64,000 nucleotides of DNA from the NCBI RefSeq assembly GCF_022627955.1, contig NZ_JABXGD010000003.1, positions 248,001-312,000 on the forward strand, written 5' to 3'. Of this stretch, positions 1 to 64,000 are shown one piece after another. A program made the position numbers and the translations under genes. Numbering within the stretch: position 1 is the stretch's first letter; every line of letters starts with the position of its first letter. This DNA is from Microbacterium sp. C5A9. Its GTDB lineage: Bacteria; Actinomycetota; Actinomycetes; Actinomycetales; Microbacteriaceae. A model generated the notes under the pieces. That model was not told where the DNA came from, searched no databases, and saw nothing but the letters and a program-made list of their open reading frames with translations.

Positions 1-159
1 GCGCACACCGGCGATGGCCTGCGACAGATCGGTGGGGGCGAAGGCCTTGTAGATCCAGTTGAGGCCCAGTTCCTCGTAGAGGAAGTTGTGGAACCGGGTG
101 CCGTTGTTGCTGGGTCGCGCCGACAGCGAGATGCACAGGGTCATGTCCTTGTTGAGCAT
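1..159 (-). CDS. Shikimate 5-dehydrogenase-like protein, N-terminal part (cut by window edge)
   Basis: The 53 visible codons start at ATG 159 and run off the left edge of the window. The peptide has the substrate-binding start of the AroE superfamily: a short strand (TLCISL), then SARPSNNGTRFHN, then a helix ending YEELGL and the strand NWIYKAF. The SARPSN stretch replaces the SKSP...HN motif of housekeeping AroE, so this looks like the divergent actinobacterial group often called shikimate 5-dehydrogenase, whose substrate may differ. An in-frame GTG lies two codons upstream (163-165) and is an alternative start. The catalytic Lys and NADP domain lie outside the window, so function is inferred from the N-terminus only. 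Confidence 0.75.
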   Translation of the reverse strand, partial: MLNKDMTLCISLSARPSNNGTRFHNFLYEELGLNWIYKAFAPTDLSQAIAGVR

Positions 160-347
160 GGTCACGGATCCAGGGTACTCGCGGGAGCGCGCGGATCATC
201 GAGGCTCAGAAACCCCTGGAAACCCGTAGCGTGATCGCGACCTCTCCCATAGTGTTGTGGTGCATGCACAGGGGATTGATCGCCTCCGTCTACCCCAGAT
301 GACGGGCTGCCTTCCCCAGAGGCAAGGGTGATCCGTGCATGCGATTG

Positions 348-393
348 GGCCCTCTCGAGTGGTTCTGTCCCCAACGGGCCGCTCGAGAGGGCC
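348..393. repeat. Inverted repeat with 15-bp arms
   Basis: The left arm at 348-362 reads GGCCCTCTCGAGTGG and the right arm at 379-393 reads CCGCTCGAGAGGGCC. They are complementary except for one position that would form a G-U pair in RNA, around a 16-nt loop. There is no T-tract on either side, so it is not a typical intrinsic terminator. It could be a structured RNA or a binding site. Confidence 0.75.
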
Positions 394-424
394 GCTGTCT
401 ACCCGGATCTCCAAACTTTTTTGA

Positions 425-452
425 CTTTTGTCCCCCAAATGGGGGACAAAAG
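425..452. repeat. 28-bp near-continuous palindrome
   Basis: The arm CTTTTGTCCCCCA (425-437) is repeated as its exact reverse complement at 440-452 with only AA between them. Perfect symmetry over 26 of 28 bases with so short a centre suits a dimeric DNA-binding protein better than an RNA hairpin. It is preceded by CTTTTTTGA and followed by G/C-rich sequence. No regulator gene in the window can be assigned to it. Confidence 0.8.
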
Positions 453-501
453 GCTCGCGGAGGGGTTACGCTGGTATCTGACGCACCCTCCGGTCGTCTT
501 C

Positions 502-532
502 GGCCCTCATCGCTCCCCCCGCGGTGAGGGCC
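502..532. repeat. Inverted repeat, 8-bp arms
   Basis: GGCCCTCA at 502-509 pairs perfectly with TGAGGGCC at 525-532 across a 15-nt C-rich loop. It is one of four dyads in the gene-free stretch upstream of the cold-shock gene. Confidence 0.55.
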
Positions 533-582
533 ACACCATTTTCCGGGCCGCCCACGATGCCGTGGCATGGCCTTGTGTGACG

Positions 583-597
583 CGAGATGACATCTCG
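583..597. repeat. 15-bp palindrome CGAGATG-A-CATCTCG
   Basis: Two 7-bp arms flank a single central A. The site lies about 50 bp upstream of the likely cold-shock promoter, so it could be an operator, but no assigned regulator binds it. Confidence 0.5.
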
Positions 598-630
598 TGC
601 AACATTTGGGTTACGGGCTGACCTCGCCTC

Positions 631-658
631 TTCCGCTCTGAGCGTGCTCCACTAGCGT
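631..658 (+). promoter_or_regulatory. Weak candidate promoter for the cold-shock gene
   Basis: TTCCGC (631-636) and TAGCGT (653-658) are 16 bp apart and would give a leader of about 50 nt before the ATG at 718. Long leaders are usual for cold-shock genes. The match to consensus is poor. Confidence 0.25.
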
Positions 659-717
659 GGGTCTCGTCGGTGCATCCTGCGTCGGCTCTTCTTTTCCCGC
701 AGCAGAACAGGCAGTAC

Positions 718-924
718 ATGAGCACCCAGGGCACGGTCAAGTGGTTCAACTCGGAGAAGGGCTTCGGCTTCATCTCCCCCGACGACGGCGGCGCTGACGT
801 CTTCGCGCACTACTCCGCCATCCAGTCATCCGGCTACCGGTCTCTCGAAGAGAACCAGCGAGTCGAGTTCGAGGTCGCGCAGGGCCCGAAGGGCCTGCAG
901 GCTGAGAACATCCGTCCGGTCTGA
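718..924 (+). CDS. cspA: Cold-shock protein (CspA family)
   Basis: This 68-residue single-domain protein is an OB-fold nucleic-acid chaperone that binds single-stranded RNA and DNA in the cytoplasm and keeps mRNA unstructured. It begins [15 protein letters not shown], which contains RNP1 (KGFGFI), and RNP2 follows as VFAHY. The length is exactly that of the family. The reading frame extends upstream to 670, but ATG 718 gives the canonical N-terminus [10 protein letters not shown]. No strong Shine-Dalgarno is visible; the nearest purines are GCAGAACAGG around 700. It stands alone, with a hairpin on its stop codon. Confidence 0.97.
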
Positions 925-931
925 CCGGACG
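913..931 (+). terminator. Hairpin centred on the cspA stop codon
   Basis: CGTCCGGT (913-920) and ACCGGACG (924-931) form an 8-bp perfect stem with a CTG loop. The TGA stop (922-924) spans the loop and the first base of the right arm. There is no T-tract. It could attenuate transcription together with the repeats that follow at 949-1014. Confidence 0.45.
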
Positions 932-948
932 AAACGAGAACTCCCTGA

Positions 949-1014
949 CCGGGAGGTCGGCCGTACGGCGCGACCCCCCGGCCGGGAGGTCGGCCGTACG
1001 GCGCGACCCCCCGG
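949..1014. repeat. Two tandem copies of a 33-bp dyad-containing unit
   Basis: The 33-bp unit at 949-981 is repeated exactly at 982-1014. Each copy contains GCCGTACGGC inside a larger imperfect dyad (GGTCG...CGACC). The pair is enclosed by AGAACTCCC (938-946) and its reverse complement GGGAGTTCT (1018-1026), so the whole block can fold as one long stem. GGGGAGTTCT occurs again at 1121-1130. No gene is seen between 925 and 1169. Confidence 0.8.
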
Positions 1015-1169
1015 CGGGGAGTTCTGTGTCTACGCCGGGCCTGGCGCCGGATCGCGAGCACCGCGACGGGCGGAGGAATCCGTGATGGGCGGAGGCTCGG
1101 CGTGAGCGTCGCCGCCCGACGGGGAGTTCTCCGCCCGACACGGTGACTGAGCGCGTGCCGGCGCTCGCC

Positions 1170-1835
1170 TCAGACGAGCAGCAGCGCGCGCAGGTCGTCG
1201 ACGGATGCCGCGCGGAACGCCGCCTCGTCGCCCTCGTCCGGATCGCTGAAGCCCCACTCGACGAAGATCACGGGCACACCGTTGGCGTTGCCGCCCTCGA
1301 CGTCGTGGTGGCGGTCGCCGATGAGCACGGGACGCGAGATGTCTGCGCCGCGCTCTGCCAGACGGCGCAGCGCCTCGGCCACGATGTCGGTCTTGGAGGC
1401 GAGGGTGGACTCGTCGGGAGTCGACCCGACCGTCGTGAGGAAGTACGGGCGCAGCTCGAAGTGGTCGACCAGGGCATCGACCTGGATCTCGGGCTTCGAG
1501 CTCGCGGTCGCCTGCGGCACGCCGGCCTCATGCAGATCGCGGATGATCTCGGGGACGCCAGGGTAGGTCTTGACGTCGGTGGTGTATCCGTCGGCCTTGC
1601 CGAGGGTGCGGTAGAACGACACCGCCTCGGTTGCCTGCTCGGGAGTCATGCCCGCCTGAGCCTGGAACGACTGGAACATCGGCGGGCCGATCCAGTGCAC
1701 CAGCTCTTCGCGCGTGGGGGCCGGGTGGCCGAAGTGGGTGAGAGCGACATTCAGTCGGCGGAGGATGCCGACCGAGGCGTCGACGATCGTGCCGTCGACG
1801 TCCCACAGCACGCAGGAGTAGGGGGAAGAAGCCAT
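1170..1835 (-). CDS. HAD-superfamily hydrolase, phosphoglycolate-phosphatase-like
   Basis: This 221-residue cytoplasmic phosphatase of the haloacid dehalogenase superfamily has all four motifs in order. Motif I is DVDGT at residues 12-16 (nucleophile and general acid Asp). Motif II is the Thr/Ser in ATASSKPE. Motif III is the Lys in ASKTDIV. Motif IV is the metal-binding IGDRHHDVEGG. The helical cap inserted after motif I makes it a subclass I (Gph/PGMB-like) enzyme. Family members hydrolyse small phosphates such as 2-phosphoglycolate or 5'-nucleotides; the substrate cannot be read here. The start is ATG 1835. It precedes nucS on the same strand but 85 bp separate the two genes. Confidence 0.9.
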   Translation of the reverse strand: MASSPYSCVLWDVDGTIVDASVGILRRLNVALTHFGHPAPTREELVHWIGPPMFQSFQAQAGMTPEQATEAVSFYRTLGKADGYTTDVKTYPGVPEIIRDLHEAGVPQATASSKPEIQVDALVDHFELRPYFLTTVGSTPDESTLASKTDIVAEALRRLAERGADISRPVLIGDRHHDVEGGNANGVPVIFVEWGFSDPDEGDEAAFRAASVDDLRALLLV

Positions 1836-1919
1836 GCCTTCCAGCCTATGGGCTGTGCGGAAGGCCTCGGACGACCGTGAACATGTGTGCAGGCGCTCCG
1901 CTGCCCGCCGCGCGCGGCC

Positions 1920-2615
1920 TCAGAAGAGGCGGGGGATGCCGGACTCGATGCCCTTCATGTCGTCGTAGTCGAGCACGAGGCAGCGGATGCCGCGGTCCTC
2001 GGCCAGCACGCGCGCCTGGGGTTTGATCTCCTGGGCGGCGAAGACTCCCTGCACCGGAGCGAGGTGCGGGTCACGGCCGAGGAGCTCGAGGTATCGCGTC
2101 AGCTGCTCGACGCCGTCGATGTCGCCGCGGCGCTTGATCTCGACGGCGATCGCCGCACCGTCGGCATCCCGCACGAGCAGGTCGACGGGACCGATCGCGG
2201 TCGGATACTCACGGCGTACGAGGGTCGCGCCCTCGGCGACGCGGTCGACCTGCTCGGCGAGCAGCCGCTGCAGATCGGCCTCGACGCCGTCCTTCTGCAG
2301 GCCGGGATCGATGCCGAGGTCGTGCTTCGTGTCGTGGATGATCTCGTAGATCTGCACGCGCAGCGCGTCGCCGGTCTTCTTGTGGGTGACTCGCCACACC
2401 TCGGTGACGCCCGCGATCGACTCCTCTTCACCGGGCTCCTCCGTCGAGAGCGAGCACGGCGGGCTCATCCAGTTCAGCGGCTTGTAGCTGCCGCCGTCGG
2501 AGTGCACGAGCAGGCTCCCATCGCCCTTGTGCACGAGAAGACGTGTAGCGAGCGGGAGATGGGCATTGAGCCGACCGGTGTAATCCACGGAGCAGCGGGC
2601 GATGACGAGACGCAC
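1920..2615 (-). CDS. nucS: Mismatch-specific endonuclease NucS (EndoMS)
   Basis: NucS is the actinobacterial and archaeal mismatch endonuclease that replaces MutS-MutL. It cuts both strands at mismatches and works with the sliding clamp. The 231 residues match the full family length. The N-terminal half ([16 protein letters not shown]..., [16 protein letters not shown]) is the DNA-binding/dimer domain. The C-terminal half holds the nuclease core, seen as GPVDLLVRD followed by the metal-binding VEIKRRG (D...ExK). The C-terminus ends SGIPRLF, consistent with the clamp-binding tail of the family. The gene is monocistronic or follows the promoter region at 2616-2762. Confidence 0.95.
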
Positions 2616-2700
2616 CCGTCGAGCCTACTTCGTCGGGTGGGGTGCTTCTGCGGCGGTGGGTGTCGCTCCTGGTGTTTCCACACATCCCGGGCTGCTGTCT

Positions 2701-2720
2701 TTCCGCGCGATCATGCGGAA
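2701..2720. promoter_or_regulatory. Dyad TTCCGC-N8-GCGGAA between nucS and the next gene
   Basis: The 6-bp arms at 2701-2706 and 2715-2720 are perfectly complementary. They sit in the only intergenic space shared by nucS (leftward) and the gene at 2763 (rightward), which would suit an operator for either. The assignment is weak. Confidence 0.3.
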
Positions 2721-2762
2721 CTGGATCCTGACATTCTGGGCGGGACGGCGAAGAATGAGGAG

Positions 2763-3110
2763 ATGACCGTGTCGATCGAACTGGTGACGATGATCGTGTC
2801 TGTCGCGTCCACGATCCTGGGACTGGCGTCGGGATTCGGATGGGTGATCAGTCGCATGGACGCGAGGTTCGCGGGTTTCGAGCAGCGGGTGGATGCTCGG
2901 TTCGCGGGTTTCGAGCAGCGAGTGGATGCGCGGTTCGAGAGGGCTGAGCAGCGGGCGGATGCGCGGTTCGAGAAGTCCGAGCAGCGGGCGGATGCGCGGT
3001 TCGCCCGCGTGGAGGCGGACATCGCTGAGGTCAAGGCCGACATCGGCGAGGTGAAGGTCGCCGTCGCGCGACTCGAGGGCCCGGCACAGCGCCTTCTCGT
3101 CGCGCGGTGA
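2763..3110 (+). CDS. Small membrane-anchored protein with 11-residue coiled-coil repeats
   Basis: This 115-residue protein has one N-terminal membrane segment (about residues 5-27, rich in V, I, L and G). Five successive 11-residue units follow, starting DARFAGFEQRV, DARFAGFEQRV, DARFERAEQRA, DARFEKSEQRA and DARFARVEADI, and then a charged helix ending in VARLEG. The repeat is visible in the DNA as a 33-bp period from about 2860 to 3030. Undecad repeats favour a long, slightly right-handed coiled coil. The start ATG 2763 has GAGGAG directly upstream. The frame is open far upstream, but only this start gives a sensible protein. Function is unknown; it may be a membrane-tethered spacer or oligomerisation protein. 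Confidence 0.8.
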   Translation: MTVSIELVTMIVSVASTILGLASGFGWVISRMDARFAGFEQRVDARFAGFEQRVDARFERAEQRADARFEKSEQRADARFARVEADIAEVKADIGEVKVAVARLEGPAQRLLVAR

Positions 3111-3214
3111 CGGTCGTCGCCAGCGGCCGACGGCGGTCGCCCGGGCGTCTGGAACGACCCGACACCTGTGGCGATGGATGGGACGATGAGGGAACCCGTG
3201 ACGACGGCTGACTC

Positions 3215-4465
3215 TCAGTTCCGCGTCGTCGCCGGCGCGGGCTGCTCCGACATCTCCTCCGTGCGCAGCGGGCGGGCCGCGCCCGAGAACAGGCCCGACA
3301 GCACGACGAGGCCGACCAGGATGTAGAGCGTGTTCAGCAGGCCGATGTGCTCGCTGATGAAGCCGAGCACGGGCGGGCCGCCGAGGAACGAGATGTAGCC
3401 GATGGTCGCCGCGGCGCTCACGCGGGCGGCAGCCTTGGCGGGGTCGTCGGCCGCGGCAGACATGCCGAGCGGGAAGCCGAGCGACGCGCCGATGCCCCAC
3501 AGTGCCGCGCCGGCGAAGACCAGCGGCAGGCTCGGCGCGAGGATGAACAGCAGGATGCCGGATGCCGCGGCCACGGCGAGAACCCGCAGCACCGCCACGC
3601 GGCCGAAGCGGTCGACGAGAGGTCCGCCGAAGATGCGGACGGCGGTCATGGCGACCGAGAACGTGGCGAGGGCCGCGGCGCCGAGCGCGGTGCCGCCACC
3701 GTGGTCCTCGGCGACACCCAGGGCGAGCCAGTCGTTGGCCCCGCCCTCGGCGAACGACATGCCGAGCATGACGACGCCGATCGCGTAGGTGCGCGGCTCG
3801 CGCCAGGCCGACAGGGCGACGTGCATCCGCTCGCGCCAGTGCGGCTTCTCGCCGTCTTCGGTGCTCGGATCCAGCGCCTCCTGGCGCCGGGGCACGTTGG
3901 CGATGCTGACGACGCCGATCGCGGCGATCAGCACCGCGATGACGAGGGTGTGGGTGAAGACGTCGATCTGCAGCTGTGCCGCGAGGGCGCCGAGGCCTGC
4001 GCCGATCACGGTGCCGAAGCTGAAGAACGCGTGGAACAGCGGCAGGATCGTCTTGCCGGAGTGCTGCTCGATCGCCGTGGCCTCGACGTTCATCATGACG
4101 TCGACGCAGCCGTTGCCGAGCCCGAACAGCACCAGGCCGATCAGGACGACCGGATACGAGCCGAGCACGTTGGCGCCGATGCCGATCAGTGCCACACCCG
4201 ACGCGAACGTGAAGATCGACACCATCATGCCGAGGCGAGCGCCGGTGCGCGCCATGATCGCGGGGCTGGTCGAGATGCCGATGATCGATGCGATGCCGGC
4301 GCCGAGAAGCAGCATGCCGACCTGGGCCTTGTCGATGTCGAGAGCGAGCTTGATCGACGGCACGCGAGACGCCCAGGTCGCGATCGACAGGCCGCTGGCG
4401 AGGAAGATCGCGAAGATCGCGGTGCGCCAGCGGACGTACTGCGAACGAGAGAGGGCGGTGTGCAT
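3215..4465 (-). CDS. MFS transporter (YbjJ-like)
   Basis: The protein has 416 residues with about 12 hydrophobic segments in the inner membrane, typical of a major facilitator. The early stretch ATWASRVPSIK and the TM2-3 loop (MARTGARLG) resemble the YbjJ/FucP-like branch annotated as putative sugar or drug transporters. It is divergent from the LacI-family gene at 4525, and the palindrome at 4479-4492 lies inside its promoter spacer, so it is probably repressed by that regulator. A sugar or polyol substrate is therefore more likely than a drug, but that is inference. The start is ATG 4465, only about 8 nt from the -10 element, so the mRNA is probably leaderless. Confidence 0.88.
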   Translation of the reverse strand: MHTALSRSQYVRWRTAIFAIFLASGLSIATWASRVPSIKLALDIDKAQVGMLLLGAGIASIIGISTSPAIMARTGARLGMMVSIFTFASGVALIGIGANVLGSYPVVLIGLVLFGLGNGCVDVMMNVEATAIEQHSGKTILPLFHAFFSFGTVIGAGLGALAAQLQIDVFTHTLVIAVLIAAIGVVSIANVPRRQEALDPSTEDGEKPHWRERMHVALSAWREPRTYAIGVVMLGMSFAEGGANDWLALGVAEDHGGGTALGAAALATFSVAMTAVRIFGGPLVDRFGRVAVLRVLAVAAASGILLFILAPSLPLVFAGAALWGIGASLGFPLGMSAAADDPAKAAARVSAAATIGYISFLGGPPVLGFISEHIGLLNTLYILVGLVVLSGLFSGAARPLRTEEMSEQPAPATTRN

Positions 4466-4472
4466 GACGGAG

Positions 4473-4501
4473 AGTCTATCGAATCGATTCGACTGGACGA
4501 A
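4473..4501 (-). promoter_or_regulatory. LacI-type operator inside the MFS gene promoter
   Basis: On the minus strand, -35 TTCGTC (4496-4501) and -10 TAGACT (4473-4478) are separated by 17 bp. That spacer contains the perfect 14-bp palindrome TCGAATCGATTCGA (4479-4492), with the central CG typical of LacI/GalR operators. The rightward lacI-type gene has its own -10-like TATCCT at 4513-4518, so one bound repressor could control both directions. Confidence 0.7.
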
Positions 4502-4524
4502 AGCCCGGAGGCTATCCTCAAGGT

Positions 4525-5586
4525 ATGACCAGTCAAGACGCCCCGCGTCGCGCGACGATCGCCGATGTCGCGCGCAGCGCGGGAGTCGCCACCTCGACCG
4601 CCTCCGTGGTGTTCAGCGGGAAGGCGAAGGTGGCGCCGGCCACTCGCGAGCGGGTCCTGGCGGCGGCGGCGGACCTCGGCTACGCCGGACCCGACCCCCG
4701 GGCTGCCTCTCTGCGCCGCGGACGCAGCGGCATCGTCGCGGTCGTGCTCGAAGGTCATCTGCGCACGGCATTCCTCGATCCCGTGAGCACCGCGCTGATG
4801 GACGGGCTCACCGACGGCCTGGCGGATCTCAGCGCCGGCATCCTGCTCATGCGCGACGAGCCGGGCGACGACGGAGCCTCGCTGGTGAACGCGCCGGTCG
4901 ACGCGGTCGTGCTGATCGGATGCTCCGGCCGCACCCGCTCATCGCTCGACATCGTGCGCGGACGCGGTCTTCCGGTGGTCGTGATCGAGGGCGACGCGGG
5001 CGACGGCATCCCGCGGGTCATGCTCGACAACGCCGACGCGTCTGCCGATGTCGCGCGGCACGTGCGCGATCTCGGTCATCGCGAGGTCGCGCTCGTCACC
5101 CTTCCGCTCGACAACGATCGCGAACGGGGGACCGTGACACCCGAACGGCTCGCCTCGGCGACGGTCGACGTCACGATCGACCGCCTCTCGGGCATGCGGG
5201 AGATCTTCCCCGACGCGCCGGCGGTCTCGGCATCGGGCAGCTTCATCGACGAGGGTCTGGCGGTCGGCCGCGAGCTGCTGGCCGACGCGTCGTCACGCCC
5301 GACGGCGATCCTCGCCCAGAGTGATCTGCTGGCGGTCGGGATCATCCGGGCCGCCGAGGAGCTCGGCCTGCGAGTGCCCGAGGATCTCTCCGTCGCCGGC
5401 TTCGACGGTGTCGACGTCGACGGGCTCGGCGGGCTCGTGCTCACCACCAGCGTGCAGCCCGCGGTCGAGAAGGGGCGGGCGGCCGGCGAGCAGGTCGCCC
5501 GGATGCTGCGCGGCGAAGAGGCCGTGACCCTGCACCTGACCTGCACGTTCCGGCAGGGGACGACCACGGCGCCACCCTCGCGCTGA
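4525..5586 (+). CDS. LacI-family transcriptional regulator
   Basis: This is a 353-residue repressor. Residues 9-30 (RATIADVARSAGVATSTASVVF) form the LacI helix-turn-helix, followed by the hinge helix region near PATRERVLAAAADLGY. The rest is the periplasmic-binding-protein-like effector domain, with DFDG-like FDGVDVDG near residue 292. The hinge should bind the minor groove at a central CpG, which the 4479-4492 palindrome provides. It is divergent from the MFS gene, so it is likely a local repressor of that transporter and of itself. The effector is unknown. The start ATG 4525 is supported by the standard N-terminus. Confidence 0.93.
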   Translation: MTSQDAPRRATIADVARSAGVATSTASVVFSGKAKVAPATRERVLAAAADLGYAGPDPRAASLRRGRSGIVAVVLEGHLRTAFLDPVSTALMDGLTDGLADLSAGILLMRDEPGDDGASLVNAPVDAVVLIGCSGRTRSSLDIVRGRGLPVVVIEGDAGDGIPRVMLDNADASADVARHVRDLGHREVALVTLPLDNDRERGTVTPERLASATVDVTIDRLSGMREIFPDAPAVSASGSFIDEGLAVGRELLADASSRPTAILAQSDLLAVGIIRAAEELGLRVPEDLSVAGFDGVDVDGLGGLVLTTSVQPAVEKGRAAGEQVARMLRGEEAVTLHLTCTFRQGTTTAPPSR

Positions 5587-5640
5587 GGGGTGAGGCCCAG
5601 GCCTCGTGCGGTGATGCGGGCCCTGTCCGGTCACGGTGCT

Positions 5641-5746
5641 TCGCGAGTGCGCGGTGCTTCACGAGTGTGCGGCCCTCACGAGTGTGCGGCCCTCACGAGT
5701 GCGCGGGCCCTCACGAGTGCGCGGGCCTTCACGAGTGCGCGGGCCC
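5641..5746. repeat. Six tandem copies of a 17-18 bp unit across a gene's stop codon
   Basis: Units start at 5641, 5659, 5676, 5693, 5711 and 5729. The last three are nearly identical 18-mers (TCACGAGTGCGCGGGCCC), and the left-hand copies have diverged. The rightmost copy encodes the final residues and TGA of the leftward membrane-protein gene (stop complement at 5729-5731), so the array consists of repeated copies of that gene's own 3' end. Such arrays usually arise by replication slippage and vary in copy number between strains. Confidence 0.9.
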
Positions 5747-7276
5747 GATCGGAAGCGACGCATCGCCGCCGAAGTCGAGGATCGTGTAGCGCCCGCAGTC
5801 GATCGTCCGCTGTGGCTCGGCTGTCGTGGGGAGCTCCCACGGCACGGTCTGCGCGTCCTCGACGAGGAACGTCACGTGGTCGGCCGTGAAGTCGGTGCGG
5901 TTCACGAGCCAGGCGTAGCCGTGGAGCTGATGGTCGACCTGCACGAGCCGCGACGGATCGGTGAGATGCAGCTTCGGCAGACGGACGGTCCAGAACTGTC
6001 CGGCGCCGGTGCGGCCGGACGCGTCGACCCAGTCGGTGACGCACGCGAGGTCGTCGTCGGTCCGGTGCGCGGCGGCGGCGAGCCGCGGGACGCTCAGGCT
6101 GCCTCCGACCAGCAGCAGCACGGCGGCGACGGCGGCGGTCGCGTGCACGAGGCCGGAACTCGGGCGCAGACGGTGCAGCCTCAGGCGGTGCAGGTGCGGG
6201 CCGCGCAGGTGCAGCGGCCCGGACAGCGCGACCAGCGCCAGCACCGGGACGAACGCGACGGGCTGCAGGTAGCGCGCGGCGTGCGTGCCGAGGGCGATCG
6301 CTCCCACGCCGACGAGAAGAGGCACGGCCCACGACGACGCGGCGACCAGTCGCTCGCCGGCGTCGCCCGCGTTCCGGGTCCGGATCGCCGCGACGACGAC
6401 GAGCGCCATCACGATCAGCGCCGCCACGAGCCCCGGGGGAGTCTGCAGCCGCTCGACCATCACCCCGCCATAGGAGAGGAGCGACTCCCGCCACCGCGCG
6501 GGATCCGCATACCCGGCCCCGGTGTTCGCGATCCATGCCGAGAGGGGAATGCGAGCGAGCATGCCCAGCGCGCTCCCGCCCACGAGGATGACGGCCACGC
6601 CGACGGTGCGGGATCGGAGCGGCGACCTCCAGGCCAGGAGGGCGAGGATCACGCCGAGCGGCACGGTCGCCCAGGCCGCGTAGAGCGGGTTCGAGAGCGT
6701 CGAGAGCGTCGCGACGGCGCCGAGGGCCACCGCGAGTGCCACGGAGAAAGGCGCCGCGTCGAGCATCCGCCGCACGAGTCCGATCGTGAGCACGACCGCG
6801 ACCACCGTCGCCGAGTAGTACGTGGTCGTCAGCTGCAGCGAGGCGAGCTCGAACGAGTCGCGCGAGGGTGAGGATGCCGTCATCGCGAGGGCGCCGAAGG
6901 CGGCGAAGGCGGTGAGCGACCACGGCACCGGCGTCCGTCCGCTGCGCGCGCGACCGGCCACGAGACGGATCGCTCCGTAGAGCGCGAGCAGGTTGATGAC
7001 CGCGCTGATCGCGAGAAGCCCATCGACATCGAGCGGGAGGATCGCCTGAAGACCCAGGAACACCGCGACCTCGGGCAGGAACAGCACGCTCGACATCGCC
7101 CAGTCGAGGGGGTCGCCCTCGAGTACAGAGCGGGAGAGCAGAGCGACGACGAGGGAGTCGCCGTCGTCGAAAAGCATGAGGGAACGAGCGGAGGATGCCA
7201 CGGTGCCCGCGACGATCAGGGCGATCGCCGCAGCGAGCAGCCACCCGACCGCCTCCCGCCTCCACCCCCGTATCAC
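5729..7276 (-). CDS. Large polytopic membrane protein, possibly GT-C-type glycosyltransferase
   Basis: From the GTG at 7276 the protein has 515 residues. A short basic N-terminus (IRGWRRE) leads straight into the first membrane segment, followed by about 10-11 further hydrophobic segments and a roughly 110-residue soluble C-terminus with several Trp and one Cys. The first external loop carries an acidic DDGDS (after SLMLF), which recalls the catalytic Asp-rich loop of GT-C enzymes such as mannosyl- and arabinofuranosyltransferases. No family signature is strong enough to name it. A TTG at 7339 would add 21 residues but places a polar extension before TM1, so I prefer 7276. The C-terminus is part of the tandem array at 5641-5746. 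Confidence 0.75.
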   Translation of the reverse strand: MIRGWRREAVGWLLAAAIALIVAGTVASSARSLMLFDDGDSLVVALLSRSVLEGDPLDWAMSSVLFLPEVAVFLGLQAILPLDVDGLLAISAVINLLALYGAIRLVAGRARSGRTPVPWSLTAFAAFGALAMTASSPSRDSFELASLQLTTTYYSATVVAVVLTIGLVRRMLDAAPFSVALAVALGAVATLSTLSNPLYAAWATVPLGVILALLAWRSPLRSRTVGVAVILVGGSALGMLARIPLSAWIANTGAGYADPARWRESLLSYGGVMVERLQTPPGLVAALIVMALVVVAAIRTRNAGDAGERLVAASSWAVPLLVGVGAIALGTHAARYLQPVAFVPVLALVALSGPLHLRGPHLHRLRLHRLRPSSGLVHATAAVAAVLLLVGGSLSVPRLAAAAHRTDDDLACVTDWVDASGRTGAGQFWTVRLPKLHLTDPSRLVQVDHQLHGYAWLVNRTDFTADHVTFLVEDAQTVPWELPTTAEPQRTIDCGRYTILDFGGDASLPIGPAHS

Positions 7277-7375
7277 GGCCCTACTCTGCCACGACGAGGG
7301 CGTCTGCGAGCCCCGACGGATGCCGCAGGATCGGGCCAATTCGTCCGTGTGGCCTTACGACTTCCTTACGGCAGG

Positions 7376-7381
7376 TAAACT
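7376..7381 (+). promoter_or_regulatory. Candidate -10 element of the mrp operon
   Basis: TAAACT lies 63 bp before the mrpA start. A matching -35 is weak (CCTTAC at 17 bp). TTAC-GGCAG-GTAA forms a small dyad overlapping it (from 7366). Confidence 0.35.
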
Positions 7382-7444
7382 GATGTCCGACACCCGCCCG
7401 CCTGTGCCGATCCCCCGGCCGACGAGCCTTGAGGAGCCGCGTAT

Positions 7445-10408
7445 ATGCTGACGCTCCTCGCTGTGTTCCTTCTCGGGTCGATCCTGATGCCCGTTCTGGT
7501 GCGCTGGCTGGGGTCTCAGGCATTCGCCATCGCGGCTCTCATTCCCGCAGCGGCATTCATCCATGCGCTCGTGCTCACACCGCAGGTGCTCGACGGCCCG
7601 GCGCCGTTCGTCTCGGTCGCCTGGATCCCGCAGCTCGGGCTCAATCTCTCGATGCACATGGATGTGCTCGGCTGGGTGCTGACGCTGATCGTCACGGGTG
7701 TCGGTGCCCTCGTGCTGCTCTACTGCCGCTGGTACTTCCACGACGACTCCGCGGGCATCGGCCAGTTCGCCGCGGTGCTGCTCGGGTTCGCCGGCGCCAT
7801 GTACGGCCTGGTGCTCACCGACGACCTGGTCATGCTCGTGATGTTCTGGGAAGTGACGAGCATCCTCTCGTACCTCCTCATCGGGCACTACCGGCGTCGC
7901 GCGGCGAGCCGACGGGCCGCGCTGCAGGCGCTGCTGGTGACCACGCTCGGCGGTCTCATCATGTTCGTCGGCGTGGTGCTGCTGGTGGTCGATGCCGGCA
8001 CGTCGAGCATCCGCGAGATCCTCGAGCTCGCGCCGACCGGCGCGGTGGTCGACACCGCCGTCGTGATGCTGCTGATCGGCGCCATCAGCAAGTCGGCGCT
8101 GTTCCCCTTCCACTTCTGGCTGCCCGGTGCGATGGCCGCTCCGACACCCGTGAGCGCCTACCTGCATGCGGCCGCCATGGTCAAGGCGGGCATCTACCTG
8201 ATCGCCCGCTTCGCCCCGATCTTCGCGTTCACCGGCCCCTGGCGACCGATCATCATCAGCCTCGGCGTGGTCACGATGCTGCTCGGTGGAATCCAGGCGC
8301 TGCGGGAGACCGACCTCAAGCGAATCCTCGCGTTCGGCACCGTCAGCCAGCTCGGCTTCTTCTCGATCGTCGTCGGCTACGGCACGCAGGCGACCGCGCT
8401 CGCGGGTCTGGCGCTCGTGATCGGGCACGCCCTGTTCAAGTCGGCGCTGTTCCTCATCGTCGGCGTGATCGACCGCCAGCTCTCGACCCGTGACATCACC
8501 GAGCTCAGCGGGGTGGGCCGCCAGGCGCCGGTCATGGCGACCGCGGCATTCATCTCGGTGGCGTCGATGGCGGGCATCGCACCGACCCTGGGCTTCGTGG
8601 CGAAGGAGTCGACGCTGACGGCGCTTCTCGACGACGCGCTGCACGGCTCGCCCTGGGGCCTCGTCGCGATCATCGGAGTGGTTCTCGGTTCTATGCTCAC
8701 CGCGGCATATGGCATCCGGTTCCTGTGGGGCGCGTTCTGGACCAAGCGCGATGCGATGGGCGACCGCCTGCCCGACACCGCCTGGCCTGACCCGCCCGTC
8801 GGATTCCTCTCGGCGCCGATCATCCTGGCCGGCGTCACGATCGCCGCCGGCATCGGAGCCCCCGCGCTCGACACCGCGCTGCAGGGCTACGCCCTCACGG
8901 CGACGCCTGGCCTGGATGCCGAGGGCGTGGCGGCCGAGGGCCCGGGACATCTCGCGCTCTGGCACGGTCTGGAACCGGCGCTCGGGATCTCGATCCTGAC
9001 GATCCTTCTCGGCGCGGGCCTCTTCCTGCTGACGATCCGCACCGGGTGGGACCGCAAGGCGCGGCTGATCCCGTTCACGGCGGCCGATGTGTACTACCTC
9101 GTCGTGCGCGGCGTCGACCGCCTGTCGGTGCTCAGCACGACCCTGACCCAGCGCGGTTCGCTGCCCGTCTACGTCGGCACGATCTTCGTCGTGTTCGTGG
9201 CGGCCGAGGTCACGGCGCTGCTCGCGAGTGACATCGACCGCTTCCAGCTCTCGGCCTGGCACACCCCGGCGCAGCTCGTCGTCGCCCCGCTGATGGCCGT
9301 CGCCGGCGTGCTCGCCGTGCGGGCGCAGAAGAGATACACCGGGGTGGTCCTCGTCTCGATCACCGGACTCGGCATGGTGGTGCTCTTCGCGACCAGCGGC
9401 GCCCCCGACCTCGCCCTCACGCAGATCCTCGTCGAGACCGTGACCATGGTCACCTTCGCCCTGGTGCTGCGGCGATTGCCGGCGCGCATGGGCGAGCACA
9501 ACGCATCCGTCGGCCGCATCCCGCGAGCGCTGCTCGGCGTCGGCGTGGGACTCACGATGGCGCTGGTCGCGATCGTCGCGACCCAGTCGCGCGTCGCCGA
9601 GCCGATCTCCACCGGCTTCGCCAAGCTCGCCTACGAGATCGGGCACGGCAAGAACGTCGTGAACGTCGCGCTGGTCGACCTGCGTGGTTGGGACACGATG
9701 GGCGAGCTGTCGGTCCTCGTGCTCGCCGCCACGGGTGTCGCGTCGCTCGTGTTCGTCACGCACCGCGCCGACATGCTCGCCGCGACCAAGACGCTGCCGA
9801 AGTCGAAGCGTCGCGCGAACCGCGCTCGTCCTCTCGTCGAGACGACCGAGGGCGTGCGCTTCCAGACCACCGAGAACGAGAGCAACCCGCGCGCCTGGCT
9901 TGTCGGCGGTGCGAAGGTGAAGCCCGAGAACCGGTCGATCCTGCTCGAGGTGATCGTCCGCATCCTCTTCCACACGATCATCGTGGTCTCGATCTTCCTG
10001 CTGTTCGCCGGTCACAACCTGCCGGGAGGCGGCTTCGCGGGCGGTCTCGTCGCGGGCATGGCCCTCGTCATGCGCTACATCGCGGGTGGTCGGTGGGAGC
10101 TCGGAGCCGCGGCGCCCACGGATGCCGGACGACTGCTCGGCACCGGCCTGATCCTCGCGGTCGGCACGGCCGTCGTTCCCCTGTTCTTCGGCATGGCCCC
10201 TCTCACCAGCACGTTCTGGGAGTGGGAGATCCCCGGGATCGGTCACATGGAGTTCGTCACGTCGACGATCTTCGACGTGGGTGTGTACCTCGTCGTCATC
10301 GGTCTGGTGCTCGACGTGCTCCGCAGCCTCGGTGCCGAGGTCGACAGGCAGTCGGCGGCCCTGCGTGAGTCGCAGGGAACCGGACCCCGGGGCGGGGTGA
10401 GCATCTGA
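7445..10408 (+). CDS. mrpA: Mrp-type Na+(K+)/H+ antiporter subunit A, fused to subunit B
   Basis: This 987-residue membrane protein is the largest subunit of the multi-subunit cation/proton antiporter related to complex I NuoL. Residues 1-500 hold the antiporter module with the conserved TM5 Glu at 136 (FWEVTS) and the K/H-rich helices around FHFWLPGAMAAPTPVSAYLH. A second part near residue 650 (SGAPDLALTQ) is the DUF4040 region. From about residue 829 to the end is a complete MnhB-type domain (NLPGGGFAGGL), so the separate mrpB of other bacteria is fused here. ATG 7445 has GAGGAG upstream. It is the first gene of a tightly coupled operon exporting Na+ at the cost of the proton gradient. Confidence 0.97.
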   Translation: MLTLLAVFLLGSILMPVLVRWLGSQAFAIAALIPAAAFIHALVLTPQVLDGPAPFVSVAWIPQLGLNLSMHMDVLGWVLTLIVTGVGALVLLYCRWYFHDDSAGIGQFAAVLLGFAGAMYGLVLTDDLVMLVMFWEVTSILSYLLIGHYRRRAASRRAALQALLVTTLGGLIMFVGVVLLVVDAGTSSIREILELAPTGAVVDTAVVMLLIGAISKSALFPFHFWLPGAMAAPTPVSAYLHAAAMVKAGIYLIARFAPIFAFTGPWRPIIISLGVVTMLLGGIQALRETDLKRILAFGTVSQLGFFSIVVGYGTQATALAGLALVIGHALFKSALFLIVGVIDRQLSTRDITELSGVGRQAPVMATAAFISVASMAGIAPTLGFVAKESTLTALLDDALHGSPWGLVAIIGVVLGSMLTAAYGIRFLWGAFWTKRDAMGDRLPDTAWPDPPVGFLSAPIILAGVTIAAGIGAPALDTALQGYALTATPGLDAEGVAAEGPGHLALWHGLEPALGISILTILLGAGLFLLTIRTGWDRKARLIPFTAADVYYLVVRGVDRLSVLSTTLTQRGSLPVYVGTIFVVFVAAEVTALLASDIDRFQLSAWHTPAQLVVAPLMAVAGVLAVRAQKRYTGVVLVSITGLGMVVLFATSGAPDLALTQILVETVTMVTFALVLRRLPARMGEHNASVGRIPRALLGVGVGLTMALVAIVATQSRVAEPISTGFAKLAYEIGHGKNVVNVALVDLRGWDTMGELSVLVLAATGVASLVFVTHRADMLAATKTLPKSKRRANRARPLVETTEGVRFQTTENESNPRAWLVGGAKVKPENRSILLEVIVRILFHTIIVVSIFLLFAGHNLPGGGFAGGLVAGMALVMRYIAGGRWELGAAAPTDAGRLLGTGLILAVGTAVVPLFFGMAPLTSTFWEWEIPGIGHMEFVTSTIFDVGVYLVVIGLVLDVLRSLGAEVDRQSAALRESQGTGPRGGVSI

Positions 10409-11049
10409 TGGACGTCTCGCTGACCCTCATCGTGATCATGGCCGTGCTCTTCGCCTGCGGCGTCTACGCGATGCTCGAGCGCAGCCTGACCCGTGTCCTG
10501 ATCGGGTTCCTGCTGCTCGGCAACGCGACCAACCTGCTGCTCCTCATCGTGATGGGGGTGCCCGGCAGCGCCCCGTTCTACGGAGCCGAGGGCGAGATCA
10601 GCGATCCGCTGCCGCAGGCGCTCACACTCACGGCCATCGTCATCACCTTCGCCGTCTCGGCGTTCCTGCTCGCCCTGATCTACCGCTCCTGGCAGCTCGG
10701 CCAGGCCGACACGGTCGAGGACGACGAGGCGGACATCGCACTGCGCGAGCGCACGGATGCCGACGAGGACCTCATGGAAGACGAGGCCGACACGGCGGAC
10801 GACGAGGCCACTACCGACTTCGTGGGCGTGCAGACCTCGCCGATCACTGTGCTGCACATGCGCGACCACCCCGCCATCCACGACGATGCGCCGGTCGATC
10901 GGCCCGCCTCGTACGAGGCGGATGACGGCGACGGTGCGGACGCCGGTCGCGATGAACGCGGCGGCGACGACGGCCCGGACGATGCCGGGGAAGACGGACC
11001 AGCCGAAGCCCGCGAAGAGAACCCGGACGAAGGGGAGGACCGCCGATGA
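10408..11049 (+). CDS. mrpC: Mrp antiporter subunit C with long acidic C-terminal tail
   Basis: The first 105 residues are a standard MrpC/NuoK-like unit with three membrane helices (including SLTRVLIGFLLLGNATNLLLL). The protein continues to 213 residues. The extra part, from about residue 108, is very rich in Asp and Glu with Ala, Gly and Arg, and is expected to be disordered and cytoplasmic. Typical MrpC proteins are about 110-125 residues, so this tail nearly doubles the length. The first base of the ATG (10408) is the last base of the mrpA stop, which indicates translational coupling. Confidence 0.95.
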   Translation: MDVSLTLIVIMAVLFACGVYAMLERSLTRVLIGFLLLGNATNLLLLIVMGVPGSAPFYGAEGEISDPLPQALTLTAIVITFAVSAFLLALIYRSWQLGQADTVEDDEADIALRERTDADEDLMEDEADTADDEATTDFVGVQTSPITVLHMRDHPAIHDDAPVDRPASYEADDGDGADAGRDERGGDDGPDDAGEDGPAEAREENPDEGEDRR

Positions 11050-12599
11050 GCGCTCTCGTTCCCCTCCTCGTCGCCGTGCCGCTGCTCGGCGCCGCGATCA
11101 CCCTGGTCTTCGGGCGCAACGCGCGACTGCAGGTCTTCGTGACGGTGGCGACGCTCGCGGTGGTGTCGGTCATCGCCGCGGTGCTGCTCGTCGCCGTCGA
11201 CTCCGGTGCTCCGCTGGCGGTCTCGGTCGGAGGCTGGCCGGTGCCGTTCGGCATCGTGCTCTACGTCGATCGACTCGCCGCCCTGCTCGTGCTCATCTCG
11301 AGCATCGTGCTGCTCGCGGTCCTGCTCTTCTCGATCGGCCAGGGCGTCGCCGACGGCACCGACGAGACGCCGATCTCGATCTTCAACCCCTCGTACCTGA
11401 TCCTCGCGGCGGGAATCTTCAACGCCTTCATCGCGGGTGACCTGTTCAACCTCTACGTGGGCTTCGAGATCCTCCTCGTCGCGTCGTACGTGCTCATCAC
11501 GCTCGGCAGCACCGAGTCGCGCATCCGCACCGGCGCCGTGTACATCGTCGTGTCGCTCGTGTCGTCGATCCTCTTCCTCGCGTCGATCGCGATGATCTAC
11601 GGAGCGCTCGGCACGGTCAACATGGCGCAGATCGCCGAACGCATGACCGAGATCCCGCAGGAGACGCAGCTCGTGCTGCACCTCATGCTCGTCGTGGCGT
11701 TCGGCATCAAGGCCGCGATCTTCCCGGTGTCGTTCTGGCTGCCCGACTCGTATCCCACCGCGCCAGCGCCGGTGACCGCGGTCTTCGCCGGACTCCTCAC
11801 CAAGGTCGGCGTCTACGCGCTGATCCGCACCGAGACGCAGCTGTTCGCCGACAACAGCATCGACACGCTGCTGCTGATCATCGCGCTCGCGACCATGATC
11901 GTCGGAGTGCTCGGTGCGGTCGCCCAAGCGGAGCTCAAGAGGATCCTCTCGTTCACCCTGGTGAGCCATGTCGGCTACATGATCTTCGGCCTCGCGATCG
12001 CGACGCCCGCGGCGATCGGTGCGACGGTCTACTACATCGTCCACCACATCATCGTGCAGACGACCCTGTTCCTCGCCGTCGGGCTCATCGAGCGTCGAGC
12101 GGGCAGCACCTCGATCCTGCGGGTGAAGGGACTCCTCAAGGTCGCCCCGGTGATCGCGGTCCTGTACTTCATCCCTGCCATCAACCTCGGCGGACTGCCG
12201 CCCTTCTCGGGCTTCATCGGCAAGTTCGCGTTGTTCGAGGCCGCGGCATCCGTCGGCACGCCCCTCATGATCGTGCTGATCGTCGGCGGTATCGTGACGT
12301 CGCTCCTCACGCTCTACGCACTGATGCGCGCCTGGAACCTCGCGTTCTGGCGTGAGGAGGAGGACTCGAGCGAGACCGAGGGGCGCATCTCGTACCTCGG
12401 CAACGCGCCCGCAGCCGACGAGCAGCAGGAGCGGCGCCGCATCCCCCGCATCATGACCGTCGCGACCGCCGGCATGGTCGGCGTGACCGTCGCCCTCACG
12501 GTGTTCGCGGGTCCTCTCTACGCCCTCTGCGACCGCATCGGCGCGGCCCTCCTCGAACCCGTGAGCCTCGTGCAGCTGGAAGACGAGGTCGACGGATGA
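11046..12599 (+). CDS. mrpD: Mrp antiporter subunit D
   Basis: This 517-residue membrane protein is homologous to NuoM/N. The proton-pathway landmarks are visible: the TM5 Glu in YVGFEILLVAS and the TM7-8 region FPVSFWLPDSYPTAPAPVTAVFAG with a Lys in TKVGVYALIR. It has about 14 membrane helices. It overlaps mrpC by 4 bp (ATGA) and mrpE by 4 bp. Confidence 0.97.
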   Translation: MSALVPLLVAVPLLGAAITLVFGRNARLQVFVTVATLAVVSVIAAVLLVAVDSGAPLAVSVGGWPVPFGIVLYVDRLAALLVLISSIVLLAVLLFSIGQGVADGTDETPISIFNPSYLILAAGIFNAFIAGDLFNLYVGFEILLVASYVLITLGSTESRIRTGAVYIVVSLVSSILFLASIAMIYGALGTVNMAQIAERMTEIPQETQLVLHLMLVVAFGIKAAIFPVSFWLPDSYPTAPAPVTAVFAGLLTKVGVYALIRTETQLFADNSIDTLLLIIALATMIVGVLGAVAQAELKRILSFTLVSHVGYMIFGLAIATPAAIGATVYYIVHHIIVQTTLFLAVGLIERRAGSTSILRVKGLLKVAPVIAVLYFIPAINLGGLPPFSGFIGKFALFEAAASVGTPLMIVLIVGGIVTSLLTLYALMRAWNLAFWREEEDSSETEGRISYLGNAPAADEQQERRRIPRIMTVATAGMVGVTVALTVFAGPLYALCDRIGAALLEPVSLVQLEDEVDG

Positions 12600-13174
12600 G
12601 CCCGAACACCCGTCGTCACATCTGGCGCGACATCGGCGTGCAGCTGCCGTTCCTCGCGTGGCTCATCGTGCTGTGGATGCTGCTGTGGGGCCAGTTCACG
12701 GTGCTGGCGTTCCTGTCGGGCCTGGTCGTGGCGGTGTTCGTGACGCGCGTGTTCCGACTGCCGACCGTCGAGCTGTCGGGGCGCATCAACGTCTGGTACG
12801 CGGCGCTGTTCGTGGTGCAGTTCCTGCTCGCGATGGTCCGCGGTGCCGTGTCGGTCACGGCGCAGGTCTTCGACTTCCGCCGTCAGCCCGGCGCGGCGAT
12901 CGTCGCGGTGCCGCTCAGGTACGCCGACGATCTGATCATGACCCACGTCTCGGTGGTGTCGTCGCTGATCCCCGGATCGCTCATCGTCGAGGCCGACCGC
13001 GACCGGCAGATCCTGTACCTGCATGTGATCGGGGTGCGGAACCTGGCTGATGTCGAGAAGCAGCGCGAGAACGTGCTGCGCTGGGAGCGTCGCGTCGTGC
13101 GAGCGCTGGGTGCCCCCTCGCAGTACCGTGCGCTCAAGGCCGACGGGCGTGCAGCGAAGGGCGGTGTCCGATGA
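12596..13174 (+). CDS. mrpE: Mrp antiporter subunit E
   Basis: The 192 residues have two or three N-terminal membrane helices and a soluble C-terminal domain with the family landmark THVSVVSSLIPGSLIVE. MrpE is needed for assembly of the full complex and has no complex I counterpart. ATGA overlaps join it to mrpD and mrpF. The last 20 residues are basic. Confidence 0.95.
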   Translation: MSPNTRRHIWRDIGVQLPFLAWLIVLWMLLWGQFTVLAFLSGLVVAVFVTRVFRLPTVELSGRINVWYAALFVVQFLLAMVRGAVSVTAQVFDFRRQPGAAIVAVPLRYADDLIMTHVSVVSSLIPGSLIVEADRDRQILYLHVIGVRNLADVEKQRENVLRWERRVVRALGAPSQYRALKADGRAAKGGVR

Positions 13175-13440
13175 ACGTGCTGCTGCTGGCGATCATGGTG
13201 GTGTTCGGCGTCGCGGCGATCCTGACGATCATCCGCATCGTCCGTGGTCCGTCGATCCTCGACCGCGCCGTCGCGTCCGACGTGCTGCTCACCGAGGTCA
13301 TGTGCGTGCTCGGCGCCGAGATGGCGATCAACGGCCACACACGCAACATCCCGGTGATGCTGATCATCGCCGCGGTCGGCGTCTTCGGCTCGATCGCCGT
13401 CGCCCGCTTCGTCGCGAGAAGGGACAACACGACACCATGA
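13171..13440 (+). CDS. mrpF: Mrp antiporter subunit F
   Basis: This 89-residue protein has three membrane helices. The conserved RIVRGPSILDRAVASDVL segment after TM1 identifies MrpF. It overlaps mrpE and mrpG by 4 bp each. Confidence 0.95.
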   Translation: MNVLLLAIMVVFGVAAILTIIRIVRGPSILDRAVASDVLLTEVMCVLGAEMAINGHTRNIPVMLIIAAVGVFGSIAVARFVARRDNTTP

Positions 13441-13826
13441 ACGTGTTCGGTCTCAGCATCCCCGACTCCGTGATCGACGTCGCGGTGCTCGTGCTGATCC
13501 TGCTCGGAGCCATCCTCTGCCTCTCGGCCGCCGTCGGACTGCTGCGGTTCCGCGACGTGCCCTCGCGGCTTCACGCGGCCACGAAGCCTCAGGTGCTCGG
13601 GCTCGTGCTCATCTGCCTGGCCATCGCGCTCTCGATGCGCACGGTCGGCGGAATCCTGGTCGGCCTCGCGCTCGTCGCCCCGATCGTGCTCATGCAGTTC
13701 GCGACCGCGCCGCTGTCGGCGCACATCGTCGGACGCCAGGCGTATCGCAACGGCACCACCGACGAGCGGAGTCTCGTGGTCGACGAGCTCGCAGAGTCGA
13801 AGCAGACCCCGCCGGCCGCAGGCTGA
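13437..13826 (+). CDS. mrpG: Mrp antiporter subunit G
   Basis: This 129-residue protein has three membrane helices. The family signature GLLRFRDVPSRLHAATKPQ follows TM1. It completes the A(B)CDEFG set, so the complex should be functional in Na+/H+ exchange and alkaline or salt tolerance. The start ATG 13437 overlaps the mrpF stop. Confidence 0.95.
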   Translation: MNVFGLSIPDSVIDVAVLVLILLGAILCLSAAVGLLRFRDVPSRLHAATKPQVLGLVLICLAIALSMRTVGGILVGLALVAPIVLMQFATAPLSAHIVGRQAYRNGTTDERSLVVDELAESKQTPPAAG

Positions 13827-13841
13827 GGGACGGACGGATCG

Positions 13842-14657
13842 ATGTCGACACCCCAGGGCTGGTACGACGCGGGCACGCCCGGACGCCAGCGCTGGTGGGA
13901 CGGAGCGCAGTGGACCGCCCATGAGCGCGAGACGCCGCTGACGACTCCCGCGACGGGATGGTACGCGGTGCCGGGCACGACCGACGTCCGCTGGTGGGAC
14001 GGCGTGATGTGGACCCCGTACCGCGTCCGTGCCGGCACGCCACGTCCGGATGCACTCGCGGTCGAGCCGCCGGCGATGGGAGTGGTCCTCGGCATCGTCT
14101 TCGTCGTCCTGGGGCTGATGCAGCTGACGGCGGCGCTGATCACGCAGAACCCGGGGAACTTCGTGCTCCCCGTCTTCCTGACGGCGGTCGGCGTGATCTG
14201 GCTCCTGGGTGCCGCGCACTCCCGAGCCGTGCGCATGCTCGCGGTTCCGCAGTCGGCGCCGATCGTCGACGAGGTCGTGCGACCGCTGCCCGGCGAGGTC
14301 GACGGGCCGGGTGCCGGCTGGTATCCGATGACGAGGCAGGTCAGCCGATGGTGGACCGGGTCTCGCTGGAGCTGGTACCTCGGCACCCGCTTCGGCGTGC
14401 GTCCCGGGCACGCCGGGCCTCGTGGTTACCTCGTGTCGATGATCATCGGCTGGTGCGCGACCGCGATCGCGGTGATCGGTGTGATCGTGGCGGTGGCTGC
14501 GAGCTTCATGGACCAGGGGCCCGTCACGCTCTTCCTGATCGTCTTCGGCCTCGCCTTCGCCGTGCTCTTGGGCGCTCTGGGCGCGTTCATCCTTCTTCTC
14601 ACGCGGTCGCGCCGCAACGCGCTGCTGCTGCCGACGGCACCCCCACCGCTGCGCTGA
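13842..14657 (+). CDS. DUF2510-repeat membrane protein
   Basis: This 271-residue protein has three W-rich DUF2510 motifs: GWYDAGTPGRQRWWDGAQW near residues 6-25, GWYAVPGTTDVRWWDGVMW near 40-60, and a looser GWYPMTRQVSRWWTGSRW near 158-176. Four membrane helices follow in two pairs (about 75-125 and 195-260). DUF2510 is a short actinobacterial domain of unknown function, usually one copy next to membrane helices. It starts 15 bp after mrpG with no promoter between, so it is probably co-transcribed with the antiporter. Confidence 0.88.
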   Translation: MSTPQGWYDAGTPGRQRWWDGAQWTAHERETPLTTPATGWYAVPGTTDVRWWDGVMWTPYRVRAGTPRPDALAVEPPAMGVVLGIVFVVLGLMQLTAALITQNPGNFVLPVFLTAVGVIWLLGAAHSRAVRMLAVPQSAPIVDEVVRPLPGEVDGPGAGWYPMTRQVSRWWTGSRWSWYLGTRFGVRPGHAGPRGYLVSMIIGWCATAIAVIGVIVAVAASFMDQGPVTLFLIVFGLAFAVLLGALGAFILLLTRSRRNALLLPTAPPPLR

Positions 14658-14700
14658 GCCGCGCGCCGACGTCGGGGAGCGGCGGCGAGAGCGCGCTCAG
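14654..14700. terminator. Bulged hairpin between convergent genes
   Basis: CTGAGC-c-GCGC (14654-14664) pairs with GCGCGCTCAG (14691-14700). The stem contains the stop codons of both converging genes, which suits a shared bidirectional terminator, although it lacks a T-tract. Confidence 0.35.
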
Positions 14701-15458
14701 AGGCGGTCGGCGAAGTCCTGGATGAGTGCCGCGGCGGGCTCGGAGTCGCTGATCAACGTGCCGTGCCCGTGATCGGGGATCACCCGCAGGTCGGCGCCGG
14801 GAATCTCGTCGATGATCTCGCGGCACCAGCTCATCGGCGCCAGCGGGTCGCTCTCGCCGCGCAGCACGAGCACCGGGCAGTCGATGCGGGCGAAGGCCTT
14901 CTCGGGCTGGTGGGCGATCGTCGCCTTGATCTTCCGGATGAGGTGAGGGCCGCCGCGCAGATACTCGCGCGCCCCACGCCAGATCACGAGAGGCCGCTCG
15001 CCGACGAGGTCGGTCAGCAGGTAGCTGGCCTGCGCGCCGAGATTGCGTGCCGCCTTGTTCACGGTCGGCCCCGCGAGCACGACGCCCTCGACGAGCGAGG
15101 GATGCCGCGCGGCGAGTTCCGCCGCGATCTGGCTGCCCATCGAGTGTCCGATCACGACGACCGGGCGCTCTCTCGCGTGCCGGAGGTAGGCGGCGACGAG
15201 GTCGGCGTGGCGTTCCATGGTGAGGGTGCGCGTCGGCTCGGGTGCTTCGCCGAACCCGGGCAGATCGAGGGCGACGACGCGGCCCTGCAGGCGCTGCACC
15301 ACGTCGAGGTACACACTGCGGCCCATGCCGATGCCGTGCAGCAGCAGGAAGGTGCGCGGGCCCTCGCCGAAGGACTCCGCGATCAGCGTCGCCCCGGCGT
15401 GCTCGAACTCCAGAAGGGTGACGGGTGTGCCCTTCGGGGCGAGATAACTGGAGACCAC
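14697..15458 (-). CDS. Alpha/beta hydrolase
   Basis: This 253-residue cytoplasmic hydrolase has the oxyanion-hole motif HGIGMG at 41-46, the nucleophile elbow GHSMG with Ser106, the acid in LRGESDPLAP (near 203) and the His in PDHGHGTL (near 231). That gives a complete catalytic triad. The set-up resembles small esterases and lipases that cleave hydrophobic esters; the substrate is unknown. It begins at GTG 15458; no ATG in this frame gives the first strand. It converges on the DUF2510 gene and diverges from the MFS gene at 15564. Confidence 0.88.
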   Translation of the reverse strand: MVSSYLAPKGTPVTLLEFEHAGATLIAESFGEGPRTFLLLHGIGMGRSVYLDVVQRLQGRVVALDLPGFGEAPEPTRTLTMERHADLVAAYLRHARERPVVVIGHSMGSQIAAELAARHPSLVEGVVLAGPTVNKAARNLGAQASYLLTDLVGERPLVIWRGAREYLRGGPHLIRKIKATIAHQPEKAFARIDCPVLVLRGESDPLAPMSWCREIIDEIPGADLRVIPDHGHGTLISDSEPAAALIQDFADRL

Positions 15459-15563
15459 CCATCCACGTTAACCGAGCGGGGGGCCGCCGCCGAATCCCGA
15501 TCTGATGCCGGCCGCATGCCGATACGCCGAAAAGCGCTCGGTCGCCGCGTGCGAGGATGAAGG

Positions 15564-16925
15564 GTGACCTCGCACGACCCCGACGCCGATCAGACCGCCC
15601 CGGGAGAGGCCACGCGAGACGCGAAGCCGCGACTCCTCACCCGCGTGACAGCCAGTCTGAGCGACCCGGTGCTCCGGGCGCTGTTCACCGCCACCGCCGT
15701 CTCGCGCGTCGGTCGCGGGGTGTTCCTCGCGGTGACGGTGCTGTTCTTCACGCAGATCATCGGGCTGTCGGCGGCTCAGGCCGCGGTCGTGCTCGCGGTG
15801 TCGAGCGGATGCGGTGTCGTGGCGTCCTTCCTCGGCGGGTGGCTCGCCGACAGGTGGAGCGCCCGGCGCCTCGCCTTCTCGTTCGAGCTCCTCGGCGGAC
15901 TCCTGCTCGCCGCCTACGCGTTCGCGGGCGACTTCGTCTCTGCTCTCGTGCTCGCGAGTCTCGGCGGCTTCTTCGACTCGATCGGGCATTCCGCGCGCTC
16001 GGCGATCATCGCGCGCGGCTTCGCGGCAGAGAAGCGCGTGCACGCACGGGCGGTGCTCCGCACCGTGACCAACCTGTCGATCGCCGCGGGGTCGGGCTTC
16101 GGCGCGATCGCCCTCGCGCTCGGCACTCCCGAGGCGTACCGCATCGTGATCGCGAGCGCGGGAATCGTGTGCGCGCTGGGGTCCCTGCCGCTGCTGCGGC
16201 TCACCGCCGCGGTCGACGCCCCGGCCAGGGCGCGCATCGGAGACGTGCGCACCGAGACCGGATCCATCGACACGGATGCCGCCGCGGCCGCCCTCTCGGA
16301 ACGCAGGGACTGGAACCGCCGCTCGCCGTGGCGCGATCCCCGCTATCTGCTGCTGACCGTGCTGTCTGCGGTGTTCGGGATGCAGTTCGGTGTGGCCGAG
16401 CTCGGCATGCCGCTCTGGGTGACCGAGAACACCGAGGCACCCGAGGTGACCGTCGCACTGCTCCTGGTCGTGAACACCACGCTCGTGGTGCTGTTCCAGG
16501 TGCGGGCCTCGCGGGGCACCCACGAGCTGCGCGTCGCGGGCCGGGTCACGATGATCGCGGGATGGCTGATGGTCGCCGCCTGCCTCGTCTACGCGCTCGC
16601 GGCGGGCCTGCCGACCTGGGCGGCTGTGGTCGTGCTGGTCGTCGCGATGGTGGCGCACACGTTCGCCGAGATCCTCTCGCAGGCCGGAGCGTGGGGACTG
16701 AGCTTCGAGCTCGCCGACCAGGTGCGCGCCGGTGCGTATCAGGGCGTGTTCGGAATGGGGTTCTCGCTCGGGGCGCTCGCCTCGCCGATCGTCGTCAACG
16801 CCACGGCGATCACCTTCGGGTTCGCCGGTTGGGCGATGCTCGCCGCGATCTTCCTCGCTGCCGCAGCGGGCATCTGGGCGATCGCACGCCGGGCCGCCGC
16901 GGCATCCGCGCCGGTTCCTGCCTGA
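15564..16925 (+). CDS. MFS exporter
   Basis: The protein has 453 residues and about 12 membrane helices. After a polar N-terminus of about 35 residues come typical MFS loops such as GGWLADRWSARR between TM2 and TM3. The insertion between the two halves (about residues 210-250) is charged. The architecture matches the drug and small-molecule exporters of the DHA1-like group, but no substrate can be named. GTG 15564 is chosen because GAGGATGAAGG lies just upstream. Confidence 0.88.
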   Translation: MTSHDPDADQTAPGEATRDAKPRLLTRVTASLSDPVLRALFTATAVSRVGRGVFLAVTVLFFTQIIGLSAAQAAVVLAVSSGCGVVASFLGGWLADRWSARRLAFSFELLGGLLLAAYAFAGDFVSALVLASLGGFFDSIGHSARSAIIARGFAAEKRVHARAVLRTVTNLSIAAGSGFGAIALALGTPEAYRIVIASAGIVCALGSLPLLRLTAAVDAPARARIGDVRTETGSIDTDAAAAALSERRDWNRRSPWRDPRYLLLTVLSAVFGMQFGVAELGMPLWVTENTEAPEVTVALLLVVNTTLVVLFQVRASRGTHELRVAGRVTMIAGWLMVAACLVYALAAGLPTWAAVVVLVVAMVAHTFAEILSQAGAWGLSFELADQVRAGAYQGVFGMGFSLGALASPIVVNATAITFGFAGWAMLAAIFLAAAAGIWAIARRAAAASAPVPA

Positions 16926-16964
16926 GGTCGAACCTGTGAATCCGCCCTCGTCGACGACCCGGTG

Positions 16965-16994
16965 TTGATACTTGCAGTGACTGCACTTTATAGT
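16965..16994 (+). promoter_or_regulatory. Strong promoter of the ABC/TetR operon
   Basis: TTGATA (16965-16970) and TATAGT (16989-16994) are 18 bp apart, or 17 bp to TTATAG. It is one of the best sigma-70-like promoters in the window. Both operators overlap it. Confidence 0.75.
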
Positions 16995-17009
16995 TGCAGC
17001 CACTGCAAC
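16972..17009. promoter_or_regulatory. Two tandem TetR-type operators
   Basis: Site 1 is TTGCAG-TGA-CTGCAC (16972-16986). Site 2 is GTTGCAG-CCA-CTGCAAC (16993-17009), a perfect 7-bp dyad. The centres are 22 bp apart, about two helical turns, so dimers would bind the same face. Site 1 fills the promoter spacer and site 2 covers the -10/start region. The TetR gene at the end of the operon is the obvious ligand. Confidence 0.8.
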
Positions 17010-17026
17010 TTATCGAAGGGGTATCC

Positions 17027-17743
17027 ATGGCCGAGGACGCAGATGCTCTCATCCCGCCGGCGCTGCGCGCGGTGGGTGTGACACGCACGTACGGACGAGG
17101 CGACGCCGCCTTCACCGCACTCGACGGCGTCGACGTCGCCGTGCAGCAGGGGAGGTCACTCGCGATCGTGGGCAAGTCGGGCTCGGGCAAGTCGACGCTG
17201 ATGCACCTGCTCGCCCTCCTCGACAGGCCCACGGCGGGGACGATCGAGGTCGCCGGCCGCTCGGCATCCGCCCTTCGTCCGGCCGAGCTCACCACCGTCC
17301 GCAACAAGAGGTTCGGGTTCGTCTTCCAGCAGTTCTTCCTCACCGGCGGGCAGTCGGTGTTCGAGAACGTGAGCCTTCCGCTCGTGATCGCCGGCGTGCC
17401 GGCTCGGCAGCGGAAGGAGAGGACGTTGGCCGCTCTGGACGCCATGGGGTTGGCGGACAAGGCCGGCAACAGGGCGACGGACCTCTCGGGGGGTCAGAAG
17501 CAGCGCGTCGTCATCGCACGGGCCCTCGTGAACGAGCCCTCGGTGATCTTCGCCGACGAGCCCACCGGGAATCTCGACACCGCCACGGGCGCGCAGGTCG
17601 AGGAGATCCTCTTCGGGCTGCAACGGGAGCGGGGCATCACACTCGTGGTCGTGACGCACGACTCCGATCTGGCGGCACGCTGCGACAGCACCGTCACGAT
17701 CGCCGACGGGCGGATCATCTCCCGATCGGAGGTCGCAGCGTGA
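17027..17743 (+). CDS. ABC transporter ATP-binding protein (MacB/LolD type)
   Basis: This 238-residue ATPase has Walker A GKSGSGKST at 49-57, the Q-loop in FGFVFQQFFL, the signature LSGGQKQR, Walker B VIFADEPTGNLD and the switch His in VVVTHD. It belongs to the family that energises FtsX-like permeases (LolD, MacB) for export or extraction of lipids, peptides or drugs. The frame extends upstream to a TTG inside the operator, but ATG 17027 with GAAGGGG before it is the real start. It overlaps the permease by 4 bp (GTGA). Confidence 0.95.
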   Translation: MAEDADALIPPALRAVGVTRTYGRGDAAFTALDGVDVAVQQGRSLAIVGKSGSGKSTLMHLLALLDRPTAGTIEVAGRSASALRPAELTTVRNKRFGFVFQQFFLTGGQSVFENVSLPLVIAGVPARQRKERTLAALDAMGLADKAGNRATDLSGGQKQRVVIARALVNEPSVIFADEPTGNLDTATGAQVEEILFGLQRERGITLVVVTHDSDLAARCDSTVTIADGRIISRSEVAA

Positions 17744-19038
17744 AGACGGCAGACGTGGTGCGAATGGCGACCAGGAACGCCTTCCGGAGCAAGCTCCGAA
17801 CGACCCTCACCGTGTCGAGCCTCTTCGTCGGAGCCTTCACGCTCACCCTGACGACCGCTCTCGGCGCGGGCGTCAACGACTACGTCGAGCGTCAGGTGGC
17901 GACCCTGAGCAGCGGAGACATCCTTCTCGTCAGCCCGGCGACGACCGTCGACACGTCCGACGGGCCCGCGGAGTGGGATCCGGACGGTCGGCAGCAATCG
18001 GGGGCCGCGACGCCGCTCACCGGTGGAACGCTGCTGAACGCGGACGACATCGAGACGATGGAGGGCATCGACGGAGTGCGGGGCGTCGAGCCGATCACCC
18101 AGATCGTCATCGATTGGATCGCCCCATCGGACGACGAGGGCGACACGCGGTACGAGCTCGATGTCAATCCGACCTCGTCGATCGGACAGAGCGACCTCGT
18201 CACGGGTGAGCAGCTGGACCGGGAGTCGACGGAGAACGAGATCGTGCTCCCTGAGGAGTACGTCGACGCGCTCGGCTTCGCGGATGCGGAATCCGCGATC
18301 GGCGCCGCCATCACGCTCGGATACACCGACTCGGTGCGAGAGCAGCAGACCGTCACCGCCGCTGTCGTGGGCATCGCACGAGAGAGCCTGTTCGCCTCCG
18401 GCGCCGGAGCCAACTCCGCGCTGACGGAGTCGATCGCGGCCGCGCAGACGGCCGAGGGGCAGCCCGAGGCCTGGCCCCTCGCCGTCGTGCAGCTCGTGGG
18501 CGACGATGACGGCGGCGTGAGCGATGACGCCCTGCAGCGAGCGAAGGCCGATCTGGCGGACGCAGGTCTCGCCGGGCAGACGATCGAGGATCAGCTGGGG
18601 GTCGTGCAGACCGTGATCAACGGCATCATCGGCGTGCTGAGCGCGTTCGCCCTCGTCGCCCTCGTCGCGGCGTCGTTCGGAATCGTGAACACGCTGCTGA
18701 TGAGCGTCCAGGAGCGCACGAGAGAGATCGGTCTGATGAAGGCGATGGGCATGTCGAACGGGCGGGTGTTTGCGCTGTTCAGCCTCGAGGCCGTCGTCAT
18801 CGGGTTCCTCGGCTCCGCGATCGGGGCGCTCGCCGCGATCGCAGCGGGATCGGCGATCGCCGGCGTGGCGGGAGACACCGTTCTCTCCGCGCTGCCCGGT
18901 CTGCAGATCCTCCTGTTCGACCCGGTGACGGTGATCGCCGTGATCGTCGTGATCATGCTCATCGCGTTCCTGTCGGGTGTCCTGCCCGCCCGCCGCGCCG
19001 CGCGTCAGGATCCGATCGAGTCGCTACGGTACGAGTGA
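17740..19038 (+). CDS. ABC transporter permease, FtsX/MacB-like
   Basis: The protein has 432 residues. TM1 lies at about residues 22-45, followed by a large extracytoplasmic domain (about 46-285) rich in Asp and Glu with MacB-core features, then three C-terminal helices forming the FtsX domain (SVQERTREIGLMKAMGMS is the coupling region). It pairs with the preceding ATPase and lacks a separate periplasmic binding protein, as usual for this export class. The GTG start overlaps the ATPase stop. Confidence 0.93.
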   Translation: MKTADVVRMATRNAFRSKLRTTLTVSSLFVGAFTLTLTTALGAGVNDYVERQVATLSSGDILLVSPATTVDTSDGPAEWDPDGRQQSGAATPLTGGTLLNADDIETMEGIDGVRGVEPITQIVIDWIAPSDDEGDTRYELDVNPTSSIGQSDLVTGEQLDRESTENEIVLPEEYVDALGFADAESAIGAAITLGYTDSVREQQTVTAAVVGIARESLFASGAGANSALTESIAAAQTAEGQPEAWPLAVVQLVGDDDGGVSDDALQRAKADLADAGLAGQTIEDQLGVVQTVINGIIGVLSAFALVALVAASFGIVNTLLMSVQERTREIGLMKAMGMSNGRVFALFSLEAVVIGFLGSAIGALAAIAAGSAIAGVAGDTVLSALPGLQILLFDPVTVIAVIVVIMLIAFLSGVLPARRAARQDPIESLRYE

Positions 19039-19056
19039 CCCTAGGAGCAGCAGATC

Positions 19057-19677
19057 ATGTCGACCCCCGCAGTCCAGCGCCGCAAGGACGCACGAGAGAA
19101 GGCCGCAGCCATCGAGCGGGCGGCGACCGACCTCGTGCTCGAGCACGGCTACGAAGCGGTCAAGGTCGACATGATCTGCGAGCGCGCCGGCGTCAGCCAG
19201 CGCACCTTCTTCAATCACTTCCGCACCAAGGACGCGGCGTTGCTGGGAAGCGAGTATCCGACGCTCGACGCCGCCGCCGCTCAGGAGTTCATCGCGTCGA
19301 AGGGGCCGCTGCTGGCGGGTGCCGCACTGCTCATCCGGGTGGATCCCGGCGACCTCAGCCTGGAGCCCGCATACCTCGCCCGCCGCATCCGTGCGATCGG
19401 ATCGAGTGCGACGCTCATGGCGCTGCAGATGGAGCGGATCACCTCTCTCGATGACGAGCTCCGTGCAGTGATCGAGCTCCGACTCGCTGCCCAGTATCCG
19501 GACGAGAGCGAATCGGATCGCAGCGCGCAGGCTGCCCTCATCACCCAGCTGGTCGCAGGGCTGATGCGGTACGTCGGACTCTCGTGGGCCGAGGAAGCGG
19601 CCGCGGGGGCTGTCCCCACGATCGATCCGGAGTCCATCTCCGCTCTGCTGTCCCGAGCGTTGGCCAAGCTGGCCTGA
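19057..19677 (+). CDS. TetR/AcrR-family regulator of the upstream ABC operon
   Basis: This 206-residue regulator has its helix-turn-helix at residues 31-58 (VKVDMICERAGVSQRTFFNHFRTKDAAL), a typical TetR DNA-binding domain. The C-terminal ligand domain has no recognisable family. The start ATG 19057 has CTAGGAGCAG upstream, 18 bp after the permease stop, so it is the third gene of the operon and should autoregulate through the two operators at 16972-17009. Confidence 0.93.
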   Translation: MSTPAVQRRKDAREKAAAIERAATDLVLEHGYEAVKVDMICERAGVSQRTFFNHFRTKDAALLGSEYPTLDAAAAQEFIASKGPLLAGAALLIRVDPGDLSLEPAYLARRIRAIGSSATLMALQMERITSLDDELRAVIELRLAAQYPDESESDRSAQAALITQLVAGLMRYVGLSWAEEAAAGAVPTIDPESISALLSRALAKLA

Positions 19678-19691
19678 CGTCGTCGCCGCCC

Positions 19692-22370
19692 CTAGCCCGC
19701 CGGAGTGAGCACGAGGGTCTGTCGTGCCGCGGCATCCACCGCCTTCGTCGACGACGCCCACGGCCGCTGTGTTCCGGCCGCCCAGTCGGGGGTCTGGTCG
19801 ATGTAGTGCTCGTGGAAGGCGTGCCCCGATGCGCCCGTGAGGTGGATCCAGGTCGACTGATCGAAGTCGGCCAGGTCGACGACCATGCGCATCGAGGGAA
19901 CCGTGGTCGTCGCATACGAGGTTCCGAGCTCCCAGCCGGTGGCGTTGACGACAGAGGCGCCGCCGCCGACCGCATACGGTCCGCGGTTGAAGAGCGCTTC
20001 GATCGGTGCGATCCCCGAGGATCCGAGTGTGTCGCTCGTGAGGGTGATCGCGTGCAGGTCGCCCCACCGCCAGGCATCGACGTTCGTGCCCTGGAGCGCG
20101 GACAGCTCGTCGTACGCCTCTTCGGCCGAGAGCGCGAGCATCTCGTCTCTGTTGGTGACGCCGAGCTGCGGGTTGGCCCACAGCCGGTTCGACGGGTCGT
20201 CGAGCAGCGCGGACACCACTGTGAACAGGCGCCCCTGGCCGCCGATGGGCAGCGGCTCGTCACGTTCGGCGAACATGTTCTGCACCAGGTTCGACCACAG
20301 CACGTTCGCGTACGCGGCCGGTGCGGACGATGCCGTGTTCTGGGCGTCCCAGGTGCGGAGCAGTTCGACGGCGTCCTCGACGCCCGCGCCGTCGACCTCC
20401 ACGCCGTCGAGCGCCGAGGTCAGTCGCTTGCCGATCCACATCTCACTGTCCATCTGGATGTCGCGCATGTCCTGCGCGGTCAGCGGCGCCGCAGCCGCGC
20501 GTCGTTCGATCAGGTCGACGACGCGGTCGGCGCGATAGCCGTAGTCCCAGTCCTTCGTGAGGAAGTAGGCGTAGTCGTCGGTCACGATCGCGTTGTTCGC
20601 GGTCACGATGTACCCCGAGGCGGGGTTGTACGACACCGGCAGCTCTTCGAACGGGATGAAGCCCGTCCAGTCGTAGGAGCTGTCCCAGCCGGGCTGCGGC
20701 AGCCAGCCGTCTCCGGCACCGCGCACCGGAAGGCGCCCGGGTGCCTGGTAGCCGATGTTGCCCTCGACGTCGGCGTAGATCAGGTTCTGCGCCGGCACGT
20801 CGAACAGCGATGCCGCCCGGCGGAAGTCGTCGAAGTCCTGCGCGGTCGACAGCGCGAAGATCGCGGTGGCGCTGGTACCGGGATCCAGCGCGGTCCACCG
20901 CAGGCTCAGCGCGTACTCGGATTCCTCGCCGCCGGGCGGCGTCGGCGCCGCTACCGCGCCCGCGGCCGCGAGGCCGGGCTCGGGATCGTCGGCGATGGCG
21001 GTGAAGTCGTCGGTGAGGCCCGAGATGATCGGCCCGTGCACGGTCGACCTGATCGTCAGCTCGATGTCGTCGCCGCCGGCGACCTCGATCGTCTCGGTGC
21101 TGGTCTCGAGCGGCACCAGGGCGCCGTCGCGCCAGTACTGGTCGCCTTCGATGCGCTCGACGTAGAGGTCGGTGACGTCGGTCGTGAGGTTGGTGAATCC
21201 CCACGCGACCTGGCGGTTGTGACCGATCACGATGCCGGGGAGGCCGGAGAACGAGAAGCCGCCCACGTCGAACGGGCACGCGGCGGAGACCTCGGAGCAT
21301 TTCAGCTGCACCTGATACCAGACCGAGGGGAGGGATGCGCCGAGGTGCGGGTCGTTCGCCAGCAGCGGTTTGCCCGTCTCGGTGAGGTCGCCCGAGACGA
21401 CCCACGAGTTCGAGCCGATGCCCTCGCCGACATCGCCGACCAGCAGACTGGCGGCCTCGATGACATCGGATGCCTCACGCCAGTCGATCGTCGTGACGGC
21501 CTGCTGCATCTCGGCGCCGTCGTCGTCGCTCGAGAAGGCCGCCGGCTCGGCGTCGGTGCCGAGGGCGGGGACGCGGGAGATCTCGGGGACGATGACCGGA
21601 TTCTCGTCGAACGGATATGCGGGGTAGAGCTCGTCGAGGGTCGCGCGCGTGGTCGCGGCATCCGATCCCTCCGCGAGCTGTGCGGCCAGCAGCGCGCGCT
21701 CGGTCTCGTCCTCGATGTTGGTCCGCAGGTCCCAGGCCATGGCCTTGAGCCAGGCGACGGAGTCGGCGGGCTCCCACGGCTCGGGGGAGTAGTCGGGGTT
21801 CTGCAGGCCGATCACGGCGTATTCGAGCGAGAGCTCGGCGCCCGATCTCGACTGCAGGTAGGCGTTGACGCCCTCGGCGTACGCCTCGTAGTACCCGAGC
21901 GTCACATCGTCCATCGCGGCCACCTCGGCCTCGGCGACCTTGCGCCAGCCGAGCGTGCGCAGGAACGCATCCGTGCCCGCCTGGGACTCGCCGAACATCT
22001 CGGCCACCCGCCCCGCCGTGACGTGCCGGCGGAAGTCCATCTCGAAGAATCGGTCCTGCGCGTGCACGAACCCCTGCGCGTAGAAGAGGTCGTCGGTCGA
22101 ATCGGCGGTGATGGTCGGCACGCCGAGCGCATCGCGCTGCACCGTGACCTCGGCCTGCAGCCCGTCGAGCGCGACCTCGCCCTCGGTCTGCGGGAAGGAT
22201 CGCTGGATCGTCCACGTCACGAAGAACGCGGCGGCGACCGCGATCACGACGACGGCCGCCACGACGACGAAGGCGATCCGACCGATGCGGGCGGCGAGCG
22301 GACGGCGCGGAGCGTCGTCGTGCGGGCGGTGCGGAACGTCGACGATATCCGTCGGACCAGCTGTCATCAT
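19692..22370 (-). CDS. Penicillin-acylase-family Ntn hydrolase
   Basis: This is an 892-residue precursor. A basic and Pro-rich start is followed by one membrane segment (about residues 35-57), placing the enzyme outside the membrane. The family cleavage site and nucleophile are seen as GSNSWVVSG, with catalytic Ser320 becoming the beta-chain N-terminus after autoproteolysis. LLANDPHLG follows, as in penicillin G acylases and acyl-homoserine-lactone acylases, and an Asn of the oxyanion hole is likely in the YVTANNAI segment. Such enzymes cleave amide bonds of acylated amines; the acyl preference (beta-lactam, AHL, other) cannot be told. It is monocistronic and converges on the TetR gene. Confidence 0.93.
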   Translation of the reverse strand: MMTAGPTDIVDVPHRPHDDAPRRPLAARIGRIAFVVVAAVVVIAVAAAFFVTWTIQRSFPQTEGEVALDGLQAEVTVQRDALGVPTITADSTDDLFYAQGFVHAQDRFFEMDFRRHVTAGRVAEMFGESQAGTDAFLRTLGWRKVAEAEVAAMDDVTLGYYEAYAEGVNAYLQSRSGAELSLEYAVIGLQNPDYSPEPWEPADSVAWLKAMAWDLRTNIEDETERALLAAQLAEGSDAATTRATLDELYPAYPFDENPVIVPEISRVPALGTDAEPAAFSSDDDGAEMQQAVTTIDWREASDVIEAASLLVGDVGEGIGSNSWVVSGDLTETGKPLLANDPHLGASLPSVWYQVQLKCSEVSAACPFDVGGFSFSGLPGIVIGHNRQVAWGFTNLTTDVTDLYVERIEGDQYWRDGALVPLETSTETIEVAGGDDIELTIRSTVHGPIISGLTDDFTAIADDPEPGLAAAGAVAAPTPPGGEESEYALSLRWTALDPGTSATAIFALSTAQDFDDFRRAASLFDVPAQNLIYADVEGNIGYQAPGRLPVRGAGDGWLPQPGWDSSYDWTGFIPFEELPVSYNPASGYIVTANNAIVTDDYAYFLTKDWDYGYRADRVVDLIERRAAAAPLTAQDMRDIQMDSEMWIGKRLTSALDGVEVDGAGVEDAVELLRTWDAQNTASSAPAAYANVLWSNLVQNMFAERDEPLPIGGQGRLFTVVSALLDDPSNRLWANPQLGVTNRDEMLALSAEEAYDELSALQGTNVDAWRWGDLHAITLTSDTLGSSGIAPIEALFNRGPYAVGGGASVVNATGWELGTSYATTTVPSMRMVVDLADFDQSTWIHLTGASGHAFHEHYIDQTPDWAAGTQRPWASSTKAVDAAARQTLVLTPAG

Positions 22371-22483
22371 CGAGAACTCTTTCGGTGGCGCGGTGGGACT
22401 CAGTCCCAGAGAGCCCCCGAGTGCGTGTCACGACTGCACTCCCGGCATCCTACCCACAGCCGGCATATCGCCCACAGGGGGGT

Positions 22484-22513
22484 GAGGTGCGGGACGGGGT
22501 GGCCCCGCACCTC
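22484..22513 (-). terminator. Terminator of the YhgE/Pip operon
   Basis: GAGGTGCGGG (22484-22493) and CCCGCACCTC (22504-22513) form a 10-bp perfect stem, extendable with GGT/ACC-type pairs, directly behind the stop of the YhgE gene at 22516. No T-tract is present. Confidence 0.6.
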
Positions 22514-22515
22514 GC

Positions 22516-24351
22516 TCACCCGATCAGGCTCGGCTGCAGATCACGCAGGGTGCGCCGATGGGTCATGCGCGTCACGCCGATGGCGGCGAGCGTCAAGGCG
22601 CCCACGAGCCACATGCCCAGCACCGCGAGATCCCAGCCCGCTCGGGCGAGATCTCCCCCGTACATGAGCTGGCGCATCGCATCGACGACGTAGCCGAGGG
22701 GCAGCACATGGTGCAGCGCGGCGAGGGGCGCCGGGAGGGTCTGCCAGGGGAAGGTGCCGCCGGCCGTCACCAGCTGCAGGACCATGAGCACCAGGCCGAC
22801 GAACTGCCCGACGGACCCGAGCCAGACGTTGAGGGCGAGGATGATCGCCGCGAACGTGGCAGACGCCACGATCATCACCCCGAGAGTGCCGATCGGATTG
22901 TCGAACGTGAATCCGAGCGTGATGGCGAGGATGCCCATGAGGCCCAGCATCTGCACGGCGCCGAGCATGGCGGGGGTCAGCCACCCCGCGAGCGTGACGC
23001 GGATCGGCGAGTGGAGCGCGGTGACCGCACGCCGGGAGATGGGCTTGACGATGAGGAACAGGGCGTAGATGCCGATCCAGGCCGACAGCGCCGCGAAGAA
23101 CGGGGCGAGGCCCGCGCCGTAGTCCTCGGCCGAGGCGACCTTGTCGCTCGAGACCTTCACGGGGTCGGCGATCGTGTCGGCCTGCTGGGAACGGAGCTCG
23201 GGAGTGGATGCCGGGATCGCGTCGACGCCGTTCGACAGCCCGTCACGCAGCTCGGCCGTGCCGCTCGCGAGAGTGCCGAGCCCGTCGCGCAGCTGCGCGG
23301 CGCCGTCATTGGCCGAGGCCGCACCGGCCGCCACCGTGCCCGCACCCGACGCCAGCTGCGAGGCGCCGGATGCCACGGCGGCGGCCCCGTCGGCGAGCTG
23401 GTCGACCTTGCCGACCGCGCTCTGCACCGTCGCATTGCCGTCCTGCAGGCGTGAGGCGAGGGGGTCGAGCGTCGCGAGAACCTCGTCGATCTGCTCCGGG
23501 GTGAGGCCCCGCTCGGTGAGCACGCTCGAGATGTCGGTGCGCACCTGCGGCAGAGCATCCGTCGCCTGCTGCACGACCGAGCCCGCGCGATCGGCGATGT
23601 CCGCCAGCTGGCGGTTGCCGTCGCTGACCTGCTGCGCACCCGAGGCGAGGGTGTTGGCGCCCTCGGCGAGCTGCGCCGTGCCGGCCGCGAGCTGCGCGGT
23701 GCCGTCGGCCAATGTCGTGCTGCCGGACGACGCGGTGTTGGCGCCGTCGGTCAGCTGGGTCGCGCCGTCTGTCGCCTCGATGAGCTTGTCGCGCACGTCG
23801 CTGAGACCGGTGAGCAGCCGCTCGGCGGCCTGCGTGCCCACGGTCTGCGCGACCGAGCTGCGGATCTTCTCGACCGCCTGCGTGCCCATCGACGACGCGA
23901 GATAGTTGTTCGCGTCGTTGGTCTCGAGCTCGATGCGCGCCTGATGCGGGTCGTCGCCCGCGGCCGAGGTGAGCGCCGCCGAGAAGTCGGCGGGGATCGT
24001 CACCGTGAAGTCCACGGTGCCCTGGCGCAGAGCATCCGCCGCCTCGTCGACGCTCATGCGCTGCCAGTCGAAGGCGTTGCCCTCGATGAGGTTGTCGGCC
24101 ACGTCCTCGCCGTAGTTGACGGTCTCGCCGGTCGGAGCGTCCGTCCCCGTGGTGGGTTCGGGCGCCCCCTGGTCGTCGACGACCAGGGCGACAGGCACCT
24201 CGGGGAACTTCGCGTACGGGTCCTGATTGGCCCACAAGTACAGGCCGCCGTAGAGGATCGGCACGCACACCAGCGCGATCAGCGCGATCACGCCCATCTT
24301 GCTGGCGGTCAGTCGCCGCAGCTCGGCAGCGATCATGGCGGGAACCTTCAT
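22516..24351 (-). CDS. YhgE/Pip-domain membrane protein
   Basis: The protein has 611 residues. One N-terminal helix (about 17-38) is followed by a long outside region with repeated Ala/Gly-Leu-Ala-Ser-Gly patterns (ANTLASGAQQVSDG, AAAVASGASQLASG), then about six C-terminal membrane helices (about 400-600). This is the architecture of YhgE and the phage-infection protein Pip, related to ABC-2 permeases and MmpL-like ESX-linked EsaA. Its partner upstream is a degenerate ABC ATPase, overlapping by 4 bp. The role may be transport or envelope remodelling; family function is poorly defined. Confidence 0.92.
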   Translation of the reverse strand: MKVPAMIAAELRRLTASKMGVIALIALVCVPILYGGLYLWANQDPYAKFPEVPVALVVDDQGAPEPTTGTDAPTGETVNYGEDVADNLIEGNAFDWQRMSVDEAADALRQGTVDFTVTIPADFSAALTSAAGDDPHQARIELETNDANNYLASSMGTQAVEKIRSSVAQTVGTQAAERLLTGLSDVRDKLIEATDGATQLTDGANTASSGSTTLADGTAQLAAGTAQLAEGANTLASGAQQVSDGNRQLADIADRAGSVVQQATDALPQVRTDISSVLTERGLTPEQIDEVLATLDPLASRLQDGNATVQSAVGKVDQLADGAAAVASGASQLASGAGTVAAGAASANDGAAQLRDGLGTLASGTAELRDGLSNGVDAIPASTPELRSQQADTIADPVKVSSDKVASAEDYGAGLAPFFAALSAWIGIYALFLIVKPISRRAVTALHSPIRVTLAGWLTPAMLGAVQMLGLMGILAITLGFTFDNPIGTLGVMIVASATFAAIILALNVWLGSVGQFVGLVLMVLQLVTAGGTFPWQTLPAPLAALHHVLPLGYVVDAMRQLMYGGDLARAGWDLAVLGMWLVGALTLAAIGVTRMTHRRTLRDLQPSLIG

Positions 24352-25154
24352 CGGTCGGCTCCGTTCTCGGTGGTGTCTGCTGCGGGGGTGTCTGTGTCAG
24401 GTGCGGGGGTGTCTGTGTCAGGTGCGGGGGTGTCTGTGTCAGGCTCGGGTTCCGGCTCGGGTTCCTGCTCGGGCTCCGACTCCGGTTCCTGCTCCGGCTC
24501 CTGCTCCGGTGCGGCGAGCACGAGCGGCTCGATCGGACCCGAGGCGTTGATCGCCTCGAGCTCGTGCATCCGCTCGAGGGCGACGGCCGCCGAGCCGCCG
24601 ACGATGACGAGCATCGCGTAGCCGCGGTCGGCGAACTCCGACGCGATGCGCCACCAGCCGTCGGGGCTGCCGCCGTGCCTGTCGGGTGTCACCAGCACGA
24701 CGGCCTGGGTGCCCTCGCGCAGCACCGCGAGCTCGCACATGATGCGCACGCGGGCGGCGGGGTCGACGTTGCCGATCGGCACGCCGGCCAGCTCGCCGAA
24801 GCCGAGCTGGGTGAGCCACCGTCGCGCGTGCAGGGGCGTCGCGCCGAGGCCCGCGAACATGAGCTCCTCGCCGACGACTCCGGCGAGGGTGATATCGGGA
24901 TGCGGATCGCTGACGTCGGGGGCGTCGACGAGCGCGACGGTGCGGCGCAGCTTCCGGTTGTCGGCCGTGCCGTCGATCGTGACGCGTCCGGTCTCGGGCT
25001 TCATGCGTCCGCTCGCGATCAGCCCGAGCACGGTCGGACGCTGCTCGGTCTCGGCGATCGCGAAGCGCACGGCGCCGGTGTGGAACTCCAGGCTCATGGC
25101 CGGAAGCGCCTGGCCGCCCTTGCCCTTGCTGACGTCGTGGAGGGTGATCCTCAT
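24348..25154 (-). CDS. Degenerate ABC ATPase-like protein with acidic repeat tail
   Basis: The 268 residues follow the outline of an ABC ATPase: an N-terminal MRITLHDVSKGKGG strand region, an ATP-site region and a region where signature and Walker B should be. The key motifs are missing. Walker A is replaced by AETEQRPTVLGL with no GxxxxGK[ST], the signature by VDPAARVRIM, and Walker B by VVLVTPDRHGG with no DE. The last 55 residues are Glu/Pro and Thr/Asp/Pro/Ala repeats (PEQEPEQEPE, TDTPAPD). It probably does not hydrolyse ATP and may serve as a structural or regulatory partner of the YhgE/Pip protein. It overlaps both neighbours by 4 bp. Confidence 0.75.
   Translation of the reverse strand: MRITLHDVSKGKGGQALPAMSLEFHTGAVRFAIAETEQRPTVLGLIASGRMKPETGRVTIDGTADNRKLRRTVALVDAPDVSDPHPDITLAGVVGEELMFAGLGATPLHARRWLTQLGFGELAGVPIGNVDPAARVRIMCELAVLREGTQAVVLVTPDRHGGSPDGWWRIASEFADRGYAMLVIVGGSAAVALERMHELEAINASGPIEPLVLAAPEQEPEQEPESEPEQEPEPEPEPDTDTPAPDTDTPAPDTDTPAADTTENGADR
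24374..24443. repeat. 21-bp in-frame minisatellite in the degenerate ABC gene
   Basis: Two exact 21-bp units (24389-24409 and 24410-24430) are flanked by partial units on both sides. They encode a 7-residue TDTPAPD-type repeat in the acidic tail. The period keeps the frame, so copy number can change without loss of the protein. Confidence 0.85.
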
Positions 25155-25768
25155 GCGCCGACCTCCTCGATCAGTTCCGGGTTGGCGGTCAGCAGCGCAT
25201 CTGCTTCGCGCCAGGAGAGTCCGGCGATGCTGAGCAGGGCGCGGACCGCGAGATTCGCCGCGCCGGTGCTCGACGCGTCGGTGCGCGAGACGACCGTGCG
25301 GGCGACCTCTTCGATGAGTCGGGCCAGCGTCGGTGCCGCGAGGTCGGTGCGGAAGCTGCCGTCGTCCTGTCCGCGTCGCACGAGCGCGGCCACGCTGCGG
25401 CGCAGGGGCGCGAGTGCGTCGGCGGTGTGCTCGACGTGCGCCTCGTCGAGCGCGAGCGCGGCGGCGACCTGCACGTGCGCGGCCTCCTGCCAGAGTCGGG
25501 CGGCGAGGCGCGCGAGGGCGATGCGGGCATCGGCGTCCTGCACCGACTCGGCGATCGCGTTGAAGCGCCGTGCGCCGCTGACGATGAGCTCGCGGATCAG
25601 CGCGTCGCGGTCGTCGAAGTGACCGTAGAGGGTGCGGCGCGAGAGGCCGGCGCTGCGAGCGATGACGTCGATCGAGGCGCGGGGGTCGGCGGCCAGCGTC
25701 GCACGGGCCGCGTCGAGGATTCCGGCGCGGTTCTCGACCGAGTCGCGGCGGGGAGCACGGGTTGTCAT
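25151..25768 (-). CDS. TetR-family regulator of the YhgE/Pip operon
   Basis: This 205-residue regulator has its helix-turn-helix near residues 28-56 (SIDVIARSAGLSRRTLYGHFDDRDALI). ATG 25768 is preferred; the frame extends 12 codons further to 25804 but that part overlaps the operator. GGAGG sits only one base from the ATG, so a near-leaderless transcript is possible. It is the first gene of a three-gene operon, and ATGA joins it to the next gene. Confidence 0.9.
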   Translation of the reverse strand: MTTRAPRRDSVENRAGILDAARATLAADPRASIDVIARSAGLSRRTLYGHFDDRDALIRELIVSGARRFNAIAESVQDADARIALARLAARLWQEAAHVQVAAALALDEAHVEHTADALAPLRRSVAALVRRGQDDGSFRTDLAAPTLARLIEEVARTVVSRTDASSTGAANLAVRALLSIAGLSWREADALLTANPELIEEVGA

Positions 25769-25787
25769 GCCTCCATGGTACTTAATA

Positions 25788-25803
25788 TGCACAGCAGTGT
25801 GCA
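25788..25803. promoter_or_regulatory. Operator palindrome TGCACA-GCAG-TGTGCA
   Basis: The dyad is perfect in its 6-bp arms and lies 20 bp upstream of the TetR start, next to a -10-like TATTAA on the minus strand. Autoregulation of the TetR/ABC-like/YhgE operon is the simplest reading. Confidence 0.7.
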
Positions 25804-25973
25804 AGATAGCGGGAGCGATTCCCCGCCTGCCGCGTCATATATCGGCACTTCGCGCGTCTTGAGGGTGGGAGGCGCTCGCCGATGACGTATCCCGGAAGGG
25901 GGAGCAGAGTGATCTCGACGTTCACGGGGGCCACCGGCCTCGCGCCACTGCACGCACCACGGGGTTCTCGGAC

Positions 25974-26603
25974 GTGATCCATCTGGGCAGGCAGGCCGCG
26001 CCCCAGGGATCGCTCGCCGACATCGTGTTCCAGCGGGTGGGCCGACAGATCGCCGACGGCGAGCTGTCTCCGGGCGATTCCGTCAACGACAACGCGATCG
26101 CGGCGGCGATGGGAGTCTCCCGCACGCCCGTGCGCGAAGCGCTGCAGCGCCTCGAGCGGATCGGCATGATCGTGCTCGCTCCGAGTCGCTACACCCGTGT
26201 GACCTCGCTCGCCGACGACGAGGTCGCCGGCTGGCGCGAGTTCATCGGCCAGCAGCTCTCCGTGCTCTCCCGAACCGCGTCGATCCGCCTCGCCGATGCG
26301 GCCAGAGAGGATGCCGCGCGCCGGGTGGACGAGATGGCGACCTGCGTGTCCGATCCCGATCGCTATGCCCGAGCCGCCGTGGACCTGTACGGCCATCTGG
26401 CTCTGCAGTCGCTCAACGATGTGCATCGCGCGCTGGTCGAGGAGACGTCGTTCGCGCTGATCCGCGCGCTCCGCGCATGGGTCGTCGAACCGCATGTCGC
26501 CCGCCGGGTGGAGGGTGCGCTCCAGCACCTCGGTGCGGCGCTCCGTGCCGGCGACGGGGACGTCGCGGAACGGAGCGCGCGCGCCGCCTACCTCATCGAG
26601 TGA
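25974..26603 (+). CDS. GntR-family transcriptional regulator
   Basis: This 209-residue regulator has an N-terminal winged helix with the GntR landmarks LADIVFQRVGRQIADGELSPGD and GVSRTPVREALQRLERIGMI (about residues 14-65). The C-terminal helical part is FCD-like but its metal-binding His/Asp pattern is incomplete. GTG 25974 is used; no ATG fits the family N-terminus. No co-oriented target gene follows, since argG converges on it, so the regulon is elsewhere or autoregulatory. Confidence 0.88.
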   Translation: MIHLGRQAAPQGSLADIVFQRVGRQIADGELSPGDSVNDNAIAAAMGVSRTPVREALQRLERIGMIVLAPSRYTRVTSLADDEVAGWREFIGQQLSVLSRTASIRLADAAREDAARRVDEMATCVSDPDRYARAAVDLYGHLALQSLNDVHRALVEETSFALIRALRAWVVEPHVARRVEGALQHLGAALRAGDGDVAERSARAAYLIE

Positions 26604-26663
26604 GCGGCTCTCATCGACGAGCTGCCGAGAGGGCGCCGCGAGTCGGCTGCGGCCGACCGCGTG

Positions 26664-28160
<1,497 letters not shown>

Positions 28161-28565
28161 TCACCGCGCGTCGGCGGCGTCGAGGGCTTCGGGCTCGGCG
28201 TCGAGTCGTTCGAGTTCGCGTCGCTGGTGCGCAGCGTATCCGCCACCCCAGTCGGTCAGGGCCTGGACGAGCGGCATCGATCCCCGACCCAGGTCGCTCA
28301 GTCGGTACTCGACCTTGGGCGGGACCTGTCGGTAGACCGTGCGGAGGAGCAGCCCGTCGTCTTCGAGCTCGCGCAGTTGCCGGGTGAGCACACGAGCGGT
28401 CGGCTCGTCGAGCAGCCGGCTGAGCTCGCCGAATCTCAGCACCTCATGCTCGCCGAGAAGGCTCAGGATGCTGGGCTTCCAGGCCCCGCCGAGCACGGCG
28501 ATCGAGACCTCGGCGTCGCAGGCGTCTCCCCACTCCCGGACGATGCGCTCCGTCTTCTCCCTCAT
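28161..28565 (-). CDS. HxlR-family regulator, probably redox or quinone sensing
   Basis: This 134-residue winged-helix protein has the HxlR core SIAVLGGAWKPSILSLLGEHEVLRFGELSRLL and RVLTRQLRELEDDGLL. It has a single Cys at residue 16, at the position used by YodB/QorR/HypR-type sensors for thiol-based sensing of quinones or disulfide stress. It is divergent from an MFS gene followed by a quinone reductase gene, the classical targets of that subgroup. The role is inference from context. Confidence 0.9.
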   Translation of the reverse strand: MREKTERIVREWGDACDAEVSIAVLGGAWKPSILSLLGEHEVLRFGELSRLLDEPTARVLTRQLRELEDDGLLLRTVYRQVPPKVEYRLSDLGRGSMPLVQALTDWGGGYAAHQRRELERLDAEPEALDAADAR

Positions 28566-28605
28566 GGGTCCGCCTTCCGCTGCACCATGGTATCCATTCG
28601 GTCAC

Positions 28606-28634
28606 TATGTACCCTGAATGACCGTACTTGTCAG
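28606..28634 (-). promoter_or_regulatory. Promoter of the HxlR gene overlapping the MFS start
   Basis: On the minus strand CTGACA (complement of 28629-28634) and TACATA (complement of 28606-28611) are exactly 17 bp apart. GTAC-containing half sites occur at about 28609, 28624 and 28640, so an HxlR dimer bound here would cover both divergent genes. Confidence 0.65.
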
Positions 28635-30027
28635 AAGTGTACCTTCGCTCGAGACTGAGGGGGTGACCTTCCCGACGCCTTCCGCTCGACCCCGCACGAC
28701 CCTCCATCCGTGGCTCGCCATGATCCCGCTGCTCCTCGGCATCCTGATCGGGGCTCTCGCGATCAGCAGCATGTCGACCGCGTTGCCGGCGATCCGCGGC
28801 GACCTCGTGCTCAGCGACAGCGGTGCCCTGTGGATCGTCGACATCTATGCCCTCTCTCTGGCGGCGACCCTGATCATCGCCGCCCGCATCGGCGACGCAT
28901 TCGGCCGCAAGCGGATCGTGCTGTTCGGCCTGGCCGGCTTCGCCGCGCTCAACCTCGTCGGCGGCTTCGCGCAGGACGGGATGCTGCTCATCGTCGTCCG
29001 CGCGCTCCTCGGCGTCTCGGAGGCCTTCGTCGTGGCCGGGGTCGTCGCCACGATCGGTGCGCACTATCACGCACGTCAGCGCGTGCTGGCGTATGGGCTC
29101 TGGACCGCGACCTTCGGCGCCGGCAGTGCTCTGGGCCCGGTGCTCGGCGGCCTCGTCACAGAGGGACCGGGCTGGCGCTGGCTGCTTCTCGGGAGTGTGC
29201 CGCTCGCGGTGATCGCCGGTCTGCTGGCGATCCGCCTCGTGCCGGATTCCCGCAGCTCTCGTGCTCCGTCCTGGGACATCCCCAGCATCGTGTCGTCGAT
29301 CGTCGCCCTCGGGGCTCTCGTCTTCGCGCTGCACGAGGTGCTCGCGGCGCCGCTCGCCGGGGGCATCGCCGGGGTCGTCGCGGTCGCGACCCTCGTGTTC
29401 TTCATCCGCCGGCAGCGCAGTCTCGCCGATCCCCTCATCGACATGAGACTCTTCCGCGTGCCGGGGTTCAGCCCCGCGATCGTGCGCATCGTGGCGAGCA
29501 GCGGTGTGTCGACGGCATCCGTGCTGCTGGTGAGTCTGCACCTGCAGGATGCCCGGGGCTTCAGCGCAGCCGAAGCCGGCATCGCGATCCTTCCGCAGGC
29601 GGTCGCGATCGCGCTCGGCGGGGTGCTCGCGCCCCTGTTCCTGCGGTGGCTGACGTCACCGACGCTCACGGTGGGGGCGCTCGTGGTGCAGGGGGCAGGG
29701 CTCGCCTGGCTCGCCGTGGGGGTCGACCTCGTCGCGCTCCCTCTCGTGCTCGTGGGAGTCGGGTTCGGGATCGCCGCCACACTCGCCGCCACGACCCTCT
29801 TCGACGTGACGACCGACGACGACGCGGGCCAGGTGGGCGCGATCCAGGAGGTCGGCTTCGCCCTCGGTGGCGGTCTCGGAATCGCCGTGCTCGGCACGAT
29901 CGCCTCGATCGTCGGGTCCCGCGGCTTCCTCGTCGCGCTCCTCGTCGCGACCGGCCTGGTCGTCGCCGCAGCGCTCCTGCCGCTCCGGAGGGCTGCGGCG
30001 AAGCCTCCCGTCCTCGAATCCCGCTGA
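28618..30027 (+). CDS. MFS multidrug exporter (DHA2, 14-TM type)
   Basis: The protein has up to 469 residues and about 14 membrane helices. Motif A-like RIGDAFGRKRIV lies between TM2 and TM3, and motif C-like GSALGPVLGGLV lies in TM5, typical of proton-driven drug exporters (EmrB/QacA group). It probably exports electrophiles or quinones under HxlR control. The start is uncertain: ATG 28618 lies inside the hxlR promoter without a Shine-Dalgarno, while GTG 28663 has GAGACTGAGG upstream and still keeps TM1. The last codons and stop are triplicated (30013-30063). Confidence 0.9.
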   Translation: MTVLVRSVPSLETEGVTFPTPSARPRTTLHPWLAMIPLLLGILIGALAISSMSTALPAIRGDLVLSDSGALWIVDIYALSLAATLIIAARIGDAFGRKRIVLFGLAGFAALNLVGGFAQDGMLLIVVRALLGVSEAFVVAGVVATIGAHYHARQRVLAYGLWTATFGAGSALGPVLGGLVTEGPGWRWLLLGSVPLAVIAGLLAIRLVPDSRSSRAPSWDIPSIVSSIVALGALVFALHEVLAAPLAGGIAGVVAVATLVFFIRRQRSLADPLIDMRLFRVPGFSPAIVRIVASSGVSTASVLLVSLHLQDARGFSAAEAGIAILPQAVAIALGGVLAPLFLRWLTSPTLTVGALVVQGAGLAWLAVGVDLVALPLVLVGVGFGIAATLAATTLFDVTTDDDAGQVGAIQEVGFALGGGLGIAVLGTIASIVGSRGFLVALLVATGLVVAAALLPLRRAAAKPPVLESR

Positions 30028-30063
30028 CGTCTCGAATCCCGCTGACGCCTCGAATCCCGCTGA
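30013..30063. repeat. Three tandem 18-bp copies of a stop-codon region
   Basis: CTCGAATCCCGCTGA (Leu-Glu-Ser-Arg-stop) occurs at 30013, 30031 and 30049 with an 18-bp period. Copies 1 and 2 differ only in the final base of the unit. The first copy ends the MFS gene and the third lies just before the Shine-Dalgarno of the next gene. Confidence 0.95.
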
Positions 30064-30076
30064 AGAAAGGCCGCCC

Positions 30077-30868
30077 ATGTCCCTCTCACGTCCGACCGTC
30101 CACTGGATACACGCCCACCCCCAGGAGAACTCGCTGAACGCGCGGCTGTTCCGTGACGGGGTCGAGGCGCTGTCGCGCGATCACGACATGGAGGTGACCG
30201 ACCTCTATCGGCAGCGGTTCGACCCGGTGCTCGCCGCCGCCGATCTGGGTGACCCCGACGGGAGGGAGGGCAGCGTGGTCGACCTCATGGGCGACGCGTA
30301 TGCCGCGGGGCGGCTGCCGGCGGATGTGACCGAGGAGCAGCGCAAGCTCCGGGCCGCCGACCTCGTCGTGCTCCAGTTCCCGCTGTGGTGGTACGGGACG
30401 CCCGCGATCCTGAAGGGGTGGCTCGACCGTGTGCTCACCAACGGGTTCGCGTACGGCCCCGTCGACCCCGAGACGGGTGTTCCGCTGCGGTACGGCGACG
30501 GCCCTCTCGCGGGTCGTCGCGCGCTCGTGATCGTCACGGCCGGCGAGGACGACCGCTCGATCGGAGACCGGGGCATCAGCGGCGACATCGACTCGCTGCT
30601 CTTCCCCCTCACCCACGGCACGCTCTGGTACACCGGGATCGAGCCGCTCGACCTGCATGTCGTCCACGATGCGGACGCGCTGGACGCGGCCGGGGTCGAG
30701 CGCGAGAGCGCGCGGCTCCTCGAACGGCTCTCCGGGATCGACGACGAATCGCCCAGCACTCCCTACCGTCGCCTTCGAGACGGCGACTACAGCGGCACCC
30801 GCGCACTGCGAGCGGACCTGCTGCCCGGGCGCACCGACCTCGGCATCCATCGTGTCGTGAGCGGCTGA
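30077..30868 (+). CDS. NAD(P)H dehydrogenase (quinone), flavodoxin-like fold
   Basis: This 263-residue cytoplasmic flavoprotein resembles NQO1/MdaB and KefF-type reductases. It contains the flavin phosphate loop HAHPQENSLNARLF (residues 11-24) and the family block QFPLWWYGTPAILKGWLDRV. Two-electron reduction of quinones prevents radical formation. It follows the MFS exporter by 49 bp with AAGAAAGG as ribosome site, so the two are probably co-transcribed under the HxlR regulator. The frame extends far upstream, but ATG 30077 matches the family N-terminus. Confidence 0.9.
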   Translation: MSLSRPTVHWIHAHPQENSLNARLFRDGVEALSRDHDMEVTDLYRQRFDPVLAAADLGDPDGREGSVVDLMGDAYAAGRLPADVTEEQRKLRAADLVVLQFPLWWYGTPAILKGWLDRVLTNGFAYGPVDPETGVPLRYGDGPLAGRRALVIVTAGEDDRSIGDRGISGDIDSLLFPLTHGTLWYTGIEPLDLHVVHDADALDAAGVERESARLLERLSGIDDESPSTPYRRLRDGDYSGTRALRADLLPGRTDLGIHRVVSG

Positions 30869-30895
30869 GGGCTGCGACCGCCGCCGGTCGCGTGA

Positions 30896-30929
30896 CAGAG
30901 TGTCCACAGAAGCAGAGTGTCCGCAGAAG
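30896..30929. repeat. 17-bp tandem duplication
   Basis: CAGAGTGTCC(A/G)CAGAAG is present at 30896-30912 and 30913-30929 with one difference. It lies between the quinone reductase stop and the next start; the second copy precedes GAAGGAGG, the next gene's ribosome site. Confidence 0.9.
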
Positions 30930-30939
30930 GAGGCCGCAC

Positions 30940-31644
30940 ATGTCACAGGCGATCCTCTGGGGTCTCGTCGCCGCGTCGCCCCTGTTCGTCGGCGCAGTGC
31001 TCGCGTTGCTGCGCACCTGGCCGCCGCGCTGGCTCGGCATCGTGCTGGGGTTCGGCGCCGGCGCGCTCATGGCCTCGATCGCGTTCGAGCTGTGGGAGGA
31101 GGGCCTGGCCCTCGCGGGGCCCATCCCCCTCGTCGGCGGCGTCGCCGTCGGAGCCCTGGCCTACTACCTCGCCGACCGGGTTCTCGACGCGCGCGCGGCG
31201 AAGTCGACGAGCCAGGGCGCCGGGGCGCCGCTCGCACTCGGCGCGCTGCTCGACGGCATCCCCGAGCAGCTCGTGCTCGGCATCGGGCTCGCGTCCGGCG
31301 AACCCGTCAGCATCGCCCTGGTCGTCGCGATCGTGGTGTCGAACCTCCCGGAGTCGATCGGCTCGGCGGCCGACCTCCTCAAGGGCGGCATGACGAAGTC
31401 GCGGGTGCTGCTGCTCTGGGCCGGCATCGCCGTGATCTGCGCGCTCGCGACGGTCGCCGGTTTCTCACTGGCGAGCGTGACCGGCGACGACTTCCGTGCG
31501 GCCGCGGGCGGATTCGCCGCCGGTGCGCTGCTCGTGATGCTCGTCGACTCGATGGTGCCGGATGCGCAGGAGAAGGCGAAGAACATCACGGGGCTCGCCA
31601 CCGTTCTGGGCTTCGCGCTCGCCGCGGGGCTCTCACTCGCCTGA
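30940..31644 (+). CDS. ZIP-family metal transporter-like protein
   Basis: The 234 residues form about 8 membrane helices. The metal-site helices are recognisable but altered: DGIPEQLVLG where canonical ZIPs have HNxPEG, and SNLPESIGSA in the next helix. The His to Asp or Ser changes make Zn2+ or Fe2+ uptake less certain. The short intracellular loop lacks a His cluster. ATG 30940 has AAGGAGG upstream. The last codons lie in a strong terminator arm. Confidence 0.85.
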   Translation: MSQAILWGLVAASPLFVGAVLALLRTWPPRWLGIVLGFGAGALMASIAFELWEEGLALAGPIPLVGGVAVGALAYYLADRVLDARAAKSTSQGAGAPLALGALLDGIPEQLVLGIGLASGEPVSIALVVAIVVSNLPESIGSAADLLKGGMTKSRVLLLWAGIAVICALATVAGFSLASVTGDDFRAAAGGFAAGALLVMLVDSMVPDAQEKAKNITGLATVLGFALAAGLSLA

Positions 31645-31676
31645 CGCTCCCGGCAACGCGGTGGGCGTCAGGCGAG
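31636..31676. terminator. Bidirectional terminator between converging genes
   Basis: CTCGCCTGACGC (31636-31647) and GCGTCAGGCGAG (31665-31676) form a 12-bp perfect stem with a 17-nt loop. The left arm contains the ZIP gene stop codon, and the right arm ends two bases before the stop of the leftward lipoprotein gene. Confidence 0.8.
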
Positions 31677-31678
31677 GC

Positions 31679-32383
31679 TCAGCTCGAGGGCAGCTCGGTG
31701 ACGTCGAACTGCACGAAGACGTCGCCCGGCATCGCGGCGACCACCGTCTGCACGGTGTCGGTCCCCGGAACCAGAAGCTCCTTCGGGATGTCGGATGTGA
31801 TGCGATACACGCCGGGGTAGACGAGGTACAGCAGGGGCGCCTGCTGCGCATCGGCCGCCATCGTCTCGTCCACGCCCCCGATGCGGAACGGCGCGGGCTC
31901 GAGGGAGACCTTGCTCTGCACCGCATCGATCGACATCGACAGCGTCAGCGACTGCTCGAGCTTCCACGTCGACGAGGACTCGTCCCATTTCACCTGCAGC
32001 GACGAGCTCGTCTCCTCTCCGTCGAGCTCATAGGTGAAGAGCACGCGCCGCACATCGTCGTCTCCGCCGACCGCCGCAGCGCGAGGCTCGACCGTCACGC
32101 TGTCGATCCGGCTCTCCGCCCCCTGCAGCACCGCGTCGGTGCGCAGCGTCTCGAAGTCGCCGACCTCCTCGGTCGTCGAGCCCTCGTGCTGCGCGGCCAC
32201 GGCAGCGGCGTCCAGTGCCGTCGCGGTCGAGGCGTCACCCTCGGCGATCGCCGACAGGTACTGCGTCACGACCTCGGTCGGCTCGGGCCGTCCCGAGCCG
32301 CCGACGCACCCCGTCAGCATGAGCGGCAGCAGCGCGAGCAGCCCGGATGCCGCCAGGACCGATGCCCTACTCGATCTGCGCAA
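31679..32383 (-). CDS. Lipoprotein of unknown function
   Basis: This 234-residue protein has a type II signal peptide with lipobox LTGC (Cys26), followed by GGSGRPEPTEVVTQYLSAIAEGD. That last segment resembles NTF2-like or DUF4878 domains, in which a small cone-shaped domain follows the anchor. The rest is beta-rich. The start is TTG 32383, supported by GGAGGAA 9 nt upstream within the preceding gene, with which it overlaps by 17 bp. It is the last gene of the 12-gene block and would sit on the outer face of the membrane. Confidence 0.8.
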   Translation of the reverse strand: MRRSSRASVLAASGLLALLPLMLTGCVGGSGRPEPTEVVTQYLSAIAEGDASTATALDAAAVAAQHEGSTTEEVGDFETLRTDAVLQGAESRIDSVTVEPRAAAVGGDDDVRRVLFTYELDGEETSSSLQVKWDESSSTWKLEQSLTLSMSIDAVQSKVSLEPAPFRIGGVDETMAADAQQAPLLYLVYPGVYRITSDIPKELLVPGTDTVQTVVAAMPGDVFVQFDVTELPSS

Positions 32384-33167
32384 AGGACGGCTTCCTCCAC
32401 TCGAGCATGTCGATCTGCAGTGCGTCGAGCTTGTTCGAGGTGCCCTGCGTCGAACTCACGAACAGCTGCACCGCGGCGATGCCCGACACGACCACTCCGA
32501 GCATCGCCGTCACGAGGGACAGGGCGGCGGCGATGATGCCGATCACCGGACCGACGCCGGTCTCGAACGTCAGCGCGCCCGCGATGAGGCTGAGGATCGC
32601 CGCGACGACGCCGAGGATCGCCGCGACCGCTCCGGTGACGAGCGCCAGCAGCTCGAGGTAGTAGGTCTCGATGTCGTCGGCGTGCGTGCGCAGCACGTCC
32701 TTGAGCGAGCTCATCGCCGGAGCGACCTTGGCGAGGTCGTCGATCTGGTTCTCGACCGCGACCTCGTAGCGCCTGGTCGGCTCGCCGTCGTCCCACGACA
32801 TCAGACCGTCGAGGGCGTCCTTGTTGATGTCCATCGCCGTTGCGGATCCGCCGATGTCACCGAGCTTCTCGGCGACGGCCCGCAGCTCGTCGGGACTGCC
32901 GAGGTACGCGGCCGCTTCGCGCAGGACCGCGATCCTCACGAGGCAGTCCTGCAGAGCGGCGAGGGCGGCCGAGGTGATCTGGTCGGCGAGCCAGTCGATC
33001 GCCGCATCGGGGATCAGCACGGCGACGGTGCCCAGGTAGTGGTTGGCGGCCGCCTCCACGGCTCGGCGGATGAGGCCCGGCGCGACGCGGATCGCGTCGC
33101 GCACACGGATCTCGGCCTCGTCGAGCTGGATGATGATCTGTTCGCGCAGGACGTCGACGTAGCTCAT
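32367..33167 (-). CDS. WXG100-cluster protein with long helices and a hydrophobic hairpin
   Basis: This 266-residue protein is almost all alpha-helical by composition. Residues 1-170 are amphipathic helices with no signal peptide. Residues about 172-240 contain two or three very hydrophobic Ala/Val/Ile/Leu/Gly stretches (LALVTGAVAAILGVVAAILS, GIIAAALSLVTAMLGVVVSG). The C-terminus is polar. The arrangement recalls large ESX or LXG-type proteins from WXG100 loci, which have a helical head and central hydrophobic segment, but no toxin domain is present. ATGA couples it to the preceding gene. Confidence 0.65.
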   Translation of the reverse strand: MSYVDVLREQIIIQLDEAEIRVRDAIRVAPGLIRRAVEAAANHYLGTVAVLIPDAAIDWLADQITSAALAALQDCLVRIAVLREAAAYLGSPDELRAVAEKLGDIGGSATAMDINKDALDGLMSWDDGEPTRRYEVAVENQIDDLAKVAPAMSSLKDVLRTHADDIETYYLELLALVTGAVAAILGVVAAILSLIAGALTFETGVGPVIGIIAAALSLVTAMLGVVVSGIAAVQLFVSSTQGTSNKLDALQIDMLEWRKPSFAQIE

Positions 33168-33487
33168 AGCGCTGCCATCTCCCGTTCGACGCGGGCGATC
33201 TCGTCGGCCGCGTAGCCTTCCATCTCCATGTACTCGATGGCGGAGTCGAGCAGGGCGCGGGCGATGCCCTCGAAGACCTCTTCGCCCTCGCTCAGGTAGG
33301 TGCGCACCGAGCTCAGCGCGGTGTTGAAGGCGCTGAACAGCTCATCGGAACCGGGGGCGACGGAGAACGCCTGACGGTCCAGTGCGAGGCCGTCGATGGT
33401 CTCGCCCCACTTCTGCACCTGCAGACTCCATGGCTGCCAGGAGCCGTTCGCGTCCTCGCGCAGTGCTTCCTCGTCGTAATCGGCCAT
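33164..33487 (-). CDS. Small helical protein, ESX-type companion
   Basis: This 107-residue acidic protein is mostly two long helices after a short N-terminal part with WQPWS. Near the end it reads EGYAADEIARVE, which fits the YxxxD/E pattern used as an ESX secretion signal. ATG 33487 (MADYDEEAL) is the sensible start; the open frame upstream is a shadow of the neighbouring gene. It lies between a YbaB-like gene and the 266-residue protein, 8 bp after the former and overlapping the latter by 4 bp. Confidence 0.65.
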   Translation of the reverse strand: MADYDEEALREDANGSWQPWSLQVQKWGETIDGLALDRQAFSVAPGSDELFSAFNTALSSVRTYLSEGEEVFEGIARALLDSAIEYMEMEGYAADEIARVEREMAAL

Positions 33488-33495
33488 GTCTCCCC

Positions 33496-34017
33496 CTACT
33501 CGAATCGGTGGAAGGCGTCCGACGCCTTCGCTGCGTGCTGGGCGATGCGGAGGATCTCCTCCGCGATCAGCTGGTCGGTGCAGGACTGCACCCACTGATC
33601 CTTCATCTCGACCCCGCGTACCGAGCCGAAGGACGCCGTCACCGAGAACTGTCCGAAGTCATCCGAGATCGTGGTCGCGGGGAGGTCCTCGCCCGAGGTG
33701 ATCGCATCGATGATCGCGGTCGACGCCTCGATCGGCAGAGCCGGGCCGGTCGCCTGAGCGAGCTGGAACGCCGTGCTGATGGCTGACGTGTAGATGGCGG
33801 CGGTGCGATCCTGCTCGGGGCCGGCGACCTCCAGGCCCACCGGGAATCCCGTGTCGCTGAGCGCCACCGTGACGTGCACCGGGTTCGGCGGGACGTATTG
33901 CGCCAGCTCGCGCTCCACGTCCTGCTGCGTCTGGCGCAACTGGTCCTGCAGGGCCGCGCTCTGCGCCTGCAGCAGCTGCATCCGCTCGAGGAGCGAGGGC
34001 TGTTCGGTGCCGCTCAT
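33496..34017 (-). CDS. YbaB/EbfC-fold-like protein of the WXG100 cluster
   Basis: This 173-residue protein begins with a coiled-coil helix (SLLERMQLLQAQSAALQDQ), followed by a beta sheet (HVTVALSDTGFPVGLEV) and a further long helix. This is the helix-sheet-helix order of the YbaB fold, followed by a second sheet/helix unit. YbaB-like proteins are frequent next to WXG100 genes in actinobacteria; their role there is unknown. The start ATG 34017 overlaps the WXG100 stop by 4 bp. Confidence 0.6.
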   Translation of the reverse strand: MSGTEQPSLLERMQLLQAQSAALQDQLRQTQQDVERELAQYVPPNPVHVTVALSDTGFPVGLEVAGPEQDRTAAIYTSAISTAFQLAQATGPALPIEASTAIIDAITSGEDLPATTISDDFGQFSVTASFGSVRGVEMKDQWVQSCTDQLIAEEILRIAQHAAKASDAFHRFE

Positions 34018-34304
34018 GCCCACCTCGCCTCGATCTTCGATCGTCCCCGTGCGTAGCGCTCGGCGCTGTTGTCGGCGGCGCCCGCGGCCAGCGACAGGAT
34101 GCGGTTCATCTCGGCGAGCCGGGCCGACCACTGGGCCTGCGCCGCGTCGTACGCATCGGAGGCTTCACCGCTCCACGCCGCTCGGAGTGTGGACACTTCT
34201 GCATCGAGCGCATCCAAGGCGTCAGCGATACCGCTTGTGGCGTCATGCACCGCGGCAGCTGCCCCCCGTATGCGCCCCGGGTCATAAGACTTCACGGGAC
34301 TCAT
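34014..34304 (-). CDS. WXG100-family protein
   Basis: This 96-residue helical-hairpin protein has its turn motif at W44-S45-G46 (RAAWSGEASDAY), typical of ESAT-6/CFP-10-like proteins secreted as dimers by type VII systems. The C-terminal helix carries YARGRSKIE, which does not give a clean YxxxD/E signal, so export may depend on a partner. No EccC ATPase or other ESX machinery is in the window. It starts 68 bp after the preceding gene, the only clear gap in the block. Confidence 0.85.
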   Translation of the reverse strand: MSPVKSYDPGRIRGAAAAVHDATSGIADALDALDAEVSTLRAAWSGEASDAYDAAQAQWSARLAEMNRILSLAAGAADNSAERYARGRSKIEARWA

Positions 34305-34372
34305 GCCGCCGAGTCTACCGAGGCTGCGGAATATCGCCAGGGGGATTCCCGTCCGCAGAAGGGGACGCTCCC

Positions 34373-35482
34373 CTAGAAACCGGGATACTCCTGCAGGCGC
34401 TCTTCGAACTCGGCCCTGTCCGCGTCGCTGAGCAGGCCGCTCGCGATGACGACCATCTGCAGGCCCTCCAGCGGCTCGCCCGTGCGGGCGTTCTGCGCCT
34501 CGCGCGCGACGCGGAAGTCGCCGGTGGTGTCGTTGGCGAGGTCGAAGATGTTCGCGTAGAAGCGCATCGGCTCGGGGTAGTTCTCGGCGTAGTACTCCCA
34601 CGTGTGCTGCAGGCGCGGATCGGCGCTGCCGTAGAGCTTCTCCTTCATCGCCGGCTCGATGCCCGAGTACTCGTCGTTGAACGAGTACAGGTAGGTCAGG
34701 CCGTGCTCGGCGATGACGTCGTCGATCAGGTCCATGACCTGCAGCTTCACTCCGTAGTCGTGGATCGGCTCGGTGGTCGCCCAGCCGACCGACGTGTACT
34801 CGATGAGCATCGACTCGCCGCCGTAGCCGTTGCGCTCGGGACGCAGATCCTCATCGCCGACCTGCACCCACTCGTAGCCGAACTCCGCGGTGACCCGTTC
34901 GCGCACATCGGCGAACAGCGCGTCGGCCGCGGAGCGCACCTCTTCGAGGGACTGCTGCTCGAGGGCATCCCGAGGGTCCAGGTCCTTGATGCCCGGATAC
35001 GCCTCTTCGTGCTTCTGCTCATCGCTCTTCATGCCGTCATAGCTGCCCGTCGCCGAGGTGCGCACGGCGCCGATGCCGCCGACGGTGGCGACGTTGAACA
35101 CCACGGTGACGGCCAGGGCGATCGCCGCGAACTTCCGCGCACGCGCAGAGAACAGGGCGCCGACGATGACGGCGACGACGACCAGCTGCAGTGTCAGCAT
35201 CGTGACGCCGTAGAGGGCGTCGGTGCCGCCGGCGGCGAGGGTGATCAGCAGGATGACCGCGAACAGGATGCCGGTGACGAGCGCGATCCACCCGAGGACG
35301 TTCGCGGGCTTCGACGACGGCTCGGCGGTGGCGGTCGCCGAGAGTCCGGGCACGGCGGGCGAGGGCAGCACGGGGCCGGGCGATCGCCGCGCGTTGCGGT
35401 ACCCACCGGGAGGGGGAACGGGAGGTGCGCCCTCGGTGCCGGCGACGTAGCGCGCCCGCTGCTTCTCGTGGTCCATCACCAT
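34373..35482 (-). CDS. Three-helix membrane protein with soluble C-terminal domain
   Basis: The protein has 369 residues. The Pro-rich cytoplasmic N-terminus (about 1-60) is followed by three membrane helices (about 61-140) and a soluble domain of about 225 residues with several Tyr, Trp and acidic groups and no Cys. No family is recognised. Two starts are possible, ATG 35482 and ATG 35476; the first overlaps the preceding stop by 7 bp. Its place between the VWA genes and the WXG100 genes suggests it links the two halves of the block. Confidence 0.7.
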   Translation of the reverse strand: MVMDHEKQRARYVAGTEGAPPVPPPGGYRNARRSPGPVLPSPAVPGLSATATAEPSSKPANVLGWIALVTGILFAVILLITLAAGGTDALYGVTMLTLQLVVVAVIVGALFSARARKFAAIALAVTVVFNVATVGGIGAVRTSATGSYDGMKSDEQKHEEAYPGIKDLDPRDALEQQSLEEVRSAADALFADVRERVTAEFGYEWVQVGDEDLRPERNGYGGESMLIEYTSVGWATTEPIHDYGVKLQVMDLIDDVIAEHGLTYLYSFNDEYSGIEPAMKEKLYGSADPRLQHTWEYYAENYPEPMRFYANIFDLANDTTGDFRVAREAQNARTGEPLEGLQMVVIASGLLSDADRAEFEERLQEYPGF

Positions 35483-36324
35483 GGCTTGTCCGTCCCCGAG
35501 CCGCCGCCGTCGTCGCCGTCACGCTGATCGCGCTCCTGCGTCCCCTGCTCGAGCTGGTCCTTGAGATCTTCGATCTTCTGATCCGAGGGCTGCTCCTGCT
35601 GCTCCTGCGGCTCCTGCTCCTGCGGCTCCTCGGGCGGAGTCTGCTCCTCGTCCTGCTGCTTCTGCTTCAGACGGTCCTCGAGGTCTTCCCTGCTCTGCTG
35701 CATGTCGCGGTCGGGATCGGACGACTGCTCCTGCGCCTCGTCGCTGTCGCACTCCGCGGGCATCTCGGTCGTCACCGTGAGCGCCTCGCCGTAGAGCTCG
35801 GCGGCGGCGGCGCCGTCTCCGTCGCGGCGCGCCGCGTCGCCCATCCGCTCGATCACGATCGCCAGGTTGATGCGCACGCTGCAGACCTCGAGGCCGGTCG
35901 CGAGGCTCAGCGACTCCTCGAACTCCGCCCGCGACTCGGGCAGCTTCTCGGCCCCGGCGAGAGCCGTGCCCACGTTGAACGGGGCCTTGTAGGGCTCGAA
36001 CCCGTTGAGGAACTCCTGTCCGCGCGCGGCCGATTCGGCCCCGGCGTAGTCGTCTGCCACGTAGGCGCTGATCGACTGGTGCGCGAAGGCGTACATGCTC
36101 AGCAGCTTGCCGACGAACAGCAGCGCGGCGAGCGTGAGAGGCAGGGTGCCGAGACCGATCCACAGGCGGATGCGACGCCGTCGCCGATTCGAGGCCAGCA
36201 GGGCGGATGCGGCGGCGGCGCGGAGCTCGGCCGGAGTCTGCGCGTCCGGCTGCGGTTGCGTCCGGGGTGGAACGGGCACATCCGGCGGAGTCGGCGCACC
36301 GGGCGGAAGCTGCTCAGGGGTCAT
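35476..36324 (-). CDS. BatC-like membrane-anchored TPR protein
   Basis: This 282-residue protein has a Pro-rich start, one membrane helix after a basic RRRRRIR (about 48-75), then helical pairs with TPR-like spacing (EFEESLSLATGLEVCSVRINLAIVIERMGDAARR, read in parts) and a long Glu/Gln/Pro/Asp tail (EEPQEQEPQEQ). In Bat operons this slot is held by the TPR protein BatC or its equivalent. ATGA overlaps join it to the VWA gene upstream. Confidence 0.75.
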   Translation of the reverse strand: MTPEQLPPGAPTPPDVPVPPRTQPQPDAQTPAELRAAAASALLASNRRRRRIRLWIGLGTLPLTLAALLFVGKLLSMYAFAHQSISAYVADDYAGAESAARGQEFLNGFEPYKAPFNVGTALAGAEKLPESRAEFEESLSLATGLEVCSVRINLAIVIERMGDAARRDGDGAAAAELYGEALTVTTEMPAECDSDEAQEQSSDPDRDMQQSREDLEDRLKQKQQDEEQTPPEEPQEQEPQEQQEQPSDQKIEDLKDQLEQGTQERDQRDGDDGGGSGTDKPW

Positions 36325-37379
36325 GCGGCACCTCCCTCGGTCGTCGAACCGGAATCGGCGCGGGTGGCGGAGCGGGGTCCCGACCCGAGCCGCCGGAGTC
36401 GTGCCACGAGCATGGTCGCCCGTGCGAGCTCGACGCCGAGCAGAGCGGCCATGAGCAGCGCGGCGATCCAGTAGAGCTCGATGACGTTCCCGACCTCTCC
36501 CGAGTCCGAGTAGGCGACGGTGGTCGACGGCGCCGCGGGCAGCGCCGGCTCCGACTCGGCGGTGCGGTGCTGGTACTCGACGCCCAGTTCGCCCGCGATC
36601 GTCTGCAGGTTCGCCTCATCGATGACCGACAGCGCGTTCGCGCCCTGGTACTCGATGTAGCCCCCGCCCTCGGCGGGATCGAACGACCCGGTCGTCAGCT
36701 TCATCGGGCCGCCCTCGGCGGTGCCGTAGCCGAACACGGCGCCGGCGTCGGTGAAGGCCGCGCTGTCCTCGAACGACTCCGGGGGCGACAGTGCGGTCTG
36801 CTCGCCGTCGCCGAAGTAGAACACCATCCGCGCACGGTCTTCCGAGTTCGCCGCGGCATTCGCCAGCGTCTCGTGCAGCTGCTCGGCGGCGATGCCGATC
36901 GAGCTGCCCCGGGAGCGGCTCGTCACCTCGGGGCGCAGCACCTCGAGCGAGGAGATCAGCGCCGTCGTGTCGGTCGTCAGCGGCATGCGCACATCGGCGG
37001 ACGCGTCGAACGTGATCAGCGCGAACCGCGCGCCCGGATACTCGTCGACGATCTTCTGCACGTCGGCGCGCACGCCGTCGAGACGCGGCTCGCCGTCCGC
37101 CCAGTCCTCGGCGACGATGCTCGCGGTGGTGTCGACGACGAGCACGATGTCGGTGTCCGTCGCGAGAGTCTGCGTGGTGCCGCCGGGGATGCCGGGACGC
37201 AGGAGCATGACGAAGCACGCGAGCAGCATCACGAGACGCATGGCCCAGAGCGCCCGAGCGCCGGCCCTGGTGCCGGAGCCCGTGGTCGGGGCCTTCACGA
37301 GGGCGAGTACCGCGAGCACCGCGATCGGGGCGAAGAGCAGCACCAGCAGGAACACGCTGAGGACGGGCTGGAAGATCAC
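36321..37379 (-). CDS. VWA-domain membrane protein (BatB-like)
   Basis: The protein has 352 residues. Two N-terminal helices (about 6-30 and 46-65) are followed by a von Willebrand A domain with the MIDAS start VLVVDTTASI (near 80), the Thr/Ser loop SRSRGSS and FGDGEQT, and one C-terminal helix (about 305-328). This is the aerotolerance-operon BatA/BatB architecture. The start is GTG 37379, overlapping the preceding stop (GTGA). MIDAS domains bind divalent metal and protein partners, here probably the MoxR ATPase system. Confidence 0.88.
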   Translation of the reverse strand: MIFQPVLSVFLLVLLFAPIAVLAVLALVKAPTTGSGTRAGARALWAMRLVMLLACFVMLLRPGIPGGTTQTLATDTDIVLVVDTTASIVAEDWADGEPRLDGVRADVQKIVDEYPGARFALITFDASADVRMPLTTDTTALISSLEVLRPEVTSRSRGSSIGIAAEQLHETLANAAANSEDRARMVFYFGDGEQTALSPPESFEDSAAFTDAGAVFGYGTAEGGPMKLTTGSFDPAEGGGYIEYQGANALSVIDEANLQTIAGELGVEYQHRTAESEPALPAAPSTTVAYSDSGEVGNVIELYWIAALLMAALLGVELARATMLVARLRRLGSGPRSATRADSGSTTEGGAA

Positions 37380-38362
37380 AGTCTCACCCTCCACAGCACG
37401 ACGACGAAGGCCAGGGTCGCGACCATGAGCACGACGATCCAGAGGTTCGGGCTGTCGGTCCACACGACCTGCGCCTGGCCCTGGAGCGCGGTGGCCTCCT
37501 GCTCCTGCACCTGGGCGACGATGTCCTCCACCGTGGTCGTGTCTCGCAGACCGTAGGCGGTGCCGCCGGTGGTCTCGGCCGCCTCGGTGAGCTCGGCGCT
37601 GACGTCGGCATCCTTGCCCTGCACGGGGTTGAGGCTGAAGACGCGCACGCCGACCGACTTCGCGTACGCGGCGGCCTCCTGCAGGGTCACGATCGAGGCG
37701 CCGTTGATCTCGTTGTCGGTGGCGAAGATGATCGAGCGGGAGCGCTCGTCGTCGGGGTGGTCGAAGGCGAGCGCGCACGCCGCGAGACCGTCGCCGATGA
37801 GCGAGGCGCCGTTGCCGTTCATGGTGCCGACCCAGTGCTCGGGGGTCTGCTCGACGAAGTCGAAGCTCTCCCTGATGCTCTGCAGGTGCTCGCGGATGAA
37901 CGGGTAGTCGTCGGTGAGGGGGAAGATCTGCACCGGCGAGCTGTTGAAGATCGTCAGCCCGATGCGCTCGCCCTCGAACTCCTTCAGCAGCTCCTCGAAG
38001 ACGGTGAGCACCTCGACGTCGACCTCGGTCATGGATCCGGAGACATCGAGGCAGAGCATGATGTCGCGGCTGGTGTTGACGGGCTGGATGGTCTGCGACG
38101 ACATCGGCCTCGCGGCGACGACGCCGGCCGAGGCGGTCGCGATCACGCCCAGCAGCAGGATGCCGCAGAGGGCGACGACCCGGCGGGTCAACGCCGCGCG
38201 GAAGGCCGGAAGGGCACGCACGCGCTCGGCACGCGCGATTCGCGCCTGCTCGTGGGCGTCGGAGCGGCCGGTGCGGCGGAGCCCCAGCACGAGGCCGATC
38301 GCGACCGCGACGACCACGATGCCGGCGGCGACGAGCAGCATCCACCCGTTGGCTAGTGCCAT
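37376..38362 (-). CDS. VWA-domain membrane protein (BatA-like)
   Basis: This 328-residue protein has an N-terminal helix, a charged stretch, a second helix and then a VWA domain with perfect MIDAS (LCLDVSGSM), the conserved Thr region and IIFATDNEING. The C-terminal helix is at about 305-325. It is the more canonical of the two VWA proteins. It begins at ATG 38362 (MALANGW); longer frames upstream are shadows. Confidence 0.9.
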   Translation of the reverse strand: MALANGWMLLVAAGIVVVAVAIGLVLGLRRTGRSDAHEQARIARAERVRALPAFRAALTRRVVALCGILLLGVIATASAGVVAARPMSSQTIQPVNTSRDIMLCLDVSGSMTEVDVEVLTVFEELLKEFEGERIGLTIFNSSPVQIFPLTDDYPFIREHLQSIRESFDFVEQTPEHWVGTMNGNGASLIGDGLAACALAFDHPDDERSRSIIFATDNEINGASIVTLQEAAAYAKSVGVRVFSLNPVQGKDADVSAELTEAAETTGGTAYGLRDTTTVEDIVAQVQEQEATALQGQAQVVWTDSPNLWIVVLMVATLAFVVVLWRVRL

Positions 38363-38844
38363 GAGCGCACCACCGCCCTGGCCGCCTCGGCCCCGGCGAG
38401 CGGATCGATCGCCGGGCCCTGCCGGAAGATGCTGGGGTAGTAGTGGCGCTGCATCGCGTCGATGAGCGCGGGATGCACGCCGCGGGACACGAGATCGTCG
38501 AGCGCCAGCACCGGGGCCTCGAGCCCGCTGTACTCGTTGACGAACGTGCGCACGACGCGGCTCAGCTCGAGGTTGGCGTTGCGCGCCGACAGCGTATGCG
38601 CGCGATAGTCGTCTTCGATGCGCTGGATGCTCTGCAGATACTCCACGCGCAGCTGCGAGAGCACGTCGGTCGTCTGCAGCACCGGCCCCTCTTGCTGACC
38701 GGAGATCGTCAGGTCGCGGCGTGGCCGGGTCAGCAGCACCACCACCCATGCGGCGGCGATCAGGAGCAGCAGCACGCCGATCGCGAGCAGGATCCAGCCC
38801 CAGCCGTACTGGGCCGGGGGATAGAGCTCATCAGAGCCGGGCAT
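38353..38844 (-). CDS. Single-helix protein of the MoxR/VWA cluster
   Basis: This 163-residue protein has one membrane helix (about 17-40) and a cytoplasmic helical domain with LRVEYLQSIQRIEDDYRAH and RVVRTFVNEYSG. The size and position match the DUF4381-like slot found between DUF58 and VWA genes, although the sequence is too divergent to confirm it. It overlaps DUF58 by 14 bp and the next VWA gene by 10 bp. Confidence 0.75.
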   Translation of the reverse strand: MPGSDELYPPAQYGWGWILLAIGVLLLLIAAAWVVVLLTRPRRDLTISGQQEGPVLQTTDVLSQLRVEYLQSIQRIEDDYRAHTLSARNANLELSRVVRTFVNEYSGLEAPVLALDDLVSRGVHPALIDAMQRHYYPSIFRQGPAIDPLAGAEAARAVVRSWH

Positions 38845-39718
38845 GCGACCTCCGGTTCAGCAGCTGCAGCAGCTGCGAGACGGCGTCGTCCTGACCGGTG
38901 AGTACCCCGTGGCTGATCTCCATGCGCGTGAGCAGCTCGGCGAGGCGCGCGGCATCGGCGTGGGCCTGTGCGACCAGCTCGCCCACGATGTCGAGGTCTC
39001 CCTGGGCGAAGTCGGGCACCTCCCACAGGCTGTCGACGTCGGCGCGGATCGTCTTCGTGGTGTGGTCGAGCACCGGATCGGCGTCGCGCAGCGTGAGCCA
39101 GAGCACGTCGTGCTGCACGCGCAGCCGGCGCAGCATCCGCTCGGTCTCGGCCGTGACCGGGGCGTCGTCGGTGACCACGACGACGATCATGCGCCGCGAG
39201 ACCGTGCGCGTGACGTACGACAGCAGGGCGTCGCGGTCGCTCGGCGCGGTGCTCGTGGCGATCGACCGGTCGACCGTGCGCAGCGCGTGCTCGAGGGCGC
39301 CCTCGCTGCGGCCAGGAGCGCGTCGGCGCACGCCGTCGGCGTCGCCGTAGACGAGCGAGAAATCGTCGCCGTGGCGCAGCGCGAGCACTCCGAGCGCACC
39401 CGTCGCGAGGATCGCGAGGTCCTTCTTCGACCTCTCGTCGCGGGCGAGCGCCGACATCGAGCGGCCGGTGTCGACGACGAACAGGATCGTGTGCATCCGC
39501 ATCGCCCGATGGCGCTTGACCAGCGGAGTGCCCAGCCGTGCGGTCGCCCGCCAGTCGATGTCGCGCACCTGATCGCCGTACTCGTACTTGCGCAGGTCCT
39601 CGAAGTCGAGGCTGCGCCCGTGCAGCAGCGACGCGTAGGCGCCGTCGAGCGCATGCAGCGACTTGCGCGACGAGTGGATGAAGAGCTTGCTCTTCACCTG
39701 GGCGATCAGGCTGGGCAT
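38831..39718 (-). CDS. DUF58-domain protein
   Basis: This 295-residue cytoplasmic protein contains the family core RKYEYGDQVRDIDWRATARLG (in two parts) and VVDTGRSMSA, a VWA-like metal site. DUF58 proteins act next to MoxR ATPases, probably as adaptors. Membrane helices at the N-terminus, present in many DUF58 proteins, are missing, as in the shorter subgroup. It starts 7 bp after MoxR. Confidence 0.9.
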   Translation of the reverse strand: MPSLIAQVKSKLFIHSSRKSLHALDGAYASLLHGRSLDFEDLRKYEYGDQVRDIDWRATARLGTPLVKRHRAMRMHTILFVVDTGRSMSALARDERSKKDLAILATGALGVLALRHGDDFSLVYGDADGVRRRAPGRSEGALEHALRTVDRSIATSTAPSDRDALLSYVTRTVSRRMIVVVVTDDAPVTAETERMLRRLRVQHDVLWLTLRDADPVLDHTTKTIRADVDSLWEVPDFAQGDLDIVGELVAQAHADAARLAELLTRMEISHGVLTGQDDAVSQLLQLLNRRSHARL

Positions 39719-39725
39719 CGGCGGG

Positions 39726-40844
39726 TCAGGGGGTGGGCACGGAGGCGAAGATCTGGTCGATGATCTCCTCGCTGCGGATGCCCTCGGCGTCGGCCTCGAA
39801 CGTCAGCAGCACGCGGTGGCGCAGCACGAGGTGGCGCAGCGAGCGGATGTCCTCGGGCAGCACGTGCGCGCGGCCGTTGAGCAGCGCCAGTGCGCGCGAT
39901 GCCTGCAGGAAGGCGATGCTCGCGCGAGGACTCGCGCCGTACTTGATGTAGCGGGCGCGCTCCTCGCCGATGTACGGCGCGGGGTTCCTGGTGACGTACG
40001 CGATCGACACGATGTAGTTGCGGATCGCGGGGTCGACGTACACCCGGCTCGCCACATCCTGCAGCAGGCGCACGTCGTCGAGCGTGATGGCGCTCGAGAC
40101 GTGACGGTCGGGATCGAGCACGCCCGAGTCGATGCGGCCGAGGATCTCGAACTCCTCGGCGGGGCTCGGGTACTCGACGATCTCCTTGAGCAGGAAGCGG
40201 TCCATCTGCGCCTCGGGCAGCTCGTACGTGCCCTCCTGCTCGATGGGGTTCTGGGTCGCGATCACGAGGAACGGCTGGGGCAGGTGGTGCACCTCGCCAC
40301 CGATCGTGGTCTGGTGCTCCTGCATGGCCTCGAGCATGGCGCTCTGGGTCTTCGCACTCGAGCGGTTGATCTCGTCGAGCAGCACGAAGTTCGCGTGCAC
40401 GGGGCCGAGAACCGTGCGGAACGACCCGGTCGCGGCGTCGTAGATCTGGTTGCCGGTGATGTCGCTGGGCAGCAGGTCGGGCGTGCACTGGATGCGCTTG
40501 AACTGCGCCTTCACGGTGTCGGCGAGCGTGCTGGCCGCGGTGGTCTTGGCGAGGCCGGGCACGCTCTCGAGCAGGATGTGACCGCCGGCGATCAGCGAGA
40601 TCAGCAGGCTCATGCGCAGGCGCTCCTGGCCGACCATCTTCGCGGAGTACGCATCGGAGACGGTCTTCAGCACCTCGCTCGCGCGGCGCATCTCGGCGTC
40701 GGTGGGAGCGGCGGAGTTCTTGGACACGGACGACGATGCCGCGGGGGACGGGGGCGCGGCAGAGGCGGCGGCACGGGTGGACGGCGCGGGGGGAGGCGGC
40801 GGCACGGACGGACCGCCGGTCGATGCAGGGAATGGCTGACTCAT
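39726..40844 (-). CDS. MoxR-family AAA+ ATPase
   Basis: This 372-residue AAA+ chaperone has a 50-residue Pro/Ala-rich N-terminus, Walker A as [10 protein letters not shown], Walker B as FVLLDEINR, sensor 1 in [12 protein letters not shown], and the MoxR-specific [10 protein letters not shown]. MoxR proteins work with VWA proteins to mature or activate enzyme or membrane complexes. It is the first gene of the block, with GAGGAG before the ATG; the upstream 226 bp must contain the promoter but only a weak CTGACA/TTACGG pair is seen. Confidence 0.95.
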
Positions 40845-41070
40845 GGTGTCTCCTCGCTGGCGCGGGGGAGGCGCGTCACGCAGATCCCCCGTAAACAGCG
40901 TAACCGCACGATGTCAGCGTCCGGCCAGGGCCGACGACGTCGGGTCGCGCAGTGCACTCGAGTACGCGATCGGACGACCGCTGTGGGTGGCCGTCGTCGT
41001 GCTGTACGTGATCGTCGCGGCAGTTGCCACCGTGCTGTGCAGCATGTGAGCGCCCCCGTGCTCGCGAGAT

Positions 41071-41775
41071 TCACGCCTCGCGGGTGACCGGCGAGCCGCC
41101 GCGGCTGCGGCCGATCCAGACCACGAAGCAGGCGACGGCGATGATGGCGACGGCGATCCCGACCACATAGCCCGCGACACCGAGGTACCCGCCGACGAGT
41201 CGGGGGTCGAGGAACGGGTACGGATACCACCAGGCGTTGCCGGTCGCCGGGGCGGTGATGAGGTTCGCGCGGATCATCGTGTACGCCGCCCAGACGAGCG
41301 GGAAGATCGCGGTGACGAACACCGTGCTCCACGGCAGGGCCCGTCGCCGCGGTGCGAACAGCACGTCGAGCAGCAGGAACAGGGGGAACACCACGTGCAG
41401 CACCTCGTTGGACCACGGGACGGTGGTGCCCTGCGGCAGCTCGATGCCGCGGAGCAGCGTGTTGTACACGAGCCCCGTGACGATCATGTACGTGCTCGCG
41501 CAGACGATCAGCACGGCCAGCCAGCGCGGCTCGGGCTCGGTGTCGCCACGGTGGCGCAGAGCCCAGATCGCACCGATGATGAGCACGACCGCCGCGAGCA
41601 GGTTCGAGTCGATCGTGAAGAAGCTCAGGAAGTTCCAGCCCACCGTCGGCAGATGCGAGCCCCACGGCGTCGTGGCCTCGAGAGCCACCTGCACCGTCAG
41701 GGAGAGCTGTGCGATGACGGCCGCGAGCGAGAGCACTGCTGCCGCGAGTCGTGCGTAGGGCCACCAGGTCGTCAT
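41071..41775 (-). CDS. Pr6Pr family membrane protein
   Basis: This 234-residue protein has six or seven membrane helices with the family landmarks FFTIDSNLLAAVVL, NTLLRGIELPQG and WSNEVLHVVFP (His in helix 4), and YPFLDPRLVGGY. It is related to FAR-17a/AIG1-like proteins, some of which are fatty acid ester hydrolases in animals; the bacterial role is unknown. GGCGGAGGCGAAT precedes ATG 41775, and a TAAAGT (-10-like) lies about 20 bp further upstream. Confidence 0.9.
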   Translation of the reverse strand: MTTWWPYARLAAAVLSLAAVIAQLSLTVQVALEATTPWGSHLPTVGWNFLSFFTIDSNLLAAVVLIIGAIWALRHRGDTEPEPRWLAVLIVCASTYMIVTGLVYNTLLRGIELPQGTTVPWSNEVLHVVFPLFLLLDVLFAPRRRALPWSTVFVTAIFPLVWAAYTMIRANLITAPATGNAWWYPYPFLDPRLVGGYLGVAGYVVGIAVAIIAVACFVVWIGRSRGGSPVTREA

Positions 41776-41932
41776 ATTCGCCTCCGCCGCACACTTTATC
41801 GGTCGCTATCGCTCGCATCGCTAGACCGGAATGGCGATATGTAATCGGATCGCTCTGCGGGGTCCGGGTGCGCGGGGCGGGGTCGAAGAGCTCCGGCGTG
41901 AGCGACCTCGCATGCGAGGTGCTGGGCGGCGA

Positions 41933-42865
41933 TCAGGCTCGGCGGCCCCACCGCATGCGGGTGACGAGCACGCCGAGCAGGCACAGCGCGCCGCCGACGA
42001 ACATGAGCGGCGTCGGCACCTCGCCGAGGATCGCCCATGACAGGAGGATCGCGATCGCGGGGACGACGTAGGTCGTGGCCGAGGTCTGCCCCGCGGTGCT
42101 GCGCTGCAGCACGTATGCCCAGGTCGTGAAGGCGATCGCGGTCGGGAAGATGCCGAGGTACACGACCCAGAGCGTCGAGTCGAGGGGCGCGGTCTGCAGG
42201 GCGCCGATCAGGCTGCCCGTCCACGGCAGCAGCGCGACCGTGCCGGCGACGGCGCCGAGGAACGTCAGAGTCGTCGCGTCGGATCCGGCGCTGAGCAGGT
42301 GCTTCTGCAGCAGCGTGCACCCGGCGTACATCACGGCCGCGAGCAGGGCGAGCAGCAGGCCCGTGATGTCGGGCCCGTCGCTCGTCGACGAGTTCATGCC
42401 GATCAGCACTACGCCGAGGAACGCGATCGGGGCTCCGACGATGAGCGGCTTCGGAAAGCCCTCCCGCAGGAACAGCCCGCTGAAGACGACGACCATGAGC
42501 GGTGCGAGGTTGACGACCATCGCCGCCGTGCCCGCGTCGAGGGTGCGCTCGGCGGCGTTGAGTGCGAGGTTGTAGACGCAGAACCACCCGACGCCCCACA
42601 CCGCGACGAGCCACCAGTGGCGGCGTTCGGGAAGACGGATGCCGTGGCGCACCGCGATGAGCGCGAGCGCGACGCTGCCCACCGCCATGCGCAGCAGCGC
42701 CAGGGCGCCGGGGTCGAAGTGCGGACCGGCACCGCGGATGCCGATGAACGCCGACGCCCACAGCACGACCGTCACGAGGGCGGCGACGAGCACGAGCGGC
42801 CCCTGGGTGCGGGACGTCGCGGGGTTCAGGGTGTCGTCGCTGCGGATGCGACCGGTCTTCGGCAT
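41933..42865 (-). CDS. EamA/DMT-family transporter
   Basis: This 310-residue protein has ten membrane helices in two EamA repeats (residues about 28-155 and 170-300), each with the Pro/Gly-rich pattern of drug/metabolite transporters. Such proteins usually export amino acids or small metabolites. ATG 42865 is selected because the upstream open frame (to 43039) would overlap the purA leader and adds non-membrane residues. It is divergent from purA. Confidence 0.9.
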
Positions 42866-42979
42866 CCTCTGATCGTCGCACCGGCCACCGACACTCCACG
42901 AGAGGCTCGAGTGACAGCGTCCGCTCCTTTTCCGCCAGTGCTGTGCACCCCCGGAAAAGGCCCTGTGACACCCCTTCGA

Positions 42980-42985
42980 TAGGAT
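42980..42985 (+). promoter_or_regulatory. Candidate -10 element of purA
   Basis: TAGGAT sits 65 bp before the purA ATG. The -35 is not clear. The leader contains a small hairpin GCCGG-N7-CCGGC (43015-43031) just before the ribosome site AAGGGGGAT; no known riboswitch was recognised. Confidence 0.4.
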
Positions 42986-43050
42986 GGTCTCGCCCGAGAA
43001 GGGCCAGCTCATCAGCCGGTGCAAACCCGGCGAAAGCAAGGGGGATACCC

Positions 43051-44337
43051 ATGCCAGGAATCGTTATCGTCGGCGTCCAGTGGGGCGATGAGGGCAAGGG
43101 CAAGGCCACCGACCTGCTCGGCGAGCGCACCGACTGGGTCGTCAAGTTCAACGGCGGCAACAATGCCGGTCACACCGTCGTGGTCGGCAACGAGAAGTAC
43201 GCGCTGCATCTGCTGCCGTCCGGCATCCTGTCGCCCGGTGTGACGCCGGTCATCGGCAACGGCGTCGTGATCGACCTCGAGGTGCTGTTCCACGAGCTCG
43301 AGGCCCTCGGCGCCCGCGGCATCGACGTGTCCCGCCTCAAGGTCAGCGCCAACGCGCACATCATCACGGCGTACCACCGCACGCTCGACAAGGTCACCGA
43401 GCGATTCCTCGGCAAGCGCAACATCGGCACGACGGGTCGCGGCATCGGACCGGCCTACGCCGACAAGATCAACCGCGTCGGCATCCGCGTGCAGGACCTG
43501 TTCGACGAGAACATCCTGCGCCAGAAGGTCGAAGGCGCGCTCGACCAGAAGAACCACCTGCTGGTGAAGGTCTTCAACCGCCGTGCCGTGACGGTCGACG
43601 AGATCGTCGAGGAGCTGCTGTCGTACGCCGAGCGCGTGCGCCCGATGGTCGCCGACACCGGCTACCTGATCGCCGAGGCGCTCGACCGCGGCGAGGTCGT
43701 CGTGTTCGAGGGCGGACAGGCGACCATGCTCGACATCGACCACGGCACCTACCCGTTCGTGACGTCGTCGACCGCGACGGCCGCGGGCGCGGCATCCGGC
43801 TCGGGCGTGGGCCCCGGCGCGCTCGACCGCATCGTCGGCATCGTCAAGGCCTACACGACCCGCGTGGGTTCCGGCCCCTTCCCGACCGAGCTCTTCGACG
43901 AGCAGGGCGAATGGCTGCGCTCGCGCGGCTTCGAGTTCGGCACGACGACGGGGCGTCCGCGCCGCGTCGGCTGGTACGACGCGCCGATCACCCGCTACGC
44001 GACGCGCGTCAACGGCATCACCGACCTGGTGCTCACCAAGCTCGACATCCTCACCGGGCTCGAGCAGATCCCCGTCTGCGTCGCGTACGACGTCGACGGA
44101 GAGCGCTTCGACGAGGTGCCCGTCAACCAGACCGACTTCCACCACGCGACGCCGATCCTCGAGTACTTCCCCGGCTGGTCGGAGGACATCTCGACCGCCC
44201 GCTCGTTCGACGAACTGCCGAAGAACGCGCAGGACTACGTGCTGGCCCTCGAGGGCATGAGCAACACGCGCATCTCGGTGATCGGCGTGGGGCCGGAGCG
44301 CGACCAGGTCGTCGTGCGCCACGACCTGCTCGACTGA
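43051..44337 (+). CDS. purA: Adenylosuccinate synthetase
   Basis: This 428-residue cytoplasmic enzyme joins IMP and aspartate with GTP to give adenylosuccinate, the first step to AMP. The P-loop WGDEGKGK at residues 11-18 contains catalytic Asp13, and NNAGHT holds catalytic His41. [16 protein letters not shown] and [11 protein letters not shown] are further conserved blocks. It starts at ATG 43051 with a good ribosome site; the longer frame upstream is not used. The lactonase-like gene follows after 5 bp. Confidence 0.98.
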
Positions 44338-44342
44338 GCACC

Positions 44343-45452
44343 ATGACACGGTTCTGGCTCGGGGGCTACGGCTCGGCGATGGAGGGTTCGGCCGACGGCA
44401 TCGGCCTGCTCGCGGGGGATGCCGACCGGCCGACCTCGCTCTCGTATCGCGGTGCGGTCACGCAGACGCCGTCGCCGTCGTGGCTCGCGCAGCATCCCAC
44501 CCTCGACGTCGTGTACGCGGCGCTCGAGGGGGATGCCGCGGTGCAGGCGTTCGTCCGCTCCGGCGAGTCGGCCCTGCGGCCCCTCGGCGAGCCGGTCGAG
44601 GCCGGCGAGAACGTGTGCCACGTCGCCGTCGCCCCGCGCGGGGACTTCCTCATCGCCAGCTGCTACGGCGACGGTCGTGTCGTGCGCATCGGGATCGACC
44701 CGCAGGGGCGCCTGGTGCCGGACGCGGTGAACAAGGCCGCCGAGCTGCGCGCGGCCCTGCTCGGCGAGCCTCTCGAGGCCGCTGCTCCGGCGGGCGTCGC
44801 CGTGGCGGCATCCGACCCCTACGCGGGATCGCGCACGGCCGACGGCGATGAGCGCGTCTCGCATGCGCACGCCGCGGCATTCCTGCCGGACGGCCGCATC
44901 GCGACGACCGATCTCGGCTTCGACCTCGTGCGCATCTGGCGCCAGGGGGCGGGCGGTCTGCTGCTCGACCACGAGGTCGCGCTGCCGATGGGCACCGGGC
45001 CGCGCCACATGGTCGTGCACCCCAGCGGGCACCTGCACGTGGTGACCGAGTACTCGTGCGAGGTGTTCACCCTCGCCGCGGGTCGTGACGGCACGTGGGC
45101 GGTGGTCGGCTCGGTGCTCACGAGCCCGATCGCCGAGGTCGGCACCGACTTCCCCGCCGAGCTCGCTCGCACGCGCGACGGGCAGTTCCTCTACACCGCG
45201 CTGCGCGGCAGCAACACGATCGCCGCGCTCCGGGTGCAGGGCGGCGGCGAGAGCCTCGAGCCGTTCGCGCTGGCCGACTCCGGGGTCGACTGGCCGCGCC
45301 ACCACCTGGTGCACGAGGGCAAGCTGCTCGTCGCGGGACAGCGATCCGACACGGTCGCGCTGCTCGACCTCGACGAGCGCACGGGGGCGCCGCTCGGCAT
45401 CCGCCATCAGGCGCCCGCGCCGACGCCGACGCACTTCCTGCTCGTCCGCTGA
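44343..45452 (+). CDS. Lactonase-family beta-propeller protein
   Basis: This 369-residue cytoplasmic protein has no signal peptide. Repeated blade motifs (HPTLDVVYAAL, VAVAPRGDFLIASCYGDG, HAAAFLPDGRIATTDLG, RHMVVHPSGHLHVVTEYS, ARTRDGQFLYTALRGSNTIAAL) match the seven-bladed 6-phosphogluconolactonase type (YbhE/Pgl). It may hydrolyse 6-phosphogluconolactone, but family members also include non-lactonase propellers. It lies 5 bp after purA, so co-transcription is likely though functionally unexplained. Confidence 0.85.
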   Translation: MTRFWLGGYGSAMEGSADGIGLLAGDADRPTSLSYRGAVTQTPSPSWLAQHPTLDVVYAALEGDAAVQAFVRSGESALRPLGEPVEAGENVCHVAVAPRGDFLIASCYGDGRVVRIGIDPQGRLVPDAVNKAAELRAALLGEPLEAAAPAGVAVAASDPYAGSRTADGDERVSHAHAAAFLPDGRIATTDLGFDLVRIWRQGAGGLLLDHEVALPMGTGPRHMVVHPSGHLHVVTEYSCEVFTLAAGRDGTWAVVGSVLTSPIAEVGTDFPAELARTRDGQFLYTALRGSNTIAALRVQGGGESLEPFALADSGVDWPRHHLVHEGKLLVAGQRSDTVALLDLDERTGAPLGIRHQAPAPTPTHFLLVR

Positions 45453-45470
45453 CCTCGTCGCGGTCACCGC

Positions 45471-45501
45471 TTGACCTCAACCTTTGTTGAGGTTCTACGG
45501 T
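45471..45501 (+). promoter_or_regulatory. MerR-type promoter with 19-bp spacer and dyad operator
   Basis: TTGACC (-35, 45471-45476) and TACGGT (-10, 45496-45501) are 19 bp apart, the unusually long spacing of MerR-family promoters. The spacer holds CCTCAAC-CTTT-GTTGAGG (45475-45492), which fits SoxR/MerR-type boxes (CCTCAA-N6-TTGAGG). The activator gene is not in the window. Confidence 0.8.
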
Positions 45502-45508
45502 CGAGCCT

Positions 45509-46882
45509 ATGACTGCAGACACGGACGCGGTGCAGACCGCTAAGGCGGCCACCACGGGCATCCTCCACGGCACCTACCTCTGGATCACGATCGGCGCGTG
45601 CGCGCTGGTCTTCCTCGGGGCGTTCGAGTCCCTCGCCGTCACGACCGTGATGCCGGCGGTGAGCGCCGACCTCGACGGAGAACGCCTCTATGCGCTCGCC
45701 TTCGCCGGGCCCCTCGCCACGGGGGTGATCGGGATGGTCATGGCGGGCAACTGGGCGGACCGCCGCGGGCCGGTCGCACCGCTGTACCTCTCGGTGGCGA
45801 TGTTCGTCGTCGGTCTGGTCGTCGCCGGACTCGCTCCGACCATGGAGGTGCTCGTCGCCGGTCGCTTCGCGCAGGGCCTCGGCAACGGCGGGCTGATGGT
45901 CGCCCTCTATGTGGTGGTCGCCCGCGTGTACCCGCGCGCACTGCATCCCGCGATCTTCGCCGGGTTCGCCGCCGCGTGGGTGGTGCCGTCACTCGTCGGA
46001 CCGACCGTCGCCGGGGCCGTCACCGAGCTGTGGAGCTGGCACTGGGTGTTCCTCGGCGTCGTCTTCCTGGTGGTTCCGGCGCTGCTCATGGTCGTCCCCG
46101 CGCTCCGCGGGCTGGCGGGCGACGGCGACGCCTCGACGCCGTGGGCGTTCGGACGACTCGGCTGGTCGGTGCTCGCGGCGCTGGCGGTGCTCGGGTTGAA
46201 CCTGGTCGGCGACATCCCGGGGGCAGGTCCTGTGCTCGCGGCCGCCGCGGTCGTGGTGGCGGTCGTCGCCGTGCGGCCCCTTCTGCCGACGGGAACCCTG
46301 CGCGCCCGGCGCGGTCTGCCCTCGGTGCTGCTCGTGCGCGGGCTCGCCGCGGCGGGGTTCTTCGGCGCCCAGGTCTACATCCCGTACCTGCTCACCGAGC
46401 GCTACGAGGTGTCGCCGACCGTCGCGGGTCTCTCGCTCACCGGCGGAGCTCTCGCCTGGTCGGCGGCCGCCACGCTGCAGGGCCGCATGGGTGTGCGCCT
46501 CTCGAGCGTCACGGCCGTACGCGTCGGCACGATCCTCGTCGTCTCCGGAGTCGCTCTCGCCCTCGCCGCGGCCGTGCTCGCCGCACCGGTCGTGGTCATC
46601 ATCGTCGCCTGGATCGTCGCCGGTGCCGGCATGGGGCTGATGAGTCCGCGAACCAGCGCGCTGACTCTCGAGATGTCCGCACCCGAGAACCAGGGCTTCA
46701 ACAGCTCGGCCATGACCGTCGCCGACTCCTTCGGCAGTGCGCTGGCTCTCGCCATCACCGGGGTCCTGTTCACCGGTCTCGCGGCGGTCGCCGACCCGTT
46801 CGTCGCGGTGTTCGCCCTGGCGGGCATCATCGCGCTCGCCGCAGCGGTGCTCGCGCCTCGCGTCGCGCCACGGAGTGCCTGA
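45509..46882 (+). CDS. MFS transporter under a MerR-type promoter
   Basis: The protein has 457 residues and about 14 membrane helices. Landmarks include ESLAVTTVMPAVSADLDG in TM1 and GNWADRRGPVAP between TM2 and TM3, as in DHA2-like drug exporters. The promoter at 45471-45501 ends just before ATG 45509, so the transcript is leaderless or nearly so. The MerR-type control suggests induction by a drug, dye, metal or redox signal. Which one is unknown. Confidence 0.9.
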   Translation: MTADTDAVQTAKAATTGILHGTYLWITIGACALVFLGAFESLAVTTVMPAVSADLDGERLYALAFAGPLATGVIGMVMAGNWADRRGPVAPLYLSVAMFVVGLVVAGLAPTMEVLVAGRFAQGLGNGGLMVALYVVVARVYPRALHPAIFAGFAAAWVVPSLVGPTVAGAVTELWSWHWVFLGVVFLVVPALLMVVPALRGLAGDGDASTPWAFGRLGWSVLAALAVLGLNLVGDIPGAGPVLAAAAVVVAVVAVRPLLPTGTLRARRGLPSVLLVRGLAAAGFFGAQVYIPYLLTERYEVSPTVAGLSLTGGALAWSAAATLQGRMGVRLSSVTAVRVGTILVVSGVALALAAAVLAAPVVVIIVAWIVAGAGMGLMSPRTSALTLEMSAPENQGFNSSAMTVADSFGSALALAITGVLFTGLAAVADPFVAVFALAGIIALAAAVLAPRVAPRSA

Positions 46883-47023
46883 GCTCTGCCGTCCATGATT
46901 CCCGCAGCGACTCGGGAGGCCCGGTGACGCGCCCGGGGCATCCCACCACAACACCCGGCGGAACACCACCCCGTGACTCGACGTTGGTTCTGAGCAAGAC
47001 TGGGCGACGGAGAGGTGCATGCG

Positions 47024-48457
47024 ATGACTGCTGACAAGACCGACGAATACGACCTGATCGTGCTGGGCGGAGGTCCGGTCGGCGAGAACGTGGCCGACCG
47101 TGCCGTGCAGGGCGGGCTGACCGCGATCATCGTGGAGAGCGAGCTCGTGGGCGGTGAGTGCTCGTACTGGGCCTGCATGCCGTCGAAGGCGCTGCTGCGA
47201 TCGGCGCAGGCGCTGCGCGCGGCGCAGCACGTCGCCGGATCGAAAGAGGCGGTGACCGGCACGCTCGACGTGCGCGCGGTGTTCGACCGGCGTGACTCGT
47301 TCACGAGCAACTGGTCGGACGACGGTCAGGTGAAGTGGCTCGACTCGGCCGGCATCGATCTCGCGCGCGGCCACGGGCGGCTCACGGGCGAGCGCGAGGT
47401 GACCGTGACGGATGCCGACGGCGGCACGCGCGTGCTGCGCGCTCGCCACGCGGTGGCGATCAGCACCGGCTCGGATGCCGTGATCCCGCCGATCGAGGGG
47501 CTGCGCGAGTCCTCGCCGTGGACCAGCCGCGAGGCGACCAGTGCAGAAGAGCTCCCCGAGTCGCTGGCCGTGATCGGCGGCGGAGTCGTGGCGGTCGAGA
47601 TGGCGACGGCGTATGCGGCGCTCGGCTCGACGGTCACGATCATCGCCCGCAGCGGTCTGCTCGGGTCGATGGAGCCGTTCGTGGGCGAGCGCGTCGCGGC
47701 GGGGCTGAAGGAGCTCGGCGTCGACGTGCGCCTCGAGACCGGCACGACGAGCGTCAGCCGCACCGACGAGGGCGTGACGATCGTGCTCGACGACGGGTCG
47801 ACCGTCACCGCGGCCGAGCTACTCGTCGCGACGGGACGCTCTCCGCGCAGCGGCGACATCGGCCTCGACGTCGTGGGACTCGAGCCCGGACGCTGGATCG
47901 CGGTCGACGACACTCTTCGGGTGCCGGACTCCGACTGGCTCTACGCCGTCGGGGACGTGAACGGACGCGTGCTGCTCACCCACCAGGGCAAGTACCAGGC
48001 TCGGGCGGCGGGCGACGTGATCGCGGCCCGCACGAGCGGCGATGCCGTCGACGACGCCCCCTGGGGACGCCATGTCGCGACCGCCGACCACGCGGGCGCC
48101 CCGCAGGTCACGTTCTCGATCCCCGAGGTGGGATCGGTCGGTCTCACCGAGGCCGCCGCTCGCGAGGCCGGGCACGAGGTGGCGGTCGTCGACTACGACC
48201 TCGGCTCGATCGCGGGCGCCAGCCTCTATGAGGACGGCTTCGAGGGGCAGGCGCGCCTCGTGATCGACAAGGATCGCGACGTGGTGATCGGCGCGACCTT
48301 CGTCGGGCCGGAGGTGGCGGAGCTCGTGCAGGCCGCCACGATCGCGATCGTCGGCGAGGTGCCGATCGCCCGTCTGTGGCACGCGGTCCCGTCGTACCCG
48401 ACGGTCGGCGAGGTCTGGCTGCGACTGCTCGAGGGCTACGGGCGGCAGTCGGCATGA
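47024..48457 (+). CDS. FAD/NAD(P)-dependent disulfide oxidoreductase
   Basis: This 477-residue flavoprotein belongs to the class I pyridine nucleotide-disulfide family. The FAD loop is LGGGPVGENVAD (14-25), the redox pair is C46-SYWA-C51, the NAD(P) loop is VIGGGVVAVE, and the second FAD motif is LYAVGDVNG. The C-terminal dimerisation domain has the His-containing WHAVPSYPTVGE active-site loop. The sequence is closest in plan to dihydrolipoamide and mercuric reductase-like proteins; without lipoyl partners nearby it may be a mycothiol, mercuric-like or soluble reductase. ATG 47024 follows CGGAGAGG; the in-frame GTG 47015 is less likely. Confidence 0.9.
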   Translation: MTADKTDEYDLIVLGGGPVGENVADRAVQGGLTAIIVESELVGGECSYWACMPSKALLRSAQALRAAQHVAGSKEAVTGTLDVRAVFDRRDSFTSNWSDDGQVKWLDSAGIDLARGHGRLTGEREVTVTDADGGTRVLRARHAVAISTGSDAVIPPIEGLRESSPWTSREATSAEELPESLAVIGGGVVAVEMATAYAALGSTVTIIARSGLLGSMEPFVGERVAAGLKELGVDVRLETGTTSVSRTDEGVTIVLDDGSTVTAAELLVATGRSPRSGDIGLDVVGLEPGRWIAVDDTLRVPDSDWLYAVGDVNGRVLLTHQGKYQARAAGDVIAARTSGDAVDDAPWGRHVATADHAGAPQVTFSIPEVGSVGLTEAAAREAGHEVAVVDYDLGSIAGASLYEDGFEGQARLVIDKDRDVVIGATFVGPEVAELVQAATIAIVGEVPIARLWHAVPSYPTVGEVWLRLLEGYGRQSA

Positions 48458-48481
48458 ACACGGCGGACGGAGGCCGGGGAG

Positions 48482-48514
48482 GGATGCCGTGAGCGGCCAT
48501 CCGTTGCGGCATCC
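48482..48514 (+). terminator. Hairpin after the oxidoreductase gene
   Basis: GGATGCCG (48482-48489) and CGGCATCC (48507-48514) form an 8-bp perfect stem with a 17-nt loop, 25 bp after the stop. The arms also carry the over-used GGATGC word. Confidence 0.5.
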
Positions 48515-48655
48515 GCTCCGAACAACCCGCAGAGCATCGGGAGCATCCCGCGTGCCCGCGGACGGATTGTTTCTCACATTGACGCCCCGAAGCGCAAGCC
48601 TCGGACCAATGTCGCAGACCTCTTATACGCTCGAACCCACCGAGGAGGCAGGACC

Positions 48656-48958
48656 ATGAAGGCTGTACTCGCAGGAACCGTCATCGCCGAGGCTGAGGAG
48701 GACGACCTCATCCGCATCGAGGGGAACTGGTACTTCCCACCGGCATCCGTCGCGCCCGGGGTGCTCGTCGAGAGCCCCACGCCCTACACGTGTCCGTGGA
48801 AGGGCGTGTGCCAGTACTACTCCGTCAAAGACGGCGAGGGTCTGCACAAAGACCTGGCGTGGTCGTACCCGACGCCGTATCCGACGGCCTTCGACAGAGT
48901 CGGCAAGGACTTCTCCGGCTACGTCGCGTTCGCGCCCGGCGTCGACGTCGTCCCGTAA
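48656..48958 (+). CDS. DUF427-domain protein
   Basis: This 100-residue cytoplasmic protein is a single DUF427 domain: IRIEGNWYFPPASV, then SPTPYTCPWKGVCQYYSV with two Cys (the family's conserved C...C), and WSYPTPYPTAFDRVGKDFSGYVAF. The fold is a small beta barrel of unknown activity, sometimes linked to nucleotidyl or amide chemistry. GAGGAGGCAGG precedes the ATG. It lies upstream of the osmoprotectant operon, separated by 66 bp. Confidence 0.93.
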   Translation: MKAVLAGTVIAEAEEDDLIRIEGNWYFPPASVAPGVLVESPTPYTCPWKGVCQYYSVKDGEGLHKDLAWSYPTPYPTAFDRVGKDFSGYVAFAPGVDVVP

Positions 48959-49024
48959 CGCACCTCCCGAACGCACGCCAGCACGCACCGCACTGAGCCG
49001 ACCCCACCGACTGGAGATGCGCCC

Positions 49025-49912
49025 ATGATCGAGTTCCGCAACGTCACGAAGCGGTTCCCCGACGGCACCCTCGCCGTGAACGACTTCAGCCTGGTGCTGC
49101 CGTCGCGCAAGACGACCGTGTTCGTGGGGTCGTCCGGCTGCGGCAAGACGACCCTGCTGCGCATGATCAACCGCATGGTCGAGCCGACCTCGGGCGAGGT
49201 CGAGATCGACGGTGTGAGCGTGCTGGGCGGCGACCCCGTGCAGCTGCGCCGCAGCATCGGCTACGTGATGCAGAACTCCGGGCTCATGCCGCACTTCACC
49301 GTGATCGACAACGTCGCGACCGTGCTGCGCCTCACGGGCGTGAAGAAGGGTCCGGCGCACGAGAGGGCGCGCGCACTGCTGGCGACGGTCGGCCTCGATC
49401 AGTCGCTGGCCGAGCGGTATCCGAGCCAGCTCTCGGGCGGGCAGCAGCAGCGCGTGGGTGTGGCCCGCGGGCTGGCGGCCGACCCGAACATCCTCCTGAT
49501 GGACGAGCCCTTCGGCGCGGTCGACCCCATCGTGCGCGCCGATCTGCAGCAGGAGACGCTGCGGTTGCAGCGCGAGCTCGACAAGACGGTGGTGTTCGTC
49601 ACGCACGACATCGACGAGGCGTTCCTGCTGGGCGACCAGGTCGTGATCCTCGACAAGGGGGCGCGGGTCGTGCAGGTGGGCAGCCCGAGCGAGATCATCG
49701 AGAACCCGGCCGACGACTTCGTCGCCTCGTTCATCGGCGCCGACCGGGGCCGCCGCGCACTGCACCTCAAGGAGACGCCGCACGGCACCGTGGTCGTCGA
49801 CTCCGAGGGGCGCACGCAGGGCGCCATCGTGTCCGAGGTCGAGAAGTCCGACGGTCCGCTCGCCGGGCCGGATGCCGCCGCCCTCGGCGCGGTGCAGGGC
49901 GGACTCACGTGA
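49025..49912 (+). CDS. opuCA: Osmoprotectant ABC importer, ATP-binding subunit
   Basis: This 295-residue ATPase has Walker A GSSGCGKTT (near 37-45), signature LSGGQQQR, Walker B LLMDEPFGAVDP and H-loop FVTHDIDEA. It matches the ProV/OpuCA group; the long C-terminal part (about 240-295) corresponds to the regulatory tail but without clear CBS domains. It is the first gene of a four-gene importer of glycine betaine, choline or carnitine-type compatible solutes. GGAGATGCGCCC lies before the ATG. Confidence 0.93.
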   Translation: MIEFRNVTKRFPDGTLAVNDFSLVLPSRKTTVFVGSSGCGKTTLLRMINRMVEPTSGEVEIDGVSVLGGDPVQLRRSIGYVMQNSGLMPHFTVIDNVATVLRLTGVKKGPAHERARALLATVGLDQSLAERYPSQLSGGQQQRVGVARGLAADPNILLMDEPFGAVDPIVRADLQQETLRLQRELDKTVVFVTHDIDEAFLLGDQVVILDKGARVVQVGSPSEIIENPADDFVASFIGADRGRRALHLKETPHGTVVVDSEGRTQGAIVSEVEKSDGPLAGPDAAALGAVQGGLT

Positions 49913-50589
49913 ACTGGGTCGCCGACAACCTCGGGTTGATCTTCGACCTGACTCTGGTGCATCTGCGTCAGAGCATCATCCCGATCGTGCTCGGATTCGT
50001 GCTGTCGCTCCCGCTCGGCTGGGTCGCGTGGCGCTTCCGGCTCGTACGCGGACCGATCATCGTGCTCACCGGGCTGCTGTACACGATTCCGTCGCTCGCA
50101 CTGCTGATCCTGCTGCCCTCGGTGGCCGGGTACTCCGCGCGTAGCGAGGCGAACCTCGTCATCGCGCTCACCATCTACGCCGTCGCGATCCTCGTGCGCG
50201 CCGTCTCCGACGGCCTCGACTCGGTCGACGACGATGTGCGCCAGGCGGCGACGGCGACCGGCTTCGCCGCGTGGCGGCGTTTCTGGGCGGTGGAGTTCCC
50301 GCTCGCGGGTCCGGTGATCCTGGCGGGGCTGCGCGTCACCGCGGTCAGCACGATCTCCCTGGCGACGGTCGGCATCCTGATCGGCGTCACGAACCTCGGC
50401 TATCTGTTCACCAACGGGCTCGACCGTCGCATCATCGCCGAGGTGTTCGCCGGCATCATCGCGGTCGTCGTGATCGCCCTGGTGATCGACCTGATCCTCC
50501 TGCTGCTCGGCCGGGCGCTGATGCCCTGGACGCGCGCCGCGTCGAAGCCCGCCGCCGCTCGGGCCCTCGCCGTGGGGGCTCCCGCATGA
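49909..50589 (+). CDS. opuCB: Osmoprotectant ABC importer, permease 1
   Basis: This 226-residue permease has about six helices. The coupling region DSVDDDVRQAATATGFAAWRRF has the EAA-loop pattern of ProW/OpuCB-like proteins. It overlaps the ATPase and second permease by 4 bp each. It starts at GTG 49909. Confidence 0.92.
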   Translation: MNWVADNLGLIFDLTLVHLRQSIIPIVLGFVLSLPLGWVAWRFRLVRGPIIVLTGLLYTIPSLALLILLPSVAGYSARSEANLVIALTIYAVAILVRAVSDGLDSVDDDVRQAATATGFAAWRRFWAVEFPLAGPVILAGLRVTAVSTISLATVGILIGVTNLGYLFTNGLDRRIIAEVFAGIIAVVVIALVIDLILLLLGRALMPWTRAASKPAAARALAVGAPA

Positions 50590-51320
50590 ACCTCTTCGCC
50601 GAAGCATTCGCGTGGATGCTCGCTCCCGAGCAGTGGACGGGCAACTACGCGCTGCCCAAACTCCTCGCGGAGCACCTGGCCCTCACCGCGATCTCGGTGC
50701 TGATCGCCGCCGTGATCGCGGTGCCGATCGGCTGGCTCATCGGCCACACAGGCAAGGGTCGCGAGATCGCGGTCGCCGTGTCCGGCGCTGCCCGTGCGAT
50801 CCCGGCGTTCGGACTCATGATCCTTCTCGTGCTGCTGCTGGGGGTGCTGCGCATCCCCGAGGCTGCGGTGATCACGTTCGTGCTGCTCGCGATCCCGTCG
50901 CTGCTCGCCGGCGCCTACACGGGTCTCGAGGCGATCGATCGTCGGATCATCGACGCCGCGAAGGCGATGGGCATGACCAGCTGGCAGGTGTTCTGGAAGG
51001 TCGAGGTGCGTCTCGGTCTGCCGCTGCTCGTGGGCGGCATCCGCTCCGCGCTGCTGCAGGTGATCGCCACGGTCACGATCGCGGCCTACGTGAATCTCGG
51101 CGGACTCGGCTGGCCGATCATCCAAGGCATCCCGCTGCAGAAGTTCGACCAGGTGCTCGCCGGGGCGATCCTCGTCGCCGCGCTCGCCCTCGTGGTGGAT
51201 CTGCTGCTCGCTGCCGCGCAGCATGCCGCTGTTCCGAAGGGCCTCCGCACCGGCTCCGCTCCGAAGCGTCGGGAGCGGGCGAGGAGCCAGGCGGCCGCGT
51301 CCGCCACCGCCACCGCCTGA
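50586..51320 (+). CDS. opuCD: Osmoprotectant ABC importer, permease 2
   Basis: This 244-residue permease has an EAA loop in AIDRRIIDAAKAMGMTSWQVFWKVE and an early helix IPIGW-like pair (VPIGWLIGHTGKGREIA). Two different permeases per operon is the OpuC layout rather than the single ProW. The last 25 residues are basic and Ala-rich. ATG 50586 overlaps the previous stop; the longer upstream frame is a shadow. Confidence 0.92.
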   Translation: MNLFAEAFAWMLAPEQWTGNYALPKLLAEHLALTAISVLIAAVIAVPIGWLIGHTGKGREIAVAVSGAARAIPAFGLMILLVLLLGVLRIPEAAVITFVLLAIPSLLAGAYTGLEAIDRRIIDAAKAMGMTSWQVFWKVEVRLGLPLLVGGIRSALLQVIATVTIAAYVNLGGLGWPIIQGIPLQKFDQVLAGAILVAALALVVDLLLAAAQHAAVPKGLRTGSAPKRRERARSQAAASATATA

Positions 51321-51387
51321 CGGCCGTCATTCGAATCATCCCCACCAGCAGTCGTCCCACACAGCAGTTCCAGAGAAGAGGAAATCC

Positions 51388-52311
51388 ATGTTCACAGCAC
51401 GAGGAAAGCGTTCCGTCTTCGCCGTCGGCCTTGTCGCCGCGGCGGCACTCGCCCTGACGGCCTGCGCGTCGAGCAACCCGCTCGACGAGCCGTCCGAATC
51501 CGGTGAGAGCTCGGGCAGCGGCGACACGATCGTGATCGGCTCGCAGGCGTACTACTCCAACGAGATCATCGCCGAGATCTACGCGCAGGCACTCGAAGCC
51601 GCTGACGTGAAGGTCGACCGTCAGTTCAGCATCGGCCAGCGCGACGCGTACTGGCCCGACGTCGAGTCCGGCGACATCGACATCTTCCCCGAGTACACGG
51701 GCAGCCTGCTCGAGTTCATCTCGGACGATGAGATCGACGTCACCAGCCCCGACGACGTCTTCGCGGCCCTGCAGGACACTCTGCCCGAGGGTCTCACGGC
51801 GCTCGACTACGCCGAGGCATCCGACCAGGACTCGTACACCGTGCTCAAGAGCTTCGCCGAGGAGAACGGCCTGACCACCATCGGCGACCTGTCGAAGGTG
51901 ACCTCGCAGGTCACGATCGGCGCGGCCCCCGAGTTCGAGCAGCGTCCGTACAGCCCGGCTGCGGCCAAGGAGGTCTACGGAGTCGACCTGACGTTCTCGG
52001 CCACCGGCCCGACCACGCTCGAGTCGCTGCTCGCCGGCCAGATCCAGGTCGCGGACATCTACACCGCCGACCCGGCCTTCGAGACGGAGGAGATCGTCGC
52101 TCTCGAAGACCCCGAGAACCTGATCATCTCGTCGAACGTCGTGCCGATCGTCTCGAGCGACATCGCCGATGACGTGTCCGACGTGCTCAACGCCATCAGC
52201 GCCAAGCTGACCGGTGAGGAGCTCGTCGCCCTCAACGTGCTGAGCACGGTCGACCAGCAGTCGTCCGCAGACATCGCGAAGAAGTGGCTCGAGGACAACG
52301 ACCTCGTCTGA
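51388..52311 (+). CDS. opuCC: Osmoprotectant ABC importer, substrate-binding lipoprotein
   Basis: This 307-residue lipoprotein has lipobox LTAC (Cys26) and a Ser/Glu/Gly linker. The binding domain carries the OpuAC-type features VIGSQAYYSNEIIAEIYAQALE, DIDIFPEYTGSLLEF and ATGPTTLESLLAGQIQVADIYTAD, typical of QAT/choline binding proteins. Aromatic residues in those blocks (Tyr, Phe) are the cation-binding cage candidates. AGAAGAGGAAATCC precedes ATG 51388. Confidence 0.93.
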   Translation: MFTARGKRSVFAVGLVAAAALALTACASSNPLDEPSESGESSGSGDTIVIGSQAYYSNEIIAEIYAQALEAADVKVDRQFSIGQRDAYWPDVESGDIDIFPEYTGSLLEFISDDEIDVTSPDDVFAALQDTLPEGLTALDYAEASDQDSYTVLKSFAEENGLTTIGDLSKVTSQVTIGAAPEFEQRPYSPAAAKEVYGVDLTFSATGPTTLESLLAGQIQVADIYTADPAFETEEIVALEDPENLIISSNVVPIVSSDIADDVSDVLNAISAKLTGEELVALNVLSTVDQQSSADIAKKWLEDNDLV

Positions 52312-52328
52312 TCCTGACGCGTCTCATC

Positions 52329-52364
52329 GGAAGCGCCCGGCCCCGCAGGGGGCCGGGCGCTTCC
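52329..52364 (+). terminator. Very strong terminator after the osmoprotectant operon
   Basis: GGAAGCGCCCGGCCCC (52329-52344) pairs perfectly with its complement at 52349-52364 around a GCAG loop, giving a 16-bp stem. It separates the importer from the converging AI-2E-family gene and would work in both directions. Confidence 0.9.
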
Positions 52365-52390
52365 GCGTGTGCGGGGGGTGGCGCGGGCCG

Positions 52391-53653
52391 TCAGACGCGA
52401 GCGTCCTGCCGGGGGATCAGCACCTGCTTGATGATGATCAGGATGGATGCCGCGACCGGGACCGCCACGAGAGCGCCCAGCAGCCCGAGCAGCGTGCCGC
52501 CGGCGAGGGCGCCGATCACGACGAGCGATCCGGGGATCGAGATCGCGCGGTTCATGACGCGGGGCGTGATCACGTACGCCTCGATCTGCATGTAGACCAG
52601 GTAGACGATCGCGAACACGAGCGCGGCGATCGGGTTGCTGAACAGCGCGAGGGTCGTGCCGATGATCCAGAACAGCACGGATCCGACGAGCGGGATCAGC
52701 GTGATGCAGAAGGCGACCGTGGCCATCAGCGGCGGGAACGGCAGCCCGAGGAAGAAGTAGAGCAGGAACGCGAGCACGGCGTTGCAGAACGCCAGGATGA
52801 CCATTCCCATGACGTAGCCGCCGACCGAGTCGGTGATCTGGTCGGTGATGTCTCGCGCGCGCTCGCGGTCGCGCGCGGGGGCGAGGCGCAGCAGGCCGGT
52901 CTTGATCGACGGCAGCGTCGCGAGGAAGTACAGCGTGAGCACGAGCACGACGATGATGCCCGAGATGGCGTTGGCGATCGAGGCACCGACCTGCAGGGCC
53001 CCGCCGCCGATCGCGGCGATGTTGCCCGGGTCGGTGAGGAACTTCTGGACGTCGGTGACCAGGGATTCGAACTGGTCGCCGAACTGGGCTTCGAGGGTCG
53101 CGTAGATGTCGCTGCGCATGAACTCCTGGATCATGCCGGGGACCGAGCGGATGAAGCTCGCGATCTGCTCGATCACGACGGGCAGCACCATCCAGACGAC
53201 GAGTCCCGCGACGACGATGAGTCCGACGATGGCGACGACCACGGAGATCGCGCGCGAGAGGCCGCGCTTCTCGAGGAACTGCACCGTGGGATCGAGACCG
53301 AGCGCCGCGAACAGGGCGAGGGCGATGTAGATGATCACGGTCGACAGGTTCGCGACGGCCAGACCGAGCAGGATCGCGGCGAGGCCGCCCAGTGTGACGA
53401 GGAATCCGAAGACGAACGGGCGGTCGATGCGGGTCCAGAACGACCGGCTCGGAGTCATCGGCTCGACGACCACGCGGCGGACCGAAGCCGCGCCGCCGAC
53501 CTGCTCGACGGGCACTGCGACGGCCGATGTTGCGGTCGCGCCGGGGAAGTCCGGCAGGGCCGCCGCATCCGGGATCTCGGATGCGGGGGAGGATGCGGGC
53601 TTCGGAGGCGTATCCGCCGCGCTCGTGGCCGGAATCTTCTCGTCTTCGGTCAT
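52391..53653 (-). CDS. AI-2E family transporter (TqsA/PerM-like)
   Basis: The protein has 420 residues. An acidic Pro/Ala-rich cytoplasmic start (about 1-75) is followed by eight membrane helices with the family pattern: two N-terminal helices, an amphipathic region (SVPGMIQEFMRSD, VTDVQKFLTDPGN) and the C-terminal block with PRVMNRAISIPGSLVVIGALAGG. Family members export AI-2 or act in Na+/H+ exchange; the role here is not defined. ATG 53653 is preferred over the longer frame, which overlaps chorismate mutase. Confidence 0.92.
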   Translation of the reverse strand: MTEDEKIPATSAADTPPKPASSPASEIPDAAALPDFPGATATSAVAVPVEQVGGAASVRRVVVEPMTPSRSFWTRIDRPFVFGFLVTLGGLAAILLGLAVANLSTVIIYIALALFAALGLDPTVQFLEKRGLSRAISVVVAIVGLIVVAGLVVWMVLPVVIEQIASFIRSVPGMIQEFMRSDIYATLEAQFGDQFESLVTDVQKFLTDPGNIAAIGGGALQVGASIANAISGIIVVLVLTLYFLATLPSIKTGLLRLAPARDRERARDITDQITDSVGGYVMGMVILAFCNAVLAFLLYFFLGLPFPPLMATVAFCITLIPLVGSVLFWIIGTTLALFSNPIAALVFAIVYLVYMQIEAYVITPRVMNRAISIPGSLVVIGALAGGTLLGLLGALVAVPVAASILIIIKQVLIPRQDARV

Positions 53654-53690
53654 GTGCTCACGATAGCGGCAGGGGCGGCCGTCGCTTCCG

Positions 53691-53696
53691 TAAAGT
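53691..53696 (+). promoter_or_regulatory. -10 element of a leaderless chorismate mutase transcript
   Basis: TAAAGT ends 6 bp before ATG 53703, so transcription should start at or next to the A of the start codon. Leaderless mRNAs are common in actinobacteria. Confidence 0.6.
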
Positions 53697-53702
53697 AGGG
53701 GC

Positions 53703-54002
53703 ATGACCGCTGCCGAAGACCCCCGGGCTGAACTCCTCCGACTGCGCTCCAGCATCGACAACATCGATGCCGCTCTCATCTTCATGCTCGCCGAGCGGTT
53801 CCGCGCCACGCAGCAGGTCGGGCGCCTCAAGGCCGAGCACGAGATGCCGGCATCCGATCCCGGACGCGAGGAGCAGCAGGTCGCGCGTCTGCGCTCCCTC
53901 GCCGAGCAGGCCCATCTCGACCCCGAGTTCGCCGAGAAGTGGTTCAACTTCGTGGTGGCCGAGGTGATCCGCCATCACACGGAAGCCGCCGAAGGGCGTT
54001 GA
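53703..54002 (+). CDS. Chorismate mutase (AroQ type)
   Basis: This 99-residue all-helical enzyme converts chorismate to prephenate for Phe and Tyr synthesis. The AroQ fold landmarks are LLRLRSSIDNIDAALIFMLAERFRATQQVGRLKAEH, with active-site Arg, Asp and Lys, and a Glu/Gln in the last helix. No fused dehydratase or secretion signal is present, so it is the free cytoplasmic form. It is divergent from the AI-2E-family gene. Confidence 0.93.
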   Translation: MTAAEDPRAELLRLRSSIDNIDAALIFMLAERFRATQQVGRLKAEHEMPASDPGREEQQVARLRSLAEQAHLDPEFAEKWFNFVVAEVIRHHTEAAEGR

Positions 54003-54011
54003 TCCGGTCGT

Positions 54012-54050
54012 CCGGGCGAGTGACAGTGTGTGCAGCACTCACTCGCCCGG
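54012..54050 (+). terminator. Terminator after chorismate mutase
   Basis: CCGGGCGAGTGA (54012-54023) pairs with TCACTCGCCCGG (54039-54050), a 12-bp perfect stem with a 15-nt loop, directly behind the stop codon. Confidence 0.8.
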
Positions 54051-54061
54051 GGACCGAACTA

Positions 54062-54078
54062 AGTTTATTGAATAAACT
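54062..54078. promoter_or_regulatory. 17-bp palindromic operator AGTTTATT-G-AATAAACT
   Basis: The site is perfectly symmetric around one base and far more A/T-rich than its surroundings. It contains TAAACT, a likely -10 for the ROK gene 63 bp downstream. ROK repressors of the NagC/Mlc type bind similar TTT-rich dyads, so autoregulation is likely. Confidence 0.75.
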
Positions 54079-54140
54079 ATGACCGAGGGTACGCAGGAAC
54101 CCCTGGTCTGTCAATCGAATCCGACATCGGGAACGACCCC

Positions 54141-55307
54141 ATGCTGAACGGCGACGACTCACGCGACACCCAGGCCGCGGTTCGTCGCGCCAACCTGCGG
54201 CGGGCGCTCCAGCTCGTCTTTCGCGAGCCCGGGGCGCAGACCCGTGCGGGCATCGCCCGAGCGACCGGACTCACGGCGGCGACGGCGTCGTCGCTGGTCG
54301 CCGAGCTCATCGATCTGCGGCTCGTGGTCGAGGGCGAGCAGGCCGCCAGCACCGGGGGCAAGCGGCCGACGACCCTGAGCATCGACGCCGATCACCACGT
54401 GCTGGTCGTGGTGATCATCAGGCCCACCGACGCCCGCATCGCCCTGATCGCCCTCGACGGCACCGAGATCGACACGCGCAAGGTCGCCTACACCGATGCC
54501 ACACGGGACCGGATGCTCGACGCCGCCGTCGCCGACATCGCGGCCGAGTACGCGGGGCGCCCGCTCGTGGCCGCGGTGCAGCTGCCCGGAACGACGGATG
54601 GACGCCGCGTGTTCGAGAGCGTGCAGCTGGGCTGGACCGACGTGCCTCTCGCCGAACGGTTCGAACGGGTGCTCGGTGTTCCCGTGCTGCTCGTCAACGA
54701 CGTCGACGCCGAGGCGATCGCGGAGGCGGCGAGGGAGGACGAATCGTCGGGGTACCGGCTGTTCATCCACATCGGCACCGGCATCGGGGCGGCCGTCACG
54801 CTCGACGGCGAGCTCGCACCCGGGCCCCGCGACCGTGCGGGCGAGATCGGCCACGTGCAGGTGCAGTTCGGTGACGACGCGCGCGCATGTCGATGCGGAC
54901 GTGAGGGATGCCTGGAATCGGTGGCCTCGATGACCGCGATGCTGGGCGACGACTTCGACGATGCGATGGATGTCGCGACGATCGCGGCGCTCGCCGCAGG
55001 GGCCGACGATCGACTGCTGACCGAGGGAGCGCGGGCGCTCGCCCGAACGCTCAAGCTCATCGCCGCCGTTCTCGACGCGGCGGAGGTGGTCATCGGCGGA
55101 CCGGCGCGCGCGCTCGGCGATCGGTTCCTCGGACTCGTGCAGGCCGAGATCGACTACACCGCCACGGGGACGGTGAACGTGCCGGTGCGGTACGCCGACG
55201 CGGACGCCCTGATCGCGACCGGGGTCGCGCAGGTGGCGCTCTCGAACGCGCTCGGCGTGCGCTGGAGTCCGGCGCAGCTGCGCGCGGCATCCGCTCCGGC
55301 GTCCTGA
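54141..55307 (+). CDS. ROK-family transcriptional repressor (NagC/XylR-like)
   Basis: This 388-residue regulator has an N-terminal winged helix (about residues 15-70, with GIARATGLTAATASSLVAELIDL), then a ROK domain with the zinc motif CRCGREGCLE (near 252-261) and the sugar-site HIGTGIG. Repressors of this group respond to free or phosphorylated sugars. The two palindromes here, its own at 54062-54078 and the sugar operator at 59386-59408, are not identical, so it may or may not control the downstream importer. The start ATG 54141 gives the standard helix-turn-helix position. Confidence 0.93.
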   Translation: MLNGDDSRDTQAAVRRANLRRALQLVFREPGAQTRAGIARATGLTAATASSLVAELIDLRLVVEGEQAASTGGKRPTTLSIDADHHVLVVVIIRPTDARIALIALDGTEIDTRKVAYTDATRDRMLDAAVADIAAEYAGRPLVAAVQLPGTTDGRRVFESVQLGWTDVPLAERFERVLGVPVLLVNDVDAEAIAEAAREDESSGYRLFIHIGTGIGAAVTLDGELAPGPRDRAGEIGHVQVQFGDDARACRCGREGCLESVASMTAMLGDDFDDAMDVATIAALAAGADDRLLTEGARALARTLKLIAAVLDAAEVVIGGPARALGDRFLGLVQAEIDYTATGTVNVPVRYADADALIATGVAQVALSNALGVRWSPAQLRAASAPAS

Positions 55308-55344
55308 TCGCGAGGTCGCGTGCCGCCGCGGAGGAGACTCCGTG

Positions 55345-55821
55345 TCAGCGGGAGGCGATGCCGACGAGCGCGGCCACGACGCCGGCGATCACCAGGACCG
55401 CGATCGCGAGGATGTGGACGATCTTGCCCGCGATGAGCATGGGGAGATCCGGTCCGTCATACGAGGCGGGGTCGAAGAGCAGCCCGCGTGCGCGGAAGCT
55501 CCAGCGCATGCCGAACCCGATGCGTCGCAGCTGATGCGAGGGCGCTGCGAACGTCCGACCGCGGTGCTCACGCGGCGCCTTCCATGCCGCCTGTGCCGCA
55601 TACCAGGCGATGACGAAGAACGGCATCGCGAGCGACACCGCCCAGGCGATGAGCGCGACGCCGATCAGCGTGCCCATCCCGGGGTCGAGCGATCGCAGGA
55701 AGAACAGCCCGAGAGCCGCGAGTCCGACGGCGACGGGTACGAGCACGACGCCCCATCCCCATCCGGGGTGGGCATCGCCCGAGGGGCGTCGGTCGACGCG
55801 TCCTGCATCCTGCCAGGTCAT
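55345..55821 (-). CDS. Small membrane protein of unknown family
   Basis: This 158-residue protein has two central helices (about 24-45 and 50-75), a cytoplasmic basic loop (WKAPREHRGRTFAAPSHQLRR) and a C-terminal helix (about 130-155). No family is recognised. GGAGG lies 10 nt before ATG 55821, inside the end of a 24-codon upstream reading frame, which suggests coupled translation. Confidence 0.7.
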   Translation of the reverse strand: MTWQDAGRVDRRPSGDAHPGWGWGVVLVPVAVGLAALGLFFLRSLDPGMGTLIGVALIAWAVSLAMPFFVIAWYAAQAAWKAPREHRGRTFAAPSHQLRRIGFGMRWSFRARGLLFDPASYDGPDLPMLIAGKIVHILAIAVLVIAGVVAALVGIASR

Positions 55822-55828
55822 GGCGCGA

Positions 55829-55903
55829 TCAGCCTCCGAATTCGGTGGTCAGGATGAGCGGGGTGTGGTCGGCGGCCAGCATGATCCTGCGCGCAGAACG
55901 CAT
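55829..55903 (-). CDS. Candidate 24-residue small protein or leader peptide
   Basis: An ATG at 55903 with GAGGGGGG about 4 nt upstream starts a 24-codon frame ending MRSA...TTEFGG with TGA at 55829. The last codons GGAGGC supply the Shine-Dalgarno of the next gene, as in coupled leader peptides. Codon third positions are G/C-rich. There is no homology evidence, so it may be chance. Confidence 0.35.
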   Translation of the reverse strand: MRSARRIMLAADHTPLILTTEFGG

Positions 55904-55952
55904 CGAGCCCCCCTCGTCGTCTCTCGGACTGTCTAGCAGTCTTTCGACGCGA

Positions 55953-55985
55953 CGATGCGGAGCGCCACCCGGGCGCTCCGCATCG
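55953..55985 (-). terminator. Strong terminator of the sugar ABC importer operon
   Basis: CGATGCGGAGCGCC (55953-55966) pairs with GGCGCTCCGCATCG (55972-55985), a 14-bp perfect stem and 5-nt loop, 12 bp behind the stop of the last permease gene. Confidence 0.85.
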
Positions 55986-55997
55986 CACCGACGAGTG

Positions 55998-56918
55998 CTA
56001 CTTCACGCTGCCGGCGGTCAGGCCGCCGACGAGGCGCTTCTCGATGAGCATGAACAGGATGACGACGGGCAGGATCGCGACGATCGAGACGCCGAACACA
56101 TACTGCCAGCTCGTCTCGTACTGGCCGACGAACTTGGTCAGCGCGACCGACAGGGGCTGGTTCTTGTCGGTGGAGAGGATCACGAGCGACGCGGCGAACT
56201 CGTTCCAGCAGGCGACGAACGTGAAGACGATCGCCGTCACGATGCCAGGCCAGACCAGCGGCAGGTTGATCTTGAACAGCACGGTGAAGCGCCCTGCCCC
56301 GTCGATCTGCGCGGCCTCGTCGATCTCCTTCGGGATGCCGGCGAAGAACGAGTGCATGATCCACACCGCGAACGACAGGTTGAAGGCGGCGTTGATGAAG
56401 ATCATCGCCGCCCACGTGTCGCTGAGTCCGAGCACCGTGAACTGGCGGAACAGTCCGGAGGTGAGCACGGCCGGCTGCAGCATCTGCGTCACGATCACGA
56501 GGAACAGGAACACCATGCGGCCGGGGAATCTGAATCGGGCGGTGTAGTACGCCGCGGGCAGCGAGACCACGAGCACGAGCAGCGTCGCGAACACGGCGAT
56601 GATGATCGTCGAGATCAGGTTGTACGGCAGCGGGGTCTCGGGGGTCGACCACATCGTGAAGTAGTTCTCCCAGTGCCACTCCACCGGAAGGTACGTCGGG
56701 TCGACCGAGCGGATCTGCGACTTCGTCTTCACGGAGCCGAAGAACATGATCAGGTACGGCAGCACGAAGATCGCGAGCACGAGGATGCCGGCGGCCATGC
56801 GCAGGATGACGCGGGGCAGCGTCACCTGGTCTTCGGTGTAGCGGCGCCTGCGCCCGGGGATGCGGGGCGCGGCGTCGTCGCCGGCGGTGGTGACGAGGGC
56901 GGTCTCGGTCACGGTCAT
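55998..56918 (-). CDS. Carbohydrate ABC importer permease (MalG type)
   Basis: This 306-residue protein has six membrane helices and the EAA coupling loop IPKEIDEAAQIDGAGRFTVLF. It is a typical CUT1-family inner subunit. The N-terminal 35 residues are polar. ATG 56918 has GGAGGTCTGATC upstream and follows the MalF stop by 2 bp. The substrate is presumably the sugar degraded by the divergent operon. Confidence 0.93.
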   Translation of the reverse strand: MTVTETALVTTAGDDAAPRIPGRRRRYTEDQVTLPRVILRMAAGILVLAIFVLPYLIMFFGSVKTKSQIRSVDPTYLPVEWHWENYFTMWSTPETPLPYNLISTIIIAVFATLLVLVVSLPAAYYTARFRFPGRMVFLFLVIVTQMLQPAVLTSGLFRQFTVLGLSDTWAAMIFINAAFNLSFAVWIMHSFFAGIPKEIDEAAQIDGAGRFTVLFKINLPLVWPGIVTAIVFTFVACWNEFAASLVILSTDKNQPLSVALTKFVGQYETSWQYVFGVSIVAILPVVILFMLIEKRLVGGLTAGSVK

Positions 56919-56920
56919 GA

Positions 56921-57904
56921 TCAGACCTCCTTCATGGGCTTGACGGCCTTGACGTAGATCGCGACGATCACGATCACGATGAGGAAGGCCACGACCGAGA
57001 GCGCGCTCGCGACGTCGACCTTCTTCTGCAGCTCGATGTACTTGAAGATCATCGTCATGATCGTGTCGGCGCCGTATCCGGGGATCGATCCGGTCATGAC
57101 CTTGAGGATCGGGAGCGAGTTGAACACGTTGATGATGTTGATGAGCACGGCGACCGCCAGGGCGCTGCGCAGCTGCGGCAGCACGATCGTCCAGTAGGTG
57201 CGGGCCGCGCCGGCGCCGTCCATCTTCGCGGCCTCGAGGGTGTCGGCCGGGACCGTCTGCAACCCGGCGAGGATCGTGTAGGTCGTGAAGGGCAGCGAGA
57301 CGAAGACGGCGATCACGATCGACCACGCGAAGGCGGTCGCGGGGTTCTTCGTCCACCCGTAGCCGACCGCGTCATCGGACAGGCCGATGTCGTAGAGGAA
57401 CTTGTTGAAGACCCCGAAGTACGGCTCGAGGCTGTAGTAGAACACCATCGTCGTCATCACGACCGACGCCGCCCACGGCACGATCACGGCCATGCGCACG
57501 ATCTGGCGGCCGGGGAACGCCTTGTTGAGGATCTGCGCGAGCCCGAGCGAGATCATCACCGTGAAGCCGACCACGACGACGACCCACACGATCGTGCGGA
57601 CGATGATCGGCCAGAACTCCGCGAACGTGAACACCGTCACGAAGTTGTCGAACCCGACGGATCCCTTGTCGAGTCCCGACAGCGAGATGTCACGGGTGGA
57701 GTTGAAGAACATCACCCCGGCGGGGAAGAGGACCACGCCGATGATGAGGAGCAGGGCGGGGGCGATCCAGGGCAGCGCCTGGAGCAGGTCCTTGCCACCC
57801 GGTCTGCCGCCGGGCCTGCCGGCGCCAGAGCGCGTGCGCCCCGGGGTGCGGGGACGGCCGGTGGCCGCCCCCGCGAGGTTCGAGGATTCTTTCGTCTGGC
57901 TCAT
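56921..57904 (-). CDS. Carbohydrate ABC importer permease (MalF type)
   Basis: This 327-residue protein has six membrane helices after a basic, Gly/Arg-rich N-terminus of about 45 residues and contains the EAA loop VPADTLEAAKMDGAGAARTYW. It pairs with the MalG-type subunit. No ATP-binding subunit is in the window, so a shared MsiK-type ATPase encoded elsewhere is expected, as common in actinobacteria. Confidence 0.93.
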   Translation of the reverse strand: MSQTKESSNLAGAATGRPRTPGRTRSGAGRPGGRPGGKDLLQALPWIAPALLLIIGVVLFPAGVMFFNSTRDISLSGLDKGSVGFDNFVTVFTFAEFWPIIVRTIVWVVVVVGFTVMISLGLAQILNKAFPGRQIVRMAVIVPWAASVVMTTMVFYYSLEPYFGVFNKFLYDIGLSDDAVGYGWTKNPATAFAWSIVIAVFVSLPFTTYTILAGLQTVPADTLEAAKMDGAGAARTYWTIVLPQLRSALAVAVLINIINVFNSLPILKVMTGSIPGYGADTIMTMIFKYIELQKKVDVASALSVVAFLIVIVIVAIYVKAVKPMKEV

Positions 57905-57971
57905 GGGAATACCCGAACCTCTCCGTCGGTGGTGTCAGCGGTACCAGTGGGTGTCAGTGCCTCGGCAGGCG

Positions 57972-59219
57972 TCAGCCGGCGTCGACCTGCGCCTGGATCT
58001 CGGTCAGCACGTCCTGCGCCGACTTCGTCTGCAGCTGACCGAACAGCGACTTGAACGCACCGTCGGTGGCCGACCACTTCGGGTTCGTCGACGGGTAGAA
58101 CTGCGCATCGGGCAGCACCTCGAGGAACGGCGCAAGGGCCTCCTCGCCGGCGAGCTGCTCTGCGTCCGACTTCGTGACGGGCAGGAAGCCCTCGGCCTGC
58201 ACCCACGGCACGTACACGTCGGCCGAGTAGTAGTAGTCGAAGAACTTCGTGATGGCCTCCTGCTTGTCGCCGTCGTTCTCGAACGCCATCAGCTGGTCCA
58301 TGACGCCGAGCGTGAACGGCGAGCCGTCTTCGGTCGGGATCGGCACGATGGAGTAGTCGAGCTCGGGGTTGCCCTCTTCGATCTGGCCCACCGTCGGCGG
58401 CAGACCCACCTGCATGCCGATCTTGCCCTGGATGAAGATGTCCATCAGAGGCGAGCGCTGCGTCGAGCCGGGGTCGGCCTGCGTGGCGCCGGCGTCGATC
58501 ATCTTCTTGATCTGCTCGGCACCGGCGAGGTTCTCGGGGGTGTCGATCGTGATCTCCGAGGCATCGCCGAACGAGCCGCCGCCGCCCCACAGCCACACGG
58601 CCGCCTCGGCCTGTGCCTCTTCGGAGCCGAGCGGCATGCCGTAGCCGGCCACACCGCCCCCGAGCGCCGACACCTTGGTCGCGGCATCGAGCAGCTCGTC
58701 CCAGGTGGTCGGCGCCTCGACGCCGGCCTGCTCGAGCAGCGCGTTGTTGACGAACAGCGCGCGGGCCGAGGCGATCAGCGGCAGAGCGTAGGCGGTGCCG
58801 TCGACCTCGGCGTTCGCGAGGAACGCGTCCTGGAAGTCGGCGTACGTGTCTTCGGAGACCACGTCCTCGACCGGGTAGAGCAGCTCGTCGCCGACGAACC
58901 CGGCGAACGGGCCGCCGTTGTAGATGTCCGGCGCCTCACCGGCCTGGATCTTCGTGGAGACGACCTTCTCGAGGTTGTCCCAGGACTGCACCTCGAGGTT
59001 GACCGTGATGTCGGGGTTCTCCTTCTCGAACCCCGAGATCACGTCCTCCCACAGGCCCTTCGTGGCGTCGGAGTAGCTGGGAACGAGGAGGTCGAGCGTG
59101 GACGCGCCGTCGGCGTCGCCCCCGCCGCCCTCGGTCGAGCCGCCGAACCCGCACGACGCGAGCGTGAGAGTGGCGGTCGCCGCCAGGGCGACAGCGCCGA
59201 ATCGCAGTGACTTCTTCAT
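57972..59219 (-). CDS. Sugar-binding lipoprotein of the ABC importer
   Basis: This 415-residue protein has a lipobox (LASC, Cys23), then a Gly/Asp linker and a type I binding domain (LLVPSYSDATKGLWEDVISGFEKENPDITV, PDIYNGGPFAGFVGDELLYPVED, LPPTVGQIEEGNP). It is the first and most expressed gene of the importer. ATG 59219 (MKKSLRF) gives a normal signal peptide; the longer frame is unlikely. Transcription starts in the divergent region at 59220-59508. Confidence 0.93.
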   Translation of the reverse strand: MKKSLRFGAVALAATATLTLASCGFGGSTEGGGGDADGASTLDLLVPSYSDATKGLWEDVISGFEKENPDITVNLEVQSWDNLEKVVSTKIQAGEAPDIYNGGPFAGFVGDELLYPVEDVVSEDTYADFQDAFLANAEVDGTAYALPLIASARALFVNNALLEQAGVEAPTTWDELLDAATKVSALGGGVAGYGMPLGSEEAQAEAAVWLWGGGGSFGDASEITIDTPENLAGAEQIKKMIDAGATQADPGSTQRSPLMDIFIQGKIGMQVGLPPTVGQIEEGNPELDYSIVPIPTEDGSPFTLGVMDQLMAFENDGDKQEAITKFFDYYYSADVYVPWVQAEGFLPVTKSDAEQLAGEEALAPFLEVLPDAQFYPSTNPKWSATDGAFKSLFGQLQTKSAQDVLTEIQAQVDAG

Positions 59220-59235
59220 GTGTATTGCATTCCTC

Positions 59236-59256
59236 ACTGTGTAGGTGGTGCACAGT
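59236..59256. promoter_or_regulatory. Dyad ACTGTG-N9-CACAGT upstream of the binding-protein gene
   Basis: The 6-bp arms are perfect (59236-59241 and 59251-59256). They would lie in the transcript leader of the importer about 20 nt before its ATG, so the site could be a second operator or an RNA hairpin. Confidence 0.4.
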
Positions 59257-59382
59257 CGCAAGCACATCTCACGCGACGGTGCGTGTGATCGCCTCTCGGA
59301 GGGAGCGGCGATCGATCAAGCCGGGTCGGCTCGAGGAACCCTCAGCGGACCGGACCGGAGAGGGGGCGGTGGAACTGGTCTG

Positions 59383-59411
59383 ATTATTTGTCAGGAGAAT
59401 GAACAAATCAA
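59383..59411 (-). promoter_or_regulatory. Promoter of the sugar importer with an embedded operator
   Basis: On the minus strand TTGATT (complement of 59406-59411) and AATAAT (complement of 59383-59388) are 17 bp apart, a good sigma-70-like promoter. ATTTGT (59386-59391) and ACAAAT (59403-59408) form a dyad with an 11-bp centre that fills the spacer and both elements, an arrangement suited to repression by the DeoR or ROK regulator nearby. Confidence 0.7.
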
Positions 59412-59420
59412 GGAGAATCC

Positions 59421-59461
59421 TTGCGTGATTCCCTTGAGTCGAAATACTATGATCGAATAGT
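59421..59461 (+). promoter_or_regulatory. Promoter of the sugar catabolic operon
   Basis: TTGCGT (59421-59426) and TACTAT (59445-59450) are 18 bp apart, giving a start about 50 bp before the SIS gene. ACTAT-GATCGA-ATAGT (59446-59461) is a dyad over the -10 region. TTTGT-like words (complement ACAAA) repeat downstream at about 59466-59480. Confidence 0.6.
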
Positions 59462-59508
59462 CGTCAAAACAATCACAAACTTGCAACATCTGGTCCGGAG
59501 GGCCCGTC

Positions 59509-60405
59509 ATGACCGAACATCTCCCCGGCGCGCACATGCGCGAAGAGCTCACCTCGCAGCCCGACACGTGGGCCCGCGCCGCCGATCTCCGTGACGCCCA
59601 GGCACTGCTGCCGGCGTCCGGCGCGCGCGTCGCCGTCGTCGGCTGCGGCACGTCGTGGTTCATGGCGCAGTCGTATGCGTTCCTGCGCGAGACCGCGGGG
59701 CAGGGAGAGACCGATGCGTTCGCCGCGTCCGAGTCGTTCACCGACCGCGGCTACGACGCCGTGGTCGCACTCACACGCTCGGGCACCACGACCGAGGTGC
59801 TCGAACTCGTCGAGCGCCTCTCGGGTCGCGTGCGCACGATCGGCGTGATCGGAGACGAGACCTCGCCGCTCGTCTCGCTCGTCGACGACGCCGTGCTGCT
59901 GCCGTTCGCCGACGAGAAGTCCGTCGTGCAGACCCGCTTCGCGACCACGGCGCTGGCGCTCTTCCGCGCGTCGCTCGGCGAAGACCTCACGGGTGCGATC
60001 GACGACGCCGCCGCCGTGCTGGCCGCCGAGTACGACGACGAGCTGCGTGACGCCGAGCAGTACTCGTTCCTCGGTCGCGGCTGGACCGTGGGCCTCGCGC
60101 ACGAAGCGGCGCTGAAGATGCGCGAGTCGTCGCAGTCGTGGACCGAGTCCTACCCATCGATGGAGTACCGCCACGGCCCGATCGCGATCGCCGCCCCCGG
60201 CCGCGTCACCTGGCAGTTCGGCGAGGCGCCCGAGGGACTGGCCGCACAGGTCGACGCCACGGGGGCGCGCTTCGTGCAGCATCCGATCGACCCGCTGGCC
60301 GACCTCGTGCGCCTGCACCGCGTGGCCCTCGACCGCGCCGTGGCGCGCGGACTCGACCCCGACCAGCCGCGCAACCTCACCCGCTCGGTCATCCTCGACG
60401 CGTGA
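59509..60405 (+). CDS. SIS-domain sugar isomerase or deaminase (AgaS-like)
   Basis: This 298-residue cytoplasmic protein has two SIS domains. The first carries GCGTSWFMAQSYAF and LTRSGTTTEVLE, the sugar-phosphate Ser/Thr loops; the second has SFLGRGWTVGLAHEAALKMRESS and ESYPSMEYRHGPI. That is the GlmS isomerase-domain/AgaS pattern without a glutaminase domain. AgaS proteins convert galactosamine-6-phosphate to tagatose-6-phosphate and ammonia, and the following kinases and aldolase fit that route. ATG 59509 follows CCGGAGGG. The 3' end is tandemly duplicated (60397-60436). Confidence 0.9.
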   Translation: MTEHLPGAHMREELTSQPDTWARAADLRDAQALLPASGARVAVVGCGTSWFMAQSYAFLRETAGQGETDAFAASESFTDRGYDAVVALTRSGTTTEVLELVERLSGRVRTIGVIGDETSPLVSLVDDAVLLPFADEKSVVQTRFATTALALFRASLGEDLTGAIDDAAAVLAAEYDDELRDAEQYSFLGRGWTVGLAHEAALKMRESSQSWTESYPSMEYRHGPIAIAAPGRVTWQFGEAPEGLAAQVDATGARFVQHPIDPLADLVRLHRVALDRAVARGLDPDQPRNLTRSVILDA

Positions 60406-60436
60406 CGACGATCCCGGACGTGTGACGAGGACCCGG
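60397..60436. repeat. 20-bp tandem duplication across the SIS gene stop
   Basis: Copy 1 at 60397-60416 and copy 2 at 60417-60436 match at 16 of 20 positions. Copy 1 contains the codons GAC GCG and stop TGA, and copy 2 repeats them as GACGTGTGA in another frame. It is a decayed relative of the stop-codon duplications at 5641-5746 and 30013-30063. Confidence 0.7.
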
Positions 60437-60449
60437 GAGGGAGCAGACC

Positions 60450-61478
60450 ATGACCAGGCCTGAGGACGCCGCGCGCATCGTCGACGTGGTGCGCGATGCG
60501 TCGGGCGAGAAGCTCACCGCGGCGCGATCGCTGGGCGCGGGCGCGCCGGTGCTCGCGTTCGACGTGGGCGGCACCGACATCAAGTCGGCCCTGTTCGACG
60601 CCGACGGGACCGCTCGGGGGCTGCGGCGCACGCCGACTCCCCTCGCAGGTCCTCGGGCTGATCACGACGGGGAGAGCACGTCAGACGTCGACCGCACCGG
60701 AGCTCTCATCGAGCGTCTGGGAGTGCTCGCGGCCGAGCTGCGGGCCGACCACCCCGACGTCGTACCGCGGGCGGTGGGGCTGGTCGTGCCGGGGATCGTC
60801 GATGCGGATGCCGGGCTCGGTGTGTTCGCGAGCAACCTCGGGTGGCACGATTCCCCGCTGCGCGACCTCGCGGCGGCGAAACTCGGCCTGCCCGTCGCGT
60901 TCGACCACGACGTGCGCGCCGCGAGCTGGGCCGAGCATCGCCTCGGCGGCGCCCGCGCCTACTCGAACTCGGTGGTGCTGGTGATCGGCACCGGCATCGC
61001 GGGTGCCCTGCTCGTGGGCGGGCAGCCGTACACCGCCGGGGGCTATGCGGGCGAGATCGGGCATTCGCCGATCGCCGAGGGACCGCTCTGCGCCTGTGGG
61101 GCGCGCGGGTGTCTCGAAGCGGTGGCCTCGGCAGGGGCGATCGCGCGGCGGTACGGCGACGCGACAGGCACCGTCCCCGACGGCGCGAAGGACGTGATCG
61201 CGCGCGCCGCATCCGGCGACCCGGTCGCCGCCGAGATCTGGAACTCGGCGCTCGACGCGCTCACCCTGTCGCTCGCACAGCTCACCGCGGTCGTGGCCCC
61301 CGAGGCCGTCGTGATCGGCGGAGGGCTCTCCCGCGCCGGCGGCGCCCTGTTCGACGAGCTGCGGGTGCGCCTCGCCGAGCGACTGAGCTTCCACCGCATC
61401 CCCGCACTCGTGCCCGCCGAGCTCTCGGGCAATGCCGGCATCCTCGGGGCTGCACTGCGCGCACGGGAGCTCGCATGA
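60450..61478 (+). CDS. ROK-family sugar kinase
   Basis: This 342-residue protein has the ATP-site motif FDVGGTDIKSA after an unusual 30-residue N-terminal extension, the sugar-site GYAGEIGHSP, and the zinc motif CACGARGCLE. No DNA-binding domain is present, so it is an enzyme, not a repressor. In this operon it would phosphorylate the imported sugar (galactosamine or N-acetylgalactosamine, possibly galactose-like) since there is no phosphotransferase system. GGGAGGGAGC precedes ATG 60450; the next gene overlaps by 4 bp. Confidence 0.9.
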   Translation: MTRPEDAARIVDVVRDASGEKLTAARSLGAGAPVLAFDVGGTDIKSALFDADGTARGLRRTPTPLAGPRADHDGESTSDVDRTGALIERLGVLAAELRADHPDVVPRAVGLVVPGIVDADAGLGVFASNLGWHDSPLRDLAAAKLGLPVAFDHDVRAASWAEHRLGGARAYSNSVVLVIGTGIAGALLVGGQPYTAGGYAGEIGHSPIAEGPLCACGARGCLEAVASAGAIARRYGDATGTVPDGAKDVIARAASGDPVAAEIWNSALDALTLSLAQLTAVVAPEAVVIGGGLSRAGGALFDELRVRLAERLSFHRIPALVPAELSGNAGILGAALRARELA

Positions 61479-62416
61479 TCCTCACCGTCACCCCCAACCC
61501 GGCGCTCGACCTCACCTGGCACGTCGACCGGCTGACGCTCGGCGAGACGCACAGGGCGGATGCCGGTGCGGCCCGCGCCGGCGGCAAGGGCATCAACGTC
61601 GCGAGGGTCGCGCATGCCGAGGGGGCATCGGTGCTCGCGGTCGCGACGGCGGGTGGTCGCAGCGGCGTCGAGTTCGCCGCCGAGCTCGGGGCGAGCGGTG
61701 TGCCGCACCGCCTGGTTCCGGTGGTCGGCGCCACCCGGCAGAGCGTCGCGATCGTCGACGCGCACCTCGGCGACACCACGGTCGTGAACGAGCGCGGTCT
61801 GAACCCGAGCGACCCCGAGTGGGCGACGCTGCTCGGCGAAGTCGTCGATGCGCTCCCCGGAGCGCGGGTGCTGGTGATCTCGGGCAGCCTGCCGCCCGGG
61901 GCGCCCACGACGCTGCTGCCCCTGCTGATCGGCACGGCGAGGGATGCCGGAGTGCCCGTGATCGTCGACACGTCAGGCCCCGCCCTGCTGCACGCGGCGG
62001 ATGCCGGAGCATCCGTCCTCAAGCCCAACGCGGCCGAGCTCGTCGAGGCGACCGGCATCGCCGATCCCGTGGAGGGGGCCCGTTCCCTGATCGCGCGCGG
62101 CACGGACCTCGTGCTGCTCTCGCTCGGTGCCCGCGGAATGCTCGCGGTCACGGCATCCGACGTCCTGCATGCCCGGCTCGACGCACCGCTCGCCGGAAAC
62201 CCGACCGGAGCCGGCGACGCCGCGGTGGCCGCGTGCGCTGTGCTCTACGCCGACGGCATCCGCGACCTCGAGACGGTCCTGCGCCGGGCGACCGCCTGGT
62301 CGGCCGCCGCCGTGCTCATGCCGTTCGCCGGAGAGATCTCCGCCGACTGGCCGGCCCTCGACGAGCGCCTGGTCGTCGCTCCCTTCGTCCCCGCCGTCCG
62401 AGAGGAACGCCCGTGA
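61475..62416 (+). CDS. PfkB-family hexose-phosphate kinase (tagatose-6-phosphate or 1-phosphofructokinase)
   Basis: This 313-residue ribokinase-fold enzyme has N-terminal PNPALDLTWHV, GGKGINVARV as phosphosugar site, and the catalytic loop GNPTGAGDAAVAA with the base Asp. These are the LacC/FruK subgroup marks. With an aldolase next, phosphorylation of tagatose-6-phosphate at C1 is the likely job. ATG 61475 overlaps the kinase stop. Confidence 0.93.
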   Translation: MILTVTPNPALDLTWHVDRLTLGETHRADAGAARAGGKGINVARVAHAEGASVLAVATAGGRSGVEFAAELGASGVPHRLVPVVGATRQSVAIVDAHLGDTTVVNERGLNPSDPEWATLLGEVVDALPGARVLVISGSLPPGAPTTLLPLLIGTARDAGVPVIVDTSGPALLHAADAGASVLKPNAAELVEATGIADPVEGARSLIARGTDLVLLSLGARGMLAVTASDVLHARLDAPLAGNPTGAGDAAVAACAVLYADGIRDLETVLRRATAWSAAAVLMPFAGEISADWPALDERLVVAPFVPAVREERP

Positions 62417-63291
62417 CCCTCGTCTCCGCCCGCGAGCTCGTGACCGATGCCGCCGCCCGCGGCACCGGCCTCGGCGCGTTCAACGTGATCCACCTCGAGA
62501 CCGCCGAGGGGCTCGTGCGCGCCTCGGCCCGGGCGGGCCTGCCGGTGATCCTGCAGATCTCACAGAACTGCGCCGACTATCACGGCGGGCTCGAGCCGAT
62601 CGCGCTGGCGACCCTCGCGGTGGCGCGCCGCGCCGAGACGCCGGTCGCGGTGCACCTCGACCACGCCGAGAGGCCCGACCTCGTCGACGAGGCGATCGCG
62701 CTCGGCTTCGGCTCGGTCATGTTCGACGGCGGGGCGCTGCCCTACGACGACAACGTGGCGATCACCGCCGAGGTCGCCGACCGCGCACACGCCGCCGGGG
62801 TCTACATCGAGGGCGAGCTGGGCGAGGTCGGCGGCAAGAACGGGGCGCACGCGCCCGGAGTCCGCACCGACCCCGACGAGGCGCGGGAGTTCGTCGCGGC
62901 GACGGGCGTCGATGCGCTCGCCGTGGCCGTGGGATCGTCGCACGCCATGACGGACCGCACGGCATCGCTCGATCTCGCACTCATCAGCCGGCTGCACGAG
63001 GCGCTCCGCCGCGGCGGCCGCGAGGGGCAGCAGGTTCCGCTGGTGCTGCACGGCTCGTCGGGCGTCTCCGACGCGGTGATCGCCGACGCGGTGCGCGCGG
63101 GGATGACCAAGATCAACGTGTCGACGCATCTGAACGGGTTCTTCACCCGGGCGATCCGCTCGACGCTCGACGCCGACGAGCGGCTCGTCGATTCGCGCAG
63201 GTACCTGACGCCTGCTCGCGAGGCGCTCGCCGAGGAGGCCGCGCGCATGCTGCGCCTGTTCGCGCTCGAGACCGCCGACGTGGTGCGGTGA
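62413..63291 (+). CDS. Class II tagatose/fructose-bisphosphate aldolase (KbaY/GatY-like)
   Basis: This 292-residue zinc aldolase has metal-ligand blocks HLDHAERPDLVDEAI, the Glu in EGELGEVGGKNG, and VLHGSSGVSD with a second His and the phosphate loop (KINVSTHLNGFF). It splits a ketose-1,6-bisphosphate to dihydroxyacetone phosphate and glyceraldehyde-3-phosphate, completing the route. The start is GTG 62413, overlapping the kinase stop (GTGA). Confidence 0.93.
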   Translation: MTLVSARELVTDAAARGTGLGAFNVIHLETAEGLVRASARAGLPVILQISQNCADYHGGLEPIALATLAVARRAETPVAVHLDHAERPDLVDEAIALGFGSVMFDGGALPYDDNVAITAEVADRAHAAGVYIEGELGEVGGKNGAHAPGVRTDPDEAREFVAATGVDALAVAVGSSHAMTDRTASLDLALISRLHEALRRGGREGQQVPLVLHGSSGVSDAVIADAVRAGMTKINVSTHLNGFFTRAIRSTLDADERLVDSRRYLTPAREALAEEAARMLRLFALETADVVR

Positions 63292-63319
63292 GACTCGTGA
63301 ACCCGGGCAGGATGGAGAC

Positions 63320-64000
63320 ATGAAGCGCGCCGCCCGCCTGAACGCGATCCTCGACCTGCTGGCCGCGGACGGGGAGGTGAACGTCGATGAGCTCGTCGAC
63401 CGCTTCGGCGCCTCGGCCGCGACCACGCGCCGTGATCTCGACTCCCTCGCCGAGCAGCGCCTGCTCACCCGCACGCATGGCGGCGCGGTCGCGCACGACG
63501 TCGCGTACGAGCTGCCCATCCGCTACAAGAGCCACCAGCGCACGCAGCAGAAGGAGAGCATCGCCCAGGCCGCGGCCGCCCTCGTCGCACCGGGGATGGT
63601 CGTCGGACTCTCGGGCGGCACCACGACCACGGCGATCGCGGCGGCACTCGCCGCGCGGAGCGACCTCTCCGCCGGTCCCGGCATCACGGTCGTCACGAAC
63701 GCGGTGAACATCGCGGCGCAGCTCGCGACCCGCCCCGACATCAAGGTCGTCGTCACGGGTGGAGTGATCCACTCGCGCAGCTACGAGCTCGTCGGCCCGT
63801 TCGTCGAGCAGCTGCTGCGCGGAGTCCGCCTCGACATGGCGTTCATCGGCGTGAACGGCATGGATGCCGAGGCCGGCGCCACCACGCAGGACGAGCGCGA
63901 GGCGGCCGTGAACCGCATGATGGCCGAGCGCGCGCGCCGGGCCGTGGTCGTCACCGACAGCAGCAAGCTCGGCACGGTCGCGTTCGCGGCCGTCGGCGGT
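63320..64000 (+). CDS. DeoR-family regulator of sugar catabolism (cut by window end)
   Basis: 227 residues are visible. The N-terminal DeoR helix-turn-helix (RLNAILDLLAADGEVNVDELVDRFGASAATTRRDLDSLAEQRLLTRTHGGA, read in parts) is followed by the sugar-phosphate domain with GLSGGTTTTAIA, VVTNAVNIAAQLA and GVNGMDAEAGATTQDEREAAVNR. It resembles AgaR/GatR/LacR. It lies 28 bp after the aldolase, so it ends the operon and probably represses the divergent promoters at 59383-59461. About 20-30 residues are missing at the C-terminus. Confidence 0.93.
   Translation, partial: MKRAARLNAILDLLAADGEVNVDELVDRFGASAATTRRDLDSLAEQRLLTRTHGGAVAHDVAYELPIRYKSHQRTQQKESIAQAAAALVAPGMVVGLSGGTTTTAIAAALAARSDLSAGPGITVVTNAVNIAAQLATRPDIKVVVTGGVIHSRSYELVGPFVEQLLRGVRLDMAFIGVNGMDAEAGATTQDEREAAVNRMMAERARRAVVVTDSSKLGTVAFAAVGG

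Follow-up and report, generated by a model that had tools for sequence, protein, structure and literature searches.

An ABC ATPase-like protein without canonical catalytic motifs is encoded next to YhgE/Pip membrane proteins in actinobacteria

The passages of PMC4999554 that deal with the YhgE/Pip domain name the phage infection protein of Enterococcus and, as a relative, EsaA, which acts in type VII secretion. They state that some YhgE/Pip proteins are required for phage infection and describe the domain as one without known function. The part of PMC3924187 on the Pip family places its homologues within the ABC-2 superfamily. Brief mentions elsewhere concern a mutated YhgE in Enterococcus insensitive to ginkgolic acid (PMC8754111) and a YhgE/Pip-like gene of a methanogen that is down-regulated under lauric acid (PMC5816558). 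The name yhgE is also used for a gene of a Lactococcus pilus cluster, which is apparently unrelated (PMC5152845). A description of an ABC-like partner of YhgE was not found among the matches listed from open-licence PMC papers. It is already known that degenerate nucleotide-binding domains (NBDs) exist, and the pairing can be seen in existing annotations. For Arthrobacter and Rhodococcus plasmids, the NCBI product name of the partner refers to an ABC or ATP-binding cassette protein, and for Tsukamurella plasmids to a hypothetical protein. New, with regard to the matches listed, is an NBD-like family that has the full catalytic set in no counted member and is kept with YhgE in actinobacteria.

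Operon structure and predicted folds

The window analyzed here is a stretch of 64,000 nucleotides from Microbacterium sp. C5A9. It contains a three-gene operon with the order TetR regulator, ABC ATPase-like protein (termed pseudo-ABC in the following), and YhgE/Pip membrane protein (Table 1). The pseudo-ABC reading frame overlaps the TetR gene (25151-25154) as well as the YhgE/Pip gene (24348-24351) by ATGA, in agreement with the translational coupling to both neighbors that had been proposed in the initial annotation. For the TetR gene, an ATG near 25768 is a likelier start than the listed TTG. A penicillin acylase-family gene (19692-22370, minus strand) follows yhgE in the window and likewise in many other Microbacterium loci.

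Table 1. Positions of the operon genes and of the protein parts discussed in the text
Feature	Position in the window	Strand	Remarks
Pseudo-ABC protein	24348-25154	-	268 aa, ATG start; ABC NBD-like core and acidic low-complexity tail
NBD-like core, residues 1-206	24537-25154	-	portion that was modelled and is conserved
Former Walker A, residues 34-41, AETEQRPT	25032-25055	-	E35, T36, P40 invariant in alignment A1
Former Walker B/D-loop, residues 151-162, AVVLVTPDRHGG	24669-24704	-	highest mean conservation among the regions compared
Acidic low-complexity tail, including stop codon	24348-24515	-	encoded by tandem repeats; varies across species
YhgE/Pip membrane protein, 611 aa	22516-24351	-	passes the cut-offs of TIGR03061 and TIGR03062; membrane part modelled with an ABCG-like fold
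YhgE loop and short helix, residues 436-446 (helix 440-446)	23014-23046	-	between two membrane helices
YhgE C-terminal tail, residues 600-611	22519-22554	-	contains LQPSLI, an LxPxL-like motif
TetR-family regulator, first gene of the operon	25151-25804	-	listed start TTG at 25804

Sequence searches with the pseudo-ABC protein gave few hints of its nature. It did not reach the gathering cut-off of Pfam ABC_tran (PF00005) and had no match to this profile up to E 1. The ABC matches in the NCBIfam and PDB sequence searches were weak (FtsE E 0.015, CbiO E 0.016, EcfA E 0.52), and in the PDB search they ranked below matches to the low-complexity tail. An AlphaFold model of the core, generated with 36 homologues, had a pLDDT of 84.3 and a pTM of 0.82; the order of its elements was that of an ABC NBD, and its confidence dropped around the segments that correspond to the Q-loop and Walker B. 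Foldseek retrieved 971 PDB chains with this model at E<=0.001, and EcfA, LptB, and the cobalt transporter CbiMQO were the top matches. A second aligner superimposed 190 residues of the core on LptB (Z 15.2, 3.6 A), and the 50 PDB matches listed had Z scores of 12.8-15.2 and were, by their titles, ABC NBDs. The core is thus predicted to have an ABC NBD fold, in agreement with the element order of an ABC ATPase that the initial annotation had ascribed to the protein.

The YhgE of the window scored 167.6 bits with TIGR03061 and 196.6 bits with TIGR03062. The model of the whole protein was weak (pTM 0.44); its membrane part matched ABCG5/G8 with Z 21.4 over 240 residues at 3.4 A, and the highest score among the ABCG and ABCH matches was that to an ABCH transporter (Z 21.6). 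An ABCG-type membrane fold is therefore predicted for YhgE, which is consistent with the suggested likeness to ABC permeases. On account of this predicted fold, an ABC exporter is the apparent ancestor of the pair. The short helix 440-446 sits at the position expected for the coupling helix of ABCG proteins. As judged by eye, most YhgEs that have a partner share a loop of the P[LI]..R[AL] kind at this place.

The acidic tail of the pseudo-ABC protein comprises residues from about 214 to 268 and is encoded by a 21-bp unit present 3.4 times and a 12/24-bp array, as expected from the repeat tail noted before. The shortest tails among the homologues compared have a few residues, the longest about 150. 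When a tail was defined as at least 30 residues with at least 20% D+E, which could be scored for 103 of the 112 partners described below, it was present in 29 of 34 scored partners from the set nearest to the window protein, in 5 of 24 other members of the family, and in 8 of 45 partners outside it. The acidic tail is hypervariable and recurs in several lineages, common in Microbacterium and less frequent elsewhere, but it is not general. The possibility that it is a peculiarity of the window gene alone was rejected, as tails recur across the partner sets. In six loci (L012, L014, L017, L018, L048, L050) the tails contain LRQAQGP- and WVAEPVEA-like stretches, which occur several times in some of them. 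The stretches resemble a dispersed repeat that was copied into the gene and translated.

Occurrence of the gene pair and the C-terminal tail of YhgE

Homologues of the pseudo-ABC protein were found in 98 of 149 Microbacterium genomes and in 138 of 299 Microbacteriaceae genomes, i.e., in 45 of the 85 genera sampled. YhgE of the corresponding class (E<=4e-55) was present in 102 of the 149 Microbacterium genomes: 97 genomes had both genes, one had the pseudo-ABC gene alone, five had YhgE alone, and 46 had neither. The pairing proposed initially turned out to be conserved, as in 94 of the 98 genomes the pseudo-ABC gene lies just before yhgE on the same strand. In the four exceptions, 130 bases separate the gene from the end of its contig (G088), the contig stops inside yhgE (G066, L020), the two genes are on separate contigs (G046), or a YhgE match is absent from an assembly of 650 contigs that is 88% complete (G044). 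Among 118 fetched loci with a pseudo-ABC match, which include duplicates and the window's own genome three times, an adjoining YhgE match was present in 117, and the only locus without it is at a contig end. A TetR match was present in 108 loci; at least two of the ten loci without it (L093, L119) do not cover its place.

At higher taxonomic ranks, searches with TIGR03062 detected YhgE/Pip in 67 of 119 genomes of the order, 28 of 118 of the class, and 57 of 296 of the phylum. Neighborhoods were compared for 159 countable YhgE genes, taken from hand-picked neighborhoods, from family loci fetched via pseudo-ABC, and from plasmid records; L238, L117, and L058 were left out because they had no countable YhgE, and the pseudo-ABC match of L117 is a weak one, second to another in its genome (E 1.8e-6). 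An ABC-like gene lies just upstream in 112 of the 159, a fraction that is inflated by 58 loci that had been fetched via pseudo-ABC itself. For the actinobacterial genes fetched via YhgE the fraction was 54 of 91, with tandem YhgE pairs entering the partnerless count twice. No ABC-like partner was present beside any of ten YhgE genes from plasmid records of Bacillota (7) and Deinococcota (3). These proteins, to which the phage infection protein with its relative EsaA belongs, share the YhgE protein family with the window's neighbor, but, unlike the latter, all ten lack the partner. The earlier statement that YhgE/Pip proteins are without known ATPases thus agrees with these ten plasmid-borne genes, but not with the 54 partnered actinobacterial YhgEs. 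Many YhgEs are without a partner, and therefore the partner is not required for the YhgE family as such.

The partners differ at the position of the P-loop. Ten have the intact pattern; of the others, some have GxxGSGRT (GRT type), some GxxGxGHT (GHT type), and the close kin of the window protein have none of these. Unlinked partners were sought in 16 genomes with a partnerless YhgE: the best match had E 5.1e-27, compared with E<=1.3e-63 for true partners. The search profile represented P-loop and GRT types, the window's own gene was not among its top matches, and an unlinked partner of the RHGG type was excluded for Microbacterium genomes only.

Three other arrangements were observed. Some Microbacterium genomes encode a further YhgE whose partner differs in type from the window protein, either in addition to the window-type pair or in its place (L286-L289); the partner of L286 groups with the GRT clade in the tree. 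Tandem YhgE pairs without an ABC-like partner occur in Microbacterium and other Actinomycetota (L182, L201, L206, L233-L236, L290, L299) and may form heterodimers. In three loci, an MMPL-family permease encoded right before YhgE carries an ABC-like domain at its C-terminus (L207:2328-5234, plus strand; L239:4578-7499, minus strand; L293:1284-5126, plus strand). Pfam MMPL was recognized in all three fusions (E 1.6e-84 or better), and ABC_tran was above cut-off in two of them.

The presence of a partner was compared with that of an LxPxL-like tail at the C-terminus of YhgE, a pattern that was set after tail sequences had been inspected. In the 159 YhgEs, tail and partner were both present in 107 and both absent in 42; five had the partner only and five the tail only, so that 107 of 112 partnered YhgEs have the tail. 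Without the 58 pre-selected loci, the numbers for the remaining 101 YhgEs were 51, 42, 3, and 5, respectively. In a second draw (L282-L299), which was hand-picked and contained several near kin of earlier loci, tail and partner agreed in 19 of 20 genes. Partners without the tail were found in L110, L116, L178, L191, and L207. Three loci of one genus (L226, L227, L291) kept the tail without an adjacent ABC-like gene, and a profile search of these genomes found no strong unlinked partner of the P-loop/GRT type. L219, in which YhgE is split between reading frames, was scored as tail only by its 3′ piece, and the same status of L250 is probably due to chance. A YhgE tree yielded four independent pairs, in about two of which, on average, the tail changed with the partner, never in the opposite direction, which is not significant; with a poorer alignment three independent pairs remained. 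In summary, the association of tail and partner is strong by count, but it corresponds to few independent changes on the tree and does not reach significance there.

Motif loss, newly conserved residues, and phylogeny

The absence of Walker A, signature, and Walker B residues, as initially reported, was confirmed. Instead of the Walker A pattern GxxxxGK[ST] the window protein has AETEQRPT, instead of the signature LSGGQ it has GNVDPAA, and instead of Walker B with the catalytic Glu it has VVLVTPDRHGG. Alignment A1 comprises 37 sequences, for which 36 of 40 fetched loci were used (L068, with a frameshift, L035, L058, and L066 were left out). It has 41 invariant columns, among them E35, T36, P40, D77, P79, P157, R159, H160, G161, and G162. 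Mean conservation, calculated from 28 sequences (27 of the family and one outsider), was 0.656 for the former Walker B/D-loop, 0.598 for the helix after the P-loop, and 0.567 for the Q-loop region. In place of the lost motifs, other residues are conserved, P[DE]RHGG above all. The dN/dS values of the core against 11 relatives were 0.064-0.355, and YhgE had values of 0.025-0.334 in the same 11 comparisons. The pseudo-ABC protein is a maintained protein under purifying selection in its core, and therefore the loss of the motifs is not decay.

The degree of motif loss was quantified for the 112 partners and for 27 ordinary ABC ATPases that these genomes encode. The patterns for Walker A, an SGG signature, Walker B 'DE', and P[DE]R[HR]G were matched by 10, 0, 1, and 65 of the partners, compared with 27, 18, 26, and 0 of the ordinary ATPases; the SGG pattern is weak, as it misses a third of the latter. 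The single 'DE' match (L213) is misplaced and sits ahead of the true Walker B. Homologues with an intact P-loop, for which the initial annotation had suggested a search, thus exist, and all ten belong to the 54 partners fetched via YhgE. Seven of ten partners scanned passed the ABC_tran cut-off, all of them P-loop or GRT types, and two GHT types and one motif-less partner failed it, like the window protein. A comparison of the profile of the window group with that of its P-loop/GRT relatives gave 97.6% over 179 columns. A chance likeness to ABC proteins was rejected on the basis of the ABC_tran matches of the partners, the Foldseek matches, and this profile comparison.

In quick trees without bootstrap, calculated after removal of the motif columns, 43 partners and the window protein formed one clade versus 16 ordinary ABC ATPases (SH-aLRT 98). 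The window protein belonged to a clade of 24 rows (SH-aLRT 99), most of which have P[DE]RHGG and none an intact P-loop. The P-loop and GRT members grouped beside this clade with weak support (84), and therefore the GRT members are not proven intermediates toward the window type. An earlier tree carried motif labels from regular expressions, and its rows labelled 'none' L207, L214, and L221 fell inside the GRT/GKT clade. The simplest reading is that the signature and the catalytic Glu were gone before the family spread and that the P-loop was altered later in more than one branch; in this inferred order, the P-loop would have been lost fully in the close kin of the window protein.

Role of the pseudo-ABC protein and comparison with known systems

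Taken together, the best explanation, to which we assign a probability of about 60%, is that the pseudo-ABC protein descends from an NBD and belongs, as a subunit that does not hydrolyze ATP, to an ABCG-like YhgE complex, in which it would most likely be a structural or gating part. It would dock on the cytoplasmic face of YhgE/Pip, probably with a stoichiometry of 2+2, and the putative docking sites are the coupling helix and the C-terminal LxPxL-like tail of YhgE. In ABC proteins, the Walker B/D-loop and Q-loop-side surfaces touch the membrane domain and the second NBD, and the corresponding surfaces of the pseudo-ABC protein would have been remodelled and conserved. The subunit would presumably not bind ATP in the usual manner, but it could bind a nucleotide in a non-canonical way. 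More tentatively, an ABC exporter may have turned into an ATP-independent machine, in which the ABCG-like YhgE would be driven or gated otherwise, perhaps by the proton motive force via MMPL permeases. Hydrolysis would have been lost first and nucleotide binding later, with GKT, GRT, GHT, and motif-less forms coexisting today, and the newly conserved P[DE]RHGG site would replace the Walker B/D-loop. The fusions to MMPL permeases hint at lipid-like substrates and another energy source.

The conservation maxima also allow for an active nucleotide- or phosphate-handling protein, in which ET...P, R.R, and P[DE]RHGG would form a rebuilt site that powers or gates YhgE. The ranking of the three most conserved regions and the invariant residues at the former P-loop would fit such a site, yet the glycine-rich loop, the Lys, and the catalytic Glu are all absent, and the contact surfaces for the membrane domain and the second NBD coincide with these regions, so that their conservation is explicable without chemistry. 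We regard this reading as unlikely.

It is still less probable that the protein acts with TetR, e.g., in sensing or in co-regulation of the operon, instead of being a subunit. The translational coupling to TetR and the frequent TetR matches would be expected in this case, but YhgE is the steadier neighbor (missing from 1 of 118 loci, compared with 10 for TetR), the tail of YhgE tracks the partner, and in three loci the ABC-like domain forms one protein with an MMPL permease. Equally doubtful is an active exporter whose intact ABC ATPase would be recruited by YhgE from another locus, with the pseudo-ABC protein as the degenerate half of a heterodimer. Known degenerate nucleotide-binding sites retain most of the P-loop, and a second ABC gene is absent from the three-gene operon of the window; both points argue against this arrangement. 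In its favor, the partner profile detects 49 matches at E<=1e-10 in the window genome, and exporters with one degenerate site exist (PMC7756269).

A decaying, functionless ATPase of a former exporter, whose frame survives between translationally coupled genes, would account for the lost catalytic motifs, the hypervariable tail, and the many partnerless YhgEs, but it is highly improbable and was rejected, in view of the invariant columns of A1, the dN/dS values of the core, the P[DE]R[HR]G pattern in more than half of the partners, and the wide occurrence among genera. From the interpretation in the initial annotation, the fold, the pairing, and the descent from an exporter were retained; the term fossil was not, as purifying selection and newly conserved motifs were found instead. 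The regulatory or non-hydrolytic role suggested there is kept as a putative one. Of the two outcomes that would have spoken against that interpretation, a predicted fold other than an ABC NBD and homologues that never adjoin YhgE/Pip genes, neither was observed.

A dedicated NBD-derived partner would place YhgE/Pip among the ABC exporters, and the living forms, from P-loop-bearing to motif-less, would constitute a natural series on how a transporter manages without an ATPase. On YhgE, the loop at the coupling helix and the LxPxL-like tail would be specific candidate contact sites.

Two of the partners, WP_192841599.1 and WP_029257019.1, carry the NCBI labels 'ABC transporter ATP-binding protein' or 'ATP-binding cassette domain-containing protein'; they belong to the same family and occupy the same place before YhgE as the window protein. 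The label extends beyond the P-loop types, as WP_192841599.1 (L218) is without a P-loop. With ABC NBDs such as LptB, EcfA, HrtA, FtsE, and ABCG, the pseudo-ABC protein shares the predicted fold of the whole core, the order of the elements, and a membrane partner in the operon, but it differs from them in lacking Walker A, signature, and Walker B, with P[DE]RHGG conserved instead. Heterodimeric exporters, ABCG5/G8, and Pdr5 likewise retain an NBD that has lost its catalytic residues for structure or gating; in contrast to the operon of the window, which encodes no intact NBD, they keep the other site of the dimer active.
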